64,000 bases of DNA from Spiribacter roseus (GTDB lineage: Bacteria > Pseudomonadota > Gammaproteobacteria > Nitrococcales > Nitrococcaceae). The position numbers were made by a program, and so were the translations under genes. Position 1 is the first letter of the stretch. Each line of letters opens with the position of its first letter. Location: NCBI RefSeq assembly GCF_002813635.1, contig NZ_CP016382.1:1585001-1649000 (forward strand). The letters run 5' to 3'. The notes beneath the pieces were generated by a model. The model saw only the letters and a program-made list of their open reading frames with translations, was not told the origin of the DNA and ran no database searches. Shown here in pieces: positions 1 through 64,000 of the stretch.

Positions 1-887
1 ACCAGTTCATCGGCCAGCTGGACTTTCACGTCGCGCGGATTGGCACCCACCTCCACTTCGCGGCGCAGGCGCTCGATGTCCGCGAGCGGCCGAAAGCTCA
101 GCAGTTCGAAGTAGCGCCACATCAGCGTGTCCGAAATCGACATGAGCTTGCCGAACATCTCGTCCGCCGGCTCGCGGATCCCGATGAAGTTGCCGAGCGA
201 TTTCGACATCTTCTGCACCCCGTCCAGCCCCTCCAGCACCGGGGTGGTGATCAGCACCTGCGGCGGCTGACCGTACTCGCGCTGCAGATCCCGACCCACC
301 AGCAGATTGAATTTCTGGTCGGTGCCACCAAGCTCGACATCCGCGCGCAGCGCCACCGAGTCGTAACCCTGGATCAGCGGGTACATGAATTCATGGATGG
401 CGATGGACTGGTTGGCCTGATAGCGCTTGTGAAAGTCATCGCGCTCGAGCATGCGCGCGACGGTGTACCGGGCTGACAGCTCGATCATGTCGGTGGCGCT
501 CATCTCGCCCATCCAGGTGGAGTTGAACACGACCTCGGTCCGGTCGGGATCGAGGATGCGGAAGATCTGCTCGCGGTAAGTCTCGGCATTACGCACGACA
601 TCATCGCCGGTAAGCGGCTGGCGGGTGGCGCTGCGGCCGCTGGGATCGCCGATGCGTCCGGTGAAATCGCCGATCAGGAACACCACCTGATGCCCCAGGT
701 CCTGGAACTGACGGAGCTTATTGATGAGCACCGTATGCCCCAGATGAAGATCCGGCGCCGTGGGGTCGAAGCCGGCCTTGATGCGCAGCGGCCGGCCGCT
801 CGCCAGTCGCTCGCGCAGCTCGTCCTCGCGAATGATCTCATCGGCCCCTCGCCAGAGCGCCTCCAGTGCGGCGTCCACCTCGCCCAT
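1..887 (-). CDS. tyrS: tyrosyl-tRNA synthetase, C-terminus cut by window edge
   Basis: Charges tRNA-Tyr with tyrosine in the cytoplasm. The first 295 codons are present; the C-terminal RNA-binding part lies beyond base 1. The class I signatures are visible: HLGHT (the HIGH motif) near residue 47 and KMSKS near residue 229, the latter typical of the TyrZ-like bacterial clade rather than the KFGKT form of E. coli TyrS. GGTDQKFN, which binds tyrosine, is also intact. The start is the ATG at 887, preceded on the minus strand by a GGGAGA ribosome site. The gene is divergent from the peptidase at 977, an arrangement common in gammaproteobacteria. Confidence 0.95.
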
Positions 888-939
888 GCTGTTCTCCCGT
901 TGTCATTCCCAATGGCCGTGGCGCGCGATTCTATCCTAA

Positions 940-968
940 TTGACCCGGATTCGGGCCGGGGCTATTGT
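940..968 (+). promoter_or_regulatory. candidate promoter of the M23 peptidase gene
   Basis: TTGACC at 940-945 and TATTGT at 963-968 are separated by exactly 17 bases, giving 5/6 and 4/6 matches to sigma-70 boxes. Transcription would begin around 975, almost on the ATG at 977, so the transcript would have little or no leader. This is a pattern-based prediction only. Confidence 0.4.
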
Positions 969-976
969 TCCGGCTC

Positions 977-2344
977 ATGGACAGACGGCTGAAAACGGGA
1001 TTGCTGGTAACGGGCTCGGCGCTGATCGCCGCGGCCCTCATCGCCCCGTCCTCCAATCCCCCGGAACAGGCGCAGGCCTCGCGGGCGCTGGCGCTGCCCG
1101 ACGCGCCCGGCGTGCCGACGACGGCGGCGCCAACCCGCAGCACCGCCTCCCTGCCCGACGCCGATACGCTGATGGACCGGGTGGCCAATACCCGACCGGT
1201 GGCGAGTGCCGCGGATGAGTCGGCGGAGACACCCGTCGCCGAGTGGAGTGTCGAGACAGTGCGTAACGGCGATAACCTCGCCGCGCTGTTCAAGCGGGCC
1301 GGGCTCAGCGCCCGCGACGTCCATGACGTGGTCAACGCCGGCGATCCCGCCAGCCAACTGACCCGGCTGTTTCCCGGCGACGAGCTGTATCTGCAGGTCA
1401 GCGACAACGAGCGCCTGGTGGGCCTTCGTTATGCAATGAGCCCGACGCGGACCCTGCACATGACCCGGGATGCCACGGGTGACTGGCAACCCCGCGTTGA
1501 GACGGTCGAGCTCGAACGACGCACCGCGGAGGCGGAAGGCCGCATCGCCAGTTCGCTGTACAACGCCGGCATCGAAGCCGGGCTGAGCGATCGCCTGATC
1601 ATGCAGCTCGCCGGCATCTTTGGCTGGGACATCGACTTTGCCCTGGACCTGCGCCGCAATGACTCGTTCGCCGTGGTCTATGAAACCTTGTACCGCGATG
1701 GTCAGAAGGTGCGTAACGGCCAGATCCTGGCGGCTGAATTCGTCAATCGCGGCGAGCGCTTCCGCGCCCTGCGCTACGAGACGCCGGAAGGCGAGAGCAA
1801 CTACTACGCCCCGGACGGGCGCAGTATGCGCAAGGCCTTCCTGCGCACACCCACCGACTTCACGCGTGTGAGTTCGGAGTTCAACCCCGACCGCGTCCAC
1901 CCGGTCTATGGCACCAAGCGCCCGCATCGCGGCACCGATTACGCCGCTCCGCCCGGGACACCGATCAAGGCGGCCGGCGATGGCAAAGTCATCGAGCGCG
2001 GCCGCAAAGGGGGTTACGGCAATACCGTGGTGCTCAAGCACGGAACGCGCTACACCACGCTGTATGCGCATATGCGCCGCTTCGCCAATGGCCACTCGGT
2101 GGGCGATCGCGTCAAGCAGGGCGAGATCATCGGTTATGTCGGCAGCACCGGCCTGTCCACTGGCCCGCACCTGCACTACGAATTCCGCGTCGACGGGACG
2201 CACCGCAATCCCCGCACGGTGGATCTGCCCGAGGCCAAGCCCATCGCTGAGCGCTATCGCGACGACTTCGAGCGCCAAGCCGCCCCGCTGGTCGCCAAAC
2301 TCGACGGGCTGAGCCCCACCCGCGTCGCCCAAGCCGGCGACTGA
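977..2344 (+). CDS. mepM: murein endopeptidase, M23 family (MepM-like)
   Basis: A 455-residue envelope protein likely to cut peptidoglycan cross-links for wall growth. The N-terminus has one hydrophobic anchor or signal segment (about residues 8-23). A LysM/OapA-like region follows near residues 93-143 (VRNGDNLAALFKRAG). The C-terminal M23 LytM domain carries zinc ligands in HRGTDYAAPPGTP (about residue 316) and HLHYEF (about residue 398), so it looks catalytically intact. ATG 977 was preferred over an in-frame TTG at 965, because the TTG overlaps the likely -10 box. There is no obvious ribosome site upstream. anmK follows ten bases later, so wall turnover and recycling are probably co-expressed. 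Confidence 0.9.
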   Translation: MDRRLKTGLLVTGSALIAAALIAPSSNPPEQAQASRALALPDAPGVPTTAAPTRSTASLPDADTLMDRVANTRPVASAADESAETPVAEWSVETVRNGDNLAALFKRAGLSARDVHDVVNAGDPASQLTRLFPGDELYLQVSDNERLVGLRYAMSPTRTLHMTRDATGDWQPRVETVELERRTAEAEGRIASSLYNAGIEAGLSDRLIMQLAGIFGWDIDFALDLRRNDSFAVVYETLYRDGQKVRNGQILAAEFVNRGERFRALRYETPEGESNYYAPDGRSMRKAFLRTPTDFTRVSSEFNPDRVHPVYGTKRPHRGTDYAAPPGTPIKAAGDGKVIERGRKGGYGNTVVLKHGTRYTTLYAHMRRFANGHSVGDRVKQGEIIGYVGSTGLSTGPHLHYEFRVDGTHRNPRTVDLPEAKPIAERYRDDFERQAAPLVAKLDGLSPTRVAQAGD

Positions 2345-2354
2345 GCGCAACCCC

Positions 2355-3446
2355 ATGCGCATGATCGGCCTGATGTCCGGCACGAGTCTGGACGGTGTCG
2401 ATGCGGTGATGGCCGACTTTGATGCCAGCGGCCACCCCCGGCCGTGCGGACATGTCCACTCGCCTTACAGCGCTGAGCTGGCGACGGCCCTGCGCAACAT
2501 CAATGCCGACAGCCCGCTGGCCCATCTGCTGGCGCTCGACGCCCGGCTGGCCGGCGTCTATGCCGCCGCGGTGGAGTCTCTGCTCCATGCCACTGGCAGC
2601 ACCCGCCGCGAGGTCAGCGCCATCGCCCTGCACGGTCAGACCCTGTGGCATGCCCCCCTGGCCGATCCGCCCGTCACCTGTCAGGCCGGCGACCCCAGCC
2701 GGCTCGCCGAGGCGACCGGTCTGCCCGTGGTGGCGGACTTTCGCCAGCGCGACCTGGCGGCCGGCGGGGTCGGCGCCCCGTTAGCGCCGGTTTTTCATGC
2801 GGCCCTGTTGGGCGGGGAGCAGCGCCGCTGCGTGGTCAATGTCGGGGGCGTGGCGAACCTGTCGGTACTCGCGGCCGGCGGACGCGCCGAGGCGGGATTC
2901 GACACCGGTCCCGGCAATGCACTGATGGACGCCGGCGCGCGACGATACCTGGATTCGGCCTTTGATCGTGACGGCGCATGGGCCGCATCGGGCCAGGTGG
3001 ACTCAGCGTTTCTGGCCCGGCTGCTGGCCGATCCCTACTTCCAGCGCCCGCCGCCAAAGAGCCTCGACGTCAGCACCTTTGACCCGCACTGGCTGGACGC
3101 CCATGCCGGGCAGCCGGCCCAACCCGTCGACCGGCAGGCGACCCTGCTTGCACTGACCGCCGAGACCATCGCTGCCGCCGTCGAGCGCTGGGGTGGCGGG
3201 CCGCGGGATGTCGTCATCACCGGGGGCGGGGCGGCCAACACCGCCCTGTGCCGGGCGCTCGACCATCGGCTGGGCGGCGAGCGCCCCCTCAAGACCAGCG
3301 ATGAGCTGGGTATCCCCGCGCTTCAGGTCGAAGCGCTGGGCTTTGCCTGGCTGGGCCGCGCCACGCTGCTTGGCGAGCCGGTGGACCTGACGGCGATCAC
3401 CGGCGCGCGGCGACCCACTGTTCTGGGCGGGATCTATCCGGCCTGA
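2355..3446 (+). CDS. anmK: anhydro-N-acetylmuramic acid kinase
   Basis: Phosphorylates 1,6-anhydro-MurNAc, released from murein by lytic transglycosylases, to MurNAc-6-phosphate in the recycling pathway. The 363-residue length is normal. The N-terminal signature MSGTSLDGVDAV at residues 7-18 is diagnostic. HGQTLWH, the conserved NVGGVANL stretch and DTGPGNALMD of the ATPase fold are all present, as is ITGGGAANTAL near residue 288. It lies directly downstream of the M23 peptidase and converges on erpA with a six-base gap, so there is no room for a separate terminator. Confidence 0.97.
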   Translation: MRMIGLMSGTSLDGVDAVMADFDASGHPRPCGHVHSPYSAELATALRNINADSPLAHLLALDARLAGVYAAAVESLLHATGSTRREVSAIALHGQTLWHAPLADPPVTCQAGDPSRLAEATGLPVVADFRQRDLAAGGVGAPLAPVFHAALLGGEQRRCVVNVGGVANLSVLAAGGRAEAGFDTGPGNALMDAGARRYLDSAFDRDGAWAASGQVDSAFLARLLADPYFQRPPPKSLDVSTFDPHWLDAHAGQPAQPVDRQATLLALTAETIAAAVERWGGGPRDVVITGGGAANTALCRALDHRLGGERPLKTSDELGIPALQVEALGFAWLGRATLLGEPVDLTAITGARRPTVLGGIYPA

Positions 3447-3452
3447 GCGTCC

Positions 3453-3803
3453 TCAGACCCCAAAGGACGACCCGCAGCCGCAGGTGGTGCTGGCATTCGG
3501 ATTGCGGATCACGAACTGGGCGCCCTCGATGCCCTCGACATAATCGATCTCGGCGCCTTCCAGATAGGCGCTGCTCATGGGATCGACCAGCAGCTTCACG
3601 CCGCCGTTCTCGATCATCGCGTCACCGGCCTCTTCGGATTCATCGAACATGAACCCGTACTGAAAACCCGAGCAACCGCCACCCGTGATGTACACCCGGA
3701 GCTTGAGGTCGTCGTTCTGTTCCTCGTCGAGGAGCTGTCGCACCTTCGTCGCGGCGTTATCGGTAAACACCAGCAGTTCTTCCTGCTCCGCCACTTCACT
3801 CAT
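3453..3803 (-). CDS. erpA: iron-sulfur cluster insertion protein ErpA
   Basis: An A-type carrier that delivers Fe-S clusters to apo-enzymes, including isoprenoid-synthesis enzymes. The 116-residue protein has the three cluster cysteines of the family: one in [10 protein letters not shown] and the CGCG pair near the C-terminus ([11 protein letters not shown]). The acidic N-terminal extension ([17 protein letters not shown]) is ordinary for ErpA. It lies 67 bases downstream of argC on the same strand, a frequent gammaproteobacterial pairing, and may be co-transcribed with it. Confidence 0.96.
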
Positions 3804-3870
3804 GACCCTGACTCCTGTTGATCATCACGTCGATGATTCTCCTGCCTGTCCAATACCCCGTCAATCGTCA

Positions 3871-4905
3871 CTACGGCAGAACACTGATGCCCTGCAGTCC
3901 CAGTGTTTCGGGCAGCCCCAGCATCAGGTTCATGTTCTGGACGGCCTGCCCCGCGGCGCCCTTGACCAGGTTGTCCTCCACCGCCAGCACCAGCGCCATG
4001 TCGCCGCCCTCGGGCCGATGCACGGCGATGCGCACCATGTTGCTGCCCCGTACGCTGCGGGTCTCGGGGTGGCTGCCGGGCGGCAGCACGTCCACGAAAG
4101 GTTCGTCGGCAAAGCGCTGTTCATAGACGGCCTGCAGATCCACCGCCGGATCGCGCAGGCGGCCATAGAGGGTGGCGTGAATACCGCGGATCATCGGCAC
4201 CAGATGCGGGACGAAGGTCAGCCCCACCGGCTGCGCGGCGGCCCGCTCCAGCCCCTGGCGGATTTCCGGCAGATGGCGATGCCCCGAGGCGCCGTAGGCA
4301 TGAAAGTTTTCGCCGGCCTCGCACAGCAGGGTATGCGACTTGGGCACACGCCCTGCGCCGCTGGCGCCGGACTTGGCATCGGCGATAAGCGTGTCGGTGG
4401 CCACCAGCCCCCCCTCGAGCAGGGGCAGGAACCCCAGCTGCACGGCGGTGGGATAGCAGCCGGGGTTGGCCACAAGGCGCGCCTGGCGGATCGCCTCGCG
4501 ACCATACTCGGGCAGCCCGTAGACCGCTTCCGCGGCCAGCGCCGGGCAGGCGTGGTCCATGCCGTACCAGTGCGACCAGACGCCGAGGTCGCGGATCCGG
4601 AAATCGGCGCCCAGATCAATCACCCGAACCCCCTGCTCCACCAGCGCCGGGGCCATTTCCATGGCGGTGCCGTTGGGCGTGGCGAAGAACACCACGTCGC
4701 AACCCGCCAGCACCGCCGGATCGGGCGGGAAAAATGCCAGGTCGACATGCCCGCGCAGGTTCGGGTAGACGGCGCTCACCGGTTGACCGGCCTGGGCCCG
4801 CGAGGTGATCACCTCGAGCGATACCTGCGGATGCCCGGCCAGAAGGCGCAGCAGCTCGACCCCGGTATAGCCTGTTCCACCCACGATCGCGGCGCTAATG
4901 GTCAT
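3871..4905 (-). CDS. argC: N-acetyl-gamma-glutamyl-phosphate reductase
   Basis: The third step of arginine synthesis: NADPH-dependent reduction of N-acetylglutamyl-phosphate to the semialdehyde. The 344-residue product begins [20 protein letters not shown], with the nucleotide-binding glycine loop. The catalytic cysteine is in NPGCYPTAV. Two adjacent ATGs exist (4908 and 4905). The second was chosen because the GGGG ribosome site sits six bases before it and only three before the first. A longer upstream frame to 5001 would run into the divergent chloride-channel gene and lacks homology. The divergent intergenic region carries a perfect palindrome at 4927-4941. Confidence 0.95.
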
Positions 4906-4914
4906 CATCGTCCC

Positions 4915-4943
4915 CTGAGCTGTTCCCATACAGTCTGTATGAT
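4915..4943 (+). promoter_or_regulatory. candidate ClC-gene promoter with a 15-bp perfect palindrome
   Basis: CTGAGC (4915-4920) and TATGAT (4938-4943) are spaced by 17 bases and face the chloride-channel gene at 4968. Overlapping the -10 box is the palindrome CATACAG-T-CTGTATG (4927-4941), with perfect 7-base arms, in the argC/ClC divergent region. It could be an operator for an unidentified dimeric regulator. It is not a LexA box (half-sites are inverted) and does not resemble an ArgR box. Confidence 0.35.
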
Positions 4944-4967
4944 GCCAGACACGCCCGCCGGGCGCCG

Positions 4968-6656
4968 ATGGTGAGCCATTCAGTGCAGACAATCCCGACA
5001 CAGCGCCAGAAATACCGCCTGTCCATCGGCCGTGCGCCGGTTGTCATGGCCGTTCTGGGGGTCATCACCGGGGCACTGACGGCGGCCGTGGTCATCGCCT
5101 TTCGACTGCTCTACGAATCCGCCCAGCACGGGCTGCTGCCCGGCGGCCAGCTTGGCGATTACGAGGGGCTGCCCGCCTGGCAGCGCCTGCTGCTGCCGAT
5201 TGCCGGCGCGACCGTGATCGGCCTTTACATGCGCCACATCGCCCACCGCGACCCGCGCACCGGCATCGGCTTTGTCATCGAGCGAACCGCCTACCACGAG
5301 GCCCTGCTGCCGCTGCGCAACGCCATTCACCAGTTCGTGACCGCCGCCCTTGCCATCGCCAGCGGCCATTCGGTGGGCCGCGAGGGGCCGAGCGTGCACC
5401 TGGGCGCCACCACCGGCAGCCAGATCGGACAACGCCTGGGCCTGCCGCATAACAGCCTGCGCACCCTGGTGGCCTGCGGCACGGCCGCCGCCATCGGCGC
5501 CTCGTTCAACACCCCGCTCGCCGGCGTCGCCTTCGCCATGGAGGTGGTGGTCATGGAGTACACCATCGCCGGGTTTCTGCCGGTGATCATTGCCGGGGTC
5601 ACCGCCACTGCGCTGGCCCACCTGGTGTTCGGCGCCGGGATCGTCTTCACCATCCCCGCACTGAGCATCCAGGGACTCCACGAGCTGCCGCTGGTCATGG
5701 GCCTCGGCCTGCTGCTCGGGGGACTGGCGGCCGCGTTCATCCGCACCCTGCGCCACAGCAGCCGCTGGCTCGGTCACTGGCCGGTCGTGCCACGGGCGCT
5801 GGTGGGCGGACTGATCGTCGGTCTCATCGGCCTCGCCTATCCGCAGGTGATGGGCATTGGCTATGACACCATCGCCGCGACATTCGCCGGCGAACTGGGC
5901 GTTGCCCTGCTGGTGGGGCTGGCCGGCGCCAAGTTGCTGGCCACCGCCGCCATCATCGGTCTTGGCGTGCCCGGCGGCCTGATCGGCCCCACCCTGGTGA
6001 TGGGCGCCGCCGCCGGTGGCGCGGTGGGTCTGCTGGCCGAGTCACTGATCCCGCTGCCGCTGGGCGGTCCCGCCCTGTACGCGCTGCTCGGTATGGGCGC
6101 GATGATGGGGGCGACACTGCGCGCCCCGCTGGCGGCCCTCACCGCCATGCTCGAGCTGACCGCCAATCCCGGCATCATCATGCCCGGCATGCTCGCCATC
6201 GCGGCGGCCACCCTCAGCGCCCGCGAGGTGTTCCGGACCGACTCGGTCTACCACCTCGAACTCGGCGAACGCGGCCTCGACCCCCGTCAGAATCCGCTGC
6301 TGCAGGCGGCCAGCCGGCTCGGCATCCTCCAGCTGGTCAACCCGCACTGTGAGCAACTGCCCGTGCTGGCCGACACCACCGAGTGGGTGTTGGCCGCCCC
6401 CGATGAAGGGGCCCTGCCCGACAGGGCCTGTCGCATTGATACACTGCGCGCCCACCAGCAGGCCGGCCAGCCCCCGTTCGCCGACGCCGTCGCGCTGCTG
6501 CCCATCGATGAAAAGGCCAGCCTGCGGGATGCCTTCGAGCGGCTGCGCGGGGCGGGTGATGCGGCACTGCTGGTTACCCGGCCGGCGAGCGGGGGTGCCC
6601 GCGAGTGGATCGGCATCGTCACCCGCCAGGCCATTCATGACGCCTATCTGGACTGA
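4968..6656 (+). CDS. ClC-family chloride channel or transporter
   Basis: A 562-residue multi-pass inner-membrane protein of the voltage-gated ClC family. The gating-glutamate motif [11 protein letters not shown] (GREGP) near residue 138 is intact, and [14 protein letters not shown] matches the next conserved helix. Three differences from E. coli ClcA stand out by hand alignment. The GSGIP filter reads RTGIG. GGIFAP reads GGLIGP. The intracellular proton glutamate (E203 in ClcA, IIEEM) aligns with valine in AMEVVVM. The last 100 residues after the membrane core resemble a degenerate CBS-type regulatory region. Moving chloride would suit a halophile. Whether it is a passive channel or an antiporter cannot be settled from sequence alone. 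Confidence 0.9.
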
Positions 6657-6713
6657 TGTTCCGGGTCGGACAGTTGCTATACTGACGGTCATCAACCTGC
6701 AATGAGGTGTGCC

Positions 6714-7226
6714 GTGCGAAAAGAATGGTTAGTGGGTGTACTGGCCCTGGTCATCGTCGGCCTGGTGGGCTATGTCTGGTTTGCCCCGCCGACGCGCGAG
6801 CCGGCCCCCAATGTTCAACTCGAGCGCCTCGACGGCGCGCAGACCGCGCTGGCGGAGCACCGCGGCGAGGCGGTCATGCTGGTGTTCTGGGCCACCACCT
6901 GCCCGACCTGCATCCAGGAAATGCCCGAAGTGGTGGAGCTGCACCACGACCTGGGGGACGAGGGCCTGACCATCCTGGGCGTGGCGATGGACTACGATCC
7001 GCGCGATCAGGTGCGGGCGCTGGTCGAGCGCCGCGGCCTGCCCTATGACATCGTTCTGGATAACGGCGGCCGCATCGCCAATGCCTTCAACCAGGTCCGC
7101 GTGACGCCCACCACGGTACTCATCGACCCCGACGGGGGCGTGGTCTGGCAGCGCATTGGCCCGATCGACTTCGAGGGACTGCGCGAACAACTCGAGCCAA
7201 TGCTCGCGGAGCGACAGTCGGCATGA
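6714..7226 (+). CDS. membrane-anchored thioredoxin-like (TlpA/redoxin) protein
   Basis: A 170-residue thiol-disulfide protein tethered to the membrane by an N-terminal hydrophobic helix (about residues 5-23), with its thioredoxin fold probably in the periplasm. The redox motif is CPTC in WATTCPTCIQEMP, followed by the cis-proline VTPTTVLIDPDG. The start is the GTG at 6714: GAGG lies six bases upstream, whereas the in-frame ATG at 6702 lies on top of that site. A TATACT sequence at 6678-6683 may be the -10 box. It overlaps hemJ by ATGA, so the two are translationally coupled. A role in cytochrome maturation or envelope redox balance is possible but not shown. Confidence 0.85.
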   Translation: MRKEWLVGVLALVIVGLVGYVWFAPPTREPAPNVQLERLDGAQTALAEHRGEAVMLVFWATTCPTCIQEMPEVVELHHDLGDEGLTILGVAMDYDPRDQVRALVERRGLPYDIVLDNGGRIANAFNQVRVTPTTVLIDPDGGVVWQRIGPIDFEGLREQLEPMLAERQSA

Positions 7227-7651
7227 CCGCGTTGTGGATCAAGTCCTTTCACATCATTGCCGTGGTGACCTGGTTCGCGGCGCTGTTCTATCTGCCGCGG
7301 CTGTTCGTCTATCACGCCATGACCGAGGATGAACCCGGCCGCGAGCGCTTCCGTGTCATGGAGCGCAAGCTCTACCGTGGCATCATGAACCCCAGCGCGG
7401 TGGTGGCCGTGGGACTCGGCGTGGCACTGATCGTGGTCCAGCCGTTCTGGCTGGAACAGGGCTGGCTGCATGTCAAGATACTGCTGGTGGTGGGGCTGAT
7501 CGGCTATCATCTGTACTGCGGTCGACTGCTGCGGGCCTTTGCCGAGGATCGCAACACCCGCAGTCACCGCTGGTATCGTGTATTCAACGAATTGCCCGTG
7601 CTGGTGCTGATCGCCGTGGTCCTGCTGGTCGAGCTCAAGCCCTGGGCCTGA
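7223..7651 (+). CDS. hemJ: protoporphyrinogen IX oxidase, HemJ type
   Basis: A membrane enzyme that oxidises protoporphyrinogen IX to protoporphyrin IX, the penultimate heme step, in bacteria lacking HemG or HemY. The 142-residue protein has four predicted membrane helices and the family signature KSFHIIAVVTWFAALFYLPR with its conserved histidine, plus a conserved arginine/lysine-rich cytoplasmic stretch before LHVKILLVVGLIGYH. The ATG at 7223 overlaps the stop of the redoxin gene. An Irr-like, possibly heme- or iron-responsive regulator follows on the same strand. Confidence 0.9.
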   Translation: MTALWIKSFHIIAVVTWFAALFYLPRLFVYHAMTEDEPGRERFRVMERKLYRGIMNPSAVVAVGLGVALIVVQPFWLEQGWLHVKILLVVGLIGYHLYCGRLLRAFAEDRNTRSHRWYRVFNELPVLVLIAVVLLVELKPWA

Positions 7652-7723
7652 GCGCCAGCGCCTGATGGCTGTGGCGCGGCCGGCATTCCATGCTACCCTT
7701 ATAGAGTACTGATCAAGTCCACA

Positions 7724-8167
7724 ATGGTGTCTGTAATGACGTCTGCGCTGTTCTCCCGCCAACATGATGATTACGTGCGCGACCTGCTGCAGGGCGCCGG
7801 CCTGCGGGCGACCCGTCAGCGCATGGGGCTGGCCGGGCTCATTTTCGGTCAGGGCGAGCGCCACATCACCGCCGAAGAGCTGTATGCCGAGGCCATTGAG
7901 GCCGGCATGCGGCTCTCCCAGACGACGGTGTACAACACCCTGCACCAGTTCACCGAAGCCGGGCTGCTGCGCGAGATCCTCGCCGACCCGCGCCGCATCT
8001 ACTTTGACACCAAGGTCGACCCGCACCACCACTTCCTCGACGAGGAAACCGGTGAGATGGAAGACATCCCCCACAACCGCGTGGCGGTGGATGGCCTGCC
8101 GACGCCGCCCCCTGGCAAGACCATCGAGGGCGTCGACGTCATCGTGCGGGTGCGTCGCCCGGGCTGA
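7724..8167 (+). CDS. irr: Irr-like Fur-family transcriptional regulator
   Basis: A 147-residue DNA-binding repressor of the Fur superfamily that most resembles Irr, the iron/heme response regulator of rhizobia. The winged-helix region has RATRQRMGLAGLIF and TVYNTLHQFTEAGLLREI. YFDTKVDPHHHFLDEETGE carries the HHH cluster used by Irr for metal or heme binding. No cysteine is present, so it lacks both the Fur zinc CxxC pairs and a Cys-Pro heme motif. Starts at 7724 or 7736 are both possible. It follows hemJ by 72 bases, which contain a weak GCGCCA/TGGCGC dyad. Control of heme synthesis is the natural inference. Confidence 0.82.
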   Translation: MVSVMTSALFSRQHDDYVRDLLQGAGLRATRQRMGLAGLIFGQGERHITAEELYAEAIEAGMRLSQTTVYNTLHQFTEAGLLREILADPRRIYFDTKVDPHHHFLDEETGEMEDIPHNRVAVDGLPTPPPGKTIEGVDVIVRVRRPG

Positions 8168-8170
8168 CGG

Positions 8171-10435
8171 TTACCAGCCGGCCCGGATCAGTCCCCCCAA
8201 GCCGTAGCGGTCCATCTCGGCGTTCACCAACCGCCGCACCTCGCCGGGGGTCTCGCAGGCCAGTACGGCTTCAAGCAGGGCCTGCGCGGCCGAATAGGGA
8301 ATGGTCCGGATCACGCGCTTGACCCGCAGGATGCGGCCACTGCTCATCGACAGGCTCTCCAGCCCCATCGCCATCAAAAGCGGCGCGATCGCGGGCTCGC
8401 CGGCCATGCTTCCGCACAGCGACACCGGTTTGCCCAGGCGCTGCCCGACCTCGCCCACCGATGCCACCGCCCGCAGCACCGCCGGGTGCAACTCGTCGTA
8501 GATCGATGCCACCCGGCTGTTGTTGCGATCGACCGCCAGCAGGTACTGCGCCAGGTCGTTGCTGCCAATGGACAGAAAATCGAGCCGTCGCGCCAGGCTC
8601 TCGGCCTGATAGACCGCCGCCGGCACCTCGACCATGGCGCCGATGGCCGGGATCGCGGTCACCACCCCCTCTTCAGCCAGCTCGGCATGGGCGCGGCGCA
8701 GCAGTGCCGCGGCCCGCTCGGCCTCCTCGACGCGGCTCACCATCGGGAACATCACCCGCAGGTTGTCGAGGCCCACCGAGGCCCGCAGCATGGCCCGTAA
8801 CTGGGTCAGGAAGATCTCCGGATGATCGAGGGTCATGCGCACGCCGCGCCAGCCCAGAAACGGGTTTTCATCGTGACTGGGGAAGTAGGGCAACGGCTTG
8901 TCCCCGCCGACGTCCAGCGTGCGCAGGGTCACCGGCAAGGGGGCGAACGCCTCGAGCACCTCGCGATAGCGCTCGATCTGCTCATCCTCGCCAGGAAACC
9001 GCGGACTGACCATGAACGGAAACTCGGTACGATGCAGGCCGACGCCCGCACAACCCACCTCCAGCGCCCGCTCGATCTCGGCGGCGAGCCCGGTATTCAC
9101 GGTCAGGCTGATGGAATGGCCATCCGGCGTCACCGCCGGCTCACCGGCAATGTCCGCCAGCCCGGCGGTCATCGCCTCCTCCTCCACGGCCAGGCGCTGG
9201 TACTCATCACGCAGCGCCGGCGCGGGATCCACCTCGACCCGGCCGCGGTAGCCATCGACGATCAGCGCACGGCCGTGCAGGCCGTGCACCGGCAGCTCGC
9301 GCACGCCCATCACCGCCGGCACCCCCAGGGCCCGGGCCAGGATCGCGATGTGCGAGTTGGCCGATCCGCCGGCGCTGACCACGCCCGCCAGCCTGTCCCG
9401 GGGGATCTCCACCAGCTGCGACGCGCTCACCTCCTCACCCACCAGGATGACCCGGTCGGGCAGTGGCTGATCCTCTTCGCCGACGCTCAGCAACCGGCTC
9501 AGCAACCGCTGCCCGACATCGCGCAGATCACTGGCGCGCTCGCGCAGATAGGCATCATCCATGGCCTCAAAGCGGCGTGCATGCTCGGCGATGGTCAGGC
9601 GCACGGCGAACGGCGCCCAATGGCCGGCATGGATATGCGCGACGATGCGCTCACGCAGGCTGTCGCCGTCGAGCATCTGCAGATACACGTCAAAAAGCTG
9701 CTGCTCGGCCGCCGGCACCTGTCCCTGCATACGGGCCGCCAGCCCGCGAAGGTCGGCCCGGGCCGCCTCCAGCGCCCGGCCAAAGGCGCTCTCCTCGGCC
9801 TCGACATGGCGGATGCGTCGATCCGGAATGCTGTCGAGGCTGGCGGGGACGGTCATGACATGCCCCTCGCCAATCCCCAGGCCGCTCGCCCCGGCAATGC
9901 CATCGAGCCCCAGCGGATGACCGTCATCGGCGTCCCCCGGGTCGGTCAGTTCGCCGCGCACCCGGGCGTGGGCCATGACACCGGCGAGCTGCGCCGCCAT
10001 GGTGACCAGAAACGCGACTTCGGCATCGCTGAAGCGGTCACGGGCCTGGCGCTGGACCACCAGCACGCCCAGCCGTGACTGATAGTGGATGATCGGGACG
10101 CCCAGAAAGGAGTGGAAGCGCTCCTCGCCGGTCTCGGGAAAATACCGGAACCGCGGATGCCGATCGGCATCGTTGAGGTTGATGGACTCCTCGCGCTCGG
10201 CCACCAGTCCCACCAGCCCCTCGCTCACCGGCAGGCGCACCTGGCCCACGGCATCCACATTCAGGCCGCGGGTGGCCATCAGGCGAAGATGCCCGCCATC
10301 GCCCTCGAGCAGATAGACCGAGCAGACATCGCCACCGGTGGCCTCGGCCACACGCTCGACAATGATCTCCAGCGCCTGACGGAAATCGCCCGCGGCATTG
10401 ACCGCCTGGACAATGCGGTGGAGCGTTTCCAGCAC
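8171..10435 (-). CDS. ptsP: phosphoenolpyruvate phosphotransferase PtsP (EI-Ntr)
   Basis: The first enzyme of the nitrogen-related phosphotransfer chain: it autophosphorylates with PEP and passes phosphate to NPr. The 754-residue protein has an N-terminal GAF sensor domain (about residues 1-155, with DVCSVYL and FLGVPII), an EI domain with phospho-accepting histidine in GSANSHIAILAR at about residue 362, and a C-terminal PEP-binding barrel (GVGLHRTEFPFM, SIGSNDLAQYL). GTG 10435 matches the start of E. coli PtsP and lies five bases after the rppH stop, the usual rppH-ptsP pair. An upstream in-frame extension inside rppH was rejected. Confidence 0.94.
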   Translation of the reverse strand: MLETLHRIVQAVNAAGDFRQALEIIVERVAEATGGDVCSVYLLEGDGGHLRLMATRGLNVDAVGQVRLPVSEGLVGLVAEREESINLNDADRHPRFRYFPETGEERFHSFLGVPIIHYQSRLGVLVVQRQARDRFSDAEVAFLVTMAAQLAGVMAHARVRGELTDPGDADDGHPLGLDGIAGASGLGIGEGHVMTVPASLDSIPDRRIRHVEAEESAFGRALEAARADLRGLAARMQGQVPAAEQQLFDVYLQMLDGDSLRERIVAHIHAGHWAPFAVRLTIAEHARRFEAMDDAYLRERASDLRDVGQRLLSRLLSVGEEDQPLPDRVILVGEEVSASQLVEIPRDRLAGVVSAGGSANSHIAILARALGVPAVMGVRELPVHGLHGRALIVDGYRGRVEVDPAPALRDEYQRLAVEEEAMTAGLADIAGEPAVTPDGHSISLTVNTGLAAEIERALEVGCAGVGLHRTEFPFMVSPRFPGEDEQIERYREVLEAFAPLPVTLRTLDVGGDKPLPYFPSHDENPFLGWRGVRMTLDHPEIFLTQLRAMLRASVGLDNLRVMFPMVSRVEEAERAAALLRRAHAELAEEGVVTAIPAIGAMVEVPAAVYQAESLARRLDFLSIGSNDLAQYLLAVDRNNSRVASIYDELHPAVLRAVASVGEVGQRLGKPVSLCGSMAGEPAIAPLLMAMGLESLSMSSGRILRVKRVIRTIPYSAAQALLEAVLACETPGEVRRLVNAEMDRYGLGGLIRAGW

Positions 10436-10440
10436 GCCGG

Positions 10441-10989
10441 CTAGCGCCCCTGGCCGGGTCGGGGAATGGCCGGCGGCTGCCCGCAACCGGCATCAGCGGG
10501 CCGCGCCGGCGGGCCCTCGGGGAATAACAGGGGGGCGAGCTCGTCGAGCGCCCGGGCATAGACATCGCGCTTGAACGACACGATGGCCTCCAGCGGATAC
10601 CAGTAGGACACCCAGTCCCAGCGATCAAACTCCGGGTCGGGGCTGGCGTCGAGCCGCACCCGGGTGTCCGCCGAGCGCAGCTGCAGCAGGAACCAGACCT
10701 GTTTCTGGCCAATGCAGGTCGGCCGCTGACGGCGACGGATGAGGTGCCGGGGCAAGCGATAGTGCAACCAGCCCCGCGTCGACCCAAGTACGGCGACATC
10801 CGCCGGCGTCAGCCCCACCTCTTCGTTGAGTTCGCGGTACAGGGCCGCCTCGGGGCTTTCATTACGCTGGATCCCGCCCTGGGGGAACTGCCAGGCGTTC
10901 TGGCCCACGCGGCGCGCCCACAGCAGCTCGCCGGCGCCGTTGGCCAGAATCATCCCGACATTTGGACGAAACCCTTTTGAATCAATCAC
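10441..10989 (-). CDS. rppH: RNA pyrophosphohydrolase
   Basis: A Nudix enzyme that removes pyrophosphate from mRNA 5' ends and so triggers RNase E decay. The 182-residue protein contains the complete Nudix box, beginning [17 protein letters not shown] and ending NEEVGL. It also has the RppH-specific WQFPQGG and VCIGQKQ-like [13 protein letters not shown] segments. The N-terminus [12 protein letters not shown] aligns with E. coli RppH and sets the start at a GTG at 10989. It heads a two-gene unit with ptsP. Confidence 0.96.
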
Positions 10990-11073
10990 CTACTTCACCA
11001 AATCAAGAATCCTGTTGCGGCTTATTCTTCCACACCGCAGAATCAAGCGGCAATGCGACAACGGGATTAAAGC

Positions 11074-11754
11074 GTGCAGCTGGCGATTTTCGACCTGGAC
11101 AACACCCTCCTTGAAGGCGACAGCGATTACCTCTGGGGCCAGCATCTGATTGAGCAGGGTGCGGTCCAGCGCGACGAGTTCGACGCCCAAAACCGGCAGT
11201 TCATGCGCGACTACGAGGCCGGCGAGCTCGACATCGAGGCCTTTCTGCAGTTCGCCCTGCGACCGCTCGCTGATCACCCCGAATCCCGCCTGATGGACTG
11301 GCGGGACGCGTTCATCGAGCGCCACATCCGCCCCCGGATCCTGCCCGCCGCCTGTGAACTGGTCGACGACCATCGCCGGCGCGGCCATGCGCTGATGATC
11401 ATCACCGCCACCAACCGCTTCGTCACCGCCCCGATCGCGGCGCTGTTCGATATTCCGGTGCTGCTGGCCACTGAGCCCGAGCGCGGCCCGGCGGGTTACA
11501 CCGGCCGGCCCGCCGGCATCCCGACCTTCCAGGCGGGCAAGATCGAGGCGCTTCGGGCGTGGCTGGACGAGCAGGAGCAGCGCTTCGACACGCTCCACTT
11601 CTACAGCGACTCGCGCAACGACCTGCCGCTGCTCGAAGTGGTGGACCAGCCGGTGGCCATCGATCCCGACCCGGTGCTGGCAGCCGCGGCCCGGGCCAAC
11701 GGCTGGCCCATGCTGACGCTGCGCGCCGGCGATACCCCGCAACCCCTTGCCTGA
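11074..11754 (+). CDS. HAD-IB family phosphatase (SerB-like)
   Basis: A 226-residue cytoplasmic phosphohydrolase. The HAD motifs are all present: DLDNTLLEGDSDYLW with the nucleophile aspartate at residue 7, ITAT (motif II threonine) near residue 110, a lysine in FQAGKIEALRAW, and YSDSRNDLPLLE for magnesium. Proteins of this type are variously annotated as phosphoserine or histidinol phosphatases; the substrate cannot be read from sequence. The start is a GTG at 11074. It is divergent from rppH and 12 bases upstream of the copper chaperone gene. Confidence 0.85.
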   Translation: MQLAIFDLDNTLLEGDSDYLWGQHLIEQGAVQRDEFDAQNRQFMRDYEAGELDIEAFLQFALRPLADHPESRLMDWRDAFIERHIRPRILPAACELVDDHRRRGHALMIITATNRFVTAPIAALFDIPVLLATEPERGPAGYTGRPAGIPTFQAGKIEALRAWLDEQEQRFDTLHFYSDSRNDLPLLEVVDQPVAIDPDPVLAAAARANGWPMLTLRAGDTPQPLA

Positions 11755-11766
11755 CAGGAGCCGAGC

Positions 11767-12225
11767 ATGCACCGCACCGCCCTTCACCGACTCACCGGGT
11801 TGGCCACCGCCCTGATCGGCACCGCCCTGGCGGGCGCCGCGCAGGCCGAGCTGATCATTGAAGACGCCTGGGCCCGGGCGACGCCACCGGGTTTTTCCAA
11901 GGGCGCCGTCTACCTTGAAATCCGCAATGACAGCCGGCGCAGTGACACCCTGATCGGCGTGCACACCGAGCGCGCCGGCCGCGCCGAACTGCATCGCACC
12001 ATCGAGGAAGGCGGCAACAGCCGCATGGTCCACACGCCCCGGGTGCGCGTGCCCGCTGAGGGCAGCGTGACCTTTGAACCCGGCGGCCGGCACGTGATGA
12101 TGATGGGCATTGACGAGGCCCTCACCGAGGGCGAGCGCTTCAGCCTTGAACTCGAGGCCGAGACCGCCGGCACCCTCCGGGTCAACGTCGAGGTGCTGGC
12201 CCCCACGGCCATGGGCGTCGACTAG
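11767..12225 (+). CDS. periplasmic copper chaperone, PCu(A)C family
   Basis: A 152-residue secreted protein that binds Cu(I) and helps build the CuA site of cytochrome oxidase. A clear signal peptide ends near residue 27 (ALAGAAQA, then ELIIEDAWARA). The metal motif H-X10-M-X21-HXM is exact: His in LHRT, Met in SRMVH, and HVM in GGRHVMMMG. The stop codon shares the tetranucleotide CTAG (12222-12225) with the stop of convergent hemN. CopA and a CsoR-like repressor occur elsewhere in the window. Confidence 0.93.
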   Translation: MHRTALHRLTGLATALIGTALAGAAQAELIIEDAWARATPPGFSKGAVYLEIRNDSRRSDTLIGVHTERAGRAELHRTIEEGGNSRMVHTPRVRVPAEGSVTFEPGGRHVMMMGIDEALTEGERFSLELEAETAGTLRVNVEVLAPTAMGVD

Positions 12226-13613
12226 ATCACGCGGGAGAAGCGCCGTTCGCCGCCGGCCGCTGCCAGGTAGGCGTCGAACGGCATCGCCACGTTGCGCAGG
12301 AAAAACCGCCCCCGCGGCGTGACCTCGAGCGCGCCGGGCGCCAGCGTGAGCAGGCCGTCATCCACCAGCGGCGAGAGGGCCGCGAGGGCATCGCCGAAGT
12401 AGTCGGCAAAATCGATCCCATGACGCGCCTCAATCGCCGCGTAGTCGACCCGCCCCCGGCACATCACCGCCTGGATCACATCGCGGCGCAGGCGGTCGTC
12501 GTCGTCCATGGCCACGCCCCGCCAGATCGGCAGCTCGCCGGCGCGGACCGCGGCCGCATGGCCCTCGGGGTCACGATGATTCTGCATGAAGGCATCCCCG
12601 ATCTGGCCAATGGATGAGGCCCCCAGGCCGATCAGATCCAGATCGGGGCGGGTGGCATAACCCTGGAAGTTGCGGTGCAGGGTGCCGTTATCGGCCGCCT
12701 CGGCCAGTTCATCGCCGGGCAGCGCGAAATGATCCATGCCGATGTACTGATAGCCCTCGCCGGCGAGGCGCTGCATGGCTTCGATCAGCAGGGTGAGCTT
12801 CATTTCCGCCGCGGGCAGGGTGGCGTCGGGGATCTGGCGCTGGATGCGGAACATCTGCGGCATGTGCGCATAGTTGTACAGGGCGATGCGGTCGGGGCGC
12901 ATGGTCATCACCGCGTCCAGGGTCCGCGACAGGCGCTCGGGCGTCTGCAGCGGCAGGCCGTACATCAGATCCAGATTGATGGAGCGAAAGCCCTGGGCGC
13001 GAGCCTCCTCAACGATGTCGGCCGTGGCCTGAACGCCCTGGATGCGATTGATCGCCTTCTGCACGTCGTCATCGAAATCCTGCACCCCCAGGCTCAGGCG
13101 ATTGAAGCCCAGCGCGGCAAGGTGGCGGATGCGCTGGCGGTCCACCGTGCGTGGGTCCACCTCAATGGAAAACTCGCGCCGCTCCGGCGCCGCCAGGGGA
13201 AAGCGCTCGGCGATGGCGTCGATCAGTGTCGCCAGATCGTCGTCACTCAGATAGGTCGGGGTACCACCGCCCAGGTGCAGCTGCTCCACGGGACGGTCGT
13301 CGGCGAACAGCGCCGCCTGCAGGTCCAGCTCCTCGATCAGCCGGGCCAGATAGTCCTGGGCCCGCCGGTAGTTGGCGGTGATCACCTTGTTGCAGGCGCA
13401 GTAGAAGCACACCGTGCGGCAGAACGGCACATGCACGTAGAGCGACAGCGGCCGGGGGATGGGATCACCATTGCTCCAGCTGACATGGTCGCGGTAACGC
13501 GCGGCGTCGAAGTCCTCGGTGAACTGGGCGGCGGTCGGATAGGAAGTGTACCGGGGCCCGGTCACGTCATAGCGACGCAGCAGGGCCCGGTCGAGAAGAA
13601 GATTGTCGGCCAT
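12222..13613 (-). CDS. hemN: oxygen-independent coproporphyrinogen III oxidase
   Basis: A radical-SAM enzyme that decarboxylates coproporphyrinogen III when oxygen is scarce. The cluster motif CRTVCFYCACNK (CX3CX2CXC) is intact, followed by the HemN stretch HLGGGTPTYLSDDDL. The RYTSYPTAAQF N-terminal signature is also present. ATG 13613 gives 463 residues, close to E. coli HemN (457), with GGGAG nine bases upstream. Upstream in-frame ATGs would add non-conserved residues. A partial FNR-like dyad lies about 62 bases upstream. Confidence 0.95.
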   Translation of the reverse strand: MADNLLLDRALLRRYDVTGPRYTSYPTAAQFTEDFDAARYRDHVSWSNGDPIPRPLSLYVHVPFCRTVCFYCACNKVITANYRRAQDYLARLIEELDLQAALFADDRPVEQLHLGGGTPTYLSDDDLATLIDAIAERFPLAAPERREFSIEVDPRTVDRQRIRHLAALGFNRLSLGVQDFDDDVQKAINRIQGVQATADIVEEARAQGFRSINLDLMYGLPLQTPERLSRTLDAVMTMRPDRIALYNYAHMPQMFRIQRQIPDATLPAAEMKLTLLIEAMQRLAGEGYQYIGMDHFALPGDELAEAADNGTLHRNFQGYATRPDLDLIGLGASSIGQIGDAFMQNHRDPEGHAAAVRAGELPIWRGVAMDDDDRLRRDVIQAVMCRGRVDYAAIEARHGIDFADYFGDALAALSPLVDDGLLTLAPGALEVTPRGRFFLRNVAMPFDAYLAAAGGERRFSRVI

Positions 13614-13674
13614 GGACGCGCCGCTCCCGATGCAGTGTTTCATGTCATCATAGGCGTTGTGCGACACGGCCGGG

Positions 13675-13688
13675 TTGATCTGTGTCAG
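13675..13688 (-). promoter_or_regulatory. weak FNR/Anr-like half-dyad upstream of hemN
   Basis: TTGAT-CTGT-GTCAG resembles the FNR/Anr site TTGAT-N4-ATCAA with two mismatches in the second arm. hemN is an FNR/Anr target in many gammaproteobacteria, so the position is sensible, but the match is imperfect and may be chance. Confidence 0.25.
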
Positions 13689-13716
13689 TCAGGTGCAGGG
13701 TCGGCGGAGGATTGAT

Positions 13717-14136
13717 TTGAAGCACGACGGGAACAACGGCTCAACAGGGCCCGAGACCCTGCGCAGACGGCTGGTACGCCGCGGATGGCTGATGCTGGCG
13801 CTGTTTTTCATCGGCCTCGGCAGCGTCGGCGCGGTGCTGCCGCTGCTGCCGACCACGCCGTTTCTGCTCCTCGCGGCCATGTGCGCTTCGCGCAGCTCGC
13901 CGGCGCTGCATGCCTGGCTTTACAGCCACCCGCGTTTTGGCCCGCTGCTGCGGGACTGGCGGGATCACCGCGCGATCCGGCCCCGGGCCAAGATCACCGC
14001 ACTGGTGCTGGTGGCGCTCAGCTGGGGGTGGATGTGGATCAGCGTCGAGCCGCTCTATGCCCGCCTGTCAGCCAGCGCGGTCATGGCCGGCGTGGTCATC
14101 TTTCTGGCCACGCGCCCCCACGGACCTAGCCGGTAG
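13717..14136 (+). CDS. DUF454 (YbaN-like) inner-membrane protein
   Basis: A 139-residue membrane protein of the DUF454/YbaN family, whose function is not established. Its hydrophobic segment contains the family pattern GSVGAVLPLLPTTPFLLLAA, followed by CFARSS-like CASRSSPALHAWLYSHPRFG. Two further hydrophobic helices close the protein. The start is a TTG at 13717, chosen because GGAGG lies exactly six bases upstream; a longer frame from 13657 has no such site. It is divergent from hemN and overlaps the convergent MAPEG gene by 11 bases. Confidence 0.85.
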   Translation: MKHDGNNGSTGPETLRRRLVRRGWLMLALFFIGLGSVGAVLPLLPTTPFLLLAAMCASRSSPALHAWLYSHPRFGPLLRDWRDHRAIRPRAKITALVLVALSWGWMWISVEPLYARLSASAVMAGVVIFLATRPHGPSR

Positions 14137-14509
14137 TCAGCGCCGCCACCGCGAACAGCCCCGGCACGCAGGCGAACGCTCCGGTCCAGAGGAGGCTGCG
14201 CAGGGTGGGCCGATCGGCGATATAGGCCGCCCCATAACCCAGCCGCAGCACCACGAACAGTACCGCCACGGCATCAATCCAGCCCTGCGCACCCCCCAGC
14301 TGATGGGCGATGATGACGGCCGCGGCAAACGGCGGGAATGCCTCGAAGGTGTTCAACTGCGCCCAGTGTGCCCGCTGGCGCCAGCCACTCAGGCCCGCCA
14401 GCCACTCCCGCGGGCGGGCGTTGTCGAACCGGCCCCGGGACTTTGCCAGACCGGCGAACACGAACGGCATGAAGATCGCGACCAGCACCATCCAGTAGGC
14501 CAGCGTCAT
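14126..14509 (-). CDS. MAPEG-family membrane protein
   Basis: A 127-residue, four-helix membrane protein of the MAPEG family (relatives of microsomal glutathione transferase and leukotriene synthase). The family pattern is visible in FDNARPREW, HWAQLNTFEAFPPFAAAVI and LRLGYGAAYIADRPTLRS. The substrate in bacteria is usually unknown. Its ATG at 14509 overlaps the purD stop by ATGA, so it is the last gene of the purH-purD transcription unit. Its 3' end overlaps the convergent DUF454 gene. Confidence 0.85.
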   Translation of the reverse strand: MTLAYWMVLVAIFMPFVFAGLAKSRGRFDNARPREWLAGLSGWRQRAHWAQLNTFEAFPPFAAAVIIAHQLGGAQGWIDAVAVLFVVLRLGYGAAYIADRPTLRSLLWTGAFACVPGLFAVAALTTG

Positions 14510-15804
14510 GACGACTCCGCCTGCAGCTGTGCGTTGACCGCGCGGAAACCGATGTCCGCGCGCATGAAACGGCCCGGCCAGTGCACGGTCTCCGCCAGGT
14601 CATAGGCGGCCTGCTGCGCGGCCAGGATGTCGTCTCCCAGGGCACAGGCGCACACCACCCGGCCACCGGCGGTGACCACCTCGTCGCGGGCGTTGGTCGC
14701 GGTCCCGGCATGAAACACCTTGCGGCCGTCGCCGTCGGCATCGCCAAGCCCTTCGATGACATCGCCCTTGGCATAGGCGCCCGGATAGCCCGCCGCCGCC
14801 AGCACCACCCCCAGACAGGGCCGCGGATCCCACTGCACGGCCCCGGCGTCGAGCCGACCGTTCAGCGCGGCCTCGAACAGCGTCACCGGGTCGCTCGCCA
14901 GGCGCATGAGAATCGGCTGGGTCTCGGGGTCGCCCAACCTGACGTTGAATTCAAGGACCCGCGGCTCGCCCCGGGCGTCGATCATCAGGCCGGCGTAGAG
15001 GAATCCCCGGTAGCCACGCCCTTCGGCCACCAGGCCACGCACCGTGGGCCGGATCACCGATTCAAGAATCCGCGCATGGACCGCGTCCGTGACCACCGGC
15101 GCCGGTGAGTAAGCGCCCATGCCACCGGTGTTGGGGCCCTGGTCGCCGGCGTCGCGGGCCTTGTGATCCTGGGAGCTCGCCAGCGGCAGAACCGTTTCAC
15201 CGTCCACCAGGGCGATGAAGCTGGCTTCCTCACCGGTCAGGAAGTCCTCGACCACGATGCGCTCGCTGGCCGCGCCGAATGCCCCGCCCAGCATGGATGT
15301 GGCCGCCTCGACCGCGGTGTCGATGTCGTGAGCAATGGTCACGCCCTTGCCGGCTGCCAGGCCATCGGCCTTGATCACCAGCGGCGCGCCGCGCTCGCGG
15401 ATATAGGCCAGGGCCGGCTCGAGCTGCTCGAAGGTCGCGTAGGCCGCGCTGGGAATGCCGTGACGGGCAAAGAACGCCTTGGCGAACGCCTTCGAGGCCT
15501 CCAGCTCGGCCGCCGCCTGCCCGGGGCCCAGACAGGCCAGCCCCGCCTGCTCGAAGGCATCCACGATGCCGGCGGCAAGCGGTGCCTCGGGCCCGATCAC
15601 GGTCATCTCCACGGCCCGTTCCCGGGCCTGCTCGACAAGCGCCGGGATATCGTCGACGCCCACCGCGAGGTTGCTCACCCCCGGCTCACGGGCGGTGCCG
15701 GGGTTGCCGGGCGCCACGTAGACGTGGCCGCAGCGCGGTGACTGTGCCAGGCGCCAGGCCAGCGCATGCTCGCGCCCCCCATTGCCCACGACCAGGATGT
15801 TCAT
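14506..15804 (-). CDS. purD: phosphoribosylamine-glycine ligase (GARS)
   Basis: The second step of purine synthesis: ATP-dependent joining of phosphoribosylamine to glycine. The 432-residue protein begins [17 protein letters not shown]. It has the ATP-grasp regions [11 protein letters not shown] and [14 protein letters not shown] and the signature [15 protein letters not shown] 15804 has GGGAG seven bases upstream, whereas an ATG five codons earlier lies on top of that site. It follows purH by 21 bases. Confidence 0.97.
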
Positions 15805-15825
15805 CGGACTGCTCCCCATGGTCGG

Positions 15826-17403
<1,578 letters not shown>

Positions 17404-17421
17404 GGCGGGACTCCGTGGTGG

Positions 17422-17685
17422 TCAGTCTTCGAGGCCGTAATGGCGGAGCTTTTTGCGCAGCGTTCCGCGGTTGATGCCGAGGGCGTCGGCGGCGCGGGTC
17501 TGGTTGCCGCCGCACTCGCGCATGACCACCTCCAGCAGGGGCGCCTCGGCCTGCTCGATCACCATGCGGTGGAGATCGTGACTGGCCTGGCCATCGAGGT
17601 CGCGGAAATACGCCGTCACCGTCTCATGCACACAGGCACGGATCGGGCCGACGCTGGCGCCCCCGGGGGCGGATTCGTCTTCCAT
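17422..17685 (-). CDS. fis: nucleoid protein and global regulator Fis
   Basis: An 87-residue DNA-bending protein. The C-terminal helix-turn-helix is the Fis signature: GNQTRAADALGINRGTLRKK followed by LRHYGL. LLEVVM and the preceding dimer helices also match. ATG 17685 has AAGGA nine bases upstream; a longer frame to 17778 would overlap prmA and has no homology. In E. coli fis follows dusB, but here it follows prmA directly and leads into purH-purD, so the usual dusB partner is missing from the locus. Confidence 0.93.
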   Translation of the reverse strand: MEDESAPGGASVGPIRACVHETVTAYFRDLDGQASHDLHRMVIEQAEAPLLEVVMRECGGNQTRAADALGINRGTLRKKLRHYGLED

Positions 17686-17737
17686 GGCATGAATCCTTCG
17701 CGGAAAACCCGAAATCATAACGGCAACACCCCCACCA

Positions 17738-18619
17738 TTAAACCGCTCGCCGCCGACCATCCAGCCGCGCCCATTCATCGGCCCGTATCACCGGCTCGAA
17801 ATGACAGGCCGGCTCATACGCGGCGCGCACCGCATCGGCCTGGGTTTCAAGCAGTCCGGCCAGCGTCAGCCGGCTCCCCACAGCCAGCGCATCGATCAGC
17901 CGTGGCGCCAGCGACTGCAGAATACCCGCCAGGATATTGGCCAGCACACGGTCCGCCACCGGCAGCGCCGCCGCCGGCCCGAGCACCTCAAGCCGATCCT
18001 CCACCCCGTTGCGCCGGGCGTTGTCCCGGGTGGCCGTCAGCGCCTGCGGATCATTATCCACCGCCACCACCCGCCGGGCGCCCAGACGCAGCGCGGCAAT
18101 GGCCAGCAGCCCCGATCCACAGCCATAGTCGATCACCGTCTCGTCCAACGGCGGATCGGCGGCCAGTGCCTCCAGGCACAGGGCGGTGCTCGGGTGCGTG
18201 CCTGTCCCGAACGCCAGCCCCGGATCGAGCCGGATATTGACCGCTTCGGGCACCGGCGGCTCGAGCCCGCCGGGCACCACCCAGAGTCTCCCGCCAAAGC
18301 ACTGCGGCTGGAAGTGCTCGAGCCAGGCGCGCTCCCAGGCCTGATCGGCGATCTCGGCGGTGCGCCAGCCCGACGGATCCCCGCCGAGGGCCTCGGCCAG
18401 CGCCGCGCGCACCGCATCGACATCGCTGTCCGCGGGGAACAGTGCCTCCACCCGCAGCCAGTCCCAGAGCCGGGTCTCGCCCGGCGGCGGTTCAAGCACC
18501 GCCGCGCTGCCCGGTGCCTCGGCCCAGGTGATCGCCTCGGCCCCGGCCGCCTCGAGCACCGCCTCGAGCGACTCCGCCTGATCGGCGGTCACCTCGAACG
18601 CCACCTGGCGGGCGGACAT
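17738..18619 (-). CDS. prmA: ribosomal protein L11 methyltransferase
   Basis: Trimethylates ribosomal protein L11 using S-adenosylmethionine. The 293-residue protein has the PrmA-specific LDPGLAFGTGTHPSTALCLE and the methyltransferase motif VIDYGCGSGLLAIAALRLGA, followed by VLANILAGIL. The C-terminal LAGLLETQADAV is also typical. It lies two bases downstream of the cobalamin adenosyltransferase gene and 52 bases upstream of fis, within one minus-strand run. Confidence 0.96.
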   Translation of the reverse strand: MSARQVAFEVTADQAESLEAVLEAAGAEAITWAEAPGSAAVLEPPPGETRLWDWLRVEALFPADSDVDAVRAALAEALGGDPSGWRTAEIADQAWERAWLEHFQPQCFGGRLWVVPGGLEPPVPEAVNIRLDPGLAFGTGTHPSTALCLEALAADPPLDETVIDYGCGSGLLAIAALRLGARRVVAVDNDPQALTATRDNARRNGVEDRLEVLGPAAALPVADRVLANILAGILQSLAPRLIDALAVGSRLTLAGLLETQADAVRAAYEPACHFEPVIRADEWARLDGRRRAV

Positions 18620-18621
18620 GG

Positions 18622-19185
18622 TCAGCGGTGTTCGCCGGGCTGCCAGAGTACGTCGCCACCGGCTTCGCGATTGGCATCGCGGGCCAGCACGAACAGATAG
18701 TCCGACAGCCGGTTGAGATAGCGCAGGACGTTCTCGTTGATCGGTGTGGTCACCGCCAGGGCCGCCGTCTCGCGCTCGGCCCGCCGTGCCACGGTGCGGG
18801 CATGATGCAGATGCGCGGCGGCGGGACTGCCCGCGGGCAGCACGAACGAGCGCAGCGTCTCAAGATGGGCATTGACCCGGTCGATTTCCCCTTCCAGCCA
18901 CTCGGTCTGGCCGGTGGCGACCCGCAGCGGCTCGAAGGGCGGATCCTCCTGCTCGGGCGTGCACAGGTCGGCCCCCACGTCGAACAGGTCGTTCTGGATG
19001 CGGGTCAGGGCCGCCTCAAGATCGCCGCCGGCGTGCAGCCGGCAGATCCCCAGCAGGGCATTGAGCTCGTCGACCGTGCCATAGGCGGTGACCCGCGGAT
19101 CGGTCTTGGCGACGCGGCTGCCGTCGCCGAGGCCGGTCTGGCCGGTATCACCGGTGCGGGTGTAGATGCGCGTGAGCTTGACCAT
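18622..19185 (-). CDS. cob(I)alamin adenosyltransferase, PduO type
   Basis: Transfers the adenosyl group of ATP to cob(I)alamin to make coenzyme B12. The 187-residue protein opens with the diagnostic KLTRIYTRTGDTGQTGLGDG. The catalytic helix RRAERETAAL and the closing YLNRLSDYLFVLARDANR are both canonical. ATG 19185 precedes that start; a longer reading frame into ppa was rejected. No other cobalamin gene is in the window, so it probably assimilates an imported corrinoid, which is inference. Confidence 0.93.
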   Translation of the reverse strand: MVKLTRIYTRTGDTGQTGLGDGSRVAKTDPRVTAYGTVDELNALLGICRLHAGGDLEAALTRIQNDLFDVGADLCTPEQEDPPFEPLRVATGQTEWLEGEIDRVNAHLETLRSFVLPAGSPAAAHLHHARTVARRAERETAALAVTTPINENVLRYLNRLSDYLFVLARDANREAGGDVLWQPGEHR

Positions 19186-19190
19186 GCGGA

Positions 19191-19718
19191 TCAGCCGCCG
19201 AACCGCTGGATGGAATCGTTGATCTCGGCAACCGCGGCTTCCCGGTCCTTCCAGCCGTTCACCCGCACCCACTTGCCGGGCTCCAGGTCCTTGTAGCGCT
19301 CAAAGAAATGGCTGATCTGCTCGAGCAGCAACGGCGGCAGGTCCTCCGGCGCATTCACGGCATCGTAGATCGGCGTGAGCTTGCTGATCGGCACGCACAG
19401 CAGCTTGGCATCCTCGCCACCCTCGTCGGTCATCTCGAGCACGCCGACGGGCCGGCAGCGGATCACCGAACCGACGGCCAGCGGAAAGGGCGTGACCACC
19501 AGGGCGTCCAGCGGGTCACCGTCGCCACAGAGGGTATCGGGGATATAGCCATAGTTGGCCGGGTAGTGCATCGAGGTGCCCATGAACCGATCCACCATGA
19601 TGGCCCCGGAGTCCTTGTCCACCTCGTACTTGATGGGATCGGCATTGGCCGGGATCTCGATGATGATGTTGATGTCGTCCGGCAGGTTCTTGCCGGCGCC
19701 GATGCCCTCGTAGGCCAT
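19191..19718 (-). CDS. ppa: inorganic pyrophosphatase, soluble type
   Basis: Hydrolyses pyrophosphate to drive biosynthesis forward. The 175-residue family I enzyme has the metal-binding signature around [10 protein letters not shown] and the earlier [28 protein letters not shown] and [10 protein letters not shown] also match. A GAGGAGG ribosome site precedes the ATG. It lies 60 bases downstream of a pyrophosphate-dependent phosphofructokinase that uses the same metabolite, and five bases upstream of the cobalamin adenosyltransferase. Confidence 0.96.
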
Positions 19719-19778
19719 GGAAACCTCCTCGTGTGGATGATGCGGATGGCGGCAGTATACGCGGCGGCCGGGCCCGGG

Positions 19779-21038
19779 TCAGTCCCTGAACGGCGGGCAG
19801 CGGGGCGCCACGCGCTCCGCGCGCAGGTGGACGTGCTCGGGCAGTCCGTCGCGGTAGGGCGGATAGTCCTCGCCGGCGATCAGCGGGCGCAGGTACCGCA
19901 GCGCCGCCTCGGTCACGAACAGGTTGTCGGCGTCGATATACTCCGCCGGCATCCGTGCCTCGCGGTTGGCCACATCCGCCAGCGGCACCTGGCCGATGTG
20001 CCAGCGATAGGGCGCGTCGGCGTCGCGGACGATGGTCGGCATGACCGCATTGTGCCCGGCCACGGCGCACTCCACCGCGGCCCGCCCCAGGGCATGGGCC
20101 TGCTCGACATCGGTGGCTGAGGCGATGTGCCGGGCGGCGCGCTGCAGATAATCGGCAATGGCGTAGTGATATTTATAGCCGAGGCGCTCGCGCACCATCG
20201 CCGCAATGGCCGGGGCCACGCCCCCCAGCTGGGCATGGCCGAAGGCATCCCGGGTGCCCTGGTCGGCGACGAACCGGCCGTCGGCGGTGCGCAGCCCCTC
20301 GGAGACCACCACCACGCAATAGCCGATCCGCTCGACACACGCGCGGACCCGCTCCAGAAAGCGCGCCGCATCCAGCGCCACCTCGGGCAGCAGAATGACG
20401 TGCGGCGGGGCCTCCTCGTGGTCGCGGGCCAGTGCCGACGCCGCCGCGATCCAGCCGGCATGCCGCCCCATGGTCTCGAGGATGAACACCCGCGTCGATG
20501 TCTCCGCCATGGACGCCACATCCAGCCCGGCCTCGCGAGTGGCCACGGCGATGTACTTGGCCACCGAGCCAAAACCCGGGCAGGTATCGGTGCCGGGCAG
20601 GTCATTGTCGACGGTCTTGGGCACGCCGATGCAGGTGATCGGATAACCCATGGCCTCGCCGAGCTGCGAGACCTTGTGGGCGGTGTCCTGCGAGTCCCCA
20701 CCGCCGTTGTAGAAGAAATAACCGATGTCGTGGGCGCGGAAGACCTCGATGAGCCGCTCGTACTCGGCGCGGTTCTCGTCCAGGCCCTTCAGCTTGTAGC
20801 GCGCCGAGCCAAAGGCCCCGCCGGGGGTATAGCGCAGGGCGGCGATGCTCTCGGCCGATTCCCGGCCAGTGTCGATGAGCTGCTCATCCAGCGCCCCCAG
20901 GATGCCGTTGACGCCGGCATAAACGGTGTTGATGGCCTCGGGATGGTCCCGGGCGGCCTCGATCACGCCGGCGGCGCTGGCATTGATCACCGCAGTGACG
21001 CCGCCCGACTGGGCATAGAAGGCATTTCTGGCAGGCAT
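19779..21038 (-). CDS. pfp: pyrophosphate-dependent 6-phosphofructokinase
   Basis: Reversible phosphorylation of fructose-6-phosphate using PPi instead of ATP. The 419-residue protein has the PFK pattern FYNGGGDSQDTAHKVS, where the aspartate replaces the glycine of ATP enzymes, and PKTVDNDLPGTD, whose lysine replaces another ATP-site glycine. Both residues are the known markers of PPi use. MGRHAGWIAA for the substrate site is also present. ATG 21038 gives MPARNAFYAQSGG; a longer frame reaching 21077 would enter cfa. It is immediately upstream of ppa. Confidence 0.92.
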   Translation of the reverse strand: MPARNAFYAQSGGVTAVINASAAGVIEAARDHPEAINTVYAGVNGILGALDEQLIDTGRESAESIAALRYTPGGAFGSARYKLKGLDENRAEYERLIEVFRAHDIGYFFYNGGGDSQDTAHKVSQLGEAMGYPITCIGVPKTVDNDLPGTDTCPGFGSVAKYIAVATREAGLDVASMAETSTRVFILETMGRHAGWIAAASALARDHEEAPPHVILLPEVALDAARFLERVRACVERIGYCVVVVSEGLRTADGRFVADQGTRDAFGHAQLGGVAPAIAAMVRERLGYKYHYAIADYLQRAARHIASATDVEQAHALGRAAVECAVAGHNAVMPTIVRDADAPYRWHIGQVPLADVANREARMPAEYIDADNLFVTEAALRYLRPLIAGEDYPPYRDGLPEHVHLRAERVAPRCPPFRD

Positions 21039-21073
21039 GTGGACTCCCCTTCCCCGTGTTTTGCGGGAGTCTA

Positions 21074-22258
21074 TCAAGCGCCGGGCGCTGCAGCCTCATG
21101 CAGATAGTCACGGCACAGCGGGACCGCGGTCTGATCCATCGCCAGCTGGATCTGGAAGACCACCAGACCGCGATGATGGAAGGCCGCCTCGCTGGCGGCC
21201 AGATAGAACTCCCACATGCGACAGAAGCGCTCGCCCTTCTCGGCCGCCACCCGCTCGCGCACCGCCTGGAAGCGCTCGTACCAGGCCGCCAGGGTGTAGG
21301 CATAGTGCAGGCGCAGGACCTCGAGATCGGTCACTCCGATCTGCTGGCGTTCGATCGCGGCACTGGTCTCGGACAGCGAGGGGATGTAACCGCCGGGGAA
21401 GATATAGCGACGGATCCACGGGTTGGTCACCCCGGGCCGCCCGAGCCGGCCGATGGTGTGCAGCAGCGCCACGCCGTCGGCGGTCAGATGGTCGCGCAGC
21501 CCGGCAAAGAAGGTGTCGTAGTAGCGCGCCCCGACGTGCTCGAACATGCCCACGCTGACGATGCGCTCAAAGCGCTCGGGGACGTCGCGATAGTCCTGGA
21601 TGCGGATTTCCACGCGGTCTTCGCAGCCGTGCTCACGCACGCGATCGCGGGCCACCCGGGCCTGCTCTTCGGACAGCGTCAGTCCGACCACCTCGACACC
21701 GGCCTGTTCGGCCAGCTCGATGGCAAGACCGCCCCAGCCGCAGCCGATGTCCAGCACCCGCTGTCCCGGCCTGAGGCAGAGCTTGCGGCGGATCAGGGCA
21801 CGCTTCGCCGCCTGCGCCGACTCCAGGTCGGTGACACCCGGCGGCCAGTAGGCGCAGGAGTACTGCATGTCGGTATCAAGAAAGCAGCGGAACAGCCACT
21901 CGTCGATGTCGTAGTGATGAGCCACATTGCGCCGGCTTGCCGCGCGCCGGTTCCACTGCTGGAGCGGACGCAGCACCGAGGTCATCAACCGCCTGCCGCC
22001 TCCGGCCTCGGCGCCGTCGAAATTGCCCATCAGCACGGCCAGCAGGGTGCGCAGGTCCGGGGTGCTCCAGCCGCCTTCCATGTAGGTCTGACCCAGCATG
22101 AAGTCGGGATCCGCCGGCACCCGCCGCTCGACCTGCGGGTCGTGGATGGTCAGCCGCGCCGCGGGCTCAGCGCGGCCGAACTGGCGGGTCTCACCCTCGC
22201 GGCGCTCCAGCGTCAGGCTGCCGGTGTGGATGCCTTCACCGAATAGATGGTCAAGCAT
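21074..22258 (-). CDS. cfa: cyclopropane-fatty-acyl-phospholipid synthase
   Basis: Methylates the double bonds of membrane phospholipid acyl chains from S-adenosylmethionine, a response to acid, salt or stationary phase. The 394-residue protein has the SAM motif VLDIGCGWGGLAIELAE and the Cfa signatures HYDIDEWLFRCFLDTDMQYS and GMFEHVGARYYDTFF. It also has YIFPGGYIPSLSE. Its 5' region (22259-22376) is shared with a divergent membrane-protein gene. The overlap of the pfp upstream extension with this gene was not credited. Confidence 0.95.
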   Translation of the reverse strand: MLDHLFGEGIHTGSLTLERREGETRQFGRAEPAARLTIHDPQVERRVPADPDFMLGQTYMEGGWSTPDLRTLLAVLMGNFDGAEAGGGRRLMTSVLRPLQQWNRRAASRRNVAHHYDIDEWLFRCFLDTDMQYSCAYWPPGVTDLESAQAAKRALIRRKLCLRPGQRVLDIGCGWGGLAIELAEQAGVEVVGLTLSEEQARVARDRVREHGCEDRVEIRIQDYRDVPERFERIVSVGMFEHVGARYYDTFFAGLRDHLTADGVALLHTIGRLGRPGVTNPWIRRYIFPGGYIPSLSETSAAIERQQIGVTDLEVLRLHYAYTLAAWYERFQAVRERVAAEKGERFCRMWEFYLAASEAAFHHRGLVVFQIQLAMDQTAVPLCRDYLHEAAAPGA

Positions 22259-22376
22259 GGAGTCCCTCCCTCGCGACGCGGCCCGAATTACTCGTTAACA
22301 TGCATGCAACCGCAATCGGGTCGCCACGTACAAGCCCACTGCCCTGATCCGCCCGCCACGGACGAGTCGAAACACC

Positions 22377-22883
22377 ATGTCACAGCGCACCACCCTGCAG
22401 ACCCTGACCGCCCTTGTACTGCTGCGCGCCGGCCCGCAGGACCTGCCGTTTTCAACCGGTCTGATGGGCGCCGCCATTGCCGCGACGGCCGTCATCAACG
22501 TGCCGATCATCCAGCGCTTTACCCCCGATACCAGCGCCCTGCTGCAGATCAGCCTGCTGGCGGTCTATAACCTCGCGTTTCTGGGGGTCGTCCTGTGGCT
22601 CACCGGCAGAGGGCCCCGTTTCATCCAGAGTGCGACGGCCCTGTTCGGCGCCGATGCGGTGATTTCGCTGGTGGGCCTGCCGGTGCTCATGCTGATCGGC
22701 CGCCCGGACGAGGCCAGTGCCCTGGGCGCGCTGGCCTTCCTCGGCCTGCTGGTGTGGAACATCGCCGTGGTCAGCCACATCTTTCGGGCAACCCTGGAAT
22801 GGGCGACGCCCCTCAGTCTGGGGCTGACCCTTGCTTATATCTTTGGCGGCAGTGCCTTCGTGCGCATGGCGGCCGGGCTATGA
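22377..22883 (+). CDS. unrecognised five-helix membrane protein upstream of mpl
   Basis: A 168-residue protein that I do not recognise beyond being an integral membrane protein. About five hydrophobic stretches are visible (around residues 5-20, 25-45, 57-75, 90-108 and 115-165), with few charged residues between them and RFIQSATALFGADAV as the longest polar loop. Its stop overlaps the mpl start by ATGA, so it is translated together with a peptidoglycan-recycling ligase. A role near the cell envelope is a weak inference from that neighbour. Confidence 0.75.
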   Translation: MSQRTTLQTLTALVLLRAGPQDLPFSTGLMGAAIAATAVINVPIIQRFTPDTSALLQISLLAVYNLAFLGVVLWLTGRGPRFIQSATALFGADAVISLVGLPVLMLIGRPDEASALGALAFLGLLVWNIAVVSHIFRATLEWATPLSLGLTLAYIFGGSAFVRMAAGL

Positions 22884-24247
22884 GTCATGTCCACATCCTG
22901 GGCATTGGCGGGACGTTCATGGCCGGCCTCGCCGTGCTCGCCCGCGAGGCCGGCTACCGCGTGACCGGTCAGGATGGCCCACTGTATCCACCCATGAGCG
23001 ATGTCCTCGCGCGCGCCGGCGTCGAGGTCCATACCGGCTATGAGCGGCTCGTGCATGCCGATGACGCCGATCAAGTGATAATCGGCAACGCCCTGTCACG
23101 CGGCAACGCGGCGGTGGAGGCGGTGCTCGACCGCGGTCTCGACTACGACTCGGGGCCGGCCTGGCTGGCCCGGCACATCCTCCGCGGGCGCTGGGTCATC
23201 GCCGTGGCCGGCACCCACGGCAAGACCACCACCGCCAGCCTGGTGGCCTGGCTGCTGGAAGCGGCCGGCCTCGAGCCGGGCTTCCTGATCGGTGGCGTGC
23301 CCGAGAACTTCGCCACACCGGCGCGCCTCGGCCGCTCGCCTTTCTTTGTCGTCGAGGCGGATGAATACGACACCGCCTTTTTCGATAAGCGCTCGAAGTT
23401 CGTGCATTTTCGCCCGCGGACCCTGGTCCTGAACAACCTGGAGTTTGATCACGCCGACATCTTCGCCGATCTCGCCGCGATCAAGCGCCAGTTCCATCAT
23501 CTGCTACGCACGGTACCCGGCACCGGCGGCATCGTGGTGAACGCCGATGACGCCGCCCTGGCGGACGTCCTGGCGGCGGGCTGCTGGAGCGGGACGATCC
23601 GCTTTGGCCAGGGCGACGACTGCGACTTCCCCCTGCATGCCGCCGCCGATGGCTGGCAGCTGGGGGACTGGCACTGGCGCGCGCCGCTGCCCGGCCGGCA
23701 CAACGCCATGAACACCGCCGCCGCCCTGCTTGCAGCGCGCCATGCCGGCCTGTCCATGGCCGATGGCATCGCCGCACTGGCCGGCTTCCGGGGTGTCCGC
23801 CGGCGTCTGCAACGGCGTGGCGAGGCCGCTGGTGTCGAGGTTCTGGATGATTTCGCCCATCACCCCACGGCCATTGCAGCCACCCTCGAGGCCCTCGCCA
23901 CCGACACCCGGCCCGGGCGGCTGATCGTGGTGCTCGAGCCCCGCTCCAACACCATGCGCCAGGGGGTCCACCAGCACCGCCTGGGCGATGCCCTTGAGGC
24001 GGCGGATCAGGCCTTCGTCCTGGCAGCGCCCGATCTGGACTGGGATGTCGGCGCCGCGCTCGCCCCGCTCGGCGCCCGTGGCCATTGGCGCGCCGACCTG
24101 CAGGCCCTGATTGACGCGATCCTTGCCGCCGTTCAGCCCGGCGATCGGGTGGTGGTCATGAGCAATGGCGGCTTCGGTGGCATCCACGAGCGACTGCTCG
24201 CCGGACTCGCCAGCAGCGCATCCACCTGCGCGGGATCGGGTCGGTAG
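22880..24247 (+). CDS. mpl: murein peptide ligase Mpl
   Basis: Joins recycled L-Ala-gamma-D-Glu-meso-DAP tripeptide to UDP-MurNAc. The 455-residue Mur-ligase protein starts MSHVHILGIGGTFMAGLAVL, with the ATP loop AGTHGKTTTASLVAW near residue 113. Mpl-specific VEADEYDTAFFDKRSKFVHF follows. The end, [18 protein letters not shown], matches E. coli Mpl. ATG 22880 forms an ATGA overlap with the preceding membrane-protein gene. The last 115 bases overlap the 3' end of the convergent DedA-PAP2 gene. With anmK and the M23 peptidase it makes a third murein-turnover gene here. Confidence 0.95.
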   Translation: MSHVHILGIGGTFMAGLAVLAREAGYRVTGQDGPLYPPMSDVLARAGVEVHTGYERLVHADDADQVIIGNALSRGNAAVEAVLDRGLDYDSGPAWLARHILRGRWVIAVAGTHGKTTTASLVAWLLEAAGLEPGFLIGGVPENFATPARLGRSPFFVVEADEYDTAFFDKRSKFVHFRPRTLVLNNLEFDHADIFADLAAIKRQFHHLLRTVPGTGGIVVNADDAALADVLAAGCWSGTIRFGQGDDCDFPLHAAADGWQLGDWHWRAPLPGRHNAMNTAAALLAARHAGLSMADGIAALAGFRGVRRRLQRRGEAAGVEVLDDFAHHPTAIAATLEALATDTRPGRLIVVLEPRSNTMRQGVHQHRLGDALEAADQAFVLAAPDLDWDVGAALAPLGARGHWRADLQALIDAILAAVQPGDRVVVMSNGGFGGIHERLLAGLASSASTCAGSGR

Positions 24248-26052
24248 CGGCGCAGTCGTGGCAACAGGACACCGGGCTTGATCACGGCCCGTTCCAGATC
24301 GATCAGCCAGAGCCGCTCACCGTCATCGGCCCGCGCCTGCCAGGCCCGCAGCACCCAGCGCTGACGGGCATTCTCACCCACGCTTATCCAGACATGGTCG
24401 GGGCGATGGCCGGCATGCCAGCGCGGCAGCACCGGCAGTCGGGCGGCATCGGGCCGCGGGCTGATCCAGCGCAGCGCGCTCTGCCAGCGCCACGCCGGCG
24501 GCGATGTCCAGCCCGGCTCCGGCGGTTGCCAGTCGCTGGCTTCAATGACCGCGACGAACGGCGCCGCCGGGCCGGCGAGGCCCAGCCGCTGACTGGCGGG
24601 CTCAGGCCATGGTGATCCGGGCGGATAGCGGTCCAGCGGATCCGGCCAATCCAGCACGGCCGCACCGGCGGCGGCCAGGACCAGCACGCCCGCCGACACG
24701 CTCACCGCTGCCGGAAACCGCGGTGGACGGCGCTTGCCCGTGGCGGCCAGAGCGGGCAGCGCGCCCAGCACCACGCCCAGACTGATCCCCGCCACCAGAT
24801 CCATCGGCCAATGCACCCCCAGCACCAGCCGCGACCCGGCCACTGCCGCCACCCCCACACCCGCCAGCGCCATCAACCCGCGGTAGGGCCCACGCGCGGA
24901 CAGCGGCAGCAGCGTCAGCCAGGCGGTGACAAGCGCCGCGATCGCGGCGGCATGCACACTGGGGTAGGCGCCACTCCAGCCGGCCGTGCCGGTCAGCGCG
25001 GCAGGCCGCGGCAACCCCAGCCCATGCTTGAGCGCCAGTCCCAGGGCAACGGCCAGCAACACGCCCAGCAGGGCATGCACCGCACGGCGAGCCTGGCCCT
25101 GCCAGGCCAGCAGCGCGGCCAGTGCCAGGGTGGCGAGGGCAATCGGCAGGCTGCCACCGGCCTGAGTCAGCCACCAGGCGAACGCCTGCAGGGATTCGCT
25201 GCGCTGGGCATCAAACAGCGCGACCGCCCCGCGCTCCCAGCCTGCCGGCGCGGGGGCGAGGACCGCCCGGGACAGCGTCGCGATCACCCCCAGCAGGGCC
25301 AGCCACCACAGCCAGCCCTCGCGGTGGCGCAGCGCCCGGACGGCGGCATGCGGTCCATGCAGCCAACGGCGCCAGTCACCCGGCGGCGGATGACGGCCGA
25401 TGGCCCGCGCCACCCGGTTGCCCAGCAGGCGCAGCGGCCGATCGATACGCGGGATCAACCAGCGCAGCAGCAGAAATCCCCCAAACCCCAGGGCCAGCCA
25501 CGCCACCAACCGCCCCATGACCTCCATGGCCAGGGCCAGCGACGCGCCAAAAACGATCCCCGGGAGCAGATAGGCGGGTGCCCAGCCGATGGCCGAGCCC
25601 ACATTGGCCAGCAGGAACCGCCCTGGCGGCATCCCCAGCATCCCCACCACGGCCGGGATCACCGGGCGCACCGGACCGATGAAGCGACCCAGCACCACGC
25701 TCTTGCCGCCGTGGCGCAGGAACAGCTGCTCGGCCCGATCCATGGCCTGGGGATAGCGTCGCACCAGCGGCAGGGTGCGCAGCTGATCACGGTAATGGCG
25801 GCCCAGCCAGTAACTGAGTGAATCACCGACGATGGCGCCGGCCATGGCCCATAGCAGCATGGGCAGGATCGCGATATTGCTGCCGCCCACCGCCGCGCCG
25901 GCGAGGAACATCAGCACGGCACCGGGGACGATCAGCCCGACCAGCGCCAGCGACTCAGTCAACGCAATCAGGCCAATGATCACCCCGGCCCAGCCGGGGT
26001 TGACCGAGAGCCACTCGAACAGTGGCTCAAGCGCTGATTCGAGACTGCTCAC
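24133..26052 (-). CDS. DedA-PAP2-LssY fusion membrane protein
   Basis: A 639-residue multi-domain membrane protein. The N-terminal 200 residues are DedA-like ([16 protein letters not shown] and [17 protein letters not shown]). The middle is a PAP2 phosphatase with KHGLGLPRP (about residue 340), YPSVHAA and [12 protein letters not shown] (about residue 408), giving the three PAP2 motifs. The C-terminal 130 residues resemble the LssY C-terminal domain. It probably acts on a lipid phosphate, but the substrate is unknown. It starts with a GTG at 26052 that overlaps the hemL stop (GTGA). The last ~35 codons are antisense to the end of mpl. Confidence 0.85.
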
Positions 26053-27332
26053 AGATCGGCGAACACCTGCTCAGCGGCATCCAGGGTATGCCGAAGCGCC
26101 GCCTCGTCATGGGCGGTGGAGACAAAGCCCGCCTCGAAGGCCGACGGGGCCAGATAGACACCCGCATCGAGCATGCCGTGGAAAAAGCGCACGAAGCGAT
26201 CGCCATCACAGGCGGCGACATCCTCGAAGCCCACCACCGAATCGCGGTCGGTGAAGAACAGGCCGAACATGGTCCCGGCCTGATGGGTCCTGAGCGCCAC
26301 GCCGGCACGGGCGGCCCGGTCCCGCAGGCCCTCGAGCAGCCGGGCGGTCCATGCCTCGGCCTCAGCATGCACACCCGGCCGGGCAAGCTCGGTGAGGGTG
26401 GTCAGGCCGCTGGCCATGGCCAGCGGATTGCCGGACAGCGTGCCCGCCTGATAGACCGGCCCGGTGGGCGCCAGCCAGTCCATGATCTCAGCGCGCCCGC
26501 CGAGGGCCGCCGTGGGCAGGCCGCCGCCGATGACCTTGCCCAGACAGGTCAGATCCGGATGGATGCCGTACCAGGCCTGGGCACCCCCCAGCGAGGCGCG
26601 GAAGCCGCTCATCACCTCGTCAAAGACCAGCAGCGCGCCGGTGTCATCGCAGACATCCCGCAGCCCCTGCAGGAACTCGGGCAGCGCCGGCACACAGTTC
26701 ATATTGCCGGACACCGGTTCGACCAGTATCGCGGCGAGGCTGTCGCCGTATTCGGCCACCAGCTGCCGGACGCTGTCGATGTCGTTGTAGGGGGCGGTCA
26801 GGGTGGTCTCGGTGACCGCCGCCGGAACCCCCGGTGAGCCGGGAATCCCCAGCGTCAGCACCCCCGAACCGGCCTCCACCAGCAGCGCATCGACATGGCC
26901 GTGGTAGTTGCCGCGAAACTTCAGTACCCGGTCACGGCCGGTGTAGCCGCGGGCCAGGCGCACCGCGCTCATGCAGGCCTCGGTGCCGGAGTTGACCATG
27001 CGCAGGCGCTCCATGCCGGGCATGATCGCCTGGACCTTTCTGGCCAGCTCGGTTTCAAGCTCGGTGGGGGCGCCAAAACTGGTGCCATTGGCGGCGGTCT
27101 GCGCAATGGCATCCACCACCGCCGGGTGGGCATGACCAATGGCGAGGGGGCCATAGGAGAGCACGTAATCGACATACTGTCGGCCATCGACGTCCTCGAT
27201 CCATGCCCCCTGACCGCGGCGCATGAACACGGGGGTACCACCGACGGCCCGGAACGCGCGCACCGCCGAGTTCACGCCCCCGACCAGATACTGGTTCGCC
27301 TCCTCGAAAAGCGCTTCGGATCGATTCGTCAT
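26049..27332 (-). CDS. hemL: glutamate-1-semialdehyde 2,1-aminomutase
   Basis: Makes 5-aminolevulinate from glutamate-1-semialdehyde in the C5 heme pathway. The 427-residue PLP enzyme has the lysine in [17 protein letters not shown] and the upstream [31 protein letters not shown] and [18 protein letters not shown] are also family signatures. ATG 27332 has GGAGA six bases upstream. thiE and rubredoxin lie just upstream, a known gammaproteobacterial arrangement, and the fusion gene follows with a GTGA overlap. Confidence 0.97.
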
Positions 27333-27360
27333 GAATTCTCCGCGTGTTGTTTGGGTGGGC

Positions 27361-27996
27361 TCAGGCCGCCGGGCCGAAGCCCCGGTCAATCAGGGTGGCG
27401 GTGGCGGCCTCGATGTCCGGCGCCGCCGATATCGCTTCGACCACGGCCACGGCGTCGGCCCCGGCCGCCGTCACCTCGGCGATGTTACCGGCGTTGATGC
27501 CGCCGATCGCCACCAGCGGGCGGTCCGTGAAGGCCCGCGCCTCGCGGAACACCGACAGCGGCGCCAGTGCCGACTCGGGCTTGGTCGGTGACGGGTAGAG
27601 GCTGCCGAACGCCAGGTAATCGGCCCCGGCCTCAGCGGCCGCCCGGGCCCGGTCAAGATCGGCATAGCAGGACACGCCGATCAGGCGGTCCGGCCCCAGC
27701 GCCGCGCGGGCCGCCGCCACATCGCCATCGTCCCGGCCCAGATGAACGCCGTCCGCCGCCACCGCCCGGGCCAGCGCAATGTCGTCGTTGACGATGAAAC
27801 AGGCACCGACGGCCCGGCACCGGGCGGCCAGCGCCGCCGCTTCGTGCCGCCGGCGCTCGGTGTCATCGGACTTGTCGCGATACTGGACCACCCGGACACC
27901 GCCGCGCAGCGCGGCGGCCACCGCCGTCTCCAAGGGCACGGGCGGCGGCCGGCGGGCGTCAGTGACCATGTAGAGCCCGGTGATCGGACCGGTCAT
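27361..27996 (-). CDS. thiE: thiamine-phosphate synthase
   Basis: Couples the thiazole and pyrimidine halves to make thiamine phosphate. The 211-residue TIM barrel begins [16 protein letters not shown] and has [38 protein letters not shown] (pyrimidine/pyrophosphate site) and the closing glycine motif [17 protein letters not shown] 27996 comes two bases after the rubredoxin stop. The ribosome site is weak, so it may rely on coupling. A longer frame to 28050 would overlap rubredoxin and was rejected. Confidence 0.95.
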
Positions 27997-27998
27997 GA

Positions 27999-28169
27999 TC
28001 AGATCTCGATCATCTCGAAATCGGACTTGCCGGCCCCGCACTCGGGACACACGAAGTCATCGGGGATGTCTTCCCAGCGGGTTCCCGGCTCGATGCCCTC
28101 ATCCGGCAGACCGTCTTCCTCTTCGTAGATCCAGCCGCACACCACGCACATCCAAGAGCGGTATTCCAT
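27999..28169 (-). CDS. rubredoxin (56 residues)
   Basis: A small iron carrier with one Fe bound by four cysteines, an electron donor in the cytoplasm. I read the protein directly. It has two CxxC pairs: [13 protein letters not shown] near residue 8 and [11 protein letters not shown] near residue 41, with the [10 protein letters not shown] linker. Two ATGs are possible. 28169 is favoured because GGAG sits nine bases before it, while the ATG at 28178 touches that site. It is short enough to be missed by an ORF cut-off. thiE and hemL follow on the same strand. Confidence 0.95.
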
Positions 28170-28211
28170 CGCACCCATCTCCAGTCATTTCTGAGTAGAT
28201 CGTCCAGCGTA

Positions 28212-28985
28212 TCAAGCCATTGGGACACGGACCACGCCCGTGTCGATCCCGCCATCGGCGCGCAGATCCAGCCAGCGAAAGCCGGGCGCCGCGGGGACCG
28301 TCGTAAAGCGCGGCGTGCCCGCCAGGAACTGCGCCGCCGTGGCCGGCGTCGTTAGCATGCGCCGGTCGCGCCAACGGCCATCGAACGCCGTGTGCACATG
28401 CCCGCAGATCATCCCGCGAACCCGCGGATCGGCCGCGACCCGCTCCAGCAGCGCCTCCGGCTCAGCCAGCCCGATGGCATCGAGCCACGGCGTTCCCACC
28501 GGCAGAGGCGGGTGGTGCAGCGCGATCAGGCACCACCGCGTGGCCAACCCGGCCAGTGCCGCGTCCAGCGCCGCCAGCTCATCGGCGCCCAGCCGGCCCG
28601 GGACCTCGCCCACCTGCAGCGAGTCGAGGCTGATCAGGGTCCAGTCCCCCACCGACAGGGTCCGACCGGCGTTGACGGCCTCCCCGGCGAACACCGACTG
28701 CAGCGGTTCGCGGGCGTCGTGGTTGCCGGGCATCACCCGGACGGGTCGGCCAAACGCCTCCAGGATTCCGCGCAGGCGCTCATAGGCCACGACGGCGCCG
28801 TCGTGGACCAGATCGCCGGTATGGACAACCGCTTCAGCGGACGCCAGCCACGGCTGCATGGCCGCGGTCACCGCCCGCAGCCGCGCCTCGGGGATCACGC
28901 CGGCATGCTCGGCGGCGGGGTCCGCGAACAGGTGGGTGTCGGTGATCTGCAAAAGCCGCGGGCCATTGGCCGGGGCCACCGTCAT
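28212..28985 (-). CDS. cpdA: 3',5'-cAMP phosphodiesterase (CpdA-like)
   Basis: A 257-residue metallophosphoesterase likely to hydrolyse cAMP. The binuclear-metal motifs are present in order: ITDTHLF, HTGDLVHDG, PGNHDAR, ALHHPPLP and GHVHTAF. The start is the ATG at 28985, which overlaps the stop of the polysaccharide deacetylase gene (ATGA); a longer frame into that gene was rejected. The cAMP assignment follows from length and family; other phosphodiesters are possible. Confidence 0.85.
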   Translation of the reverse strand: MTVAPANGPRLLQITDTHLFADPAAEHAGVIPEARLRAVTAAMQPWLASAEAVVHTGDLVHDGAVVAYERLRGILEAFGRPVRVMPGNHDAREPLQSVFAGEAVNAGRTLSVGDWTLISLDSLQVGEVPGRLGADELAALDAALAGLATRWCLIALHHPPLPVGTPWLDAIGLAEPEALLERVAADPRVRGMICGHVHTAFDGRWRDRRMLTTPATAAQFLAGTPRFTTVPAAPGFRWLDLRADGGIDTGVVRVPMA

Positions 28986-30061
28986 GTCCCGCCGTCCCCG
29001 TGCACCCACAGCTGGCTGAACCAGAAGTAGCGTCCCTCGCCATCCGGCGCGGTGCAGTTGTAACGCGTCCGCCCCACCGGGATCGGTGCTTTTCCCTGCA
29101 CCTCGAAGCGCCGATCGGCCTCGAGCCATTCCGGGGTCAGCCGCTCGCCGCGGTAGTAGCAGGCCAGCTGCCCGGCCCGCAGGTCCGGGGTCGGCGCCAG
29201 GGTCAGCGAGAGCGCCGGCGCCGGGCGCGACCCGCGCACCGGATCCAGTGGCGCCTGCTCGATCACCGGCAGCGCCCGCGAGCGCACCTTGACCCGAAAC
29301 CGGTCCATTGCGGCATAGCGCTCGTTGAACGAGTGCCGCGGCAGGGCCAGCGAGTTGGAATGGATACCGATGGCGCCCGACTGCTGGCCGAACGCCACAA
29401 ACCCCAGTTCGGCCACTTCATCCATCAGCTCGAGACTGTATTCGCCATAGGGATAGGCCAGCAGCGGCGGCGACTGATGGACGGCGTCGCCCAGCTCGTC
29501 GCGCAGGCTGGCCCGGGCGTCCAACAGATCGGTGCGCACGCGATCGCGCCAGCGGGGCCGGGTCTCGCCGTCGCGCCGGTGGAACAGCGCGGCATGCGAG
29601 CGCGAGTGATTGGCGAAACGCACCCCCTGCGCCGCGAGTCCGCGCATCCGCTCCCAGCTCATGTGCCCCGCCTGACCGGCATTCACCGGCTCGGTGTTGA
29701 CGAACACCGTGTACGGAAAGCCCCGGGCCTCGAGCATGGGATGGGCGGTCTCGCCAACACTGCGATAGCCATCGTCAAAGGTGATGGCCACCGTGCGCGG
29801 CGGCAGCGGCCGATTGGCCTCCAGGGCCTCGACGACCCGGGTCAGCGGCACCACGTTGAACCCCTCGGTCTCGAGGTAATCCAGATGCGCCCGGAACTGC
29901 GCCTCGGTGACGTTGGTGCTGGGGTGATCCGCGTTGCCGACGCGGTGATACATCAGCACCGAGGCCACGGTCTCGGGCGTGGGTGCCGGCGACTGTGCCG
30001 CCGCCGACCCCAGGCCACTGACCAGCATCAGCGCCAGCGCAAGGCACCGCAGCCGGTCCAC
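28982..30061 (-). CDS. secreted polysaccharide deacetylase family protein
   Basis: A carbohydrate-esterase 4 protein that probably removes acetyl groups from an extracellular or wall polysaccharide. The NodB domain has TFDDGYRSVGETAHPML with the metal/catalytic aspartates and HSRSHAAL with the zinc histidines. VSVLMYHRVG-like ASVLMYHRVG opens it and LAYPYGEYS follows. The C-terminal ~110 residues are an added beta-rich region. GTG 30061 was chosen because MDRLRCLALALMLVSGLGSA is a textbook signal peptide; an ATG at 30118 inside the upstream gene is a reasonable alternative (residues would be added at the N-terminus). Confidence 0.8.
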   Translation of the reverse strand: MDRLRCLALALMLVSGLGSAAAQSPAPTPETVASVLMYHRVGNADHPSTNVTEAQFRAHLDYLETEGFNVVPLTRVVEALEANRPLPPRTVAITFDDGYRSVGETAHPMLEARGFPYTVFVNTEPVNAGQAGHMSWERMRGLAAQGVRFANHSRSHAALFHRRDGETRPRWRDRVRTDLLDARASLRDELGDAVHQSPPLLAYPYGEYSLELMDEVAELGFVAFGQQSGAIGIHSNSLALPRHSFNERYAAMDRFRVKVRSRALPVIEQAPLDPVRGSRPAPALSLTLAPTPDLRAGQLACYYRGERLTPEWLEADRRFEVQGKAPIPVGRTRYNCTAPDGEGRYFWFSQLWVHGDGGT

Positions 30062-30083
30062 CGGCCAGCGCCGGGCGGCGCGC

Positions 30084-30653
30084 TCAGAACTGCAGATTGA
30101 ATCCGGCAAAGACGCCATCATCAAAGTCCCGGTCCGAGCCCCCGTCATCAAAGCTCAGCTCGATTTTGCGGTAGCCGAGATACACCGCCGCATCCTCGAG
30201 CACCTTGAACTCGCCCCGCACCGAGTACTCCTGATAGCCATCGATGTCACTCACCGTGGTCGCCGAAGGGGCAAAGTAGACGCCGCCGGCCACTGCCGCC
30301 CGGTTGTACATCGGCAGCGTCCAGCGGGCCTTCGCGCCCACCGCCAGCGCCGCACCGGTGGCGTCGCGCGGGTCATCGCGGGCATAGGCAAGCTTGCCAC
30401 CCACGCCGACCAGCAGGGCGTCGCGGCCGGGCTCGGGCTGGTCGACCAGGTGCAGGTTGGCCTCGGCGATGTCGCCATCGTCGTCGTGATGCAGCAGGGC
30501 GGCGCCGGCCTCGAGCCCCTCCGGCGGCAGCATCCGGGTATAGCCCAGCTGGGCGGCGTCGCTGCTGACATTGAAGTCGAGCGTATCGGCGGCCACCGGC
30601 AGGCTCAGGGCCACCCCGATCAGCACGCCCGGAATCCCTTTATGCATCATCAT
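30084..30653 (-). CDS. YfaZ-like outer-membrane beta-barrel protein
   Basis: A 189-residue exported protein resembling the YfaZ family. A signal peptide (MMMHKGIPGVLIGVALSLPVA) is followed by alternating polar/hydrophobic strands, such as GAALLHHDDDGDIAEANLHL, AALAVGAKARWTL and EEYSVRGEFKVL-like YSVRGEFKVLEDAAVYLGYR. It ends with an aromatic residue (GFNLQF), typical of an outer-membrane barrel. Three consecutive ATGs exist (30653, 30650, 30647) with AGGA just upstream. The function is unknown. It precedes the deacetylase gene by 22 bases and may be co-expressed. Confidence 0.78.
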   Translation of the reverse strand: MMMHKGIPGVLIGVALSLPVAADTLDFNVSSDAAQLGYTRMLPPEGLEAGAALLHHDDDGDIAEANLHLVDQPEPGRDALLVGVGGKLAYARDDPRDATGAALAVGAKARWTLPMYNRAAVAGGVYFAPSATTVSDIDGYQEYSVRGEFKVLEDAAVYLGYRKIELSFDDGGSDRDFDDGVFAGFNLQF

Positions 30654-30750
30654 CGATCCTGTCCTTCCGCTTGAGGGTTCTGCCCTGAATGATACACCGA
30701 GATCCGCGCCTCGACAGGGGCCTGACATGGTCGCAGCCGCCCGGGAGTGG

Positions 30751-30756
30751 GATAAT
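30751..30756 (+). promoter_or_regulatory. candidate -10 box (GATAAT) of the FAD oxidoreductase gene
   Basis: GATAAT matches 5/6 of the -10 consensus and ends six bases before the ATG at 30763. No convincing ribosome site is close by, so a leaderless transcript is possible. There is no well-spaced -35 box. Confidence 0.3.
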
Positions 30757-30762
30757 AACCCC

Positions 30763-32172
30763 ATGACGATGATCGAAACCCTCAGACAGCAGCTCGGCGA
30801 CGCGGCCGTGATCGCGCCGGGCCCGGCGATGGCCGGCTATCTCGAAGAGCGCCGCGGGCTGTTCGCCCAGCGGCCGGCGCAGGCGGTGGTGCGCCCAGCG
30901 GACACCCGCGGGGTCGCTACGTGCGTGCGCATCGCCGCTGAATACGGGGCCGGCATCGTGCCCCAGGGCGGCAACACCGGGCTCTGCGGCGGCGCCGCCA
31001 CCACCCATCCCGATGGGCTGATCCTGTCACTCGAGCGGCTCGACCGCATCCGCGCCGTCGACGCCGACAACTTCACGCTGACCGCCGAGGCCGGCTGCAC
31101 CCTGAGCGCCCTGCAGACCGCCGCCGCCGATGTCGGGCGGCTGTTTCCACTCAGTTACGCCGCTGAAAACGACTGCCAGATCGGCGGTAACCTGGCCACC
31201 AACGCCGGCGGCATGAACGTGCTGCGCTATGGCAACGCCCGCGACCTGGCGCTGGGGCTGGAAGTGGTGCTGGCCGACGGCCGGATCTGGGATGGACTGC
31301 GGACCCTGCGCAAGGACAACAGCGGCTATGACCTGAAGGATCTTTTCATTGGCGCCGAGGGGACGCTGGGGATCATCACCGCCGCCAGCCTCAAGCTGTT
31401 TCCCGCGGTGCGCGAGCGGGCCACGGCGATTGTCGGGCTGGACAGCGCGACGGCCGCGGTCTCGCTGTTCGCCCGCCTGCGTGCGGCCAGTGGCGATACC
31501 ATCACCAGCTGCGAGCTGATGGGGCGCGGGCCACTGGGCCTCGCCCTCGAGCACGCCGCCGATTGCCACGAGCCACTGCCGGAACGGTTTCCCTGGTATC
31601 TGCTGGTGGAACTGACCAGCAGTGCCCCGGCGGCGGCGCTGGACACCCGCCTCGAGCAGGCCCTGCAGGCGGACGATGCCGGCGCGGGGGATTACCGCAT
31701 CGCCCCGGATGCCGCCACGGCGGCGGATTTCTGGCGGCTGCGCAACAGCATCCCCGGCGCGCAGAAAGGCGCCGGGGCGAGCATCAAGAACGACGTCTCG
31801 GTGCCGGTGGCCGACATCCCCGCGTTCATCGAGGCCGCCAGCGCTGCGGTGACCGAGGCCTGCCCGGGGGTGCGCCCCTGCGCCTTCGGCCACATCGGTG
31901 ACGGCAACATCCACTTCAACCTGACCCGGCCTGTGGCCACCAGCGACGAGGCGTTTCTGGCCCAGTGGGGGGCCCTGACCCGGCGCGTGCACGACATCGC
32001 CATGCAGTACCGCGGCTCGTTCGCCGCCGAGCACGGTGTGGGGCAACTCAAACCCGGCGAGGTGGCGCGGCTGAAATCGCCGGTGGAGCAGGATCTGATG
32101 CGCCAGCTCAAGGCCGCCTTCGACCCCGCCGACCGCCTCAATCCCGGCAAGGTGGTGCCGCCGTCGGGGTGA
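30763..32172 (+). CDS. FAD-linked oxidoreductase, D-2-hydroxyacid dehydrogenase family
   Basis: A 469-residue flavoprotein that likely oxidises a D-2-hydroxyacid such as D-lactate, glycolate or D-2-hydroxyglutarate; the substrate cannot be read from sequence. The FAD-binding domain has VPQGGNTGLCGGAAT (about residue 65) and IGGNLATNAGGMNVLRYGNA. The C-terminal domain has the conserved GSFAAEHGVGQLKPGEV and ends RLNPGKVVP. Two in-frame ATGs (30763 and 30769) are possible. It is divergent from the YfaZ-like gene. Confidence 0.88.
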   Translation: MTMIETLRQQLGDAAVIAPGPAMAGYLEERRGLFAQRPAQAVVRPADTRGVATCVRIAAEYGAGIVPQGGNTGLCGGAATTHPDGLILSLERLDRIRAVDADNFTLTAEAGCTLSALQTAAADVGRLFPLSYAAENDCQIGGNLATNAGGMNVLRYGNARDLALGLEVVLADGRIWDGLRTLRKDNSGYDLKDLFIGAEGTLGIITAASLKLFPAVRERATAIVGLDSATAAVSLFARLRAASGDTITSCELMGRGPLGLALEHAADCHEPLPERFPWYLLVELTSSAPAAALDTRLEQALQADDAGAGDYRIAPDAATAADFWRLRNSIPGAQKGAGASIKNDVSVPVADIPAFIEAASAAVTEACPGVRPCAFGHIGDGNIHFNLTRPVATSDEAFLAQWGALTRRVHDIAMQYRGSFAAEHGVGQLKPGEVARLKSPVEQDLMRQLKAAFDPADRLNPGKVVPPSG

Positions 32173-32173
32173 C

Positions 32174-32410
32174 TCAGCGCGAGGCGTCGCGCCGGCGCAT
32201 CAGCCGCGCGGCATAGAAGCTGCCCACCGCGGGGGCGAAGGTGAGCGCGGTGGTCAGCCAGATCACCGCGTTGCCCGGGTCGAGCAGCAGACCGATGGTT
32301 GCCGGGCCGATCTTCATCCACAGCGCCCCGATACCGATCACCACGATGTTCAGCGCGAGGGCCAGGAACACCCAGCCCAGGGTTCGCAGCAGGCGCGGCA
32401 GATCATTCAT
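32174..32410 (-). CDS. small two-helix membrane protein
   Basis: A 78-residue protein that I do not recognise, with two hydrophobic segments (about residues 12-33 and 44-65) flanked by basic residues (LMRRRDASR at the end). Its start overlaps the stop of the MOSC gene by ATGA, so it is likely translated with it. It ends two bases from the stop of the convergent oxidoreductase gene. Confidence 0.65.
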
Positions 32411-32901
32411 GACGGGGCATCCTCGAGTGCCGCGACCACCGGGTCGCCCAGCGTGATCCGACCCGGCTCCACCACCCGCGCGATGATCCCGCCGTGCCCG
32501 CGCATGGCGTTATAGCCCCCGCTACCCAGCGACTGCTCCATGAACGAGCAGGGGTCACAGGTGCCGGTGCCCTCAAGGCACACGGCGCCCACCCGGAAGG
32601 ACTCGCCGCGCAGGGCGTACAGATTGATGCCGCTGACCACCAGGTTGCGGCGGGTGATGGCCGGATCAATGGCGGGGTGGCCGCTGAGCGCGGCGATCAC
32701 CGGCAGATGCTCGGCCTGGATGAGCGTGACCGCACGTTTGCCGCTGCGCCCGGCGTAGCGATCGCCCACCAGCCCCGTGGCGTCAACCGCCACCGATTCG
32801 GGCTTTTCCATGGGCGCATGCCGGGCCGGCCGCAGACCGATCCACTCGAGCCGCCCGGCCCGGGGATACTGGCTCATGAGCGTGCGCAGTGTCGTCGTCA
32901 T
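32407..32901 (-). CDS. MOSC-domain protein
   Basis: A 164-residue single-domain MOSC protein, related to the C-terminal sulfur-carrier domain of molybdenum-cofactor sulfurase and to YiiM/YuaD. The conserved cysteine lies in [16 protein letters not shown], and [16 protein letters not shown] and [12 protein letters not shown] are typical. The MoCo partner enzyme is not in the window. The start is the ATG at 32901. An MTHFR-like gene lies seven bases upstream on the same strand. Confidence 0.85.
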
Positions 32902-32908
32902 GTGCGGA

Positions 32909-33811
32909 TCATACCCCGATTGGCGGCGCCCGGTGGAGAGCCGCCAGGTCGTTGGCCAGGGCGACGGTGGCCGCCGGCGGAATCGGGCCGATGGGCGCCA
33001 GATTGATGTCCAGTGCCGGCGCCGCCCGCCCATGGGCGCGCTGATGGGCGACGATCTGCGCCCAGGCGTGGCGTATCTGCTCGAGCGAGCGGGCCAGCAC
33101 CTGCGCGTCATCGGCGGTCAGCCAGTCGTACAGGGCATCCGAGACCGTTACTCCCAGCCACAGCAGAAAGCGCAGATTGCGGGCGTTGCGGATGGGACAG
33201 AACGCCAGCAGGATCTCGGGCGGCAGCGCCGCGCGGGCGGCCAGGGTATCCAGCAGGGCCGTGAAGGCCTCGGGCTCATAGAGGATCTGGGTGGTGAAAA
33301 AGTCCGCGCCGGCCGCGGTCTTCGCAGCGAGCCGCTCCGCCTCGTCATGCCGCGAGGGAATGCAGATATTGCCGATGCGCAGCGACTCGACCCGGCTGCG
33401 CTCGCGCAGCAGGCCATTGGCCCGGGTCACGCCGGGGCCGGGGTAGCGCACCGAATGGCGCCCGCCGCCCACCAGCACGAACCGCCGGATGCCATAGGCC
33501 TCCCAGGTCTCATTGACCCAGTCCACCAGCGCCTGCTCGCTGGCATGGTGCACCACCACGTGATTGATCATCGACTCCACACCCAGGCGCTCGTGCAGCA
33601 CCCGCGCCAGATCCCGTGGCGCCATGCGCGGCGCGAACGGCTGCCGACGCTCGCCCTGATCGCTGCGCGACGGCTCCTCATGGATCTCGGGGATGTTCAC
33701 GACATCGATGGGGCAGGCGGTCTGCACCCGGGCCACCTTCTCGACCACCGCCTCAATCGCGGCTTCACCCCGATGGAGTTCGGGCGGAACGGCCTCCAGC
33801 ACGGTTTTCAC
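32909..33811 (-). CDS. methylenetetrahydrofolate-reductase-like protein
   Basis: A 300-residue barrel protein of the MTHFR superfamily. Family features include the N-terminal [42 protein letters not shown] and [20 protein letters not shown]. The N-terminal region differs from E. coli MetF, so it may be a variant acting on another folate or unrelated one-carbon substrate. It starts a three-gene minus-strand unit with the MOSC and small-membrane-protein genes. Confidence 0.75.
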
Positions 33812-33946
33812 GGATCACTTCCCTGGCTGATGCGACGAATGAACGGCCAAGCAGTCTCGGGCGCCCCCCGTCTGGCGTCAAGTCGCCGGCATTCGTCCGC
33901 CGCCCGGGGATGTTAATCTGCCCCCCGAACACACGAGGACACAATC

Positions 33947-34528
33947 ATGAACCGAATCATACGCAGCCTGGTGCTGCTCGGACTGGTCAGCCTCCTGGCC
34001 GCCTGCAGCCAGGGCACGCAGAACCTGCGCCTGTCGCCGCAACCGCCGGCCACCGATCCGGTCACCGACAGTGATCGCGGGATCGCCCTGCAGGTGGTCG
34101 ACAATCGCAGCCAGTCGGATCTGGGGATTCTCGAGAACCCCAACCGCAGCATCATCCGACTGGTGGCCGCCCAGGATCTCGCCTACACCGTGCAGCTGGC
34201 CGCCGCCGAGGGCCTGCGCGGCTACGGCTTCCGCCCCACGCTGTGGGATGGTGCGGGTGAGCCGCGCCTGGAGATCGGCATCGAGACACTGAGCCATGAT
34301 GTGGCCGTCGGCGTGCCCTATGAGCTGACCACCCGCATCACGCTGGACGCGGTGGCCGTCGCCGGGGGCGAGCGCTTCACCAGTCAGGCGCAGACCACCC
34401 GGACCCGGCAGCGCGTCCTGCCGCCCAACGCCAAGGCCAATGCCGAGGCCGTTGATGCCGCCATCACCGAGGCCCTCGACCGGCTGCTGAATGCCGAACT
34501 GGCCGCGTTCCTCGCCGACCGTGAATAG
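33947..34528 (+). CDS. YajG-family lipoprotein
   Basis: A 193-residue lipoprotein with a lipobox LLAAC at residue 20 (MNRIIRSLVLLGLVSLLAAC), so it is exported and lipidated. The rest matches the YajG pattern: GIALQVVDNRSQSDLGIL, NAEAVDAAITEALDRLLN and a conserved acidic C-terminus. The function is unknown. GAGGA lies seven bases before the ATG. It is the first of five overlapping genes leading into otsB, GH15, otsA and dinB. Confidence 0.83.
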   Translation: MNRIIRSLVLLGLVSLLAACSQGTQNLRLSPQPPATDPVTDSDRGIALQVVDNRSQSDLGILENPNRSIIRLVAAQDLAYTVQLAAAEGLRGYGFRPTLWDGAGEPRLEIGIETLSHDVAVGVPYELTTRITLDAVAVAGGERFTSQAQTTRTRQRVLPPNAKANAEAVDAAITEALDRLLNAELAAFLADRE

Positions 34529-35309
34529 CCGGGCGTCCACGGAGCTGTCTGACGAGCGCGCGGCGGGGCTACCGACACCGCGCGCCGACTGGGCGCTGTT
34601 CCTCGACTTTGACGGGACACTGGTGGAGATCGCCGAGCACCCTGAGGCGGTCCATGTCCCGGCGCAGCTCATCGGACTGCTCGATGCCCTGGTGCAGAGC
34701 CTCGATGGCGCGGTGGCTATCGTCTCGGGACGGCCCCTGGAAGGACTCGATGCGCTGCTGGGCGGGGCACTGCCGGCGGTGGCCGGGCTGCATGGCCTCG
34801 AGCGCCGCAGCCCCGGCGGCCAAATCCATCGCCCCGCTGATCGACGCGCCGAACTGGACGGCCTGCGGCAGGCGCTGGAGGCCTTCGCCGGCGAGCATCC
34901 CGGGGCCCACGTCGAGGACAAGGGCAACGCCATCGCCCTGCATTATCGCGGCGATCCCGCGCTCGAGCGCCCCGCCCGGGCGCTGGTCGAGCATCACTGC
35001 GAGTCCCTGGGGGAGTCATTCCGGCTGCAATCCGGCAAGCAGGTACTCGAGGTAGGCCCGGCCGGGCATGACAAGGGCACCGTCATCGAGGCCTTCATGG
35101 CCGAGCCGCCCTTCCACGGCCGGATACCGGTCTGTCTGGGGGATGACGTGACCGACGAGGACGCCTTTGCCGCCGTCAACCGCCTTGGCGGCCACTCGAT
35201 CCGCATCGGCACCGACCGACCCACCGCGGCCAGCCATGCGCTGGCATCCGTCAACGAGGCTTATCAATGGCTCAACCGGCTGCCCCGACACCTTCGCCCG
35301 ATTCAATAG
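34521..35309 (+). CDS. otsB: trehalose-6-phosphate phosphatase
   Basis: Dephosphorylates trehalose-6-phosphate made by OtsA, giving the compatible solute trehalose. The 262-residue HAD-superfamily enzyme has the nucleophile motif LFLDFDGTLVEIAEHP near residue 30 and the magnesium motif CLGDDVTDEDAF, plus KGNAIALHYR. The start is a GTG at 34521 overlapping the yajG-like stop. The gene's 3' end overlaps the GH15 gene by 43 bases. Confidence 0.93.
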   Translation: MNSRASTELSDERAAGLPTPRADWALFLDFDGTLVEIAEHPEAVHVPAQLIGLLDALVQSLDGAVAIVSGRPLEGLDALLGGALPAVAGLHGLERRSPGGQIHRPADRRAELDGLRQALEAFAGEHPGAHVEDKGNAIALHYRGDPALERPARALVEHHCESLGESFRLQSGKQVLEVGPAGHDKGTVIEAFMAEPPFHGRIPVCLGDDVTDEDAFAAVNRLGGHSIRIGTDRPTAASHALASVNEAYQWLNRLPRHLRPIQ

Positions 35310-37078
35310 ATCTTGAACTGGGCATGATCGGCAACGGCCAGATCAATGGCCTGATCGATCCCCTCGGCCGCCTCGTCTGGGCGTGCCTGCCCCGCTTTGA
35401 TGCCGAGCCCGCCTTCTCACGGCTCGTCGACTCGCAGGACCGCGGCCACTTCAGCATCGAGCTCTGCGACCAGTGCGCGGTCCGTCAGTCCTACCATCCC
35501 AACACCGCGGTCCTGTCCACCGAGCTGACCGACCGTTACGGCGCCATCCTGCGCATCATCGACTTCTGCCCGCGGTTCCGGCAGTACGACCGCACCTATC
35601 GGCCGGTCATGATCATCCGCCGCGTCGAAGTCGTGCGCGGTCATCCGGTGATCCGCACCCGGCTGCGCCCGGTGAGCGGCTGGGATGCCAGCGCGCCGTC
35701 CACCACGCGCGGCAGCAATCACGTCCGCTTTCTGCGCCACGACCAGGTCCTGCGCGTCACCACCGACGCGCCGCTGACCCATGTCCTCGACGAGACGCCG
35801 TTCGTGGTCGACGCCACCATGACCTTCATCCTCGGCCCCGATGAAAGCGTCAAGGAATCGGTGGAGGCCATGGGCCGCCGGTTTCTGGAGCAGACCGAGA
35901 TGTACTGGCGCGACTGGACGCGCTCGCTGGCCATTCCCTTCGACTGGCAGCAGGCGGTGATCCGCGCCGCCATCACCCTCAAGCTCTCGGCCTACGAGGA
36001 CACCGGCGCGGTGATCGCCGCCGCCACCACCTCGATCCCCGAAGCGGCGGACAGTGGCCGCAACTGGGACTACCGGTACTGCTGGCTGCGGGATGCCTAC
36101 TTCACCGTGCATGCGCTCAACCGCCTGGGCGCGACACGCACCATGGAAGGGTTCCTGCGCTACATCATCAACCTGGTGGCCGCCAGCGGCGATCACCGTC
36201 TGCAGCCGCTCTATGGCATCGGCGGCGAGCGCCGCATCGAGGAGACCACCGCCGACGCACTGGGTGGCTATCGCGGCATGGGGCCGGTGCGCGTGGGCAA
36301 CGCCGCCTACTACCAGGTCCAGCATGATGTCTACGGCACGGTCATCCTCGCCGCCACCCAGGCGTTTTTCGACGCCCGCCTCGAGCGGCCCGGCGACCAG
36401 GCCCTCTACCAGCGCCTCTGCGCCCTCGGCGAGGAGGCCATCCGCCACCACGACCAGCCCGACGCCGGCATCTGGGAATACCGCGGCCGGGCCCGCGTGC
36501 ACACCTACTCGGCAATGATGTGCTGGGCGGCCTGTGACCGGCTGCGCCGCATCGCCGAGCAGCTCGGGCTGGATGCCGACGCCGGCTACTGGTCGGGCCA
36601 GGCCGCCACCATCCATGCCACCGTCTGCCGCGAGGCGTGGAGCGATACCCACAATGCCTTTGTCGAGAGCTTCGGCGGTGACAGCCTTGATGCCAGCCTG
36701 CTGCTCATGCACGAGCTGGGCTTTCTGGCCGCCGATGATCCGCGCTTCATCGGCACCGTCGAGGCCATCGAGGCCCACCTGCGCCGGGGCGACCATCTGT
36801 TCCGCTATGCCGCCGCTGATGATTTCGGTCGGCCTGAGAACGCCTTCAACATCTGCACCTTCTGGTTCATTGACGCCCTCCAGGCCATCGGCCGCCATGA
36901 CGAGGCGCGACGGCTGTTCGAGAACATGCTCGGCCACCGCACTCGGCTGGGCCTGCTCTCCGAGGATCTCGACGCCAACCACGGCGAACTCTGGGGCAAT
37001 TTCCCGCAGACCTACAGTATGGTGGGGCTGATCAACTCGGCCATGCACCTGAGCCGCAGCTGGGAGGAAAGCCTTTGA
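35267..37078 (+). CDS. glycoside hydrolase family 15 protein
   Basis: A 603-residue enzyme of the glucoamylase family, which also contains bacterial trehalases. The GH15 catalytic signatures NWDYRYCWLRDAYFTVHALN and IWEYRGRARVHTYSAMMCWA (general acid glutamate) are complete. EDLDANHGELWGNFPQTYSM near the C-terminus holds the base region. The N-terminal beta domain has LELGMIGNGQINGLIDPLGR. A GAGG ribosome site precedes the ATG at 35267 within otsB. Sitting between otsB and otsA and overlapping both, it may hydrolyse trehalose or act on a related glucan; substrate is inference. otsA starts in the last codon. Confidence 0.88.
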   Translation: MAQPAAPTPSPDSIDLELGMIGNGQINGLIDPLGRLVWACLPRFDAEPAFSRLVDSQDRGHFSIELCDQCAVRQSYHPNTAVLSTELTDRYGAILRIIDFCPRFRQYDRTYRPVMIIRRVEVVRGHPVIRTRLRPVSGWDASAPSTTRGSNHVRFLRHDQVLRVTTDAPLTHVLDETPFVVDATMTFILGPDESVKESVEAMGRRFLEQTEMYWRDWTRSLAIPFDWQQAVIRAAITLKLSAYEDTGAVIAAATTSIPEAADSGRNWDYRYCWLRDAYFTVHALNRLGATRTMEGFLRYIINLVAASGDHRLQPLYGIGGERRIEETTADALGGYRGMGPVRVGNAAYYQVQHDVYGTVILAATQAFFDARLERPGDQALYQRLCALGEEAIRHHDQPDAGIWEYRGRARVHTYSAMMCWAACDRLRRIAEQLGLDADAGYWSGQAATIHATVCREAWSDTHNAFVESFGGDSLDASLLLMHELGFLAADDPRFIGTVEAIEAHLRRGDHLFRYAAADDFGRPENAFNICTFWFIDALQAIGRHDEARRLFENMLGHRTRLGLLSEDLDANHGELWGNFPQTYSMVGLINSAMHLSRSWEESL

Positions 37079-38451
37079 GTCGACTGGTCGTTGTCTCCAA
37101 CCGGGTCCCCCTGCCACAGCCCGGCCAGCCTCAGGCCGGCGGACTGGCCGTGGCCCTGTCCGATGCGCTGTCGCGACGCGGCGGCCTGTGGTTCGGCTGG
37201 TCGGGCGAGGTCAGCGAACAGCCCGACTCCCGCCCGTCGATCCGCCACCACGAGGGCATCGACTACGCGACCCTGTCGCTGAGCCGCGAGGACTATGACG
37301 ACTTCTACCTGGGCTATTCCAATGCGGTGATCTGGCCGGTGTTCCACTTCAACCTGGGGGCCATGGACTATCAGCGGCGCTATTCCCACGCCTACACCCG
37401 AGTCAACGCCCGCTTCGCCGACTGCCTGGCCCCGCTCATCGAGCCCGACGACACCCTCTGGATCCACGACTACCACCTCATGCCGCTGGCCCGCGAGCTG
37501 CGCGAACGCGGCCTGCGCAACCGCATCGGGTTTTTCCTCCACATCCCCTTCCCCGACTACGACGTGCTGCGGGCCATGCCGGGCCATCGGGCCCTGCTGG
37601 AGGATCTGTGCCGGTTCGACCTGCTGGGTTTTCAGACCGCCAACGACCGGCATGCCTTCGAGGAATCCGCCACCCGGGCCATCGGGGCGCTGGTGCGGGC
37701 CTCCGGGCAGCTGCGCCACCGCAACCGCGACCTGCGCACCGGCGTCTATCCGGTGGGCGTCGACGTGGCGGCCCTCGCCGACCTGTCCGCGCAGACCCTG
37801 ACCACACCCGCCGTCCAGCGGCTGCTCGACGGGCTTGGCGAGCGCGATCTGATGATCGGCGTCGACCGCCTCGACTACTCCAAGGGCCTCGAGCAGCGCT
37901 TCCGCGCGTTCGAGGCGCTGTTCGATGACTACCCCCACCGCCGCGGGCATACCGTGCTCATGCAGATCGCCAGCCCCTCGCGCGGGGACATCGCCGAGTA
38001 CGCCGATCTGCGCCAGCGCCTGGAGGGGCTGAGCGGGCATATCAACGGCGTCTATGGCGATCTCGACTGGGCGCCGCTGCACTACCTCAACCGCACCTTC
38101 GAGCGGGGTGCCATCATGGGGCTCTACCGCGCGGCGCGGGTGGGGGTGGTCACCCCGCTGCGCGACGGCATGAACTTGGTCGCCAAGGAGTTCATCGCCA
38201 GTCAGGATCCGGACAACCCCGGGGTGCTGGTGCTCTCGGACCTGGCCGGGTCGGCCGCAGAGCTGAGCGACGCGATCCGCGTCAATCCCTACGACACCGA
38301 TGCCATCGCCGCCGGGCTCAACCAGGCCCTGGCGATGCCACGACCCGAGCGCCGGCGGCGCCACGAGCGCATGATGGCGGTGCTCCATCGCAACGACATC
38401 GGCGCCTGGGAACGGCGCTTTCTCGATGACCTCGGCGGCGGCCACGACTGA
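37075..38451 (+). CDS. otsA: trehalose-6-phosphate synthase (OtsA)
   Basis: Transfers glucose from UDP-glucose to glucose-6-phosphate. The 458-residue GT20 enzyme begins MSRLVVVSNRVPLPQPGQPQ. The substrate residues are in WIHDYHLMPLARELRERG and VDRLDYSKGLEQRF. GGLAVALSDAL holds the usual phosphate-binding loop. It starts with TTG at 37075, forming TTGA with the GH15 stop; GGGAGGAAA upstream is a strong ribosome site. Osmoprotection in high salt is the expected role. Confidence 0.95.
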   Translation: MSRLVVVSNRVPLPQPGQPQAGGLAVALSDALSRRGGLWFGWSGEVSEQPDSRPSIRHHEGIDYATLSLSREDYDDFYLGYSNAVIWPVFHFNLGAMDYQRRYSHAYTRVNARFADCLAPLIEPDDTLWIHDYHLMPLARELRERGLRNRIGFFLHIPFPDYDVLRAMPGHRALLEDLCRFDLLGFQTANDRHAFEESATRAIGALVRASGQLRHRNRDLRTGVYPVGVDVAALADLSAQTLTTPAVQRLLDGLGERDLMIGVDRLDYSKGLEQRFRAFEALFDDYPHRRGHTVLMQIASPSRGDIAEYADLRQRLEGLSGHINGVYGDLDWAPLHYLNRTFERGAIMGLYRAARVGVVTPLRDGMNLVAKEFIASQDPDNPGVLVLSDLAGSAAELSDAIRVNPYDTDAIAAGLNQALAMPRPERRRRHERMMAVLHRNDIGAWERRFLDDLGGGHD

Positions 38452-39499
38452 CCCGGGCGCCCCCGCTGCGGCGCGCATCATCATGCATGTCGACATGGAT
38501 GCGTTCTTCGCCTCGGTGGAACTCAAGCGCCGCCCCAGCCTCCGGGGCCAGCCGGTCATTGTCGGCGGGCGCGGCGATCCGGCCCGGCGCGGCGTGGTCT
38601 CCACCGCCACCTATGAGGCACGGGTGTTCGGCATCCACTCGGGCATGGCGCTGCGCACGGCGGCGCGGCTGTGCCCCGATGCGGTCTTTCTGCCGGTGGA
38701 CTTTCCCGCCTACCACGAGGCCTCGGCGCGGGTCTTCGAATGCCTGGCCGCGGTCAGTGAACGCCTGCAGCCAGTGGGGCTGGACGAGGCCTACATGGAC
38801 ATCAGCCATCGCAGCGATGACCCACTCGGCATCGGCCTGAGGCTGAAGGATGACATCCATGCCGCCACCGACCTGGTGGCCTCCGTGGGGATCGGTCCCA
38901 ACCGACTACTCGCAAAGATCGCCTCGGACCTGGAAAAGCCCGATGGGCTGACCCGGCTGCATCCCGCTGACGTGCCCGAGCGGGTCTGGCCACTGCCGGT
39001 GCGGACCCTGCATGGCGTCGGCCCGCGCACCGCCGAGCGGTTGGCCGGTCTGGGTGTGGAGACGGTCGGCGATCTGGCCCGGATGGGCCGGGATGGGCTG
39101 TCCACCGAGTTCAGTCCGCGGCATGCGCAGTCACTGAGCGACTCGGCCCATGGCATTGACGAGCGCCCCGTGCAGACGGAGCGCGTCCGCAAGTCCATCG
39201 GCCGCGAGCGCACCTTCCAGCAGGACTGCCGCAGCAGCGGGCGGCTCGATCATGAAGCGCGGCTGATGCTCGATGAGGTGCGGGGGCGGCTGACCGCCCG
39301 CCAGCTAGGCGCCCGGACAGTGACGGTCAAGCTGCGTTACCGCGACTTCACCACCCATACCCGGTCCCAGAGCCTGGCCAGCGCCACCGATGATCATGAG
39401 GCACTGGCGGCGCTGGTCCGCCAGTGCCTGTTCGCGCACCGGCTGCATCGCGCGGTGCGCCTGCTGGGCGTCCAGCTCTCGGGGCTGACGCCGCTCTAG
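38426..39499 (+). CDS. dinB: DNA polymerase IV
   Basis: A Y-family translesion polymerase. The 357-residue protein has the catalytic aspartates in MHVDMDAFFASVE near residue 20 and DEAYMDIS near residue 118, and the helix-hairpin GPRTAERLAGLGVETVGDLA. SIGRERTFQQD marks the little-finger domain. The 5' end overlaps otsA by 26 bases. An internal ATG at 38483 would trim the first 19 residues and is possible. It is the last of a five-gene plus-strand unit that starts at the YajG-like lipoprotein. Its stop shares CTAG with choX. Confidence 0.9.
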   Translation: MTSAAATTDPGAPAAARIIMHVDMDAFFASVELKRRPSLRGQPVIVGGRGDPARRGVVSTATYEARVFGIHSGMALRTAARLCPDAVFLPVDFPAYHEASARVFECLAAVSERLQPVGLDEAYMDISHRSDDPLGIGLRLKDDIHAATDLVASVGIGPNRLLAKIASDLEKPDGLTRLHPADVPERVWPLPVRTLHGVGPRTAERLAGLGVETVGDLARMGRDGLSTEFSPRHAQSLSDSAHGIDERPVQTERVRKSIGRERTFQQDCRSSGRLDHEARLMLDEVRGRLTARQLGARTVTVKLRYRDFTTHTRSQSLASATDDHEALAALVRQCLFAHRLHRAVRLLGVQLSGLTPL

Positions 39500-40443
39500 A
39501 GCCCCAGGTCGTCGCGCACGATGGTCACCGCACCGGTGCCATCGACGTTGGTCACGCCCTCAAGCCAGCGGTTGAGCAGGTCCGGGTTATCCATGATCAG
39601 TTTCTGGCCCGCCTCCATGGGGGACATTTCCTCGTTGATCACATAACCGCCCGCCTGGCTCTGCTCTTCGACCGTGTAGGCGTACTGCTCAAGGAGCCGG
39701 CCGACGTTGCTGCAGCGCTCGCTGTAGCCGGCGGTGGCGATGGTGTAGACCGTGGCGCCGCCCTGGTTGGGGCCGAAGTAATCGGCACCGCCGGTCAGGT
39801 AGCGCATGTCGATGTTGATGTTCATCGGATGCGGCGCCCAGCCCAGGAACGCCACCCACTCATCGCGGGGCACCGAGCGCTGCACCTGGGTGAGCATGCC
39901 CGCCTCGGAGGACTCCATGAGCTCCCAGTCGCCCAGTCCGAAGGCATCGTCGTCGATCATCGCCTGGATGGCGGCATTACCGTCGTTGCCGGCCTCGATG
40001 CCGTAGATGCGCCCCTCGAAGCGGTCCTGATAGTCATCCAGGTCGGCGAAATCGCGGACGCCGGCCTCCCAGACATAGTCCGGGACCGCCAGGGTGTACT
40101 TGGCACCTTCGAGGTTGGCACTGATCTGCTCGATCTCGCCATCGTCGAGATAGGGCCGGATCATGCTCTCCTGGGTGGGCAGCCAGAGGCCCAGAAAGGC
40201 ATCACGCTGGCCGTCGGCCACCGACTGGAAGGCGATCGGCACCGAGGCCGTGGTCAGCTCCACCTCGTAGCCCAGCGTCTCGAGCAGGTATTCCATGACC
40301 TCGGACTTGATGGTCACACCGGTCCAGTTGACGTTGGCAAGACCCACCGACTGGCAGCTCTCCGGCTCGTTGGCGCTGGCGTTCATGGCGGACAGTGACA
40401 CCAGAGCGGCACCGGCGACCGTCGCGATCATTCGGGTTTTCAT
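39496..40443 (-). CDS. choX: choline-binding ABC transporter substrate protein
   Basis: A 315-residue periplasmic binding protein of the glycine betaine/choline (OpuAC) class. The signal peptide is MKTRMIATVAGAALVSLSAM..ANA. Aromatic residues in NVNWTG, FLGLWLP, VPDYVWEAG and FLGWAPHPMN match the choline-binding aromatic box of ChoX. It is divergent from betIBA, so choline is the likely ligand. GGAG precedes the ATG at 40443. No ChoW permease or ChoV ATPase is in the window, so partners must lie elsewhere or be absent. Its stop shares CTAG with dinB. Confidence 0.88.
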   Translation of the reverse strand: MKTRMIATVAGAALVSLSAMNASANEPESCQSVGLANVNWTGVTIKSEVMEYLLETLGYEVELTTASVPIAFQSVADGQRDAFLGLWLPTQESMIRPYLDDGEIEQISANLEGAKYTLAVPDYVWEAGVRDFADLDDYQDRFEGRIYGIEAGNDGNAAIQAMIDDDAFGLGDWELMESSEAGMLTQVQRSVPRDEWVAFLGWAPHPMNINIDMRYLTGGADYFGPNQGGATVYTIATAGYSERCSNVGRLLEQYAYTVEEQSQAGGYVINEEMSPMEAGQKLIMDNPDLLNRWLEGVTNVDGTGAVTIVRDDLGL

Positions 40444-40494
40444 AGGTTCTCCAGATTTACCGACTCGTTTTGAGTGGCTTAAGCACACCACAAT

Positions 40495-40516
40495 ATTGAT
40501 TGAGTGGTCAATCAAT
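40495..40516. promoter_or_regulatory. BetI operator: perfect 9-4-9 palindrome
   Basis: ATTGATTGA-GTGG-TCAATCAAT is a perfect inverted repeat between choX and betI. It resembles the ATTGA..TCAAT dyads bound by BetI in other proteobacteria. A candidate betI promoter (TTGAGT at 40500-40505, TAGACT at 40523-40528, 17-base spacer) starts inside the dyad, so binding would block RNA polymerase. It also lies upstream of choX on the other strand. Confidence 0.75.
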
Positions 40517-40528
40517 GAAGATTAGACT
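40500..40528 (+). promoter_or_regulatory. candidate betIBA promoter
   Basis: TTGAGT (40500-40505) and TAGACT (40523-40528) are 17 bases apart, each a 4/6 match to sigma-70. The -35 box lies inside the BetI palindrome. Transcription would start near 40535, about 22 bases before the betI ATG. Confidence 0.45.
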
Positions 40529-40556
40529 GGCGGGCATTCGATCGGGAGGCGTTGGC

Positions 40557-41165
40557 ATGGCGCGGAAAGGAATGGAAACGGTGCGGCGCCGGCAATTGAT
40601 CCAGGCGACCCTCCAGGTCATCCATGACCAGGGGCTGCAGGCCACGACACTGGGCCGGGTCGGCCAGCAGGCCGGCATCTCCCCGGGTCTGGTCGCCCAC
40701 TACTTCGGTGACAAGCGGCATCTGCTGGCGTCGACCTACCTGTCGCTGGTGCGCTCGCTGGAGCAGGAATACCGCGCGGCACGGGCGGGAACGGCGGCCG
40801 GGCTGCCGCGGGTGCGGGCCATCATCGACGCCAACTTCGCCGCCAGCCAGTCCGATGCCGTCACCGTCAGCTGCTGGCTGTCGTTCTGGGCGCAGGTCAA
40901 CCATGTGCCCTCCATCGCCCGCATCCAGCGGGTGGTGACGCGCCGCCTCGAGAGCAATCTCACCCATGCGCTGGCGGCCTTTCTGCCGCGCGCCGAGGCG
41001 GTGCGACTCGCCGAAGGCCTGGGCGTGATGATCGACGGCCTGTGGCTGCGCGCCAGTCTGCGCACCGGCGGCGTGGATGTGGCCGCGGCCCGCGCCCTGG
41101 CCCATCGCTACCTCGACTCCGAACTCCATGCACTGACCGGAGGCCCGCATGTCCAGACCGCCTGA
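40557..41165 (+). CDS. betI: choline-responsive repressor BetI
   Basis: A 202-residue TetR-family repressor that is released by choline. The helix-turn-helix TTLGRVGQQAGISPGLVAHYFG is followed by DKRHLLASTY, a near-exact BetI match. LSFWAQVNHVPSIARIQRV in the ligand domain is also BetI-specific. GGGAGG lies about eight bases before ATG 40557. The 3' end overlaps betB by 17 bases. Confidence 0.95.
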   Translation: MARKGMETVRRRQLIQATLQVIHDQGLQATTLGRVGQQAGISPGLVAHYFGDKRHLLASTYLSLVRSLEQEYRAARAGTAAGLPRVRAIIDANFAASQSDAVTVSCWLSFWAQVNHVPSIARIQRVVTRRLESNLTHALAAFLPRAEAVRLAEGLGVMIDGLWLRASLRTGGVDVAAARALAHRYLDSELHALTGGPHVQTA

Positions 41166-42612
41166 GCGCCTGCTGTGGATCGACAACACCTGGGTCGACG
41201 CCCGGCAGGGACGACGCTTCACCACCACCAACCCGGCTACCGGCGAGCCCCTCGCCGAGGTGGCCGAAGCCGATGCCAGTGACGTCGACGCCGCCGTGCG
41301 CAGCGCCCGGGCCGCCCAGGTCGACTGGGCGGCGAGGTCCGGTGTCGAGCGGGGTCGCATCCTGGCGGCCGCCGCCGCCGCGGTGCGCGCACACCGCGAT
41401 GAGCTCGCCCGGCTTGAATGCCTGGATGGTGGCAAGCCCATCGCCGAAACCCCCGAGGCCGATGTCGATTCCGCGGCCGACTGCCTGGAATACTTCGCCG
41501 GTCAGGCCGGCAGCCTGCAGGGCGAGTACCAGGACGTGGCAGGCGGGTTCTTCTACACCCGCCCCGAGCCCCTCGGGGTCTGCGGCGGCATCGGTGCCTG
41601 GAACTACCCACTCCAGATCGCCGCCTGGAAAAGCGCACCGGCGCTCGCCGCCGGTAACGCCATGGTCTTCAAGCCCGCCGAGCTGACGCCGCTGTCGGCC
41701 CTGCGGTTCGCTGAGATCCTGGCCGAGGCGGGTCTGCCGGCGGGACTTTTCAATGTGGTCCAGGGCGCCGCGGAAACCGGTCAGGCCCTGACCCGCCATC
41801 CCGGCATCGACAAGATCTCGCTCACCGGCGAAGTGGGCACCGGCAAGGCGGTGATGCGCGACGCCGCCGACACCCTCAAGGCGGTCACCATGGAGCTCGG
41901 TGGCAAGTCGCCACTCATCGTATTCGACGATGCCTCGCTGGATGACGCCGTCTCGGGGGCGCTGCTCGGTAACTTCTACACCCAGGGCGAGATCTGCACC
42001 AACGGCACGCGGGTGTATGTCCACGAGGCGGTGATCGAGGCGTTCATCGACCGGGTCCTGACCCGCACCCGGCGGCTGACCATCGGTGATCCGGCCGATC
42101 CGGACACCGACATCGGCGCGCTGATATCACCCGCCCACCGCGACCATGTCCTCGAGTACATCCGGCGCGGCGAGGCGGAGGGCGCACAGCGCCTGATCGG
42201 GGGTGAAGCGGTGACGGTCGCCGGCTGCCCGGGGGGCGCCTTCGTCTCGCCGGCGGTGTTCCGGGTGAAGAATGACGACTGCGTCATCGCCCGCGAGGAG
42301 ATCTTCGGCCCGGTCATGACCATCCTGCCGTTCCGCGACGAGGCCGAGGTCATCCGGCGTGCCAACGACACGCCCTACGGCCTGGCCGGCGGGGTGTTCA
42401 CCCGCGATCTGTCCCGCGGCCACCGAGTGGCGGCGGCCCTGCAGGCGGGGGTCATCTGGATCAATCACTACAACCTGACCCCCATCGAGATGCCGTTCGG
42501 CGGCATGCGCCAGTCAGGGATCGGCCGCGAGAACAGCCGCCGCGCCCTTGACCACTACACCCAGCTGAAAAGCGTGTTCGTCGCCAGCACCGGCGTCGAC
42601 GCCCCCTACTGA
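41149..42612 (+). CDS. betB: betaine aldehyde dehydrogenase
   Basis: Oxidises betaine aldehyde to the osmolyte glycine betaine. The 487-residue enzyme has the catalytic cysteine in EICTNGTRVYVHEAV, the glutamate in MELGGKSPLIVFDDA, and the cofactor helix PAELTPLSALRFAEIL. GGAGG lies five bases before ATG 41149. It follows betI and precedes betA by ten bases. Confidence 0.96.
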   Translation: MSRPPERLLWIDNTWVDARQGRRFTTTNPATGEPLAEVAEADASDVDAAVRSARAAQVDWAARSGVERGRILAAAAAAVRAHRDELARLECLDGGKPIAETPEADVDSAADCLEYFAGQAGSLQGEYQDVAGGFFYTRPEPLGVCGGIGAWNYPLQIAAWKSAPALAAGNAMVFKPAELTPLSALRFAEILAEAGLPAGLFNVVQGAAETGQALTRHPGIDKISLTGEVGTGKAVMRDAADTLKAVTMELGGKSPLIVFDDASLDDAVSGALLGNFYTQGEICTNGTRVYVHEAVIEAFIDRVLTRTRRLTIGDPADPDTDIGALISPAHRDHVLEYIRRGEAEGAQRLIGGEAVTVAGCPGGAFVSPAVFRVKNDDCVIAREEIFGPVMTILPFRDEAEVIRRANDTPYGLAGGVFTRDLSRGHRVAAALQAGVIWINHYNLTPIEMPFGGMRQSGIGRENSRRALDHYTQLKSVFVASTGVDAPY

Positions 42613-42622
42613 CGGATCGCGT

Positions 42623-44284
42623 ATGCACACGGAAACCTTCGACTACGTCATCATCGGCGCCGGCTCGGCCGGCGCCGTGCTCGCCCACCGGCTGACCGAG
42701 GATCCGGACTGCCGGGTGCTGCTGCTGGAAGCCGGGCCCATGGATTACAGCCTCTGGATTCACATGCCCTCGGCCTTCGACAAGCCCATGGGCAGCCGGC
42801 GCTACAACTGGGGCTACGCCACCGAGCCCGAGCCGGCCATGGACAACCGGCGCATGGACTGCCCGCGCGGCCACGTGCTGGGCGGGTCCTCCTCGATCAA
42901 CGGCATGGCCTATGTGCGCGGCAATGCCCTCGACTATGAGGGCTGGGCGGATGACTTCGGCCTCGAGCAGTGGCGCTACTCGAAAGTGCTGCCGTACTTC
43001 CGCCGCGCCGAGGACTTTGATCAGGGCGCCAATGACTACCACGGCAGCGGCGGCCCCCTGCATGTGACCACCGGGGCGATGCGCAATCCGCTCTATCGGG
43101 CCTTCGTCGACGCCGGTGTGGCGGCCGGCTACCCCGAGACCGACGACATGAACGGCTATCAGCAGGAGGGCTTCGGGCCCATGTTCATGACCACGCGCAA
43201 CGGGGTGCGCTGGTCCACCGCCAACGCCTATCTGCGCCCGATCATGCGCCGGCCCAATCTGACCCTGCGCACCGGGGCGCTCACCGAGACCCTGCAGTTC
43301 GATGCCGACCGGGTCATCGGCGTGCGCTACCGCTATCGGCGCGAGACCCATGAGGCACGGGTCGACCGCGAGGTGCTGCTGTGCGCCGGGGCCATCAACT
43401 CGCCGCAGATCCTGATGCGCTCGGGCATCGGTCCCGCAGCGGCACTGCAGGACCACGGCATCGACGTCCAGCAGGATCTGCCCGGCGTCGGCGAAAACCT
43501 CCAGGACCACCTCGAGGTTTACGTGCAGTACGCCTGCCGCGAGCCGATCACCCTGTTCAGCGCCCTCAAGCCCTGGAACCAGGCGCGCATCGGCATCCAG
43601 TGGCTGACCACCCGCGGCGGGCTGGGGGCCACCAACCACTTCGAGTCGGGCGGGTTCATCCGCAGCGAAGCGGGCGTGCCCTATCCCAACCTGCAGTATC
43701 ACTTCATGCCCATCGCGCTCAGCTACGACGGCAGCGTGTCGGCGGACTGCCACGGCTTTCAGGCCCACGTCGGGCCCATGCGCCCCGAGAGCCGCGGCCG
43801 CGTCACCCTGTCGGGGGCGGATCCCGAGGCGGCCCCGCGAATCGTATTCAACTACATGGCCAGCGAACGCGACCGGCGGGAGATGCGCGCCGCCGTGCGC
43901 CTGACCCGCGAGGTCATCGAGCAGTCCCCCATGGACCGGTTCCGCGAGCGCCCCCTGTCCCCCGGGCCCGAGGTGCAGAGTGACGCCGAGATCGACGCCT
44001 GGGTGCGGGCCAATGGCGAGAGTGCCTATCACCCCAGCGGCACCTGCCGGATGGGAACGGCCGGCGATCCGCAGGCGGTGGTCGATGGCGACGGCCGGGT
44101 GCACGGCGTCGCGGGCCTGCGGGTGATCGATGCCTCGATCATGCCGCGCATCGCCAGCGGCAACCTCAATGCGCCCACCATCATGATCGCCGAAAAGCTC
44201 GCCGACCGGCTGCGTGGCCGGGCGACCCTCGACGAGCCGCAGCCCTGGTACCAGGCGGCCGACTGGTCGACGCGGCAACGCTGA
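42623..44284 (+). CDS. betA: choline dehydrogenase
   Basis: A membrane-associated GMC flavoenzyme that oxidises choline to betaine aldehyde. The 553-residue protein has the FAD fold [15 protein letters not shown], the GMC signature [34 protein letters not shown], and the active-site histidine in [11 protein letters not shown]. It completes the choline-to-betaine pathway with BetB. A candidate promoter for the next gene overlaps its stop codon. Confidence 0.96.
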
Positions 44285-44309
44285 TACGGATCGTCTTCTG
44301 CGGTACAAT
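44281..44309 (+). promoter_or_regulatory. candidate promoter of the Pat-like acetyltransferase gene
   Basis: CTGATA (44281-44286) and TACAAT (44304-44309) are 17 bases apart, matching sigma-70 at 4/6 and 5/6. A short dyad, CTATG-CAA-CATAG (44314-44326), lies at the expected start site and could be an operator. The ribosome site AGGAG is near 44333. Confidence 0.4.
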
Positions 44310-44347
44310 GCTGCTATGCAACATAGTTCCAGCAGGAGTTCCGGCCG

Positions 44348-47053
44348 ATGACAGTCCGCAACCTCGATTACCTTTTCAAGCCGCGCTCAATCGCCATCGT
44401 CGGCGCCAGCCGGCGGCCCGGATCGGTCGGCGCGGTACTGGCCCGCAACCTGTTCAACGGCGGCTTCGACGGCCCGATCATGCCGGTCAACCCCAAGCAC
44501 CAGTCCATCGAGGGGGTGCTGAGCTACAAATCCATTGATGAGCTGCCGGTCACCCCGGATCTGGCGGTGGTCTGCACCCCGCCCAAGACCGTGCCCGAGG
44601 TGGTCCGCCAGCTGGCCGAACGCGGCACCCGCGGCGTGGTGGTCATCACCGCCGGCTTCGGCGAGGGCGACGATGACGAGGGCATGGAACTGCGACAGCA
44701 GGCGCTGGATGCCGCGCGCCCGCATCTGACCCGCATCATCGGCCCCAACTGCCTGGGCATTCTGGTCCCCGGGTTCGGCCTCAATGCCAGCTTCGCCCAT
44801 CTGGCGCCCCCCGAGGGCCGCATCGCCTTCGTCACCCAGTCCGGCGCGATCGTCACGTCGGTGCTCGACTGGGCCGAGCGTCGCGGGATCGGGTTTTCGC
44901 ACATGATCTCGCTGGGCGACATGGCCGACGTCGACTTCGGCGATACCATCGACTATCTCGCCAGCGACCCCAACACTCGGGCCATCCTGCTCTATGCCGA
45001 GGCGATCACCGACGCCCGCAAGTTCATGTCGGCCGCCCGGGCGGCGGCGCGCATGAAGCCGGTGATCGTGGTCAAGTCGGGGCGCCATGCGGCCAGCGCC
45101 CAGGCGGCGGCGTCGCATACCGGCGCCCTCGCCGGCTCGGACAAGGTCTATGACGCGGCCTTCCGGCGCGCCGGCATGCTGCGGGTGGACACCCTCGGCG
45201 AGCTGTTCGCCGCCGTCGAGACCCTCGCCACCACCGGCACACCCAACGGCGACCGGCTGGCGATCCTGACCAACGGCGGGGGCATCGGCGTACTGGCCAC
45301 CGATGCGCTGATCGGCCACGAAGGCAAGCTCGCCACCCTGCCGGATCACACGGTGCAGGCCCTCAACGAGGTGCTGCCACCCACCTGGTCCCACGGCAAC
45401 CCGGTGGACATCATCGGTGACGCCCCGGGCAAACGCTACGCCGACTCCCTGGCGGTGCTGGCGGATAGCGACGCCGCCGACGCCATTCTGGTCCTCAACT
45501 GCCCCACGGCGGTGTCCGACAGCATGGATGCCGCTGAGGCAGTGATTGCCGAGCAGAGCCGCCAGCAGTCGCAGCCCGGGCGTCGCGACAGACAGCCCAA
45601 GCTGCTGACCTGCTGGGTCGGCGAGCATACGGCGCAGAACGCGCGCCGGCGTTTCTCCGAAGCCGACATCCCCAGCTACACAACGCCGGAAGGCGCCGTG
45701 CGGGCGTTCATGCACATGGTGGCCTACCGCCGCAACCAGGAGCAGCTGCTCGAGACGCCACCGTCGGTGCCGGAGCTGTTCACGCCGGATTACGAGACGG
45801 CCAACCGGCTGGTGGAACAGGCCGCCGCCGAGAACCGCGAGATCCTCAGTGAACCCGAGGCCAAGCAGCTGCTGGCCGCGTTTGGCGTCGAGGTGGTCGC
45901 CACGGAGGTCGCCGAGTCACCGGAGGCGGCGGCGGATGCCGCCGAGCGGCTGGGGTATCCGGCCGCCATCAAGATCCTCTCGAAGGACATCACGCACAAA
46001 AGCGATGTCGGTGGTGTCGCCCTCGATCTTGAGGATCACGACGCGGTCTATCGCGCCGCCGAGGCCATGCGCCGCCGCGTGGCGGAGACCTATCCGGACG
46101 CCGACCTGCAGGGTTTCAGCGTCCAGCCCATGGTCAAGCGGGCCGGGGCGTGGGAGCTGATCGCCGGGTTTACCGAGGACGCGCAGTTCGGCCCGGTGGT
46201 GCTGTTCGGTCAGGGTGGCACAGCGGTCGAGGTCATCAAGGACCAGTCGCTGGCGCTACCGCCGCTCAACATGAAACTCGCCAACGACATGATCGAGCGC
46301 ACCCGGGTCTACGACCAGCTACAGGGCTATCGCGACCGCCGGCCGGCGGATCTCGATGCCATCGCCCTCACCCTGACGCGCATCGCCCAGATCGCCGCCG
46401 ACATCTCGCGGGTCAAGGAGCTGGACATCAACCCGCTGCTGGCCTCGGCGGACGGGGTGGTGGCCCTGGACGCCCGGGTGCGCATCGGCGAGAACGGCAC
46501 CGGCACGCGGCGCCTGGCGATCCGGCCCTATCCGCGCCAGCTCGAGAAGACCGTGGTGGCCGACGACGGCGCCGAGTACCTGCTGCGGCCCATCGTCCCC
46601 GAGGACGAGCCGGCCCTGCACCGGGCGTTCGCCCATCTGACGCCCGAGCAGATCCGGCTGCGCTTCTTCGCCCCCATGAAGCAGATGAGCCACATGGCCG
46701 CGGCGCGGTTCACGCAGATCGACTACAACCGCGAAATGGCGCTCATCATCACCGATGCCGACAAGGTGCCGGGCGAGGCCGAGATGTACGGCGCGGTGCA
46801 CATCCATGCCGATCCGGACGATGAAAAGGCCGAGTACTCGATCATCGTGCGCCACGACCTGACCCGGCAGGGGCTGGGCCGGCTGCTCATGGAGCATGTC
46901 ATCGACTACGCCCGGGACCGCGGCATCGGCGAGATCGAGGGTGATGTGCTGCGCGAGAACCAGCCCATGCTGGCGCTCTGCAGCCAGCTCGGCTTTGAGC
47001 AGCACACCGATGCCGAAGACCGCGACATCGTCCGGGTCTCGCTGCCGCTATGA
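44348..47053 (+). CDS. acyl-CoA ligase-like / GNAT protein acetyltransferase (Pat type)
   Basis: A 901-residue multi-domain enzyme. Order: CoA-binding Rossmann domain (SIAIVGASRRPGSVG), succinyl-CoA-ligase-like domain with AASHTGALAGSDKVYDAAFR, ATP-grasp domain (EAKQLLAAFGVEVV, IKILSKDITHKSDVGGV), and a C-terminal GNAT domain (YSIIVRHDLTRQGLGRLLME). This is the layout of E. coli PatZ (YfiQ), which acetylates acetyl-CoA synthetase and other proteins. Unlike PatZ, the SHTGALAG stretch keeps the histidine that carries phosphate in ADP-forming acyl-CoA ligases. So it might be an active ligase as well as an acetyltransferase. It overlaps the convergent csoR-like gene by six bases. Confidence 0.9.
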   Translation: MTVRNLDYLFKPRSIAIVGASRRPGSVGAVLARNLFNGGFDGPIMPVNPKHQSIEGVLSYKSIDELPVTPDLAVVCTPPKTVPEVVRQLAERGTRGVVVITAGFGEGDDDEGMELRQQALDAARPHLTRIIGPNCLGILVPGFGLNASFAHLAPPEGRIAFVTQSGAIVTSVLDWAERRGIGFSHMISLGDMADVDFGDTIDYLASDPNTRAILLYAEAITDARKFMSAARAAARMKPVIVVKSGRHAASAQAAASHTGALAGSDKVYDAAFRRAGMLRVDTLGELFAAVETLATTGTPNGDRLAILTNGGGIGVLATDALIGHEGKLATLPDHTVQALNEVLPPTWSHGNPVDIIGDAPGKRYADSLAVLADSDAADAILVLNCPTAVSDSMDAAEAVIAEQSRQQSQPGRRDRQPKLLTCWVGEHTAQNARRRFSEADIPSYTTPEGAVRAFMHMVAYRRNQEQLLETPPSVPELFTPDYETANRLVEQAAAENREILSEPEAKQLLAAFGVEVVATEVAESPEAAADAAERLGYPAAIKILSKDITHKSDVGGVALDLEDHDAVYRAAEAMRRRVAETYPDADLQGFSVQPMVKRAGAWELIAGFTEDAQFGPVVLFGQGGTAVEVIKDQSLALPPLNMKLANDMIERTRVYDQLQGYRDRRPADLDAIALTLTRIAQIAADISRVKELDINPLLASADGVVALDARVRIGENGTGTRRLAIRPYPRQLEKTVVADDGAEYLLRPIVPEDEPALHRAFAHLTPEQIRLRFFAPMKQMSHMAAARFTQIDYNREMALIITDADKVPGEAEMYGAVHIHADPDDEKAEYSIIVRHDLTRQGLGRLLMEHVIDYARDRGIGEIEGDVLRENQPMLALCSQLGFEQHTDAEDRDIVRVSLPL

Positions 47054-47347
47054 CCGGTACTTCATGATCTCCATGAGCTCATCCACGATCACGTCGGCAT
47101 CGCCCCGTTCGCGGGCGCTGGTGACGTGGTGGTGGAGGTGGCTGCGCAGGACCGTGTCACCCACCTTCTCCAGCGCGCCGTCCACCGCCTTCAGCTGGCG
47201 CAGGACGTCCACGCAGTAGACATCCTCGCGCTCGAGCATGCGGACGATGCCCTCGATATGCCCGCGGATCGAGGCCAGCCGCTGGCGGGCGGTCTCGCGG
47301 ACCGCCGGGTCAAGGGCGAGATGACAGTGCTCGACGGAATCGTTCAT
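47048..47347 (-). CDS. csoR: CsoR/RcnR-family metal-responsive repressor
   Basis: A 99-residue all-helical repressor. The metal-binding pattern is Cys-His-His: Cys in YCVDVLRQL (about residue 45), His in RSHL and His in HHHV (about residues 70 and 74), plus an N-terminal EHCHLA. Classic copper CsoR is Cys-His-Cys; the Cys-His-His form occurs in Thermus CsoR and in nickel/cobalt RcnR. The start overlaps the copA stop by ATGA, so copper is the likely signal. The candidate operator upstream of copA (49861-49884) is C/G-rich, as in CsoR sites. Confidence 0.85.
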
Positions 47348-49824
47348 GCCGCGGCCTGCGTGGGTGCCGACGCCGGGCGGAACCGGCGCAGGCGCAGTGA
47401 ATTGGTGAGCACGAACAGGCTCGACAGGCTCATGGCCGCCGCCGCGGCCATCGGGTTCAACAGCCAGCCGGTGAACGGAAACAGCAGTCCCGCCGCCACC
47501 GGGATCAACAGGACGTTGTAGCCATAGGCCCAGACAAAGTTGCCCTTGATCGTGCGATGCGTGCGACGGGCCAGCGCCACGGCATTGAGCAGGCCGTTGA
47601 GGTCGGCCCGCATCAACACCGCGTCGCCGGCCTCGATGGCCACATCGGTGCCGGTGCCGATGGCGATGCCCACATCCGCACGGGCAAGCGCCGGGGCGTC
47701 ATTGATGCCATCGCCGACGAACGTCACCCGGCGGCCCTCGCCCTGCAGGCGCTGCACCTCGCGGGCCTTGGCGTCGGGCAGCACGCCGGCCATGACCTCA
47801 TCGATCCCCAGCCGATCGGCCAAGGCATGGGCGGTGGCCGCCTGGTCACCGGTGACCATCGCCACCCGCAGGCCCTGGGCGCGCAGCGCGGCAATGACCG
47901 CCGCGCTCTCGGGACGCGGCGGATCGGCGATGGCGACCACCCCCAGCAGCTGACCGTCCACGGCGGCATAGACGGGAGTCTTCGCCGCCTGCATCAGCGC
48001 CTCGACCTCGGTCTGCACGGCCGTCGTGTCAACGCCCAGCCATTCCATGTAGTGCGCCGCGCCGATGTGCACATAGCGGTCATCCACCCGGGCGTGCACC
48101 CCATAGCCGCTCACCGCCTCGAACCCGGTGGCGGTGGGCCAGGCAAGGCCGCGTTCGCGCGCGGCGGCCACCACCGCGTCGGCCAGCGGATGCTCACTGT
48201 GGGATTCCACTGCCGCCATGAGGGTCAGCACATCATCGTCGCTGCCGGTGGCGCCGATCTGATCGGTTACCTGCGGGCGGCCGAGGGTCAGCGTGCCGGT
48301 CTTGTCGAGGACCACGGTATCGGTGCGGGCCAGTGATTCCAGGGCGGCCCCGCGCCGCAGCAGCAGACCGTTCTCGGCCCCCTTGCCGGTGGCCACCATG
48401 ACCGCGGTGGGGGTGGCGAGCCCCATGGCACAGGGACAGGCAATGAGCAGGACGCTGACCGTGGCCACGAAGGCATAGGAGAGCACCGGCTCAGGGCCCA
48501 CGGTCAGCCAGATGGCGGCGGTCAACAGCGCCACCACCAGCACCACGGGGACGAACACCCCGGCGATCCGGTCGGCCATCTGCTGGATCGGCGGTTTTTC
48601 GGCCTGGGCTTTCTCGACCATGCCGATGATCTGCGCCAGCACCGTATCGGCCCCCACCTCGGTGACGGTGGCGGTCAGCGATCCCTGGCCATTGACCGTA
48701 CCGGCCACCAGGCGATCACCCTCGGACTTGGCCACCGGCAATGGCTCGCCACTGATCATCGACTCGTCGACGCGTGACTGACCCTCGCTGACCCGGGCGT
48801 CCACGGGAATGCGCTCGCCGGGCCGGATCATGACTGTCTCGCCACGCGCCACGGCATGGATGTCCACTTCGGTGGGGCCCTCATCACGCACCACGCGGGC
48901 GGTGCGTGCCTGCATGCCCAGCAGGCGCTTGATGGCCATCGAGGTCCGGCCACGGGCGATCTGCTCGAGGTAGCGCCCCACCAGGATCAGGGTGATGATC
49001 ACGCCGGCGGCCTCGAAGTAGCTGCCGGCGGTCCCCGGCGGGAACATTCCCGGCACCAGCAGGGCGAGCAACGAGTAGCCATAGGCCGCGCCCGCACCGA
49101 TCATGACCAGACTGCTCATCGCCGGCGCCCGGTGGCGCATCTCGGTCAGCCCCTTGCGGAAAAAGTCCCGGCCGGCCCAGAAGACGATGGGCGTCGCCAG
49201 CAGCCATTCCCCCGCAATCCAGGCGCGCTCGGGCAGCCACTGGGCAAACCACGCGGCGCCCCCGGGGATGTGCCGGCCCATGGCGATGGCCACCAGCGGC
49301 ACCGCGAAGGCGGCGGCGGTCAGTACACGCCGGCGCAGCACGGCCTGCTCGCGTGCCGCCGCATCCTGGCCCGGCGCCTCGTCGCCGGCGTCACCACGCC
49401 GCTCGGCTCCATAGCCGGCCGCCTCCACCGCCTTGATCAGATCAGCGCTGTCGAGACTGCCGGCGATCACCTCGACATCGGCCGTGCCCATGCCGAGGTT
49501 GATGCTGGCGTTCACCACCCCCGGCAGGGCATTGAGGGCGTTTTCGACCGTGCGCACGCAACCGCCGCAGGTCAGGCCACTCAGTGCGAGTTGAATGGAC
49601 TCGTGTCGGGCGGGATAGCCGGCGTCATCAAGCTGACTGTCCACCCGGTTCAATCCCTCGGCGGGGTCATGACCGGCGTCAAAGGCCACATGGGCCCGGG
49701 CGGTGGACAGATTGACACTGGCTGTCTCGACACCCGGGACACGACGGATCGCCTGCTCGGCGCGATTGACGCAGCTGCCACAGTTCAGGCCGGTGACCTC
49801 AAGGTCGAAGGTGTCTGCGGGCAT
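47344..49824 (-). CDS. copA: Cu(I)-exporting P-type ATPase CopA
   Basis: An 826-residue P1B-1 copper pump. Two N-terminal metal domains carry [11 protein letters not shown] and [11 protein letters not shown]. The membrane ion site is CPC in [17 protein letters not shown], followed by the phosphorylation motif [14 protein letters not shown] motif [10 protein letters not shown] and the hinge [16 protein letters not shown] are intact. ATG 49824 was chosen because GAGG lies five bases upstream; an ATG at 49839 has a poorer site. csoR follows with an ATGA overlap, and a C6G6 palindrome sits upstream of the start. Confidence 0.93.
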
Positions 49825-49860
49825 GAAGGCCTCGATCATTACGAAGTGATGGCCTTACGG

Positions 49861-49884
49861 TACCCCTCCCCCCGGGGGGCCGGT
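49861..49884. promoter_or_regulatory. candidate CsoR operator upstream of copA
   Basis: TACCCCTCCCCCCGGGGGG with a perfect CCCCCC-GGGGGG core (49868-49879) lies 37 bases upstream of the copA start. CsoR-type repressors bind C/G-rich palindromes flanked by A/T, so this is a reasonable operator for the neighbouring repressor. It is one occurrence and could be chance in GC-rich DNA. Confidence 0.45.
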
Positions 49885-49913
49885 CAAACGCAGCGATCAC
49901 GATGGCCGGGCAC

Positions 49914-49940
49914 AAAAAAGGGGGCCCGAAGGCCCCCTTT
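49914..49940 (-). terminator. intrinsic terminator of the glycerol operon
   Basis: On the minus strand a perfect 10-bp stem (AAAGGGGGCC / GGCCCCCTTT, 49917-49940) closes a UUCG tetraloop and is followed by a run of six T. It lies 29 bases after the glpV stop (49969), so it ends the long glycerol operon. The c(UUCG)g loop is unusually stable. Confidence 0.85.
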
Positions 49941-49968
49941 GGTTCATCCAGGCAATGAATGCGCTGGA

Positions 49969-51714
<1,746 letters not shown>

Positions 51715-51732
51715 GCTTTTCTCCTCCAGGAA

Positions 51733-51746
51733 GGGGTCATCACCCC
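51733..51746 (-). repeat. intergenic hairpin in the glpU-glpV gap
   Basis: A perfect 5-bp stem, GGGGT-CATC-ACCCC, 19 bases before the glpV start codon. With the neighbouring stronger hairpin it may stabilise the binding-protein part of the mRNA. It is not followed by a T run, so it is not a terminator. Confidence 0.45.
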
Positions 51747-51763
51747 ATTACTCAAGGACAGAG

Positions 51764-51782
51764 GCACTGGCCAATCCAGTGC
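51764..51782 (-). repeat. strong intergenic hairpin between glpU and glpV
   Basis: A perfect 7-bp stem, GCACTGG-CCAAT-CCAGTGC, 11 bases after the glpU stop. Stem-loops at the edge of a binding-protein gene often protect its mRNA from decay and raise its expression above the permeases. No T tract follows. Confidence 0.5.
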
Positions 51783-51792
51783 TTGCCCACTT

Positions 51793-52089
51793 CTAGCCCC
51801 ATCGAAGCATCACCGCGGCGTAAACCACAGAAATGCCCGAGGCAAACAAAAGGCTCGCGTCCGAAAACGCCAGCCAGATGAGATGGATGAAGGCCGCCCC
51901 CAGCAGGCTCATGAACAGACGATCCCCGCGGGTCGTCGGCACTGGCAGGAAGCCCCGCCGCTCGTAGGTCGGCATCACGAACTGCAGGACGCCAAAGACC
52001 ACCAGCATCACGGCTATGGCGATGAAAAAGATCGCCACCGGCTGGGTCCAGGCCATCCAGGACAGATTGAAGCTGATTCCTTCGTTCAT
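51793..52089 (-). CDS. glpU: DUF2160 membrane protein GlpU
   Basis: A 98-residue inner-membrane protein of the DUF2160 family, found only within GlpSTPQUV-type glycerol ABC operons in rhizobia. It has three hydrophobic stretches; WMAWTQPVAIFFIAIAVMLV opens the first and PTYERRGFLPVPTTRGDR forms the conserved loop. The role is unknown but its fixed place in the operon suggests an accessory subunit. It lies between glpQ and glpV. Confidence 0.88.
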   Translation of the reverse strand: MNEGISFNLSWMAWTQPVAIFFIAIAVMLVVFGVLQFVMPTYERRGFLPVPTTRGDRLFMSLLGAAFIHLIWLAFSDASLLFASGISVVYAAVMLRWG

Positions 52090-52104
52090 CGTTGCAAACT
52101 CCGA

Positions 52105-52908
<804 letters not shown>

Positions 52909-52911
52909 GGC

Positions 52912-53778
52912 CTAGCCCTCCCGGTCCATGTTGAGAATGGTCAGATAGAACACATAGCTGAACAGCAGGATGATCAGGAAGTAGACCAGCGAGAACGCCG
53001 CTGCCGGTCCCAGATCAAACTGGCCGACGGCCATGGTCGTCAGGCTCTGACTGAGGAAGGTGGTCGCGTTGCCCGGACCGCCGCCGGTGAGCACGAACGG
53101 CTCGGCATAGATCCGGAAGCTGAAGATGAAGCGCAGCAGGATCGCGATCAGCAGCACGCCCTTCAGCTTAGGCAGCTCGATGAACCGGAACACCGCCCAG
53201 CGCGATGCGCCATCAATGCGGGCCGCCTGATAGAACGCATCGGGAATCGCCTGCAGGCCGGCATAGCACAGCAGGATGACCAGCGAAGTCCAGTGCCAGA
53301 CGTCCATGACCAGGACGGTCAGCCAGGCGTCCAGCGAGTCGCCCGTGTAGTTGTAGTCAAAGCCGATGCTGTTGAGGATGACGCCGGCAAAGCCCACGTC
53401 CGGGCGGGAGAACACCTGCCAGATCGTGCCCACCACGTTCCACGGCACCAGCAGTGGCAGCGCCAGCAGCACCAGCGACACCGACACCCATGGTCCCTTT
53501 TTGGGCAGACACAGCGCAAGGCCCACGCCCAGCGGAATCTGGATAAGCAGCACCGCCGCCGAGAACAGCAGCTGCCGGATGAGTGCCCCATGCAGCGCCG
53601 GGTCGCGCAGCACTTCGGTAAACCAGGCGGTGCCGACAAAGAACCGGGAATTGGGCCCGAAGATGTCCTGCAGCGAGTAGTTGACCACGGTCATCAGCGG
53701 CATGATGGCGCTGAACGCCACCACCAGCACCACTGGCAGGACCATCAGCCACGCCCATTGGTATTCGCGCTTTTCCAC
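52912..53778 (-). CDS. glpP: glycerol ABC transporter, permease GlpP
   Basis: A 288-residue permease with about six helices. The EAA motif is AFYQAARIDGASRWAVFRFIELPKL. N-terminal LPVVLVVAFSAIMPLMTVVN matches sugar permeases of the MalF type. It lies 12 bases after glpT and pairs with GlpQ. Confidence 0.88.
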   Translation of the reverse strand: MEKREYQWAWLMVLPVVLVVAFSAIMPLMTVVNYSLQDIFGPNSRFFVGTAWFTEVLRDPALHGALIRQLLFSAAVLLIQIPLGVGLALCLPKKGPWVSVSLVLLALPLLVPWNVVGTIWQVFSRPDVGFAGVILNSIGFDYNYTGDSLDAWLTVLVMDVWHWTSLVILLCYAGLQAIPDAFYQAARIDGASRWAVFRFIELPKLKGVLLIAILLRFIFSFRIYAEPFVLTGGGPGNATTFLSQSLTTMAVGQFDLGPAAAFSLVYFLIILLFSYVFYLTILNMDREG

Positions 53779-53789
53779 TTTTCCTCCCC

Positions 53790-54860
53790 TTAACCGACGA
53801 GCTTGTCGTCGGCATACAGCAGCGCGTTGTCGACGGGGAACACCACCCGCAGACCGTCGCTGTCGATCTTTTCGGATTCATCCAGCCGGACGTGGACCTC
53901 GTGCTCACCCAGATGCCCAGTGACGAGCATGTAGTCGCCCAGGTCCTCGACCTTGTCGACCTTGATCAGGTGCCCGGTCTCGTCGCCCTCGGCCGGACGG
54001 ATCAGCTCGGGGCGGATGCCGAGCTGCAGATTGCCGCCGGCCAGACGGGCGGCCTCGGCCATCGCCGGGTCAACGGCGATCCGCTCGTCCCCGACCACGG
54101 CCTCGCTGCCCTCCACCGAGCAGGCCATGAAGTTCATGCCCGGGCTGCCGATGAAATACCCGACAAAGGTGTGCTCCGGCCGCTCGAAGAGCGCCTGCGG
54201 CGTGCCCACCTGGAGCACCTGACCGGCGAGCATCACCACGACCTTGTCAGCGAACGTCAGCGCCTCGGTCTGGTCATGGGTCACATAGACGAGGGTGAGA
54301 TTGAGCTGCTCGTGGACTTCGCGGAGCTTGCGCCGCAGCTGCCACTTCAGATGCGGGTCGATCACCGTCAGCGGCTCGTCAAAGAGCACCGCCGCCACGT
54401 CTTCGCGCACCAGCCCCCGTCCCAGCGAGATCTTCTGCTTGGCATCGGCGGTCAGGTTGTTGGCCCGGCGCTTGAGCACGTCCTCAAGGCCCAGCATGGT
54501 AGCGATGTGCGTCACCCGCTGGTTGATGTAGTGCTCGTCCATGGACCGGTTACGCAACGGAAACGCCAGATTGTCGAACACCGTCATCGTGTCGTAGATG
54601 ACCGGGAACTGGAAAACCTGGCCGATGTTGCGACGCTCCGGCGACAGGTTGGTCACATCGCGGTCGCCGAACATGACCTTGCCCTCGGACGGCTGGACCA
54701 GCCCCGAGATGATGTTGAGCAGCGTCGTCTTGCCGCAGCCCGACGGCCCCAGCAGCGCGTAGGCGCCCCCGTCTTCCCAGACATGCTGCATCGGCTGCAG
54801 GGCATAGTCACCGCCCGGCGCGTACTGGTGGGCGAGATTATTGAGTTCTATTCGTGACAT
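53790..54860 (-). CDS. glpT: glycerol ABC transporter, ATPase GlpT (degenerate signature)
   Basis: A 356-residue MalK-like ATPase. Walker A is GPSGCGKTTLL and Walker B VLFDEPLTVIDP. The H-loop histidine is present in YVTHDQTEAL. However, the LSGGQ signature is replaced by LTADAKQKISLGRGLV, so it should not complete a canonical second ATP site. The C-terminal TOBE-type domain follows (about residues 240-356). It likely forms a heterodimer with GlpS, whose defects are the reverse. The name matches the rhizobial operon, not the E. coli glycerol-3-phosphate antiporter. Confidence 0.88.
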   Translation of the reverse strand: MSRIELNNLAHQYAPGGDYALQPMQHVWEDGGAYALLGPSGCGKTTLLNIISGLVQPSEGKVMFGDRDVTNLSPERRNIGQVFQFPVIYDTMTVFDNLAFPLRNRSMDEHYINQRVTHIATMLGLEDVLKRRANNLTADAKQKISLGRGLVREDVAAVLFDEPLTVIDPHLKWQLRRKLREVHEQLNLTLVYVTHDQTEALTFADKVVVMLAGQVLQVGTPQALFERPEHTFVGYFIGSPGMNFMACSVEGSEAVVGDERIAVDPAMAEAARLAGGNLQLGIRPELIRPAEGDETGHLIKVDKVEDLGDYMLVTGHLGEHEVHVRLDESEKIDSDGLRVVFPVDNALLYADDKLVG

Positions 54861-54873
54861 TGATCTACCCGCG

Positions 54874-55947
54874 TTACTGCTGCGGCGCGGCCACGAGCTG
54901 GTCCGCGCTGTCGAATACGTAGGCCCGGTTCAGGTCGGCATGCACATCGAAGCGCTCACCGGGGTGGACCACATGAACGCCGCGCTCCTCGACCACCCAG
55001 TCATGGCCGTTGACCGCGAGATGGACATAAGTGACCGACCCGGCCACTTCCGCCACTTCGACCTCGCCCTGCATGGTGATGCGGTCGTCATTCGGCGTCG
55101 CGTACAGATGATGCGGACGCACGCCCATGGTGTAGCGCCCCGGCACCAGGTCCTTCATCTGCCCGGGCAGCGGCTGATCGAACAGCCCCTCCACCTTGAC
55201 CCGGCCGTCGTCGACCTGGATGGGCATCAGGTTCATCGGCGGGTCGGCGAACACCTGGGTGACGGTGGTGCTCGCCGGATGGCGATAGCACTCGGCGGTC
55301 ACGCCATGCTGGATCACGCGCCCTTCGTGCAGCACGGTGGTCTTGCCCCCCAGCACCAGGGCCTCTTCGGGCTCCGTGGTCGCGTAGACCACCACGGTGT
55401 CACGGTCGGCGAACAGATTGCGCAGCTCCGAACGCAGGCCCTCACGCAGCTTGTAGTCGAGGTTGACCAGCGGCTCGTCGAGCAGCACCAGCTTGGCGTC
55501 GCGCACCAATGCGCGGGCCATGGCGCAGCGCTGCTGCTGGCCACCGGAGAGCTCCGAGGGCAGGCGGTCGATGAGGTGGTCAATGCCCAGGCGCTCAGCC
55601 TCGGTGCGCACACGCCGGTCGATCTCGGCGGCGGAAAGGCCGGCCAGCTTGAGCGGCGAGGCGATGTTGTCGTAGACCGACAGTGACGGGTAATTGATGA
55701 ACTGCTGGTAGACCATCCCCACCGAGCGCTTGCGCACCGGGACCTTGGTGACCTCGTGGCCATCTTCGAGGACCCGGCCGGTATTGGGATGATCCAGCCC
55801 CGCCATGATCCGCATCATTGTCGTCTTGCCGGCCTCGGTCAGGCCCAGCAGCACATTGAACTCGCCCCGCTGGAAGGTGAGGTTCACATCCCTTAGATGC
55901 GCCTCACCGCCAACGGTGCGATTAACCCCCTCCAGGACGAGACTCAT
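54874..55947 (-). CDS. glpS: glycerol ABC transporter, ATPase GlpS (H-loop lost)
   Basis: A 357-residue MalK-like ATPase. Walker A is GLTEAGKTTMM, the signature LSGGQQQRCAMARAL is intact and Walker B is LVLLDEPLVNLDYK. The H-loop region reads YATTEPEEAL, where the usual YVTHDQTEA histidine is threonine. A TOBE-like C-terminal domain follows. Paired with GlpT it would form one canonical and one degenerate ATP site. Its ATG overlaps the glpD stop by one base (TAATG). Confidence 0.88.
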   Translation of the reverse strand: MSLVLEGVNRTVGGEAHLRDVNLTFQRGEFNVLLGLTEAGKTTMMRIMAGLDHPNTGRVLEDGHEVTKVPVRKRSVGMVYQQFINYPSLSVYDNIASPLKLAGLSAAEIDRRVRTEAERLGIDHLIDRLPSELSGGQQQRCAMARALVRDAKLVLLDEPLVNLDYKLREGLRSELRNLFADRDTVVVYATTEPEEALVLGGKTTVLHEGRVIQHGVTAECYRHPASTTVTQVFADPPMNLMPIQVDDGRVKVEGLFDQPLPGQMKDLVPGRYTMGVRPHHLYATPNDDRITMQGEVEVAEVAGSVTYVHLAVNGHDWVVEERGVHVVHPGERFDVHADLNRAYVFDSADQLVAAPQQ

Positions 55948-57476
55948 TACGCAGTTGCCCTCTTTTTCTCGTGCCCCGTAAACCAGGCGTTGACCCGCTC
56001 GCGCTGATCGGCATCCAGCATCAGGCCCAGCTTGCTGCGCCGCCAGATGGCGTCCTCGGCGGTCATCGCCCATTCGTGCTCGGCCAGGTAGCGCAGCTCG
56101 GCCTCGTAGCAGTCGGACCCGAAATGCTCGCCCAGGTCATCCAGCGACCGGGCCTCCCCCAGCATGGTCTCGACCTGTGTGCCGTAGTTGCGCACCAGCC
56201 GCCAGGCCATCGCCTCGGGCAGCCACGGGCGCTCGCGCCGCAGCCGCTCGAGGTAGCGCTCGAAATCGCCGTCCGGAATGTCGCCACCGGGCAGCGCCTC
56301 GTCGCCGGTCCAGTCTGTGATCGGCGCGCCCAGCAGCGGCGCCACCTGATCCACCGCCTGGCGCGCCAGTGTGCGGTAGGTGGTGATCTTACCGCCAAAG
56401 ACCGACAGCAGCGGGGCACGTCTGTCATCCAGATCAAGGCTGTAGTCGCGGCTGACCGCCGAGACGTCTTCCTCGTCCGACTCGTCATACAGCGCCCGCA
56501 CGCCGGAGTAGGTCCAGACCACATCCTTGGGCGCGATCTGATCCTTGAAATAGCGGTTGACTGCATCGCAGAGATACTGGATCTCGTCGTCGCTGGCGGT
56601 GGCCTCGGCCGGGTTGCCCTCGTAGGCGACGTCGGTGGTGCCGATCAGGGTGAAATCCTGCTCGTAGGGGATGGCGAAGATGACCCGGCCATCGGTGTTC
56701 TGGAACAGGTAAGAGTCGTCATGCTCGAAGATCTTGGGCACGACGATGTGACTGCCTTTGACCAGATGCACGTCCTTGCCGTCGTTCATGTCCATGGCGT
56801 TGCCAAGGAACTTGGCCACCCAGGGCCCCGCGGCGTTCACAACCGAACGTGAACGAACATTCCGAACATCGCCGTTCACGGTGTCGGTGAGCTGCACACT
56901 CCACTCATCATCGCCACGTTCGGCGCCGGTGCAGCGGGTGCGCGGCAGCACGGTCCCGCCGCGCTGCTCGACATCCATGCAGTTGAGCACCACCAGGCGC
57001 GAGTCCTGCACCCAGCAGTCGGAATACATGAAGCCCTTGGTGACGCCATCCTTGAGTGGTTCGCCGGCGTAGTGGGTGCGCAGATTGAGCCCTTTCGAAC
57101 CGGGCAGCTTCTTACGGCCACCGAGGTGGTCGTAGAGGAACAGGCCCATGCGGATCATCCAGGCCGGGCGCAGCTCCTTGACGTGCGGCATCACGAAGCG
57201 CAGCGGCCAGATGATGTGCGGGGCGATGCCCATCAGCACTTCGCGCTCTTTCAGCGCCTTCTGCACCAGCCGGAATTCGTAATACTCAAGATAGCGGAGC
57301 CCGCCGTGCACGAGCTTGGTGCTGGCGGACGAGGTGTAATTGGCGAGATCGCCCTGCTCGACAAGCAGTACCCGCAGCCCGCGGCCTGCCGCGTCGCGCG
57401 CTATGCCTGCCCCGTTGATGCCGCCGCCGACGACGACGACGTCGTAGCGGTCGGTCTGCTGACCTTCAGAAGCCAC
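55947..57476 (-). CDS. glpD: glycerol-3-phosphate dehydrogenase
   Basis: A membrane flavoenzyme that oxidises glycerol-3-phosphate to DHAP. The 509-residue protein has the FAD fold VVVVGGGINGAGIARDAAGR and the GlpD signature SSASTKLVHGGLRYLEYYEF. GSHIVVPKIFE and WTYSGVRALYD also match. GTG 57476 was chosen because GGAGGAGAGG lies just upstream. An ATG at 57500 is in frame but sits at the predicted start of transcription. A GlpR-like operator lies 50 bases upstream. Confidence 0.95.
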   Translation of the reverse strand: MASEGQQTDRYDVVVVGGGINGAGIARDAAGRGLRVLLVEQGDLANYTSSASTKLVHGGLRYLEYYEFRLVQKALKEREVLMGIAPHIIWPLRFVMPHVKELRPAWMIRMGLFLYDHLGGRKKLPGSKGLNLRTHYAGEPLKDGVTKGFMYSDCWVQDSRLVVLNCMDVEQRGGTVLPRTRCTGAERGDDEWSVQLTDTVNGDVRNVRSRSVVNAAGPWVAKFLGNAMDMNDGKDVHLVKGSHIVVPKIFEHDDSYLFQNTDGRVIFAIPYEQDFTLIGTTDVAYEGNPAEATASDDEIQYLCDAVNRYFKDQIAPKDVVWTYSGVRALYDESDEEDVSAVSRDYSLDLDDRRAPLLSVFGGKITTYRTLARQAVDQVAPLLGAPITDWTGDEALPGGDIPDGDFERYLERLRRERPWLPEAMAWRLVRNYGTQVETMLGEARSLDDLGEHFGSDCYEAELRYLAEHEWAMTAEDAIWRRSKLGLMLDADQRERVNAWFTGHEKKRATA

Positions 57477-57523
57477 AGGTGCCTCTCCTCCGTTTCCCAT
57501 GTGGACGACTATACTGCCGCCTT

Positions 57524-58375
57524 TTAATGTTCGGTTTCAAACATACCACTGCGCCGGTCGGAGTCAAGCGAGCCGTCAGCGCCCGCGGATGCGTCAGTCA
57601 CCACCAGACGGCCGCCATTCTCTTTCATGACCCGGCGCACGTACGCCGGCGGCTCGGCATCGGTGTACAGCTCATCGATCTCGCCCAGGCTCGCCACCCG
57701 CACCATCGCGTTGCGGCCGAACTTGCTGTGATCCGCGCCCAGCAGGGTCGAGCGCGCGTTGCGCAGGATCGCCTGGATGACGCGCACCTCGTGATAATCG
57801 AAATCCAGCAGCGTGCCGTCGGCCTCGATGCCGGAGATGCCCAGCACCGCATAGTCGACCTTGAACTGATTGACGAAATCGATGGTTGCCTCGCCGGTGA
57901 TGCCGCGGTCGCGCTGGCGGACCACGCCGCCGGCCACGATCACCTCGCAGTCGGGGCTGTCAGCCATGGCGCTCGCCACATTGAGGTTATTGGTGATGAC
58001 CCGCAGGCCGTGATGCTGGCGGAGCGCCAGGGCCACGGCCTCGGTGGTGGTGCCCAGGGTGATGAACACCGACGCCTTGTCCGGGATGCGCGCGGCAATG
58101 GCGGCGCCGATACGCGCCTTGGCCTCGGGCAGCAGGATGCGACGCGCCTGATAGTGGACATTCTCGACGCTCGAGGGCAGCCCGGCCCCACCGTGGTAGC
58201 GGCGCAGCAGGCCGGCCCCGCACAGGGCGTTGATGTCGCGCCGGATGGTCTGCGCCGTCACCGCAAAATGCTGCGCCAGCGCCTCCACCGAGACGAACCC
58301 CTGCTCCTGGACGAGATCGAGCATGGCCTGTTGCCGGCCATTGAGCCCGATGGGTAGATCCTCCGCCGCGATCAA
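57524..58375 (-). CDS. glpR: glycerol-3-phosphate repressor GlpR (DeoR family)
   Basis: A 283-residue DeoR-type repressor released by glycerol-3-phosphate. The N-terminal helix-turn-helix is QGFVSVEALAQHFAVTAQTI followed by RRDINAL, a GlpR-like stretch. The C-terminal sugar-phosphate domain has GTTTEAVALAL and the KVDYAVLGISGIE motif. TTG 58375 is the favoured start because GGAGGAGG lies exactly six bases upstream. ATGs at 58417 and 58438 are in frame but would place a GlpR-like operator inside the coding region. It is divergent from glpK. Confidence 0.9.
   Translation of the reverse strand: MIAAEDLPIGLNGRQQAMLDLVQEQGFVSVEALAQHFAVTAQTIRRDINALCGAGLLRRYHGGAGLPSSVENVHYQARRILLPEAKARIGAAIAARIPDKASVFITLGTTTEAVALALRQHHGLRVITNNLNVASAMADSPDCEVIVAGGVVRQRDRGITGEATIDFVNQFKVDYAVLGISGIEADGTLLDFDYHEVRVIQAILRNARSTLLGADHSKFGRNAMVRVASLGEIDELYTDAEPPAYVRRVMKENGGRLVVTDASAGADGSLDSDRRSGMFETEH
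57526..57545. promoter_or_regulatory. GlpR operator upstream of glpD
   Basis: AATGTTCGGTTTCAAACATA matches the GlpR consensus WATGTTCGWTWWCGAACATW at 18 of 20 positions. It lies within the last codons of glpR and just upstream of a TATAGT -10 box (57508-57513 on the minus strand). GlpR would thus repress glpD and the transporter from inside its own gene. Confidence 0.75.
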
Positions 58376-58386
58376 CGCGCGCCTCC

Positions 58387-58406
58387 TCCGTTCGGTTTCG
58401 AGCACC
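58387..58406. promoter_or_regulatory. weaker GlpR-like operator between glpR and glpK
   Basis: The stretch around GTTCGGTTTCGAGCA matches 13 of 20 GlpR consensus positions. It lies upstream of the TTG start of glpR and next to the TTGACA of a glpK promoter, a good place for autoregulation and control of glpK. Confidence 0.5.
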
Positions 58407-58410
58407 AAAC

Positions 58411-58438
58411 TTGACATTTTTCTTCTGCACTCGATCAT
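58411..58438 (+). promoter_or_regulatory. candidate glpK promoter
   Basis: TTGACA (58411-58416) is a perfect -35 box; GATCAT (58433-58438) is a 4/6 -10 box after 16 bases. Start would be near 58445, about 36 bases before the glpK ATG. It faces a minus-strand promoter that shares the same TA-rich core. Confidence 0.45.
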
Positions 58439-58461
58439 ACCGCCTAATCAGAAAGGCGCAA
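58434..58461 (-). promoter_or_regulatory. candidate glpR promoter
   Basis: On the minus strand TTGCGC (58456-58461) and TATGAT (58434-58439) are 16 bases apart. The -10 box is nearly the same DNA as the glpK -10 box on the other strand, so the two promoters would compete for polymerase. Confidence 0.35.
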
Positions 58462-58480
58462 TCATATCGAGGAGAGCGGC

Positions 58481-59974
58481 ATGGCCGATAATAACGGCAT
58501 ACTGGCCATTGATCAGGGGACAACCAGCTCACGGGCCATCGTTTTCGATCTCGAAGGCCACATCGTGGCGACCGCCCAGGAGGAATTCTCCCAGCACTAC
58601 CCGCACAGCGGCTGGGTGGAGCACGAGCCCCAGGATCTGATCGACACCACCCTCGATACCAGCCGCCGGGCCCTCAAGGCGGCCAAGGCCGCCGGCGTCC
58701 ATGCCTGCACCATCGGCATCACCAACCAGCGCGAGACCACCATCGTCTGGGACCGGCGCACCGGCGAGCCGGTGCACAATGCCATTGTCTGGCAGGACCG
58801 CCGCACCGCCGAGCGCTGCGCCGCACTGAAGGCCGCCGGCCACGAGGCGATGGTCGCCGAGCGCACCGGGCTGCTGCTCGATCCGTACTTCGCCGCCACC
58901 AAGATCGCCTGGATCCTCGATAATGTGCGCGGTGCGCGGGAACGGGCGCGGAAGGGCGAGCTGGCCTTCGGCACCGTCGACACCTGGCTGCTCTGGCGGC
59001 TGACCGGCGGCCGCAGCCATGCCACCGATGCCACCAACGCCAGTCGCACACTGCTGTTCAACATCCACCGTCAGGCCTGGGACGACGAGCTGCTCAGCCT
59101 GTTCGACATTCCCGCCGCGATCCTCCCCGAGGTGCTCGACAGCGCCGATGACTTCGGCACCACCGACCCCGAGCTGTTCGGCAGCGCCCTGCCCGTCGAG
59201 GGCATCGCCGGTGACCAGCACGCCGCGGTGGTCGGCCAGTGCTGCTTCCGGCCGGGGATGATCAAGAGCACCTACGGCACCGGCTGCTTTGCACTGATGA
59301 ACACCGGCGATACCGCCGTGCCGTCGCAGAACCGCATGCTGACTACCACGGCCTATCGCATCAACGGCCAACCCACCTATGCCCTCGAAGGCGCGATCTT
59401 CATCGCCGGGGCCGCCATCCAGTGGTTGCGCGACGAGCTGGGCATCATCGCTCACGCCTCGCAGAGCGAGGGCCTGGCCAATGATGCCGAGGCCGAGGGC
59501 CTGTACATGGTGCCGGCCTTCACCGGTCTGGGCGCGCCGTGGTGGGATCCCAACGCCCGGGGCGCGATCTTTGGCCTGACCCGCAATACCGGTGTCGCCG
59601 AGTTCGTCCACGCGGCACTGGACTCAGTCTGCCTGCAGACCGGCGACCTGCTCGAGGCCATGGCGGATGACTCGCAGACCAAGCAGGCCACCCTGCGCGT
59701 CGATGGTGGCATGGTGGCTAACAACTGGCTGCTGCAGCGGCTCGCGGACCTGACCGGGCTGGATGTCGAGCGCCCGAAGGTGATCGAGACCACCGCGCTG
59801 GGTGCCGCCTATCTGGCCGGGCTGCAGCACGGCCTGTACCAGTCGCTGGAGAGCCTCGAGTCGCAGTGGTCGCTGGATGATCGGTTCAAGCCGGCCATTT
59901 CCCACCAGGCCCGGGAACACATCGTTGAGGGCTGGCACGACGCGGTCCGTCGGACCCTGACGACCGGGCGCTGA
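58481..59974 (+). CDS. glpK: glycerol kinase
   Basis: Phosphorylates glycerol, the first step after uptake. The 497-residue protein begins with the ATP motif [37 protein letters not shown] and [12 protein letters not shown] are near residue 83, and [15 protein letters not shown] is near residue 264. [17 protein letters not shown] and [12 protein letters not shown] match the C-terminal half. GGAGAG lies eight bases before the ATG. With GlpD it sends glycerol to DHAP. Confidence 0.97.
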
Positions 59975-59988
59975 AAACGCTACTATGG

Positions 59989-60003
59989 CGGTATTCAATA
60001 CCG
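59989..60003. promoter_or_regulatory. 15-bp perfect dyad upstream of gloA
   Basis: CGGTATT-C-AATACCG has perfect 7-base arms. It lies between the glpK stop and the glyoxalase start, at the expected transcription start of a weak promoter (CTGACG 59957-59962, TACTAT 59981-59986). It may be an operator rather than a terminator because no T tract follows. Confidence 0.4.
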
Positions 60004-60017
60004 TTGCCGGAGGATGG

Positions 60018-60461
60018 ATGCAGTATCTGCACACAATGGTCCGAATCAGTGACGTCGATGCGTCGCTGCGGTTTTACTGCGACCTGCTCGGCCTCGAGGA
60101 GATCAGCCGTCAGGACAGCGAAAAGGGGCGTTTCACCCTGATCTTCCTGGCCGCGCCGGCCGACCGTGACCGGGCCCGCTCCAGCGATCGGGCGCCGATG
60201 CTCGAGCTGACCTACAACTGGGACCCGGAGACCTACACCGGCGGCCGCAATTTCGGTCATCTGGCCTATCGCGTCGACGACATCTACGCCACCTGCCAAC
60301 ACCTCATGGACAATGGCGTGACCATCAACCGGCCGCCGCGCGACGGGCACATGGCGTTCGTCAAATCCCCCGACGGCATCTCGGTGGAGCTGCTGCAGAG
60401 TGGCGACGCGCTGCCCACGCAGGAACCCTGGGCCTCCATGGCCAACACGGGGAGCTGGTAA
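60018..60461 (+). CDS. gloA: lactoylglutathione lyase (glyoxalase I, VOC family)
   Basis: Detoxifies methylglyoxal, a by-product of DHAP, with glutathione. The 147-residue VOC enzyme has metal residues in QYLHTMVRISD, MLELTYNWD, FGHLAYRVDDIYATC and ISVELLQSG. GGAGGATGG lies before ATG 60018. Glycerol catabolism raises DHAP, so its place after glpK fits. tspO follows with a TAATG overlap. Confidence 0.9.
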   Translation: MQYLHTMVRISDVDASLRFYCDLLGLEEISRQDSEKGRFTLIFLAAPADRDRARSSDRAPMLELTYNWDPETYTGGRNFGHLAYRVDDIYATCQHLMDNGVTINRPPRDGHMAFVKSPDGISVELLQSGDALPTQEPWASMANTGSW

Positions 60462-60973
60462 TGCCGGCGGCCGGCGCACGGCCCATGGATGACCGGCGCC
60501 GCGACCGGTGGGGCCTGGCCGGCTGGACACTGCTGGTGGTGGTGACCGCGATGGGCGGCATCCTCAGCCCGCCCGGGGCCTGGTACGCGGCGCTCGCCAA
60601 GCCGCCGATGACCCCGCCGGACCTGCTCTTTCCGATCGCCTGGACGCTGCTCTATGGGCTGATGATCGCCGCGGCCTGGCAGGTCTGGCGACGGATCGGG
60701 CTGCTGGCGGGCCTTGCCGTGCTCATCCCGTTCATCGCCCAACTGGGCGCCAACGGCCTGTGGAGCATCCTGTTCTTTCAGTGGCATCGCCCGGATCTGG
60801 CACTCGTGGACCTGGTGGTGCTCTGGGCGCTCATCGCGCTGACCATGCTGCGCTTTCGCCGGGTGCACCCGCCGGCGGCGTGGCTGCTGGCGCCCTATCT
60901 GGTGTGGGTCACCTACGCCGGGTATCTCAACATCGGCGTCATCCTGCTGAACGGGCCCGCGCCGCCAGCCTGA
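60461..60973 (+). CDS. TspO/MBR-family membrane protein
   Basis: A 170-residue membrane protein of the tryptophan-rich sensory/translocator family, which binds tetrapyrroles such as heme precursors. The pattern is clear: PPGAWYAALAKPPMTPPDLL, FPIAWTLLYGLMIAAAWQVW and LWSILFFQWHRPDLAL. In other bacteria it modulates heme/porphyrin export under stress. It is coupled to gloA and converges on a LysR-type gene. Confidence 0.87.
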   Translation: MPAAGARPMDDRRRDRWGLAGWTLLVVVTAMGGILSPPGAWYAALAKPPMTPPDLLFPIAWTLLYGLMIAAAWQVWRRIGLLAGLAVLIPFIAQLGANGLWSILFFQWHRPDLALVDLVVLWALIALTMLRFRRVHPPAAWLLAPYLVWVTYAGYLNIGVILLNGPAPPA

Positions 60974-61933
60974 TCAGCCGCGCTCGATGCGCTCGCGCCA
61001 TTCCGCCTCGGTAAACTCAATGCCCTCGCGCTCCCACGGCGGGACCGGCGTGAATACCTCGACGAGGAAGTCGACGAACGCCCGGACCTTGCGCGACAGA
61101 TGCCGGCGGTGGGGATAGAGCAGAAAATACGCCGAGCGCTCGTGGGGATACTGCGGCAGCACCGGCACCAGGTCGCCGCGCCGGATGGCGGGCATCACCA
61201 GCCAGGTGGACAGCCGCGCCAGACCCACCCCGGCCAGCGCCGCCTCGTACAGGGCGTCGGCGGTGTTGGCGCGGAAGTTCCCGCCGACATGCAGGGTCCG
61301 GTACCCCTGCACCGGATCCTCAAAGGCCCAGTCGTTGAACTGCGAGACCTCGTAGAGCGTCAGGCAGTTGTGTGAGAGCAACTCCTCCGGCGTCGCCGGC
61401 GCCCCGTGCTGCTCGATGTAGTGCGGCGATGCGCAGATGATCCGGCGATTGACGCACAGCCGGCGGGCGATCAGTGACGGGTCATCCATCTGCTCACGCC
61501 ACTGGATGGCCACATCGATGCCTTCCTCGATCAGGTCTACCTGGCGGTCGGTCAGCTCGAACTCGATATTGAGCTCGGGATAGCGCTCGAGAAAGTCCTG
61601 GATGCGGGGCAGCACCTCGACCCGGCCGAAGGCCACCGTGGCCGCCACCCTCAACGTCCCCCGAGGGTTCTCGTTCAGCGCCGTGACCGCCTCTTCGGCC
61701 TCCTCGATCTCCTGGATGATCCGCGCGCAGCGCTCGTAATAGGCATGCCCCACCTCGGTCAGGCTGACCCGCCGGGTGGTGCGGTTGAAAAGCCGCACGC
61801 CCAGCCGGTCCTCGAGACGCCGGATCTGCTTGCTGACCGCCGACGGCGTGAGGTCGAGATCGCGGGCCGCCGACGAAAAGCTGCCCCGATCCACCGCCCG
61901 CACGAACATGTGCATTTCCGCCGCCCGATCCAT
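60974..61933 (-). CDS. LysR-family transcriptional regulator
   Basis: A 319-residue regulator. The N-terminal helix-turn-helix SSAARDLDLTPSAVSKQIRR is followed by LEDRLGVRLFNRTTRRVSLT, and the C-terminal 200 residues form the ligand-binding domain. The ligand is unknown. It is divergent from a small protein at 62044 with an imperfect dyad (61958-61980) upstream; LysR proteins commonly control such divergent neighbours. Confidence 0.9.
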   Translation of the reverse strand: MDRAAEMHMFVRAVDRGSFSSAARDLDLTPSAVSKQIRRLEDRLGVRLFNRTTRRVSLTEVGHAYYERCARIIQEIEEAEEAVTALNENPRGTLRVAATVAFGRVEVLPRIQDFLERYPELNIEFELTDRQVDLIEEGIDVAIQWREQMDDPSLIARRLCVNRRIICASPHYIEQHGAPATPEELLSHNCLTLYEVSQFNDWAFEDPVQGYRTLHVGGNFRANTADALYEAALAGVGLARLSTWLVMPAIRRGDLVPVLPQYPHERSAYFLLYPHRRHLSRKVRAFVDFLVEVFTPVPPWEREGIEFTEAEWRERIERG

Positions 61934-61957
61934 CGCTTACCTGTTCCTGTCCATCAC

Positions 61958-61980
61958 TAATGAAATGCTGTTTCGGATTA
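61958..61980. promoter_or_regulatory. possible LysR-type binding dyad
   Basis: TAATGAAA-TGCTG-TTTCGGATTA is an imperfect inverted repeat (GAAA/TTTC inner arms, TAAT/ATTA outer arms) upstream of the LysR gene. TACAAT at 62003-62008 may be the -10 box of the small gene on the plus strand. Both are weak pattern calls. Confidence 0.3.
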
Positions 61981-62043
61981 TTACCTCTTGCGGGGAACAG
62001 CATACAATCCAATACAACGTCACCATAGCCCAGGAGATCAACC

Positions 62044-62211
62044 ATGCCCATTCGCAGCAATCGAGAGATCGACCCCGCAGCGGCCCTTCGCCAGGCCGAG
62101 ATCATTCACAGCGCCTATCGCAGCGGCGCCTGCCAGTCGATGGTTGCAGGCCTGCGCGAGCAGCTCGCCGAGCGCCAGGCCCGCCGCTACGGACTGCCCC
62201 GGGCCCGCTAG
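62044..62211 (+). CDS. unrecognised 55-residue protein
   Basis: A short coding region that I read directly. It starts MPIRSNREIDPAAALRQAEI and ends with the basic stretch RQARRYGLPRAR; one cysteine (SGACQS). CAGGAGA lies seven bases before the ATG, which supports translation. It is soluble, helical and charged, and I do not recognise it. It is divergent from the LysR gene, and its stop shares CTAG with azlD. Confidence 0.6.
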   Translation: MPIRSNREIDPAAALRQAEIIHSAYRSGACQSMVAGLREQLAERQARRYGLPRAR

Positions 62212-62528
62212 GCGGGGAGCAGCGCGCGCAGGCTCCACAGCGCGATCATGCCCAGGATCAGGGTCGGCAGGGTGGCCCGGGTTTTCCAGGCCACTCCCCC
62301 GGCCACCAACCCGGCCAGCAGCCGTGGTGCGTCGACACTGCCGTCGCCCTGCCACTGCACCAGCCCCGGCAGGACCAGCGCGGCGAACACCGCCGGCGGC
62401 ACATAGCTGAGGCCGCGACGCACCAGATCGGGCATCTGCAGCCCGTGACCGAACACCAGAAAGGCGCCGCGCCAGATGAACGTGCCGACGCCGATCGCCG
62501 CCACCATCCACCACAGCGGATCAACCAC
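62208..62528 (-). CDS. azlD: AzlD-family branched-chain amino acid transport protein
   Basis: A 106-residue, three-to-four-helix membrane protein of the AzlD family, the small subunit of a branched-chain amino acid exporter. WWMVAAIGVGTFIWRGAFLV and YVPPAVFAALVLPGLVQW match. Its start overlaps azlC by eight bases. The stop is the shared CTAG with the small gene at 62044. Confidence 0.88.
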   Translation of the reverse strand: MVDPLWWMVAAIGVGTFIWRGAFLVFGHGLQMPDLVRRGLSYVPPAVFAALVLPGLVQWQGDGSVDAPRLLAGLVAGGVAWKTRATLPTLILGMIALWSLRALLPA

Positions 62529-63213
62529 GACGCCACCCCTCGGCCACGACGCCGGCGACGATCCCGGCGAGCGACGCCAGCGTCAGCCCCAGCCCCGCGG
62601 GCAGATCACGCCCCAGCACCGACAGGGAGCCGGCCACCAGCGCGGCGATGACGCCGGGGCGGCTGCTGATGGACATCACCAGCAGCGCCAGAAAGATCAG
62701 CGGCACGATAAAGCCCAGCTCCCAGGCCGGCGGCATCGCCGTGCCCGCCCAGTAGCCAAAGGCCGTGGCAAGCTGCCAGACCCCCCACAGCGGCAGCGCC
62801 ACCCCAAAATAGAACCAGTGATTGAAGCGCTCGCCGCCGCGGGTCATGACCCGGGAGATGGTCAGCGCATAGGCCTGATCGGTGAGGATATAGGCCATCA
62901 GCGATCGACTGCCCGCCCCCACATGCCGGAAGTGCGGCGCCAGATGGGCGCTGTACATCAGCATGCGCAGATTGATGATGAGCGCGGTCAGCACCACCAG
63001 CGGCGCCGCGGCACCGGCGTCGATCAACTGAATGCTCGCGAGCTGCGAGGCGCCGGCGAACACGATCAGCGACATCCCCAGGGTGAGCGCCGCGCCCAGC
63101 CCGGCGTCCAGACCCGCCACCCCCGCGGTCACCCCGAACGGAACGATCGCGGCGACCATGGGCGCGACGGCCTTCAGGCCATCACTGAACGCCTGCTGAC
63201 GGGCGGATGCCAT
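62521..63213 (-). CDS. azlC: AzlC-family permease
   Basis: A 230-residue permease, the large partner of AzlD. FSDGLKAVAPMVAAIVPFGV, MSLIVFAGASQLASIQLIDA and INLRMLMYSAHLAPHFRHVG are family motifs. ATG 63213 has AAGG eight bases upstream; a longer frame over the glutathione transferase gene was rejected. Export of branched-chain amino acids is the known family role; the regulator of the pair is not shown. Confidence 0.9.
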   Translation of the reverse strand: MASARQQAFSDGLKAVAPMVAAIVPFGVTAGVAGLDAGLGAALTLGMSLIVFAGASQLASIQLIDAGAAAPLVVLTALIINLRMLMYSAHLAPHFRHVGAGSRSLMAYILTDQAYALTISRVMTRGGERFNHWFYFGVALPLWGVWQLATAFGYWAGTAMPPAWELGFIVPLIFLALLVMSISSRPGVIAALVAGSLSVLGRDLPAGLGLTLASLAGIVAGVVAEGWRRG

Positions 63214-63223
63214 CCCGGCGCCT

Positions 63224-63826
63224 TCAGGCCGCCGGCGGCGGCGTTGCCGTGAACGAGGGCCGCTCCAGCATGCGCGCCAGCCACTCACCGGCCGCCGGCT
63301 GTGCCGCCCGCCAGGGGATCTCGCCGCCAAAGCGAAAATCCACCCAGGCCAGGGCCACCGCCGTCGCCAGATCGCCAAGATCGGGATCCTCCGCCGGCGC
63401 CTGCTCCTCGATGCCCACCGCCAATGCGTTGGCGGCGCGCTCCAGGGCGTCAAAGCGCCGCCGCGCCAGCGGAGTGTGGGGATCGCCATGGCGGCGCTCC
63501 GTGATCACCCCGGCCCTATTGTCGATGCAGCCAATCGCCTGACCCAGCCGCGCATGCACCGACTCCACGGCATCGCGCGGCATCAGGCGCGGCTCGGGAT
63601 AGCGGCGCTCGAGGAACAGCGCGATCACCGCCGCCTCGCACAGCACCTGACCACTGGGCATGACCAGCGTGGGGACGCGCGAGTGGGTGTTGACCGCGAC
63701 CAGTTCCGCCGGCGACGCCCAGGGATCGACGAAGCGATAGTCCACACGGTCCTGGAGCTGCTTTTCCAGCAGGGTCACCCGCACCAGGCGGGCGTACGGC
63801 GACGTCGGTGATGTGAACAGTTTCAT
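63224..63826 (-). CDS. glutathione S-transferase family protein
   Basis: A 200-residue GST-type protein. The N-terminal thioredoxin-like domain begins MKLFTSPTSPYARLVRVTLL, with the likely glutathione serine, and RVPTLVMPSGQVLCEAAVIA. The C-terminal helical domain has GDLATAVALAWVDFRFG. Its ATG overlaps the stop of the RND gene (ATGA), so it may be co-expressed with the pump. The substrate is unknown. Confidence 0.87.
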   Translation of the reverse strand: MKLFTSPTSPYARLVRVTLLEKQLQDRVDYRFVDPWASPAELVAVNTHSRVPTLVMPSGQVLCEAAVIALFLERRYPEPRLMPRDAVESVHARLGQAIGCIDNRAGVITERRHGDPHTPLARRRFDALERAANALAVGIEEQAPAEDPDLGDLATAVALAWVDFRFGGEIPWRAAQPAAGEWLARMLERPSFTATPPPAA

Positions 63827-64000
63827 CGGCTGCCTACCCCCCGGTTGGATACGGCCTGATGCACATTATGCCCGAGCATCAGCAGACACGGCGTCAGCAC
63901 CAGAGTAAGCACCGTGGCAAACGTGAGGCCACCGGCAATGGTGGCCGAGAGCTCCGCCCACCACTGGGTGGACGGCGCGTTGAACTCGATGCGGCGGCCC
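63823..64000 (-). CDS. RND efflux transporter permease, C-terminal end
   Basis: The last 58 codons of an RND pump run off the window edge. I read it directly: EFNAPSTQWWAELSATIAGG, then LTFATVLTLVLTPCLLMLG. This last membrane helix pattern is characteristic of AcrB/MexB-type permeases. The stop overlaps the glutathione transferase start by ATGA. The substrate cannot be inferred from this piece. Confidence 0.8.
   Translation of the reverse strand, partial: GRRIEFNAPSTQWWAELSATIAGGLTFATVLTLVLTPCLLMLGHNVHQAVSNRGVGSR

Follow-up and report, generated by a model that had tools for sequence, protein, structure and literature searches.

Irr of Bradyrhizobium, Rhizobium, Brucella and Rhodobacter, represented by the protein models NF045678 (IrrA) and NF045677 (Irr), belongs to the Fur superfamily and is characterized by an HxH motif, a recognition helix with Tyr-Asn and the lack of CxxC. 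The ligand set of PerR is His3Asp2. The HxH was described as the heme motif of known Irr proteins (PMC7762939, PMC3413700), and the PerR-type Asp and Asn residues together with the missing CxxC were already published as common to known Irr (PMC8638967). According to passages of a review, Irr is, few exceptions aside, confined to alphaproteobacteria (PMC7762939); its presence in acidithiobacilli was predicted in 2008 (PMC2631029). In the RirA-Irr circuit of rhizobia an Rrf2 iron-sulphur regulator is linked to Irr: in rhizobia with RirA, irr is listed with the genes that are reduced or repressed when iron is sufficient, and in the rirA mutant of S. fredii the irr level fell slightly and did not rise, as given in passages of the same article (PMC6386902). 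A membership of irr in a SUF/IscR-type regulon was not found in the titles, abstract beginnings and few passages of the literature surveyed.

The stretch of DNA analysed here, called the window, comprises 64,000 nucleotides of Spiribacter roseus, a gammaproteobacterium whose single-contig genome has a size of 1.93 Mb and contains, besides Fur and the Irr-type gene, a Zur-like gene as the third member of the Fur family. The gene order in the window is argC, clcA, a TlpA-like gene, hemJ and irr, followed by ptsP on the opposite strand; the names argC, clcA, ptsP and rppH, as well as the grxD-, sod- and FutA-like labels used below, were assigned by eye or are presumed. The gene of the TlpA/ResA-like thiol-disulfide protein (6702..7226, plus strand) lies upstream of hemJ, and hemJ, encoding protoporphyrinogen oxidase (7223..7651, plus strand), was recognized by TIGR00701 with 158.1 bits (cut-off 138.05). 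The Fur-family open reading frame in its longest form, 7724-8167 (147 aa), follows hemJ after a gap of 72 bases, as was reported in the preliminary description. The start codon is probably the ATG at 7736, judged from its presence in all 14 Spiribacter-type loci, which would make irr (7736..8167, plus strand) a gene for 143 aa and widen the gap to 84 bases. hemJ and irr were adjacent in 15 of 15 loci (13 Spiribacter genomes, G017 and G016) and in 0 of 15 further loci of the order, several of them incomplete. The position of irr beside hemJ is a local feature.

The earlier choice of Irr over Fur, Zur and PerR was borne out by the model scores and residues. The protein passed the IrrA model with 178.5 bits (E = 5.7e-53, cut-off 150) and remained slightly below the cut-off of the Irr model (168.2 bits, cut-off 170), whereas the best PerR-type model resulted in 60.1 bits against a cut-off of 200, and the Fur model in 37.8 bits. 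The phylogeny that had been recommended as a check separated 131 Irr-superclade rows from 13 Fur rows with a split support of 100/100, in a tree of 144 rows that remained from 178 domain hits after the removal of duplicates and near-identical sequences and included no PerR or Zur rows. By residue alignment, the His3Asp2 site is composed of His47 (codon at 7862..7864, plus strand) and of Asp95, the HxH (His101-His102-His103) and Asp114 (8006..8065, plus strand), and the recognition-helix region TTVYNTLHQF (7922..7951, plus strand) carries Tyr-Asn as in Irr and PerR. H47, D95, H101, H103, D114 and Y70-N71 were invariant across the Irr-superclade rows except L164, which deviates at H101 and D114. 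In contrast, all 13 Fur rows had E, E, R and CxxC, and Tyr-Arg in the helix. The protein differs from Fur in the lack of CxxC, in D95 and D114 instead of the Glu ligands and in N71; it agrees with Irr in the HxH motif, the Tyr-Asn helix and, again, the lack of CxxC. Both peptides quoted in the preliminary description were found in it.

The same residues bear on a second reading, a PerR-like sensor of peroxide or metal with iron at the His3Asp2 site and heme uninvolved. The H-D-H-H-D ligands and the Tyr-Asn helix correspond to the PerR set (PMC8638967), dps is among the candidate targets presented below, and the AlphaFold2 model (mean pLDDT 94.9, Fur-family fold) had its best match among solved structures in the Leptospira peroxide regulator 5nl9 (TM 0.72), with Fur structures next. 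We consider this reading improbable in view of the distance between the IrrA score and the low PerR scores. The CxxC of a structural zinc site is also missing from the protein, although Leptospira PerRA and PerRB are without CxxC too (PMC8638967). On the evidence of its sequence, the protein is a true Irr-type regulator; within its family it is ordinary, and what is unusual is its wiring.

The protein contains zero cysteines, as stated earlier, and lacks the Cys-Pro heme regulatory motif of the B. japonicum type; the Irr proteins of R. sphaeroides and Brucella are likewise without the motif (PMC3413700). This absence does not set the protein apart: a CP dipeptide was present in 6 of 57 alphaproteobacterial Irr tree rows, and the lack of Cys-Pro is the rule even there.

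That a gammaproteobacterium carries an Irr-type gene was confirmed, but the view of Irr as mainly alphaproteobacterial was not: of 369 genomes sampled from this class, 151 had matches to the IrrA model at E<=1e-20. The NCBI cut-off of the IrrA model was passed in only 2 of the 369, the source genome included. When ten same-class proteins were examined singly, the Irr models outscored the PerR and Fur models in all of them, and three passed the IrrA cut-off. All but one of the 14 Spiribacter genomes carried irr, the one without it being 74% complete, and so did 4 of 9 other genomes sampled from the same family. The Spiribacter rows constituted one clade (support 99/100) in an alignment of few columns, with the bootstrap and the deeper branching unsettled. 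A recent transfer of irr from alphaproteobacteria is neither favoured nor dismissed, as the AU test rejected neither a clade of Spiribacter and two rows of the same family (p 0.43) nor a larger order-level clade (p 0.36). The highest identity to alphaproteobacterial Irr was 59%. Irr-like and Fur genes stood in tandem in several genomes of the order (L140, L142, L143, L144).

The preliminary description had regarded a heme regulon as plausible from the neighbouring hemJ and from three further genes, all of which do lie within the window: hemN (12222..13667, minus strand; TIGR00538), a HemL-like class-III aminotransferase gene (26049..27389, minus strand; HemL-like motif) and the gene of a TspO family protein (60461..60973, plus strand; PF03073). 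The corresponding regulator would be a classical rhizobial-type Irr, a heme-sensing repressor of hem genes acting via ICE, and the identity of up to 59%, the HxH motif and the hemJ neighbour would be in line with it. ICE was searched with the consensus TTAGAANNNTTCTAA, and the reversed pattern served as the control. In the 64-kb window, where a search ahead of the hem genes had been recommended, there was a single match with 3 mismatches, against 0.79 expected, and it was located away from hemJ, hemN, the hemL-like gene and tspO. The candidate Irr box TTGGAATNATTCCAA, described below, was found nowhere in the window, and hence at none of these genes. In the source genome 4 palindromic ICE sites were counted versus 3 with the reversed pattern; across the genus the reversed pattern was commoner in 13 of 14 genomes, and a second genus scan gave a similar result. 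An ICE-box regulon, scanned for in the window, the source genome and the genus, was dropped for lack of enrichment, as were three ICE-like sites (L174, L248, L260) that fall in conserved sequence where a response-regulator-like gene begins. A heme regulon of Spiribacter Irr is not supported by the sites read around the window's hem genes, and the classical rhizobial type is, to our judgement, very unlikely. The related palindrome TTGGAATNATTCCAA marks metal genes in Spiribacter.

The irr promoters of other bacteria differed in this respect. ICE was found in 8 of 56 alphaproteobacterial irr promoters (shuffle mean 0.53) and in 7 of 40 other gammaproteobacterial ones (0.43 in shuffles). The latter group also contained TTAGACNNNGTCTAA at <=2 mismatches in 12 of 40 promoters, compared with 0.13 expected, which may perhaps be an autoregulatory site of gammaproteobacterial Irr-like genes. 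Neither ICE nor TTAGACNNNGTCTAA was detected in the Spiribacter irr promoters (0 of 10 for each). Spiribacter Irr differs from that of the four alphaproteobacterial genera named at the outset in its gammaproteobacterial host, its place beside hemJ, the absence of a visible ICE regulon and a promoter that carries, instead of ICE, a probable SUF-regulator box. As a side observation, TTAGACNNNGTCTAA was mostly situated 42-58 bases ahead of the domain start (L117, L119, L129, L155, L159, L162 and others), and several of the Irr-like genes bearing it adjoin a thiO-like gene, identified by eye.

The box of the irr promoter, TATAGAGTACTGATCAAGTCCACAA (7700..7724, plus strand), is a palindrome revealed by the alignment of 14 loci. 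Its geometry, ATAxxxGACTxxxxxAGTCxxxTAT, is what we take to be that of an IscR type-1 site. All 14 Spiribacter-type loci contained G(G/T)AC-N7-GTCC, with AGAC in one, and an in-frame ATG 15-24 bases downstream. The 96% conservation of the core is partly built in, because the sites were chosen by pattern; when the 14 loci were aligned without any pattern, conservation over 15 columns was highest at GTACTAATTAAGTCC. Of the 14 Spiribacter-type irr promoters 13 had the SUF-type box at <=2 mismatches, and among 143 other irr promoters it was found once, in the alphaproteobacterial L091; five duplicate loci and rows with <120 bases upstream were left out of this comparison. Matches with 3-4 mismatches ahead of the suf regulator in irr-less relatives were not counted, because 24 of the 143 unrelated irr promoters also match at that distance.

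The genus scan at <=1 mismatch resulted in 27 SUF-type matches, 22 of which lay ahead of four genes: ten before irr, eight before the suf regulator, three before sod and one before grxD. The total did not exceed that of the reversed control (27 vs 30), so it is only the placement of the matches that is non-random. Similarly, the IscR consensus was found 12 times in the source genome against 16 times in reverse, and the SUF-type pattern 5 times in the window against 4.89 expected. The occurrences at sod and grxD belong to some of the Spiribacter genomes (L213, L215, L217, L200).

The suf regulator is a TIGR02944 protein (126.2 bits, cut-off 110.65) with cysteines present, and its gene is followed by two SufB/D-family genes. 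The SUF-type box at <=2 mismatches was located ahead of this gene in 11 of the 14 genomes with irr and in 7 of the 12 without. The possibility that the box is Irr's own was rejected, since it also stands ahead of the suf regulator in relatives that have no irr, and by the same distribution the irr-promoter box is probably the operator of the SUF (Rrf2) regulator, which would wire irr to the iron-sulphur status. The arrangement resembles IscR type-1/SUF-regulator systems (TIGR02944) in box geometry and in the genes that the box precedes, which are suf and, for part of the species, grxD and sod; it departs from known IscR/SUF regulons in having irr as a member. The likeness to the rhizobial circuit is in the Rrf2 regulator linked to Irr, the difference being that the Spiribacter Rrf2 protein is the SUF-operon regulator (TIGR02944). 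Two more IscR-like Rrf2 proteins of the source genome (L190:1474-1890 and L191) have seemingly lost their cluster cysteines mostly or wholly, for which the single-cysteine IscR of Rhodobacter offers a comparison (PMC4618611).

The genes on which Irr may act were approached through TTGGAATNATTCCAA. At <=2 mismatches 42 sites were found in 14 genomes, versus 20 (the bare total) for the reversed pattern. Just upstream of target genes, each confirmed by tblastn, were 24 of the 42: a Sit/Mnt-like SBP (9 genomes), sdhC (7), dps (5), ZIP (2) and a gene presumed to be FutA-like (1). Two of the remaining sites were at fur and 16 elsewhere, of which all but five (four in G012, one in G004) were read in context. 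The source genome has three sites, at the Sit/Mnt-like gene, sdhC and ZIP. sdhC passes its family model, and dps, ZIP and SBP score below the cut-offs; the best scores of SBP, both also below, were 177 bits for zinc AztC and 130 for manganese MntC. The conservation of the box compared with its two flanks was 91% vs 64% and 50% at the transporter (8 rows), 91% vs 85% and 69% at sdhC, and 87% vs 64% and 71% at dps, figures that are inflated because the sites were picked by pattern.

The reader of TTGGAATNATTCCAA could be sought in each Fur-family protein of the genome. The box is closest to ICE (2 positions), followed by PerR (4), B. subtilis Zur (4) and Fur (6). PerR and Irr boxes have T at position 2 and Fur boxes G; T was found in 18 of 23 sites. 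In the irr-less G014, of which 800 kb were taken (dps and the transporter being outside), the best match at sdhC had 5 mismatches, and the sdhC and fur promoters were without TTGGAATNATTCCAA although Fur is present; 4 sites at <=2 mismatches were counted there versus 2 reversed. From the nearest match to ICE, the sdhC of G014 without the box and the placement at genes, Irr is probably the likeliest reader of TTGGAATNATTCCAA, with Fur or Zur possible.

In the latter case Irr would still be SUF-controlled but would act on other targets, and TTGGAATNATTCCAA would be read by the Fur or Zur of the genome. Of these two, Fur scored 179.6 bits with NF006999 (cut-off 146), and the Zur-like protein reached 123.3 bits (cut-off 167). 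The metal ABC transporter, ZIP, the FutA-like gene and dps would suit either of them, and the higher score of the SBP as zinc AztC than as manganese MntC also speaks for such a reader. Fur-box matches at <=6/19 mismatches amounted to 15 against 0 reversed in 464 kb, and many look like coding repeats; that none was below 5/19 speaks for TTGGAATNATTCCAA as the box of Fur. The nearness to ICE, the T at position 2 and the G014 promoters argue against Fur, and sdhC and dps would be odd targets for Zur, leaving this alternative less likely than Irr as the reader, though well ahead of the PerR-like and the classical readings.

All five fur promoters read from genomes with the Spiribacter-type Irr had an ICE-like element resembling CTGGAATCATTCTAA (2-4 mismatches). 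In other fur promoters it had 5-6 mismatches (G014, G016, G031, G028, G024) or 6 (G015, G020, G038). The element is kept as weak because it overlaps likely divergent -10 hexamers.

The family, the residue set, the promoter box and the association of boxes with genes are the parts of the following model that come from sequence. We give about an even chance to an Irr-type regulator which is under the control of the SUF regulator and acts via TTGGAATNATTCCAA on metal, iron-storage and respiration genes rather than on heme genes. With clusters plentiful, the SUF regulator would repress irr and the suf operon together, joined in some species by sod and grxD; with clusters short, irr would be made. 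Irr would then bind TTGGAATNATTCCAA near start codons and mainly repress sdhC, dps, the Sit/Mnt-like transporter and ZIP, fur being a doubtful further target. On the return of iron, Irr may be released or destroyed by heme, or by ferrous iron together with peroxide, acting at the His3Asp2 site. Irr would in this way read two iron cofactors in series. We infer that Irr here is not primarily a regulator of heme synthesis. Neither the logic of a simple Irr nor that of a simple Fur accounts for a joint repression of an uptake system, dps and sdhC.

More tentatively, the two-cofactor circuit of Spiribacter may have arisen apart from that of rhizobia, with the SUF regulator acting on irr and Irr acting through the new palindrome TTGGAATNATTCCAA on a metal, iron-storage and respiration regulon from which heme genes are excluded, and Gammaproteobacteria more widely would share an iron/redox family of Irr-like regulators, common but for the most part without a name, with related boxes (TTAGACNNNGTCTAA). 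If true, one lineage has placed its irr promoter under iron-sulphur control and converged on the RirA-Irr arrangement, and Irr-like proteins are common in Gammaproteobacteria, contrary to the alphaproteobacterial restriction. The model offers concrete boxes and genes in a cultivable halophile with a small genome. A further sequence, TTGGAATCGTTCCAG, was observed directly before a rhodopsin-like gene, identified by eye, in one Spiribacter genome (L281 and L287).
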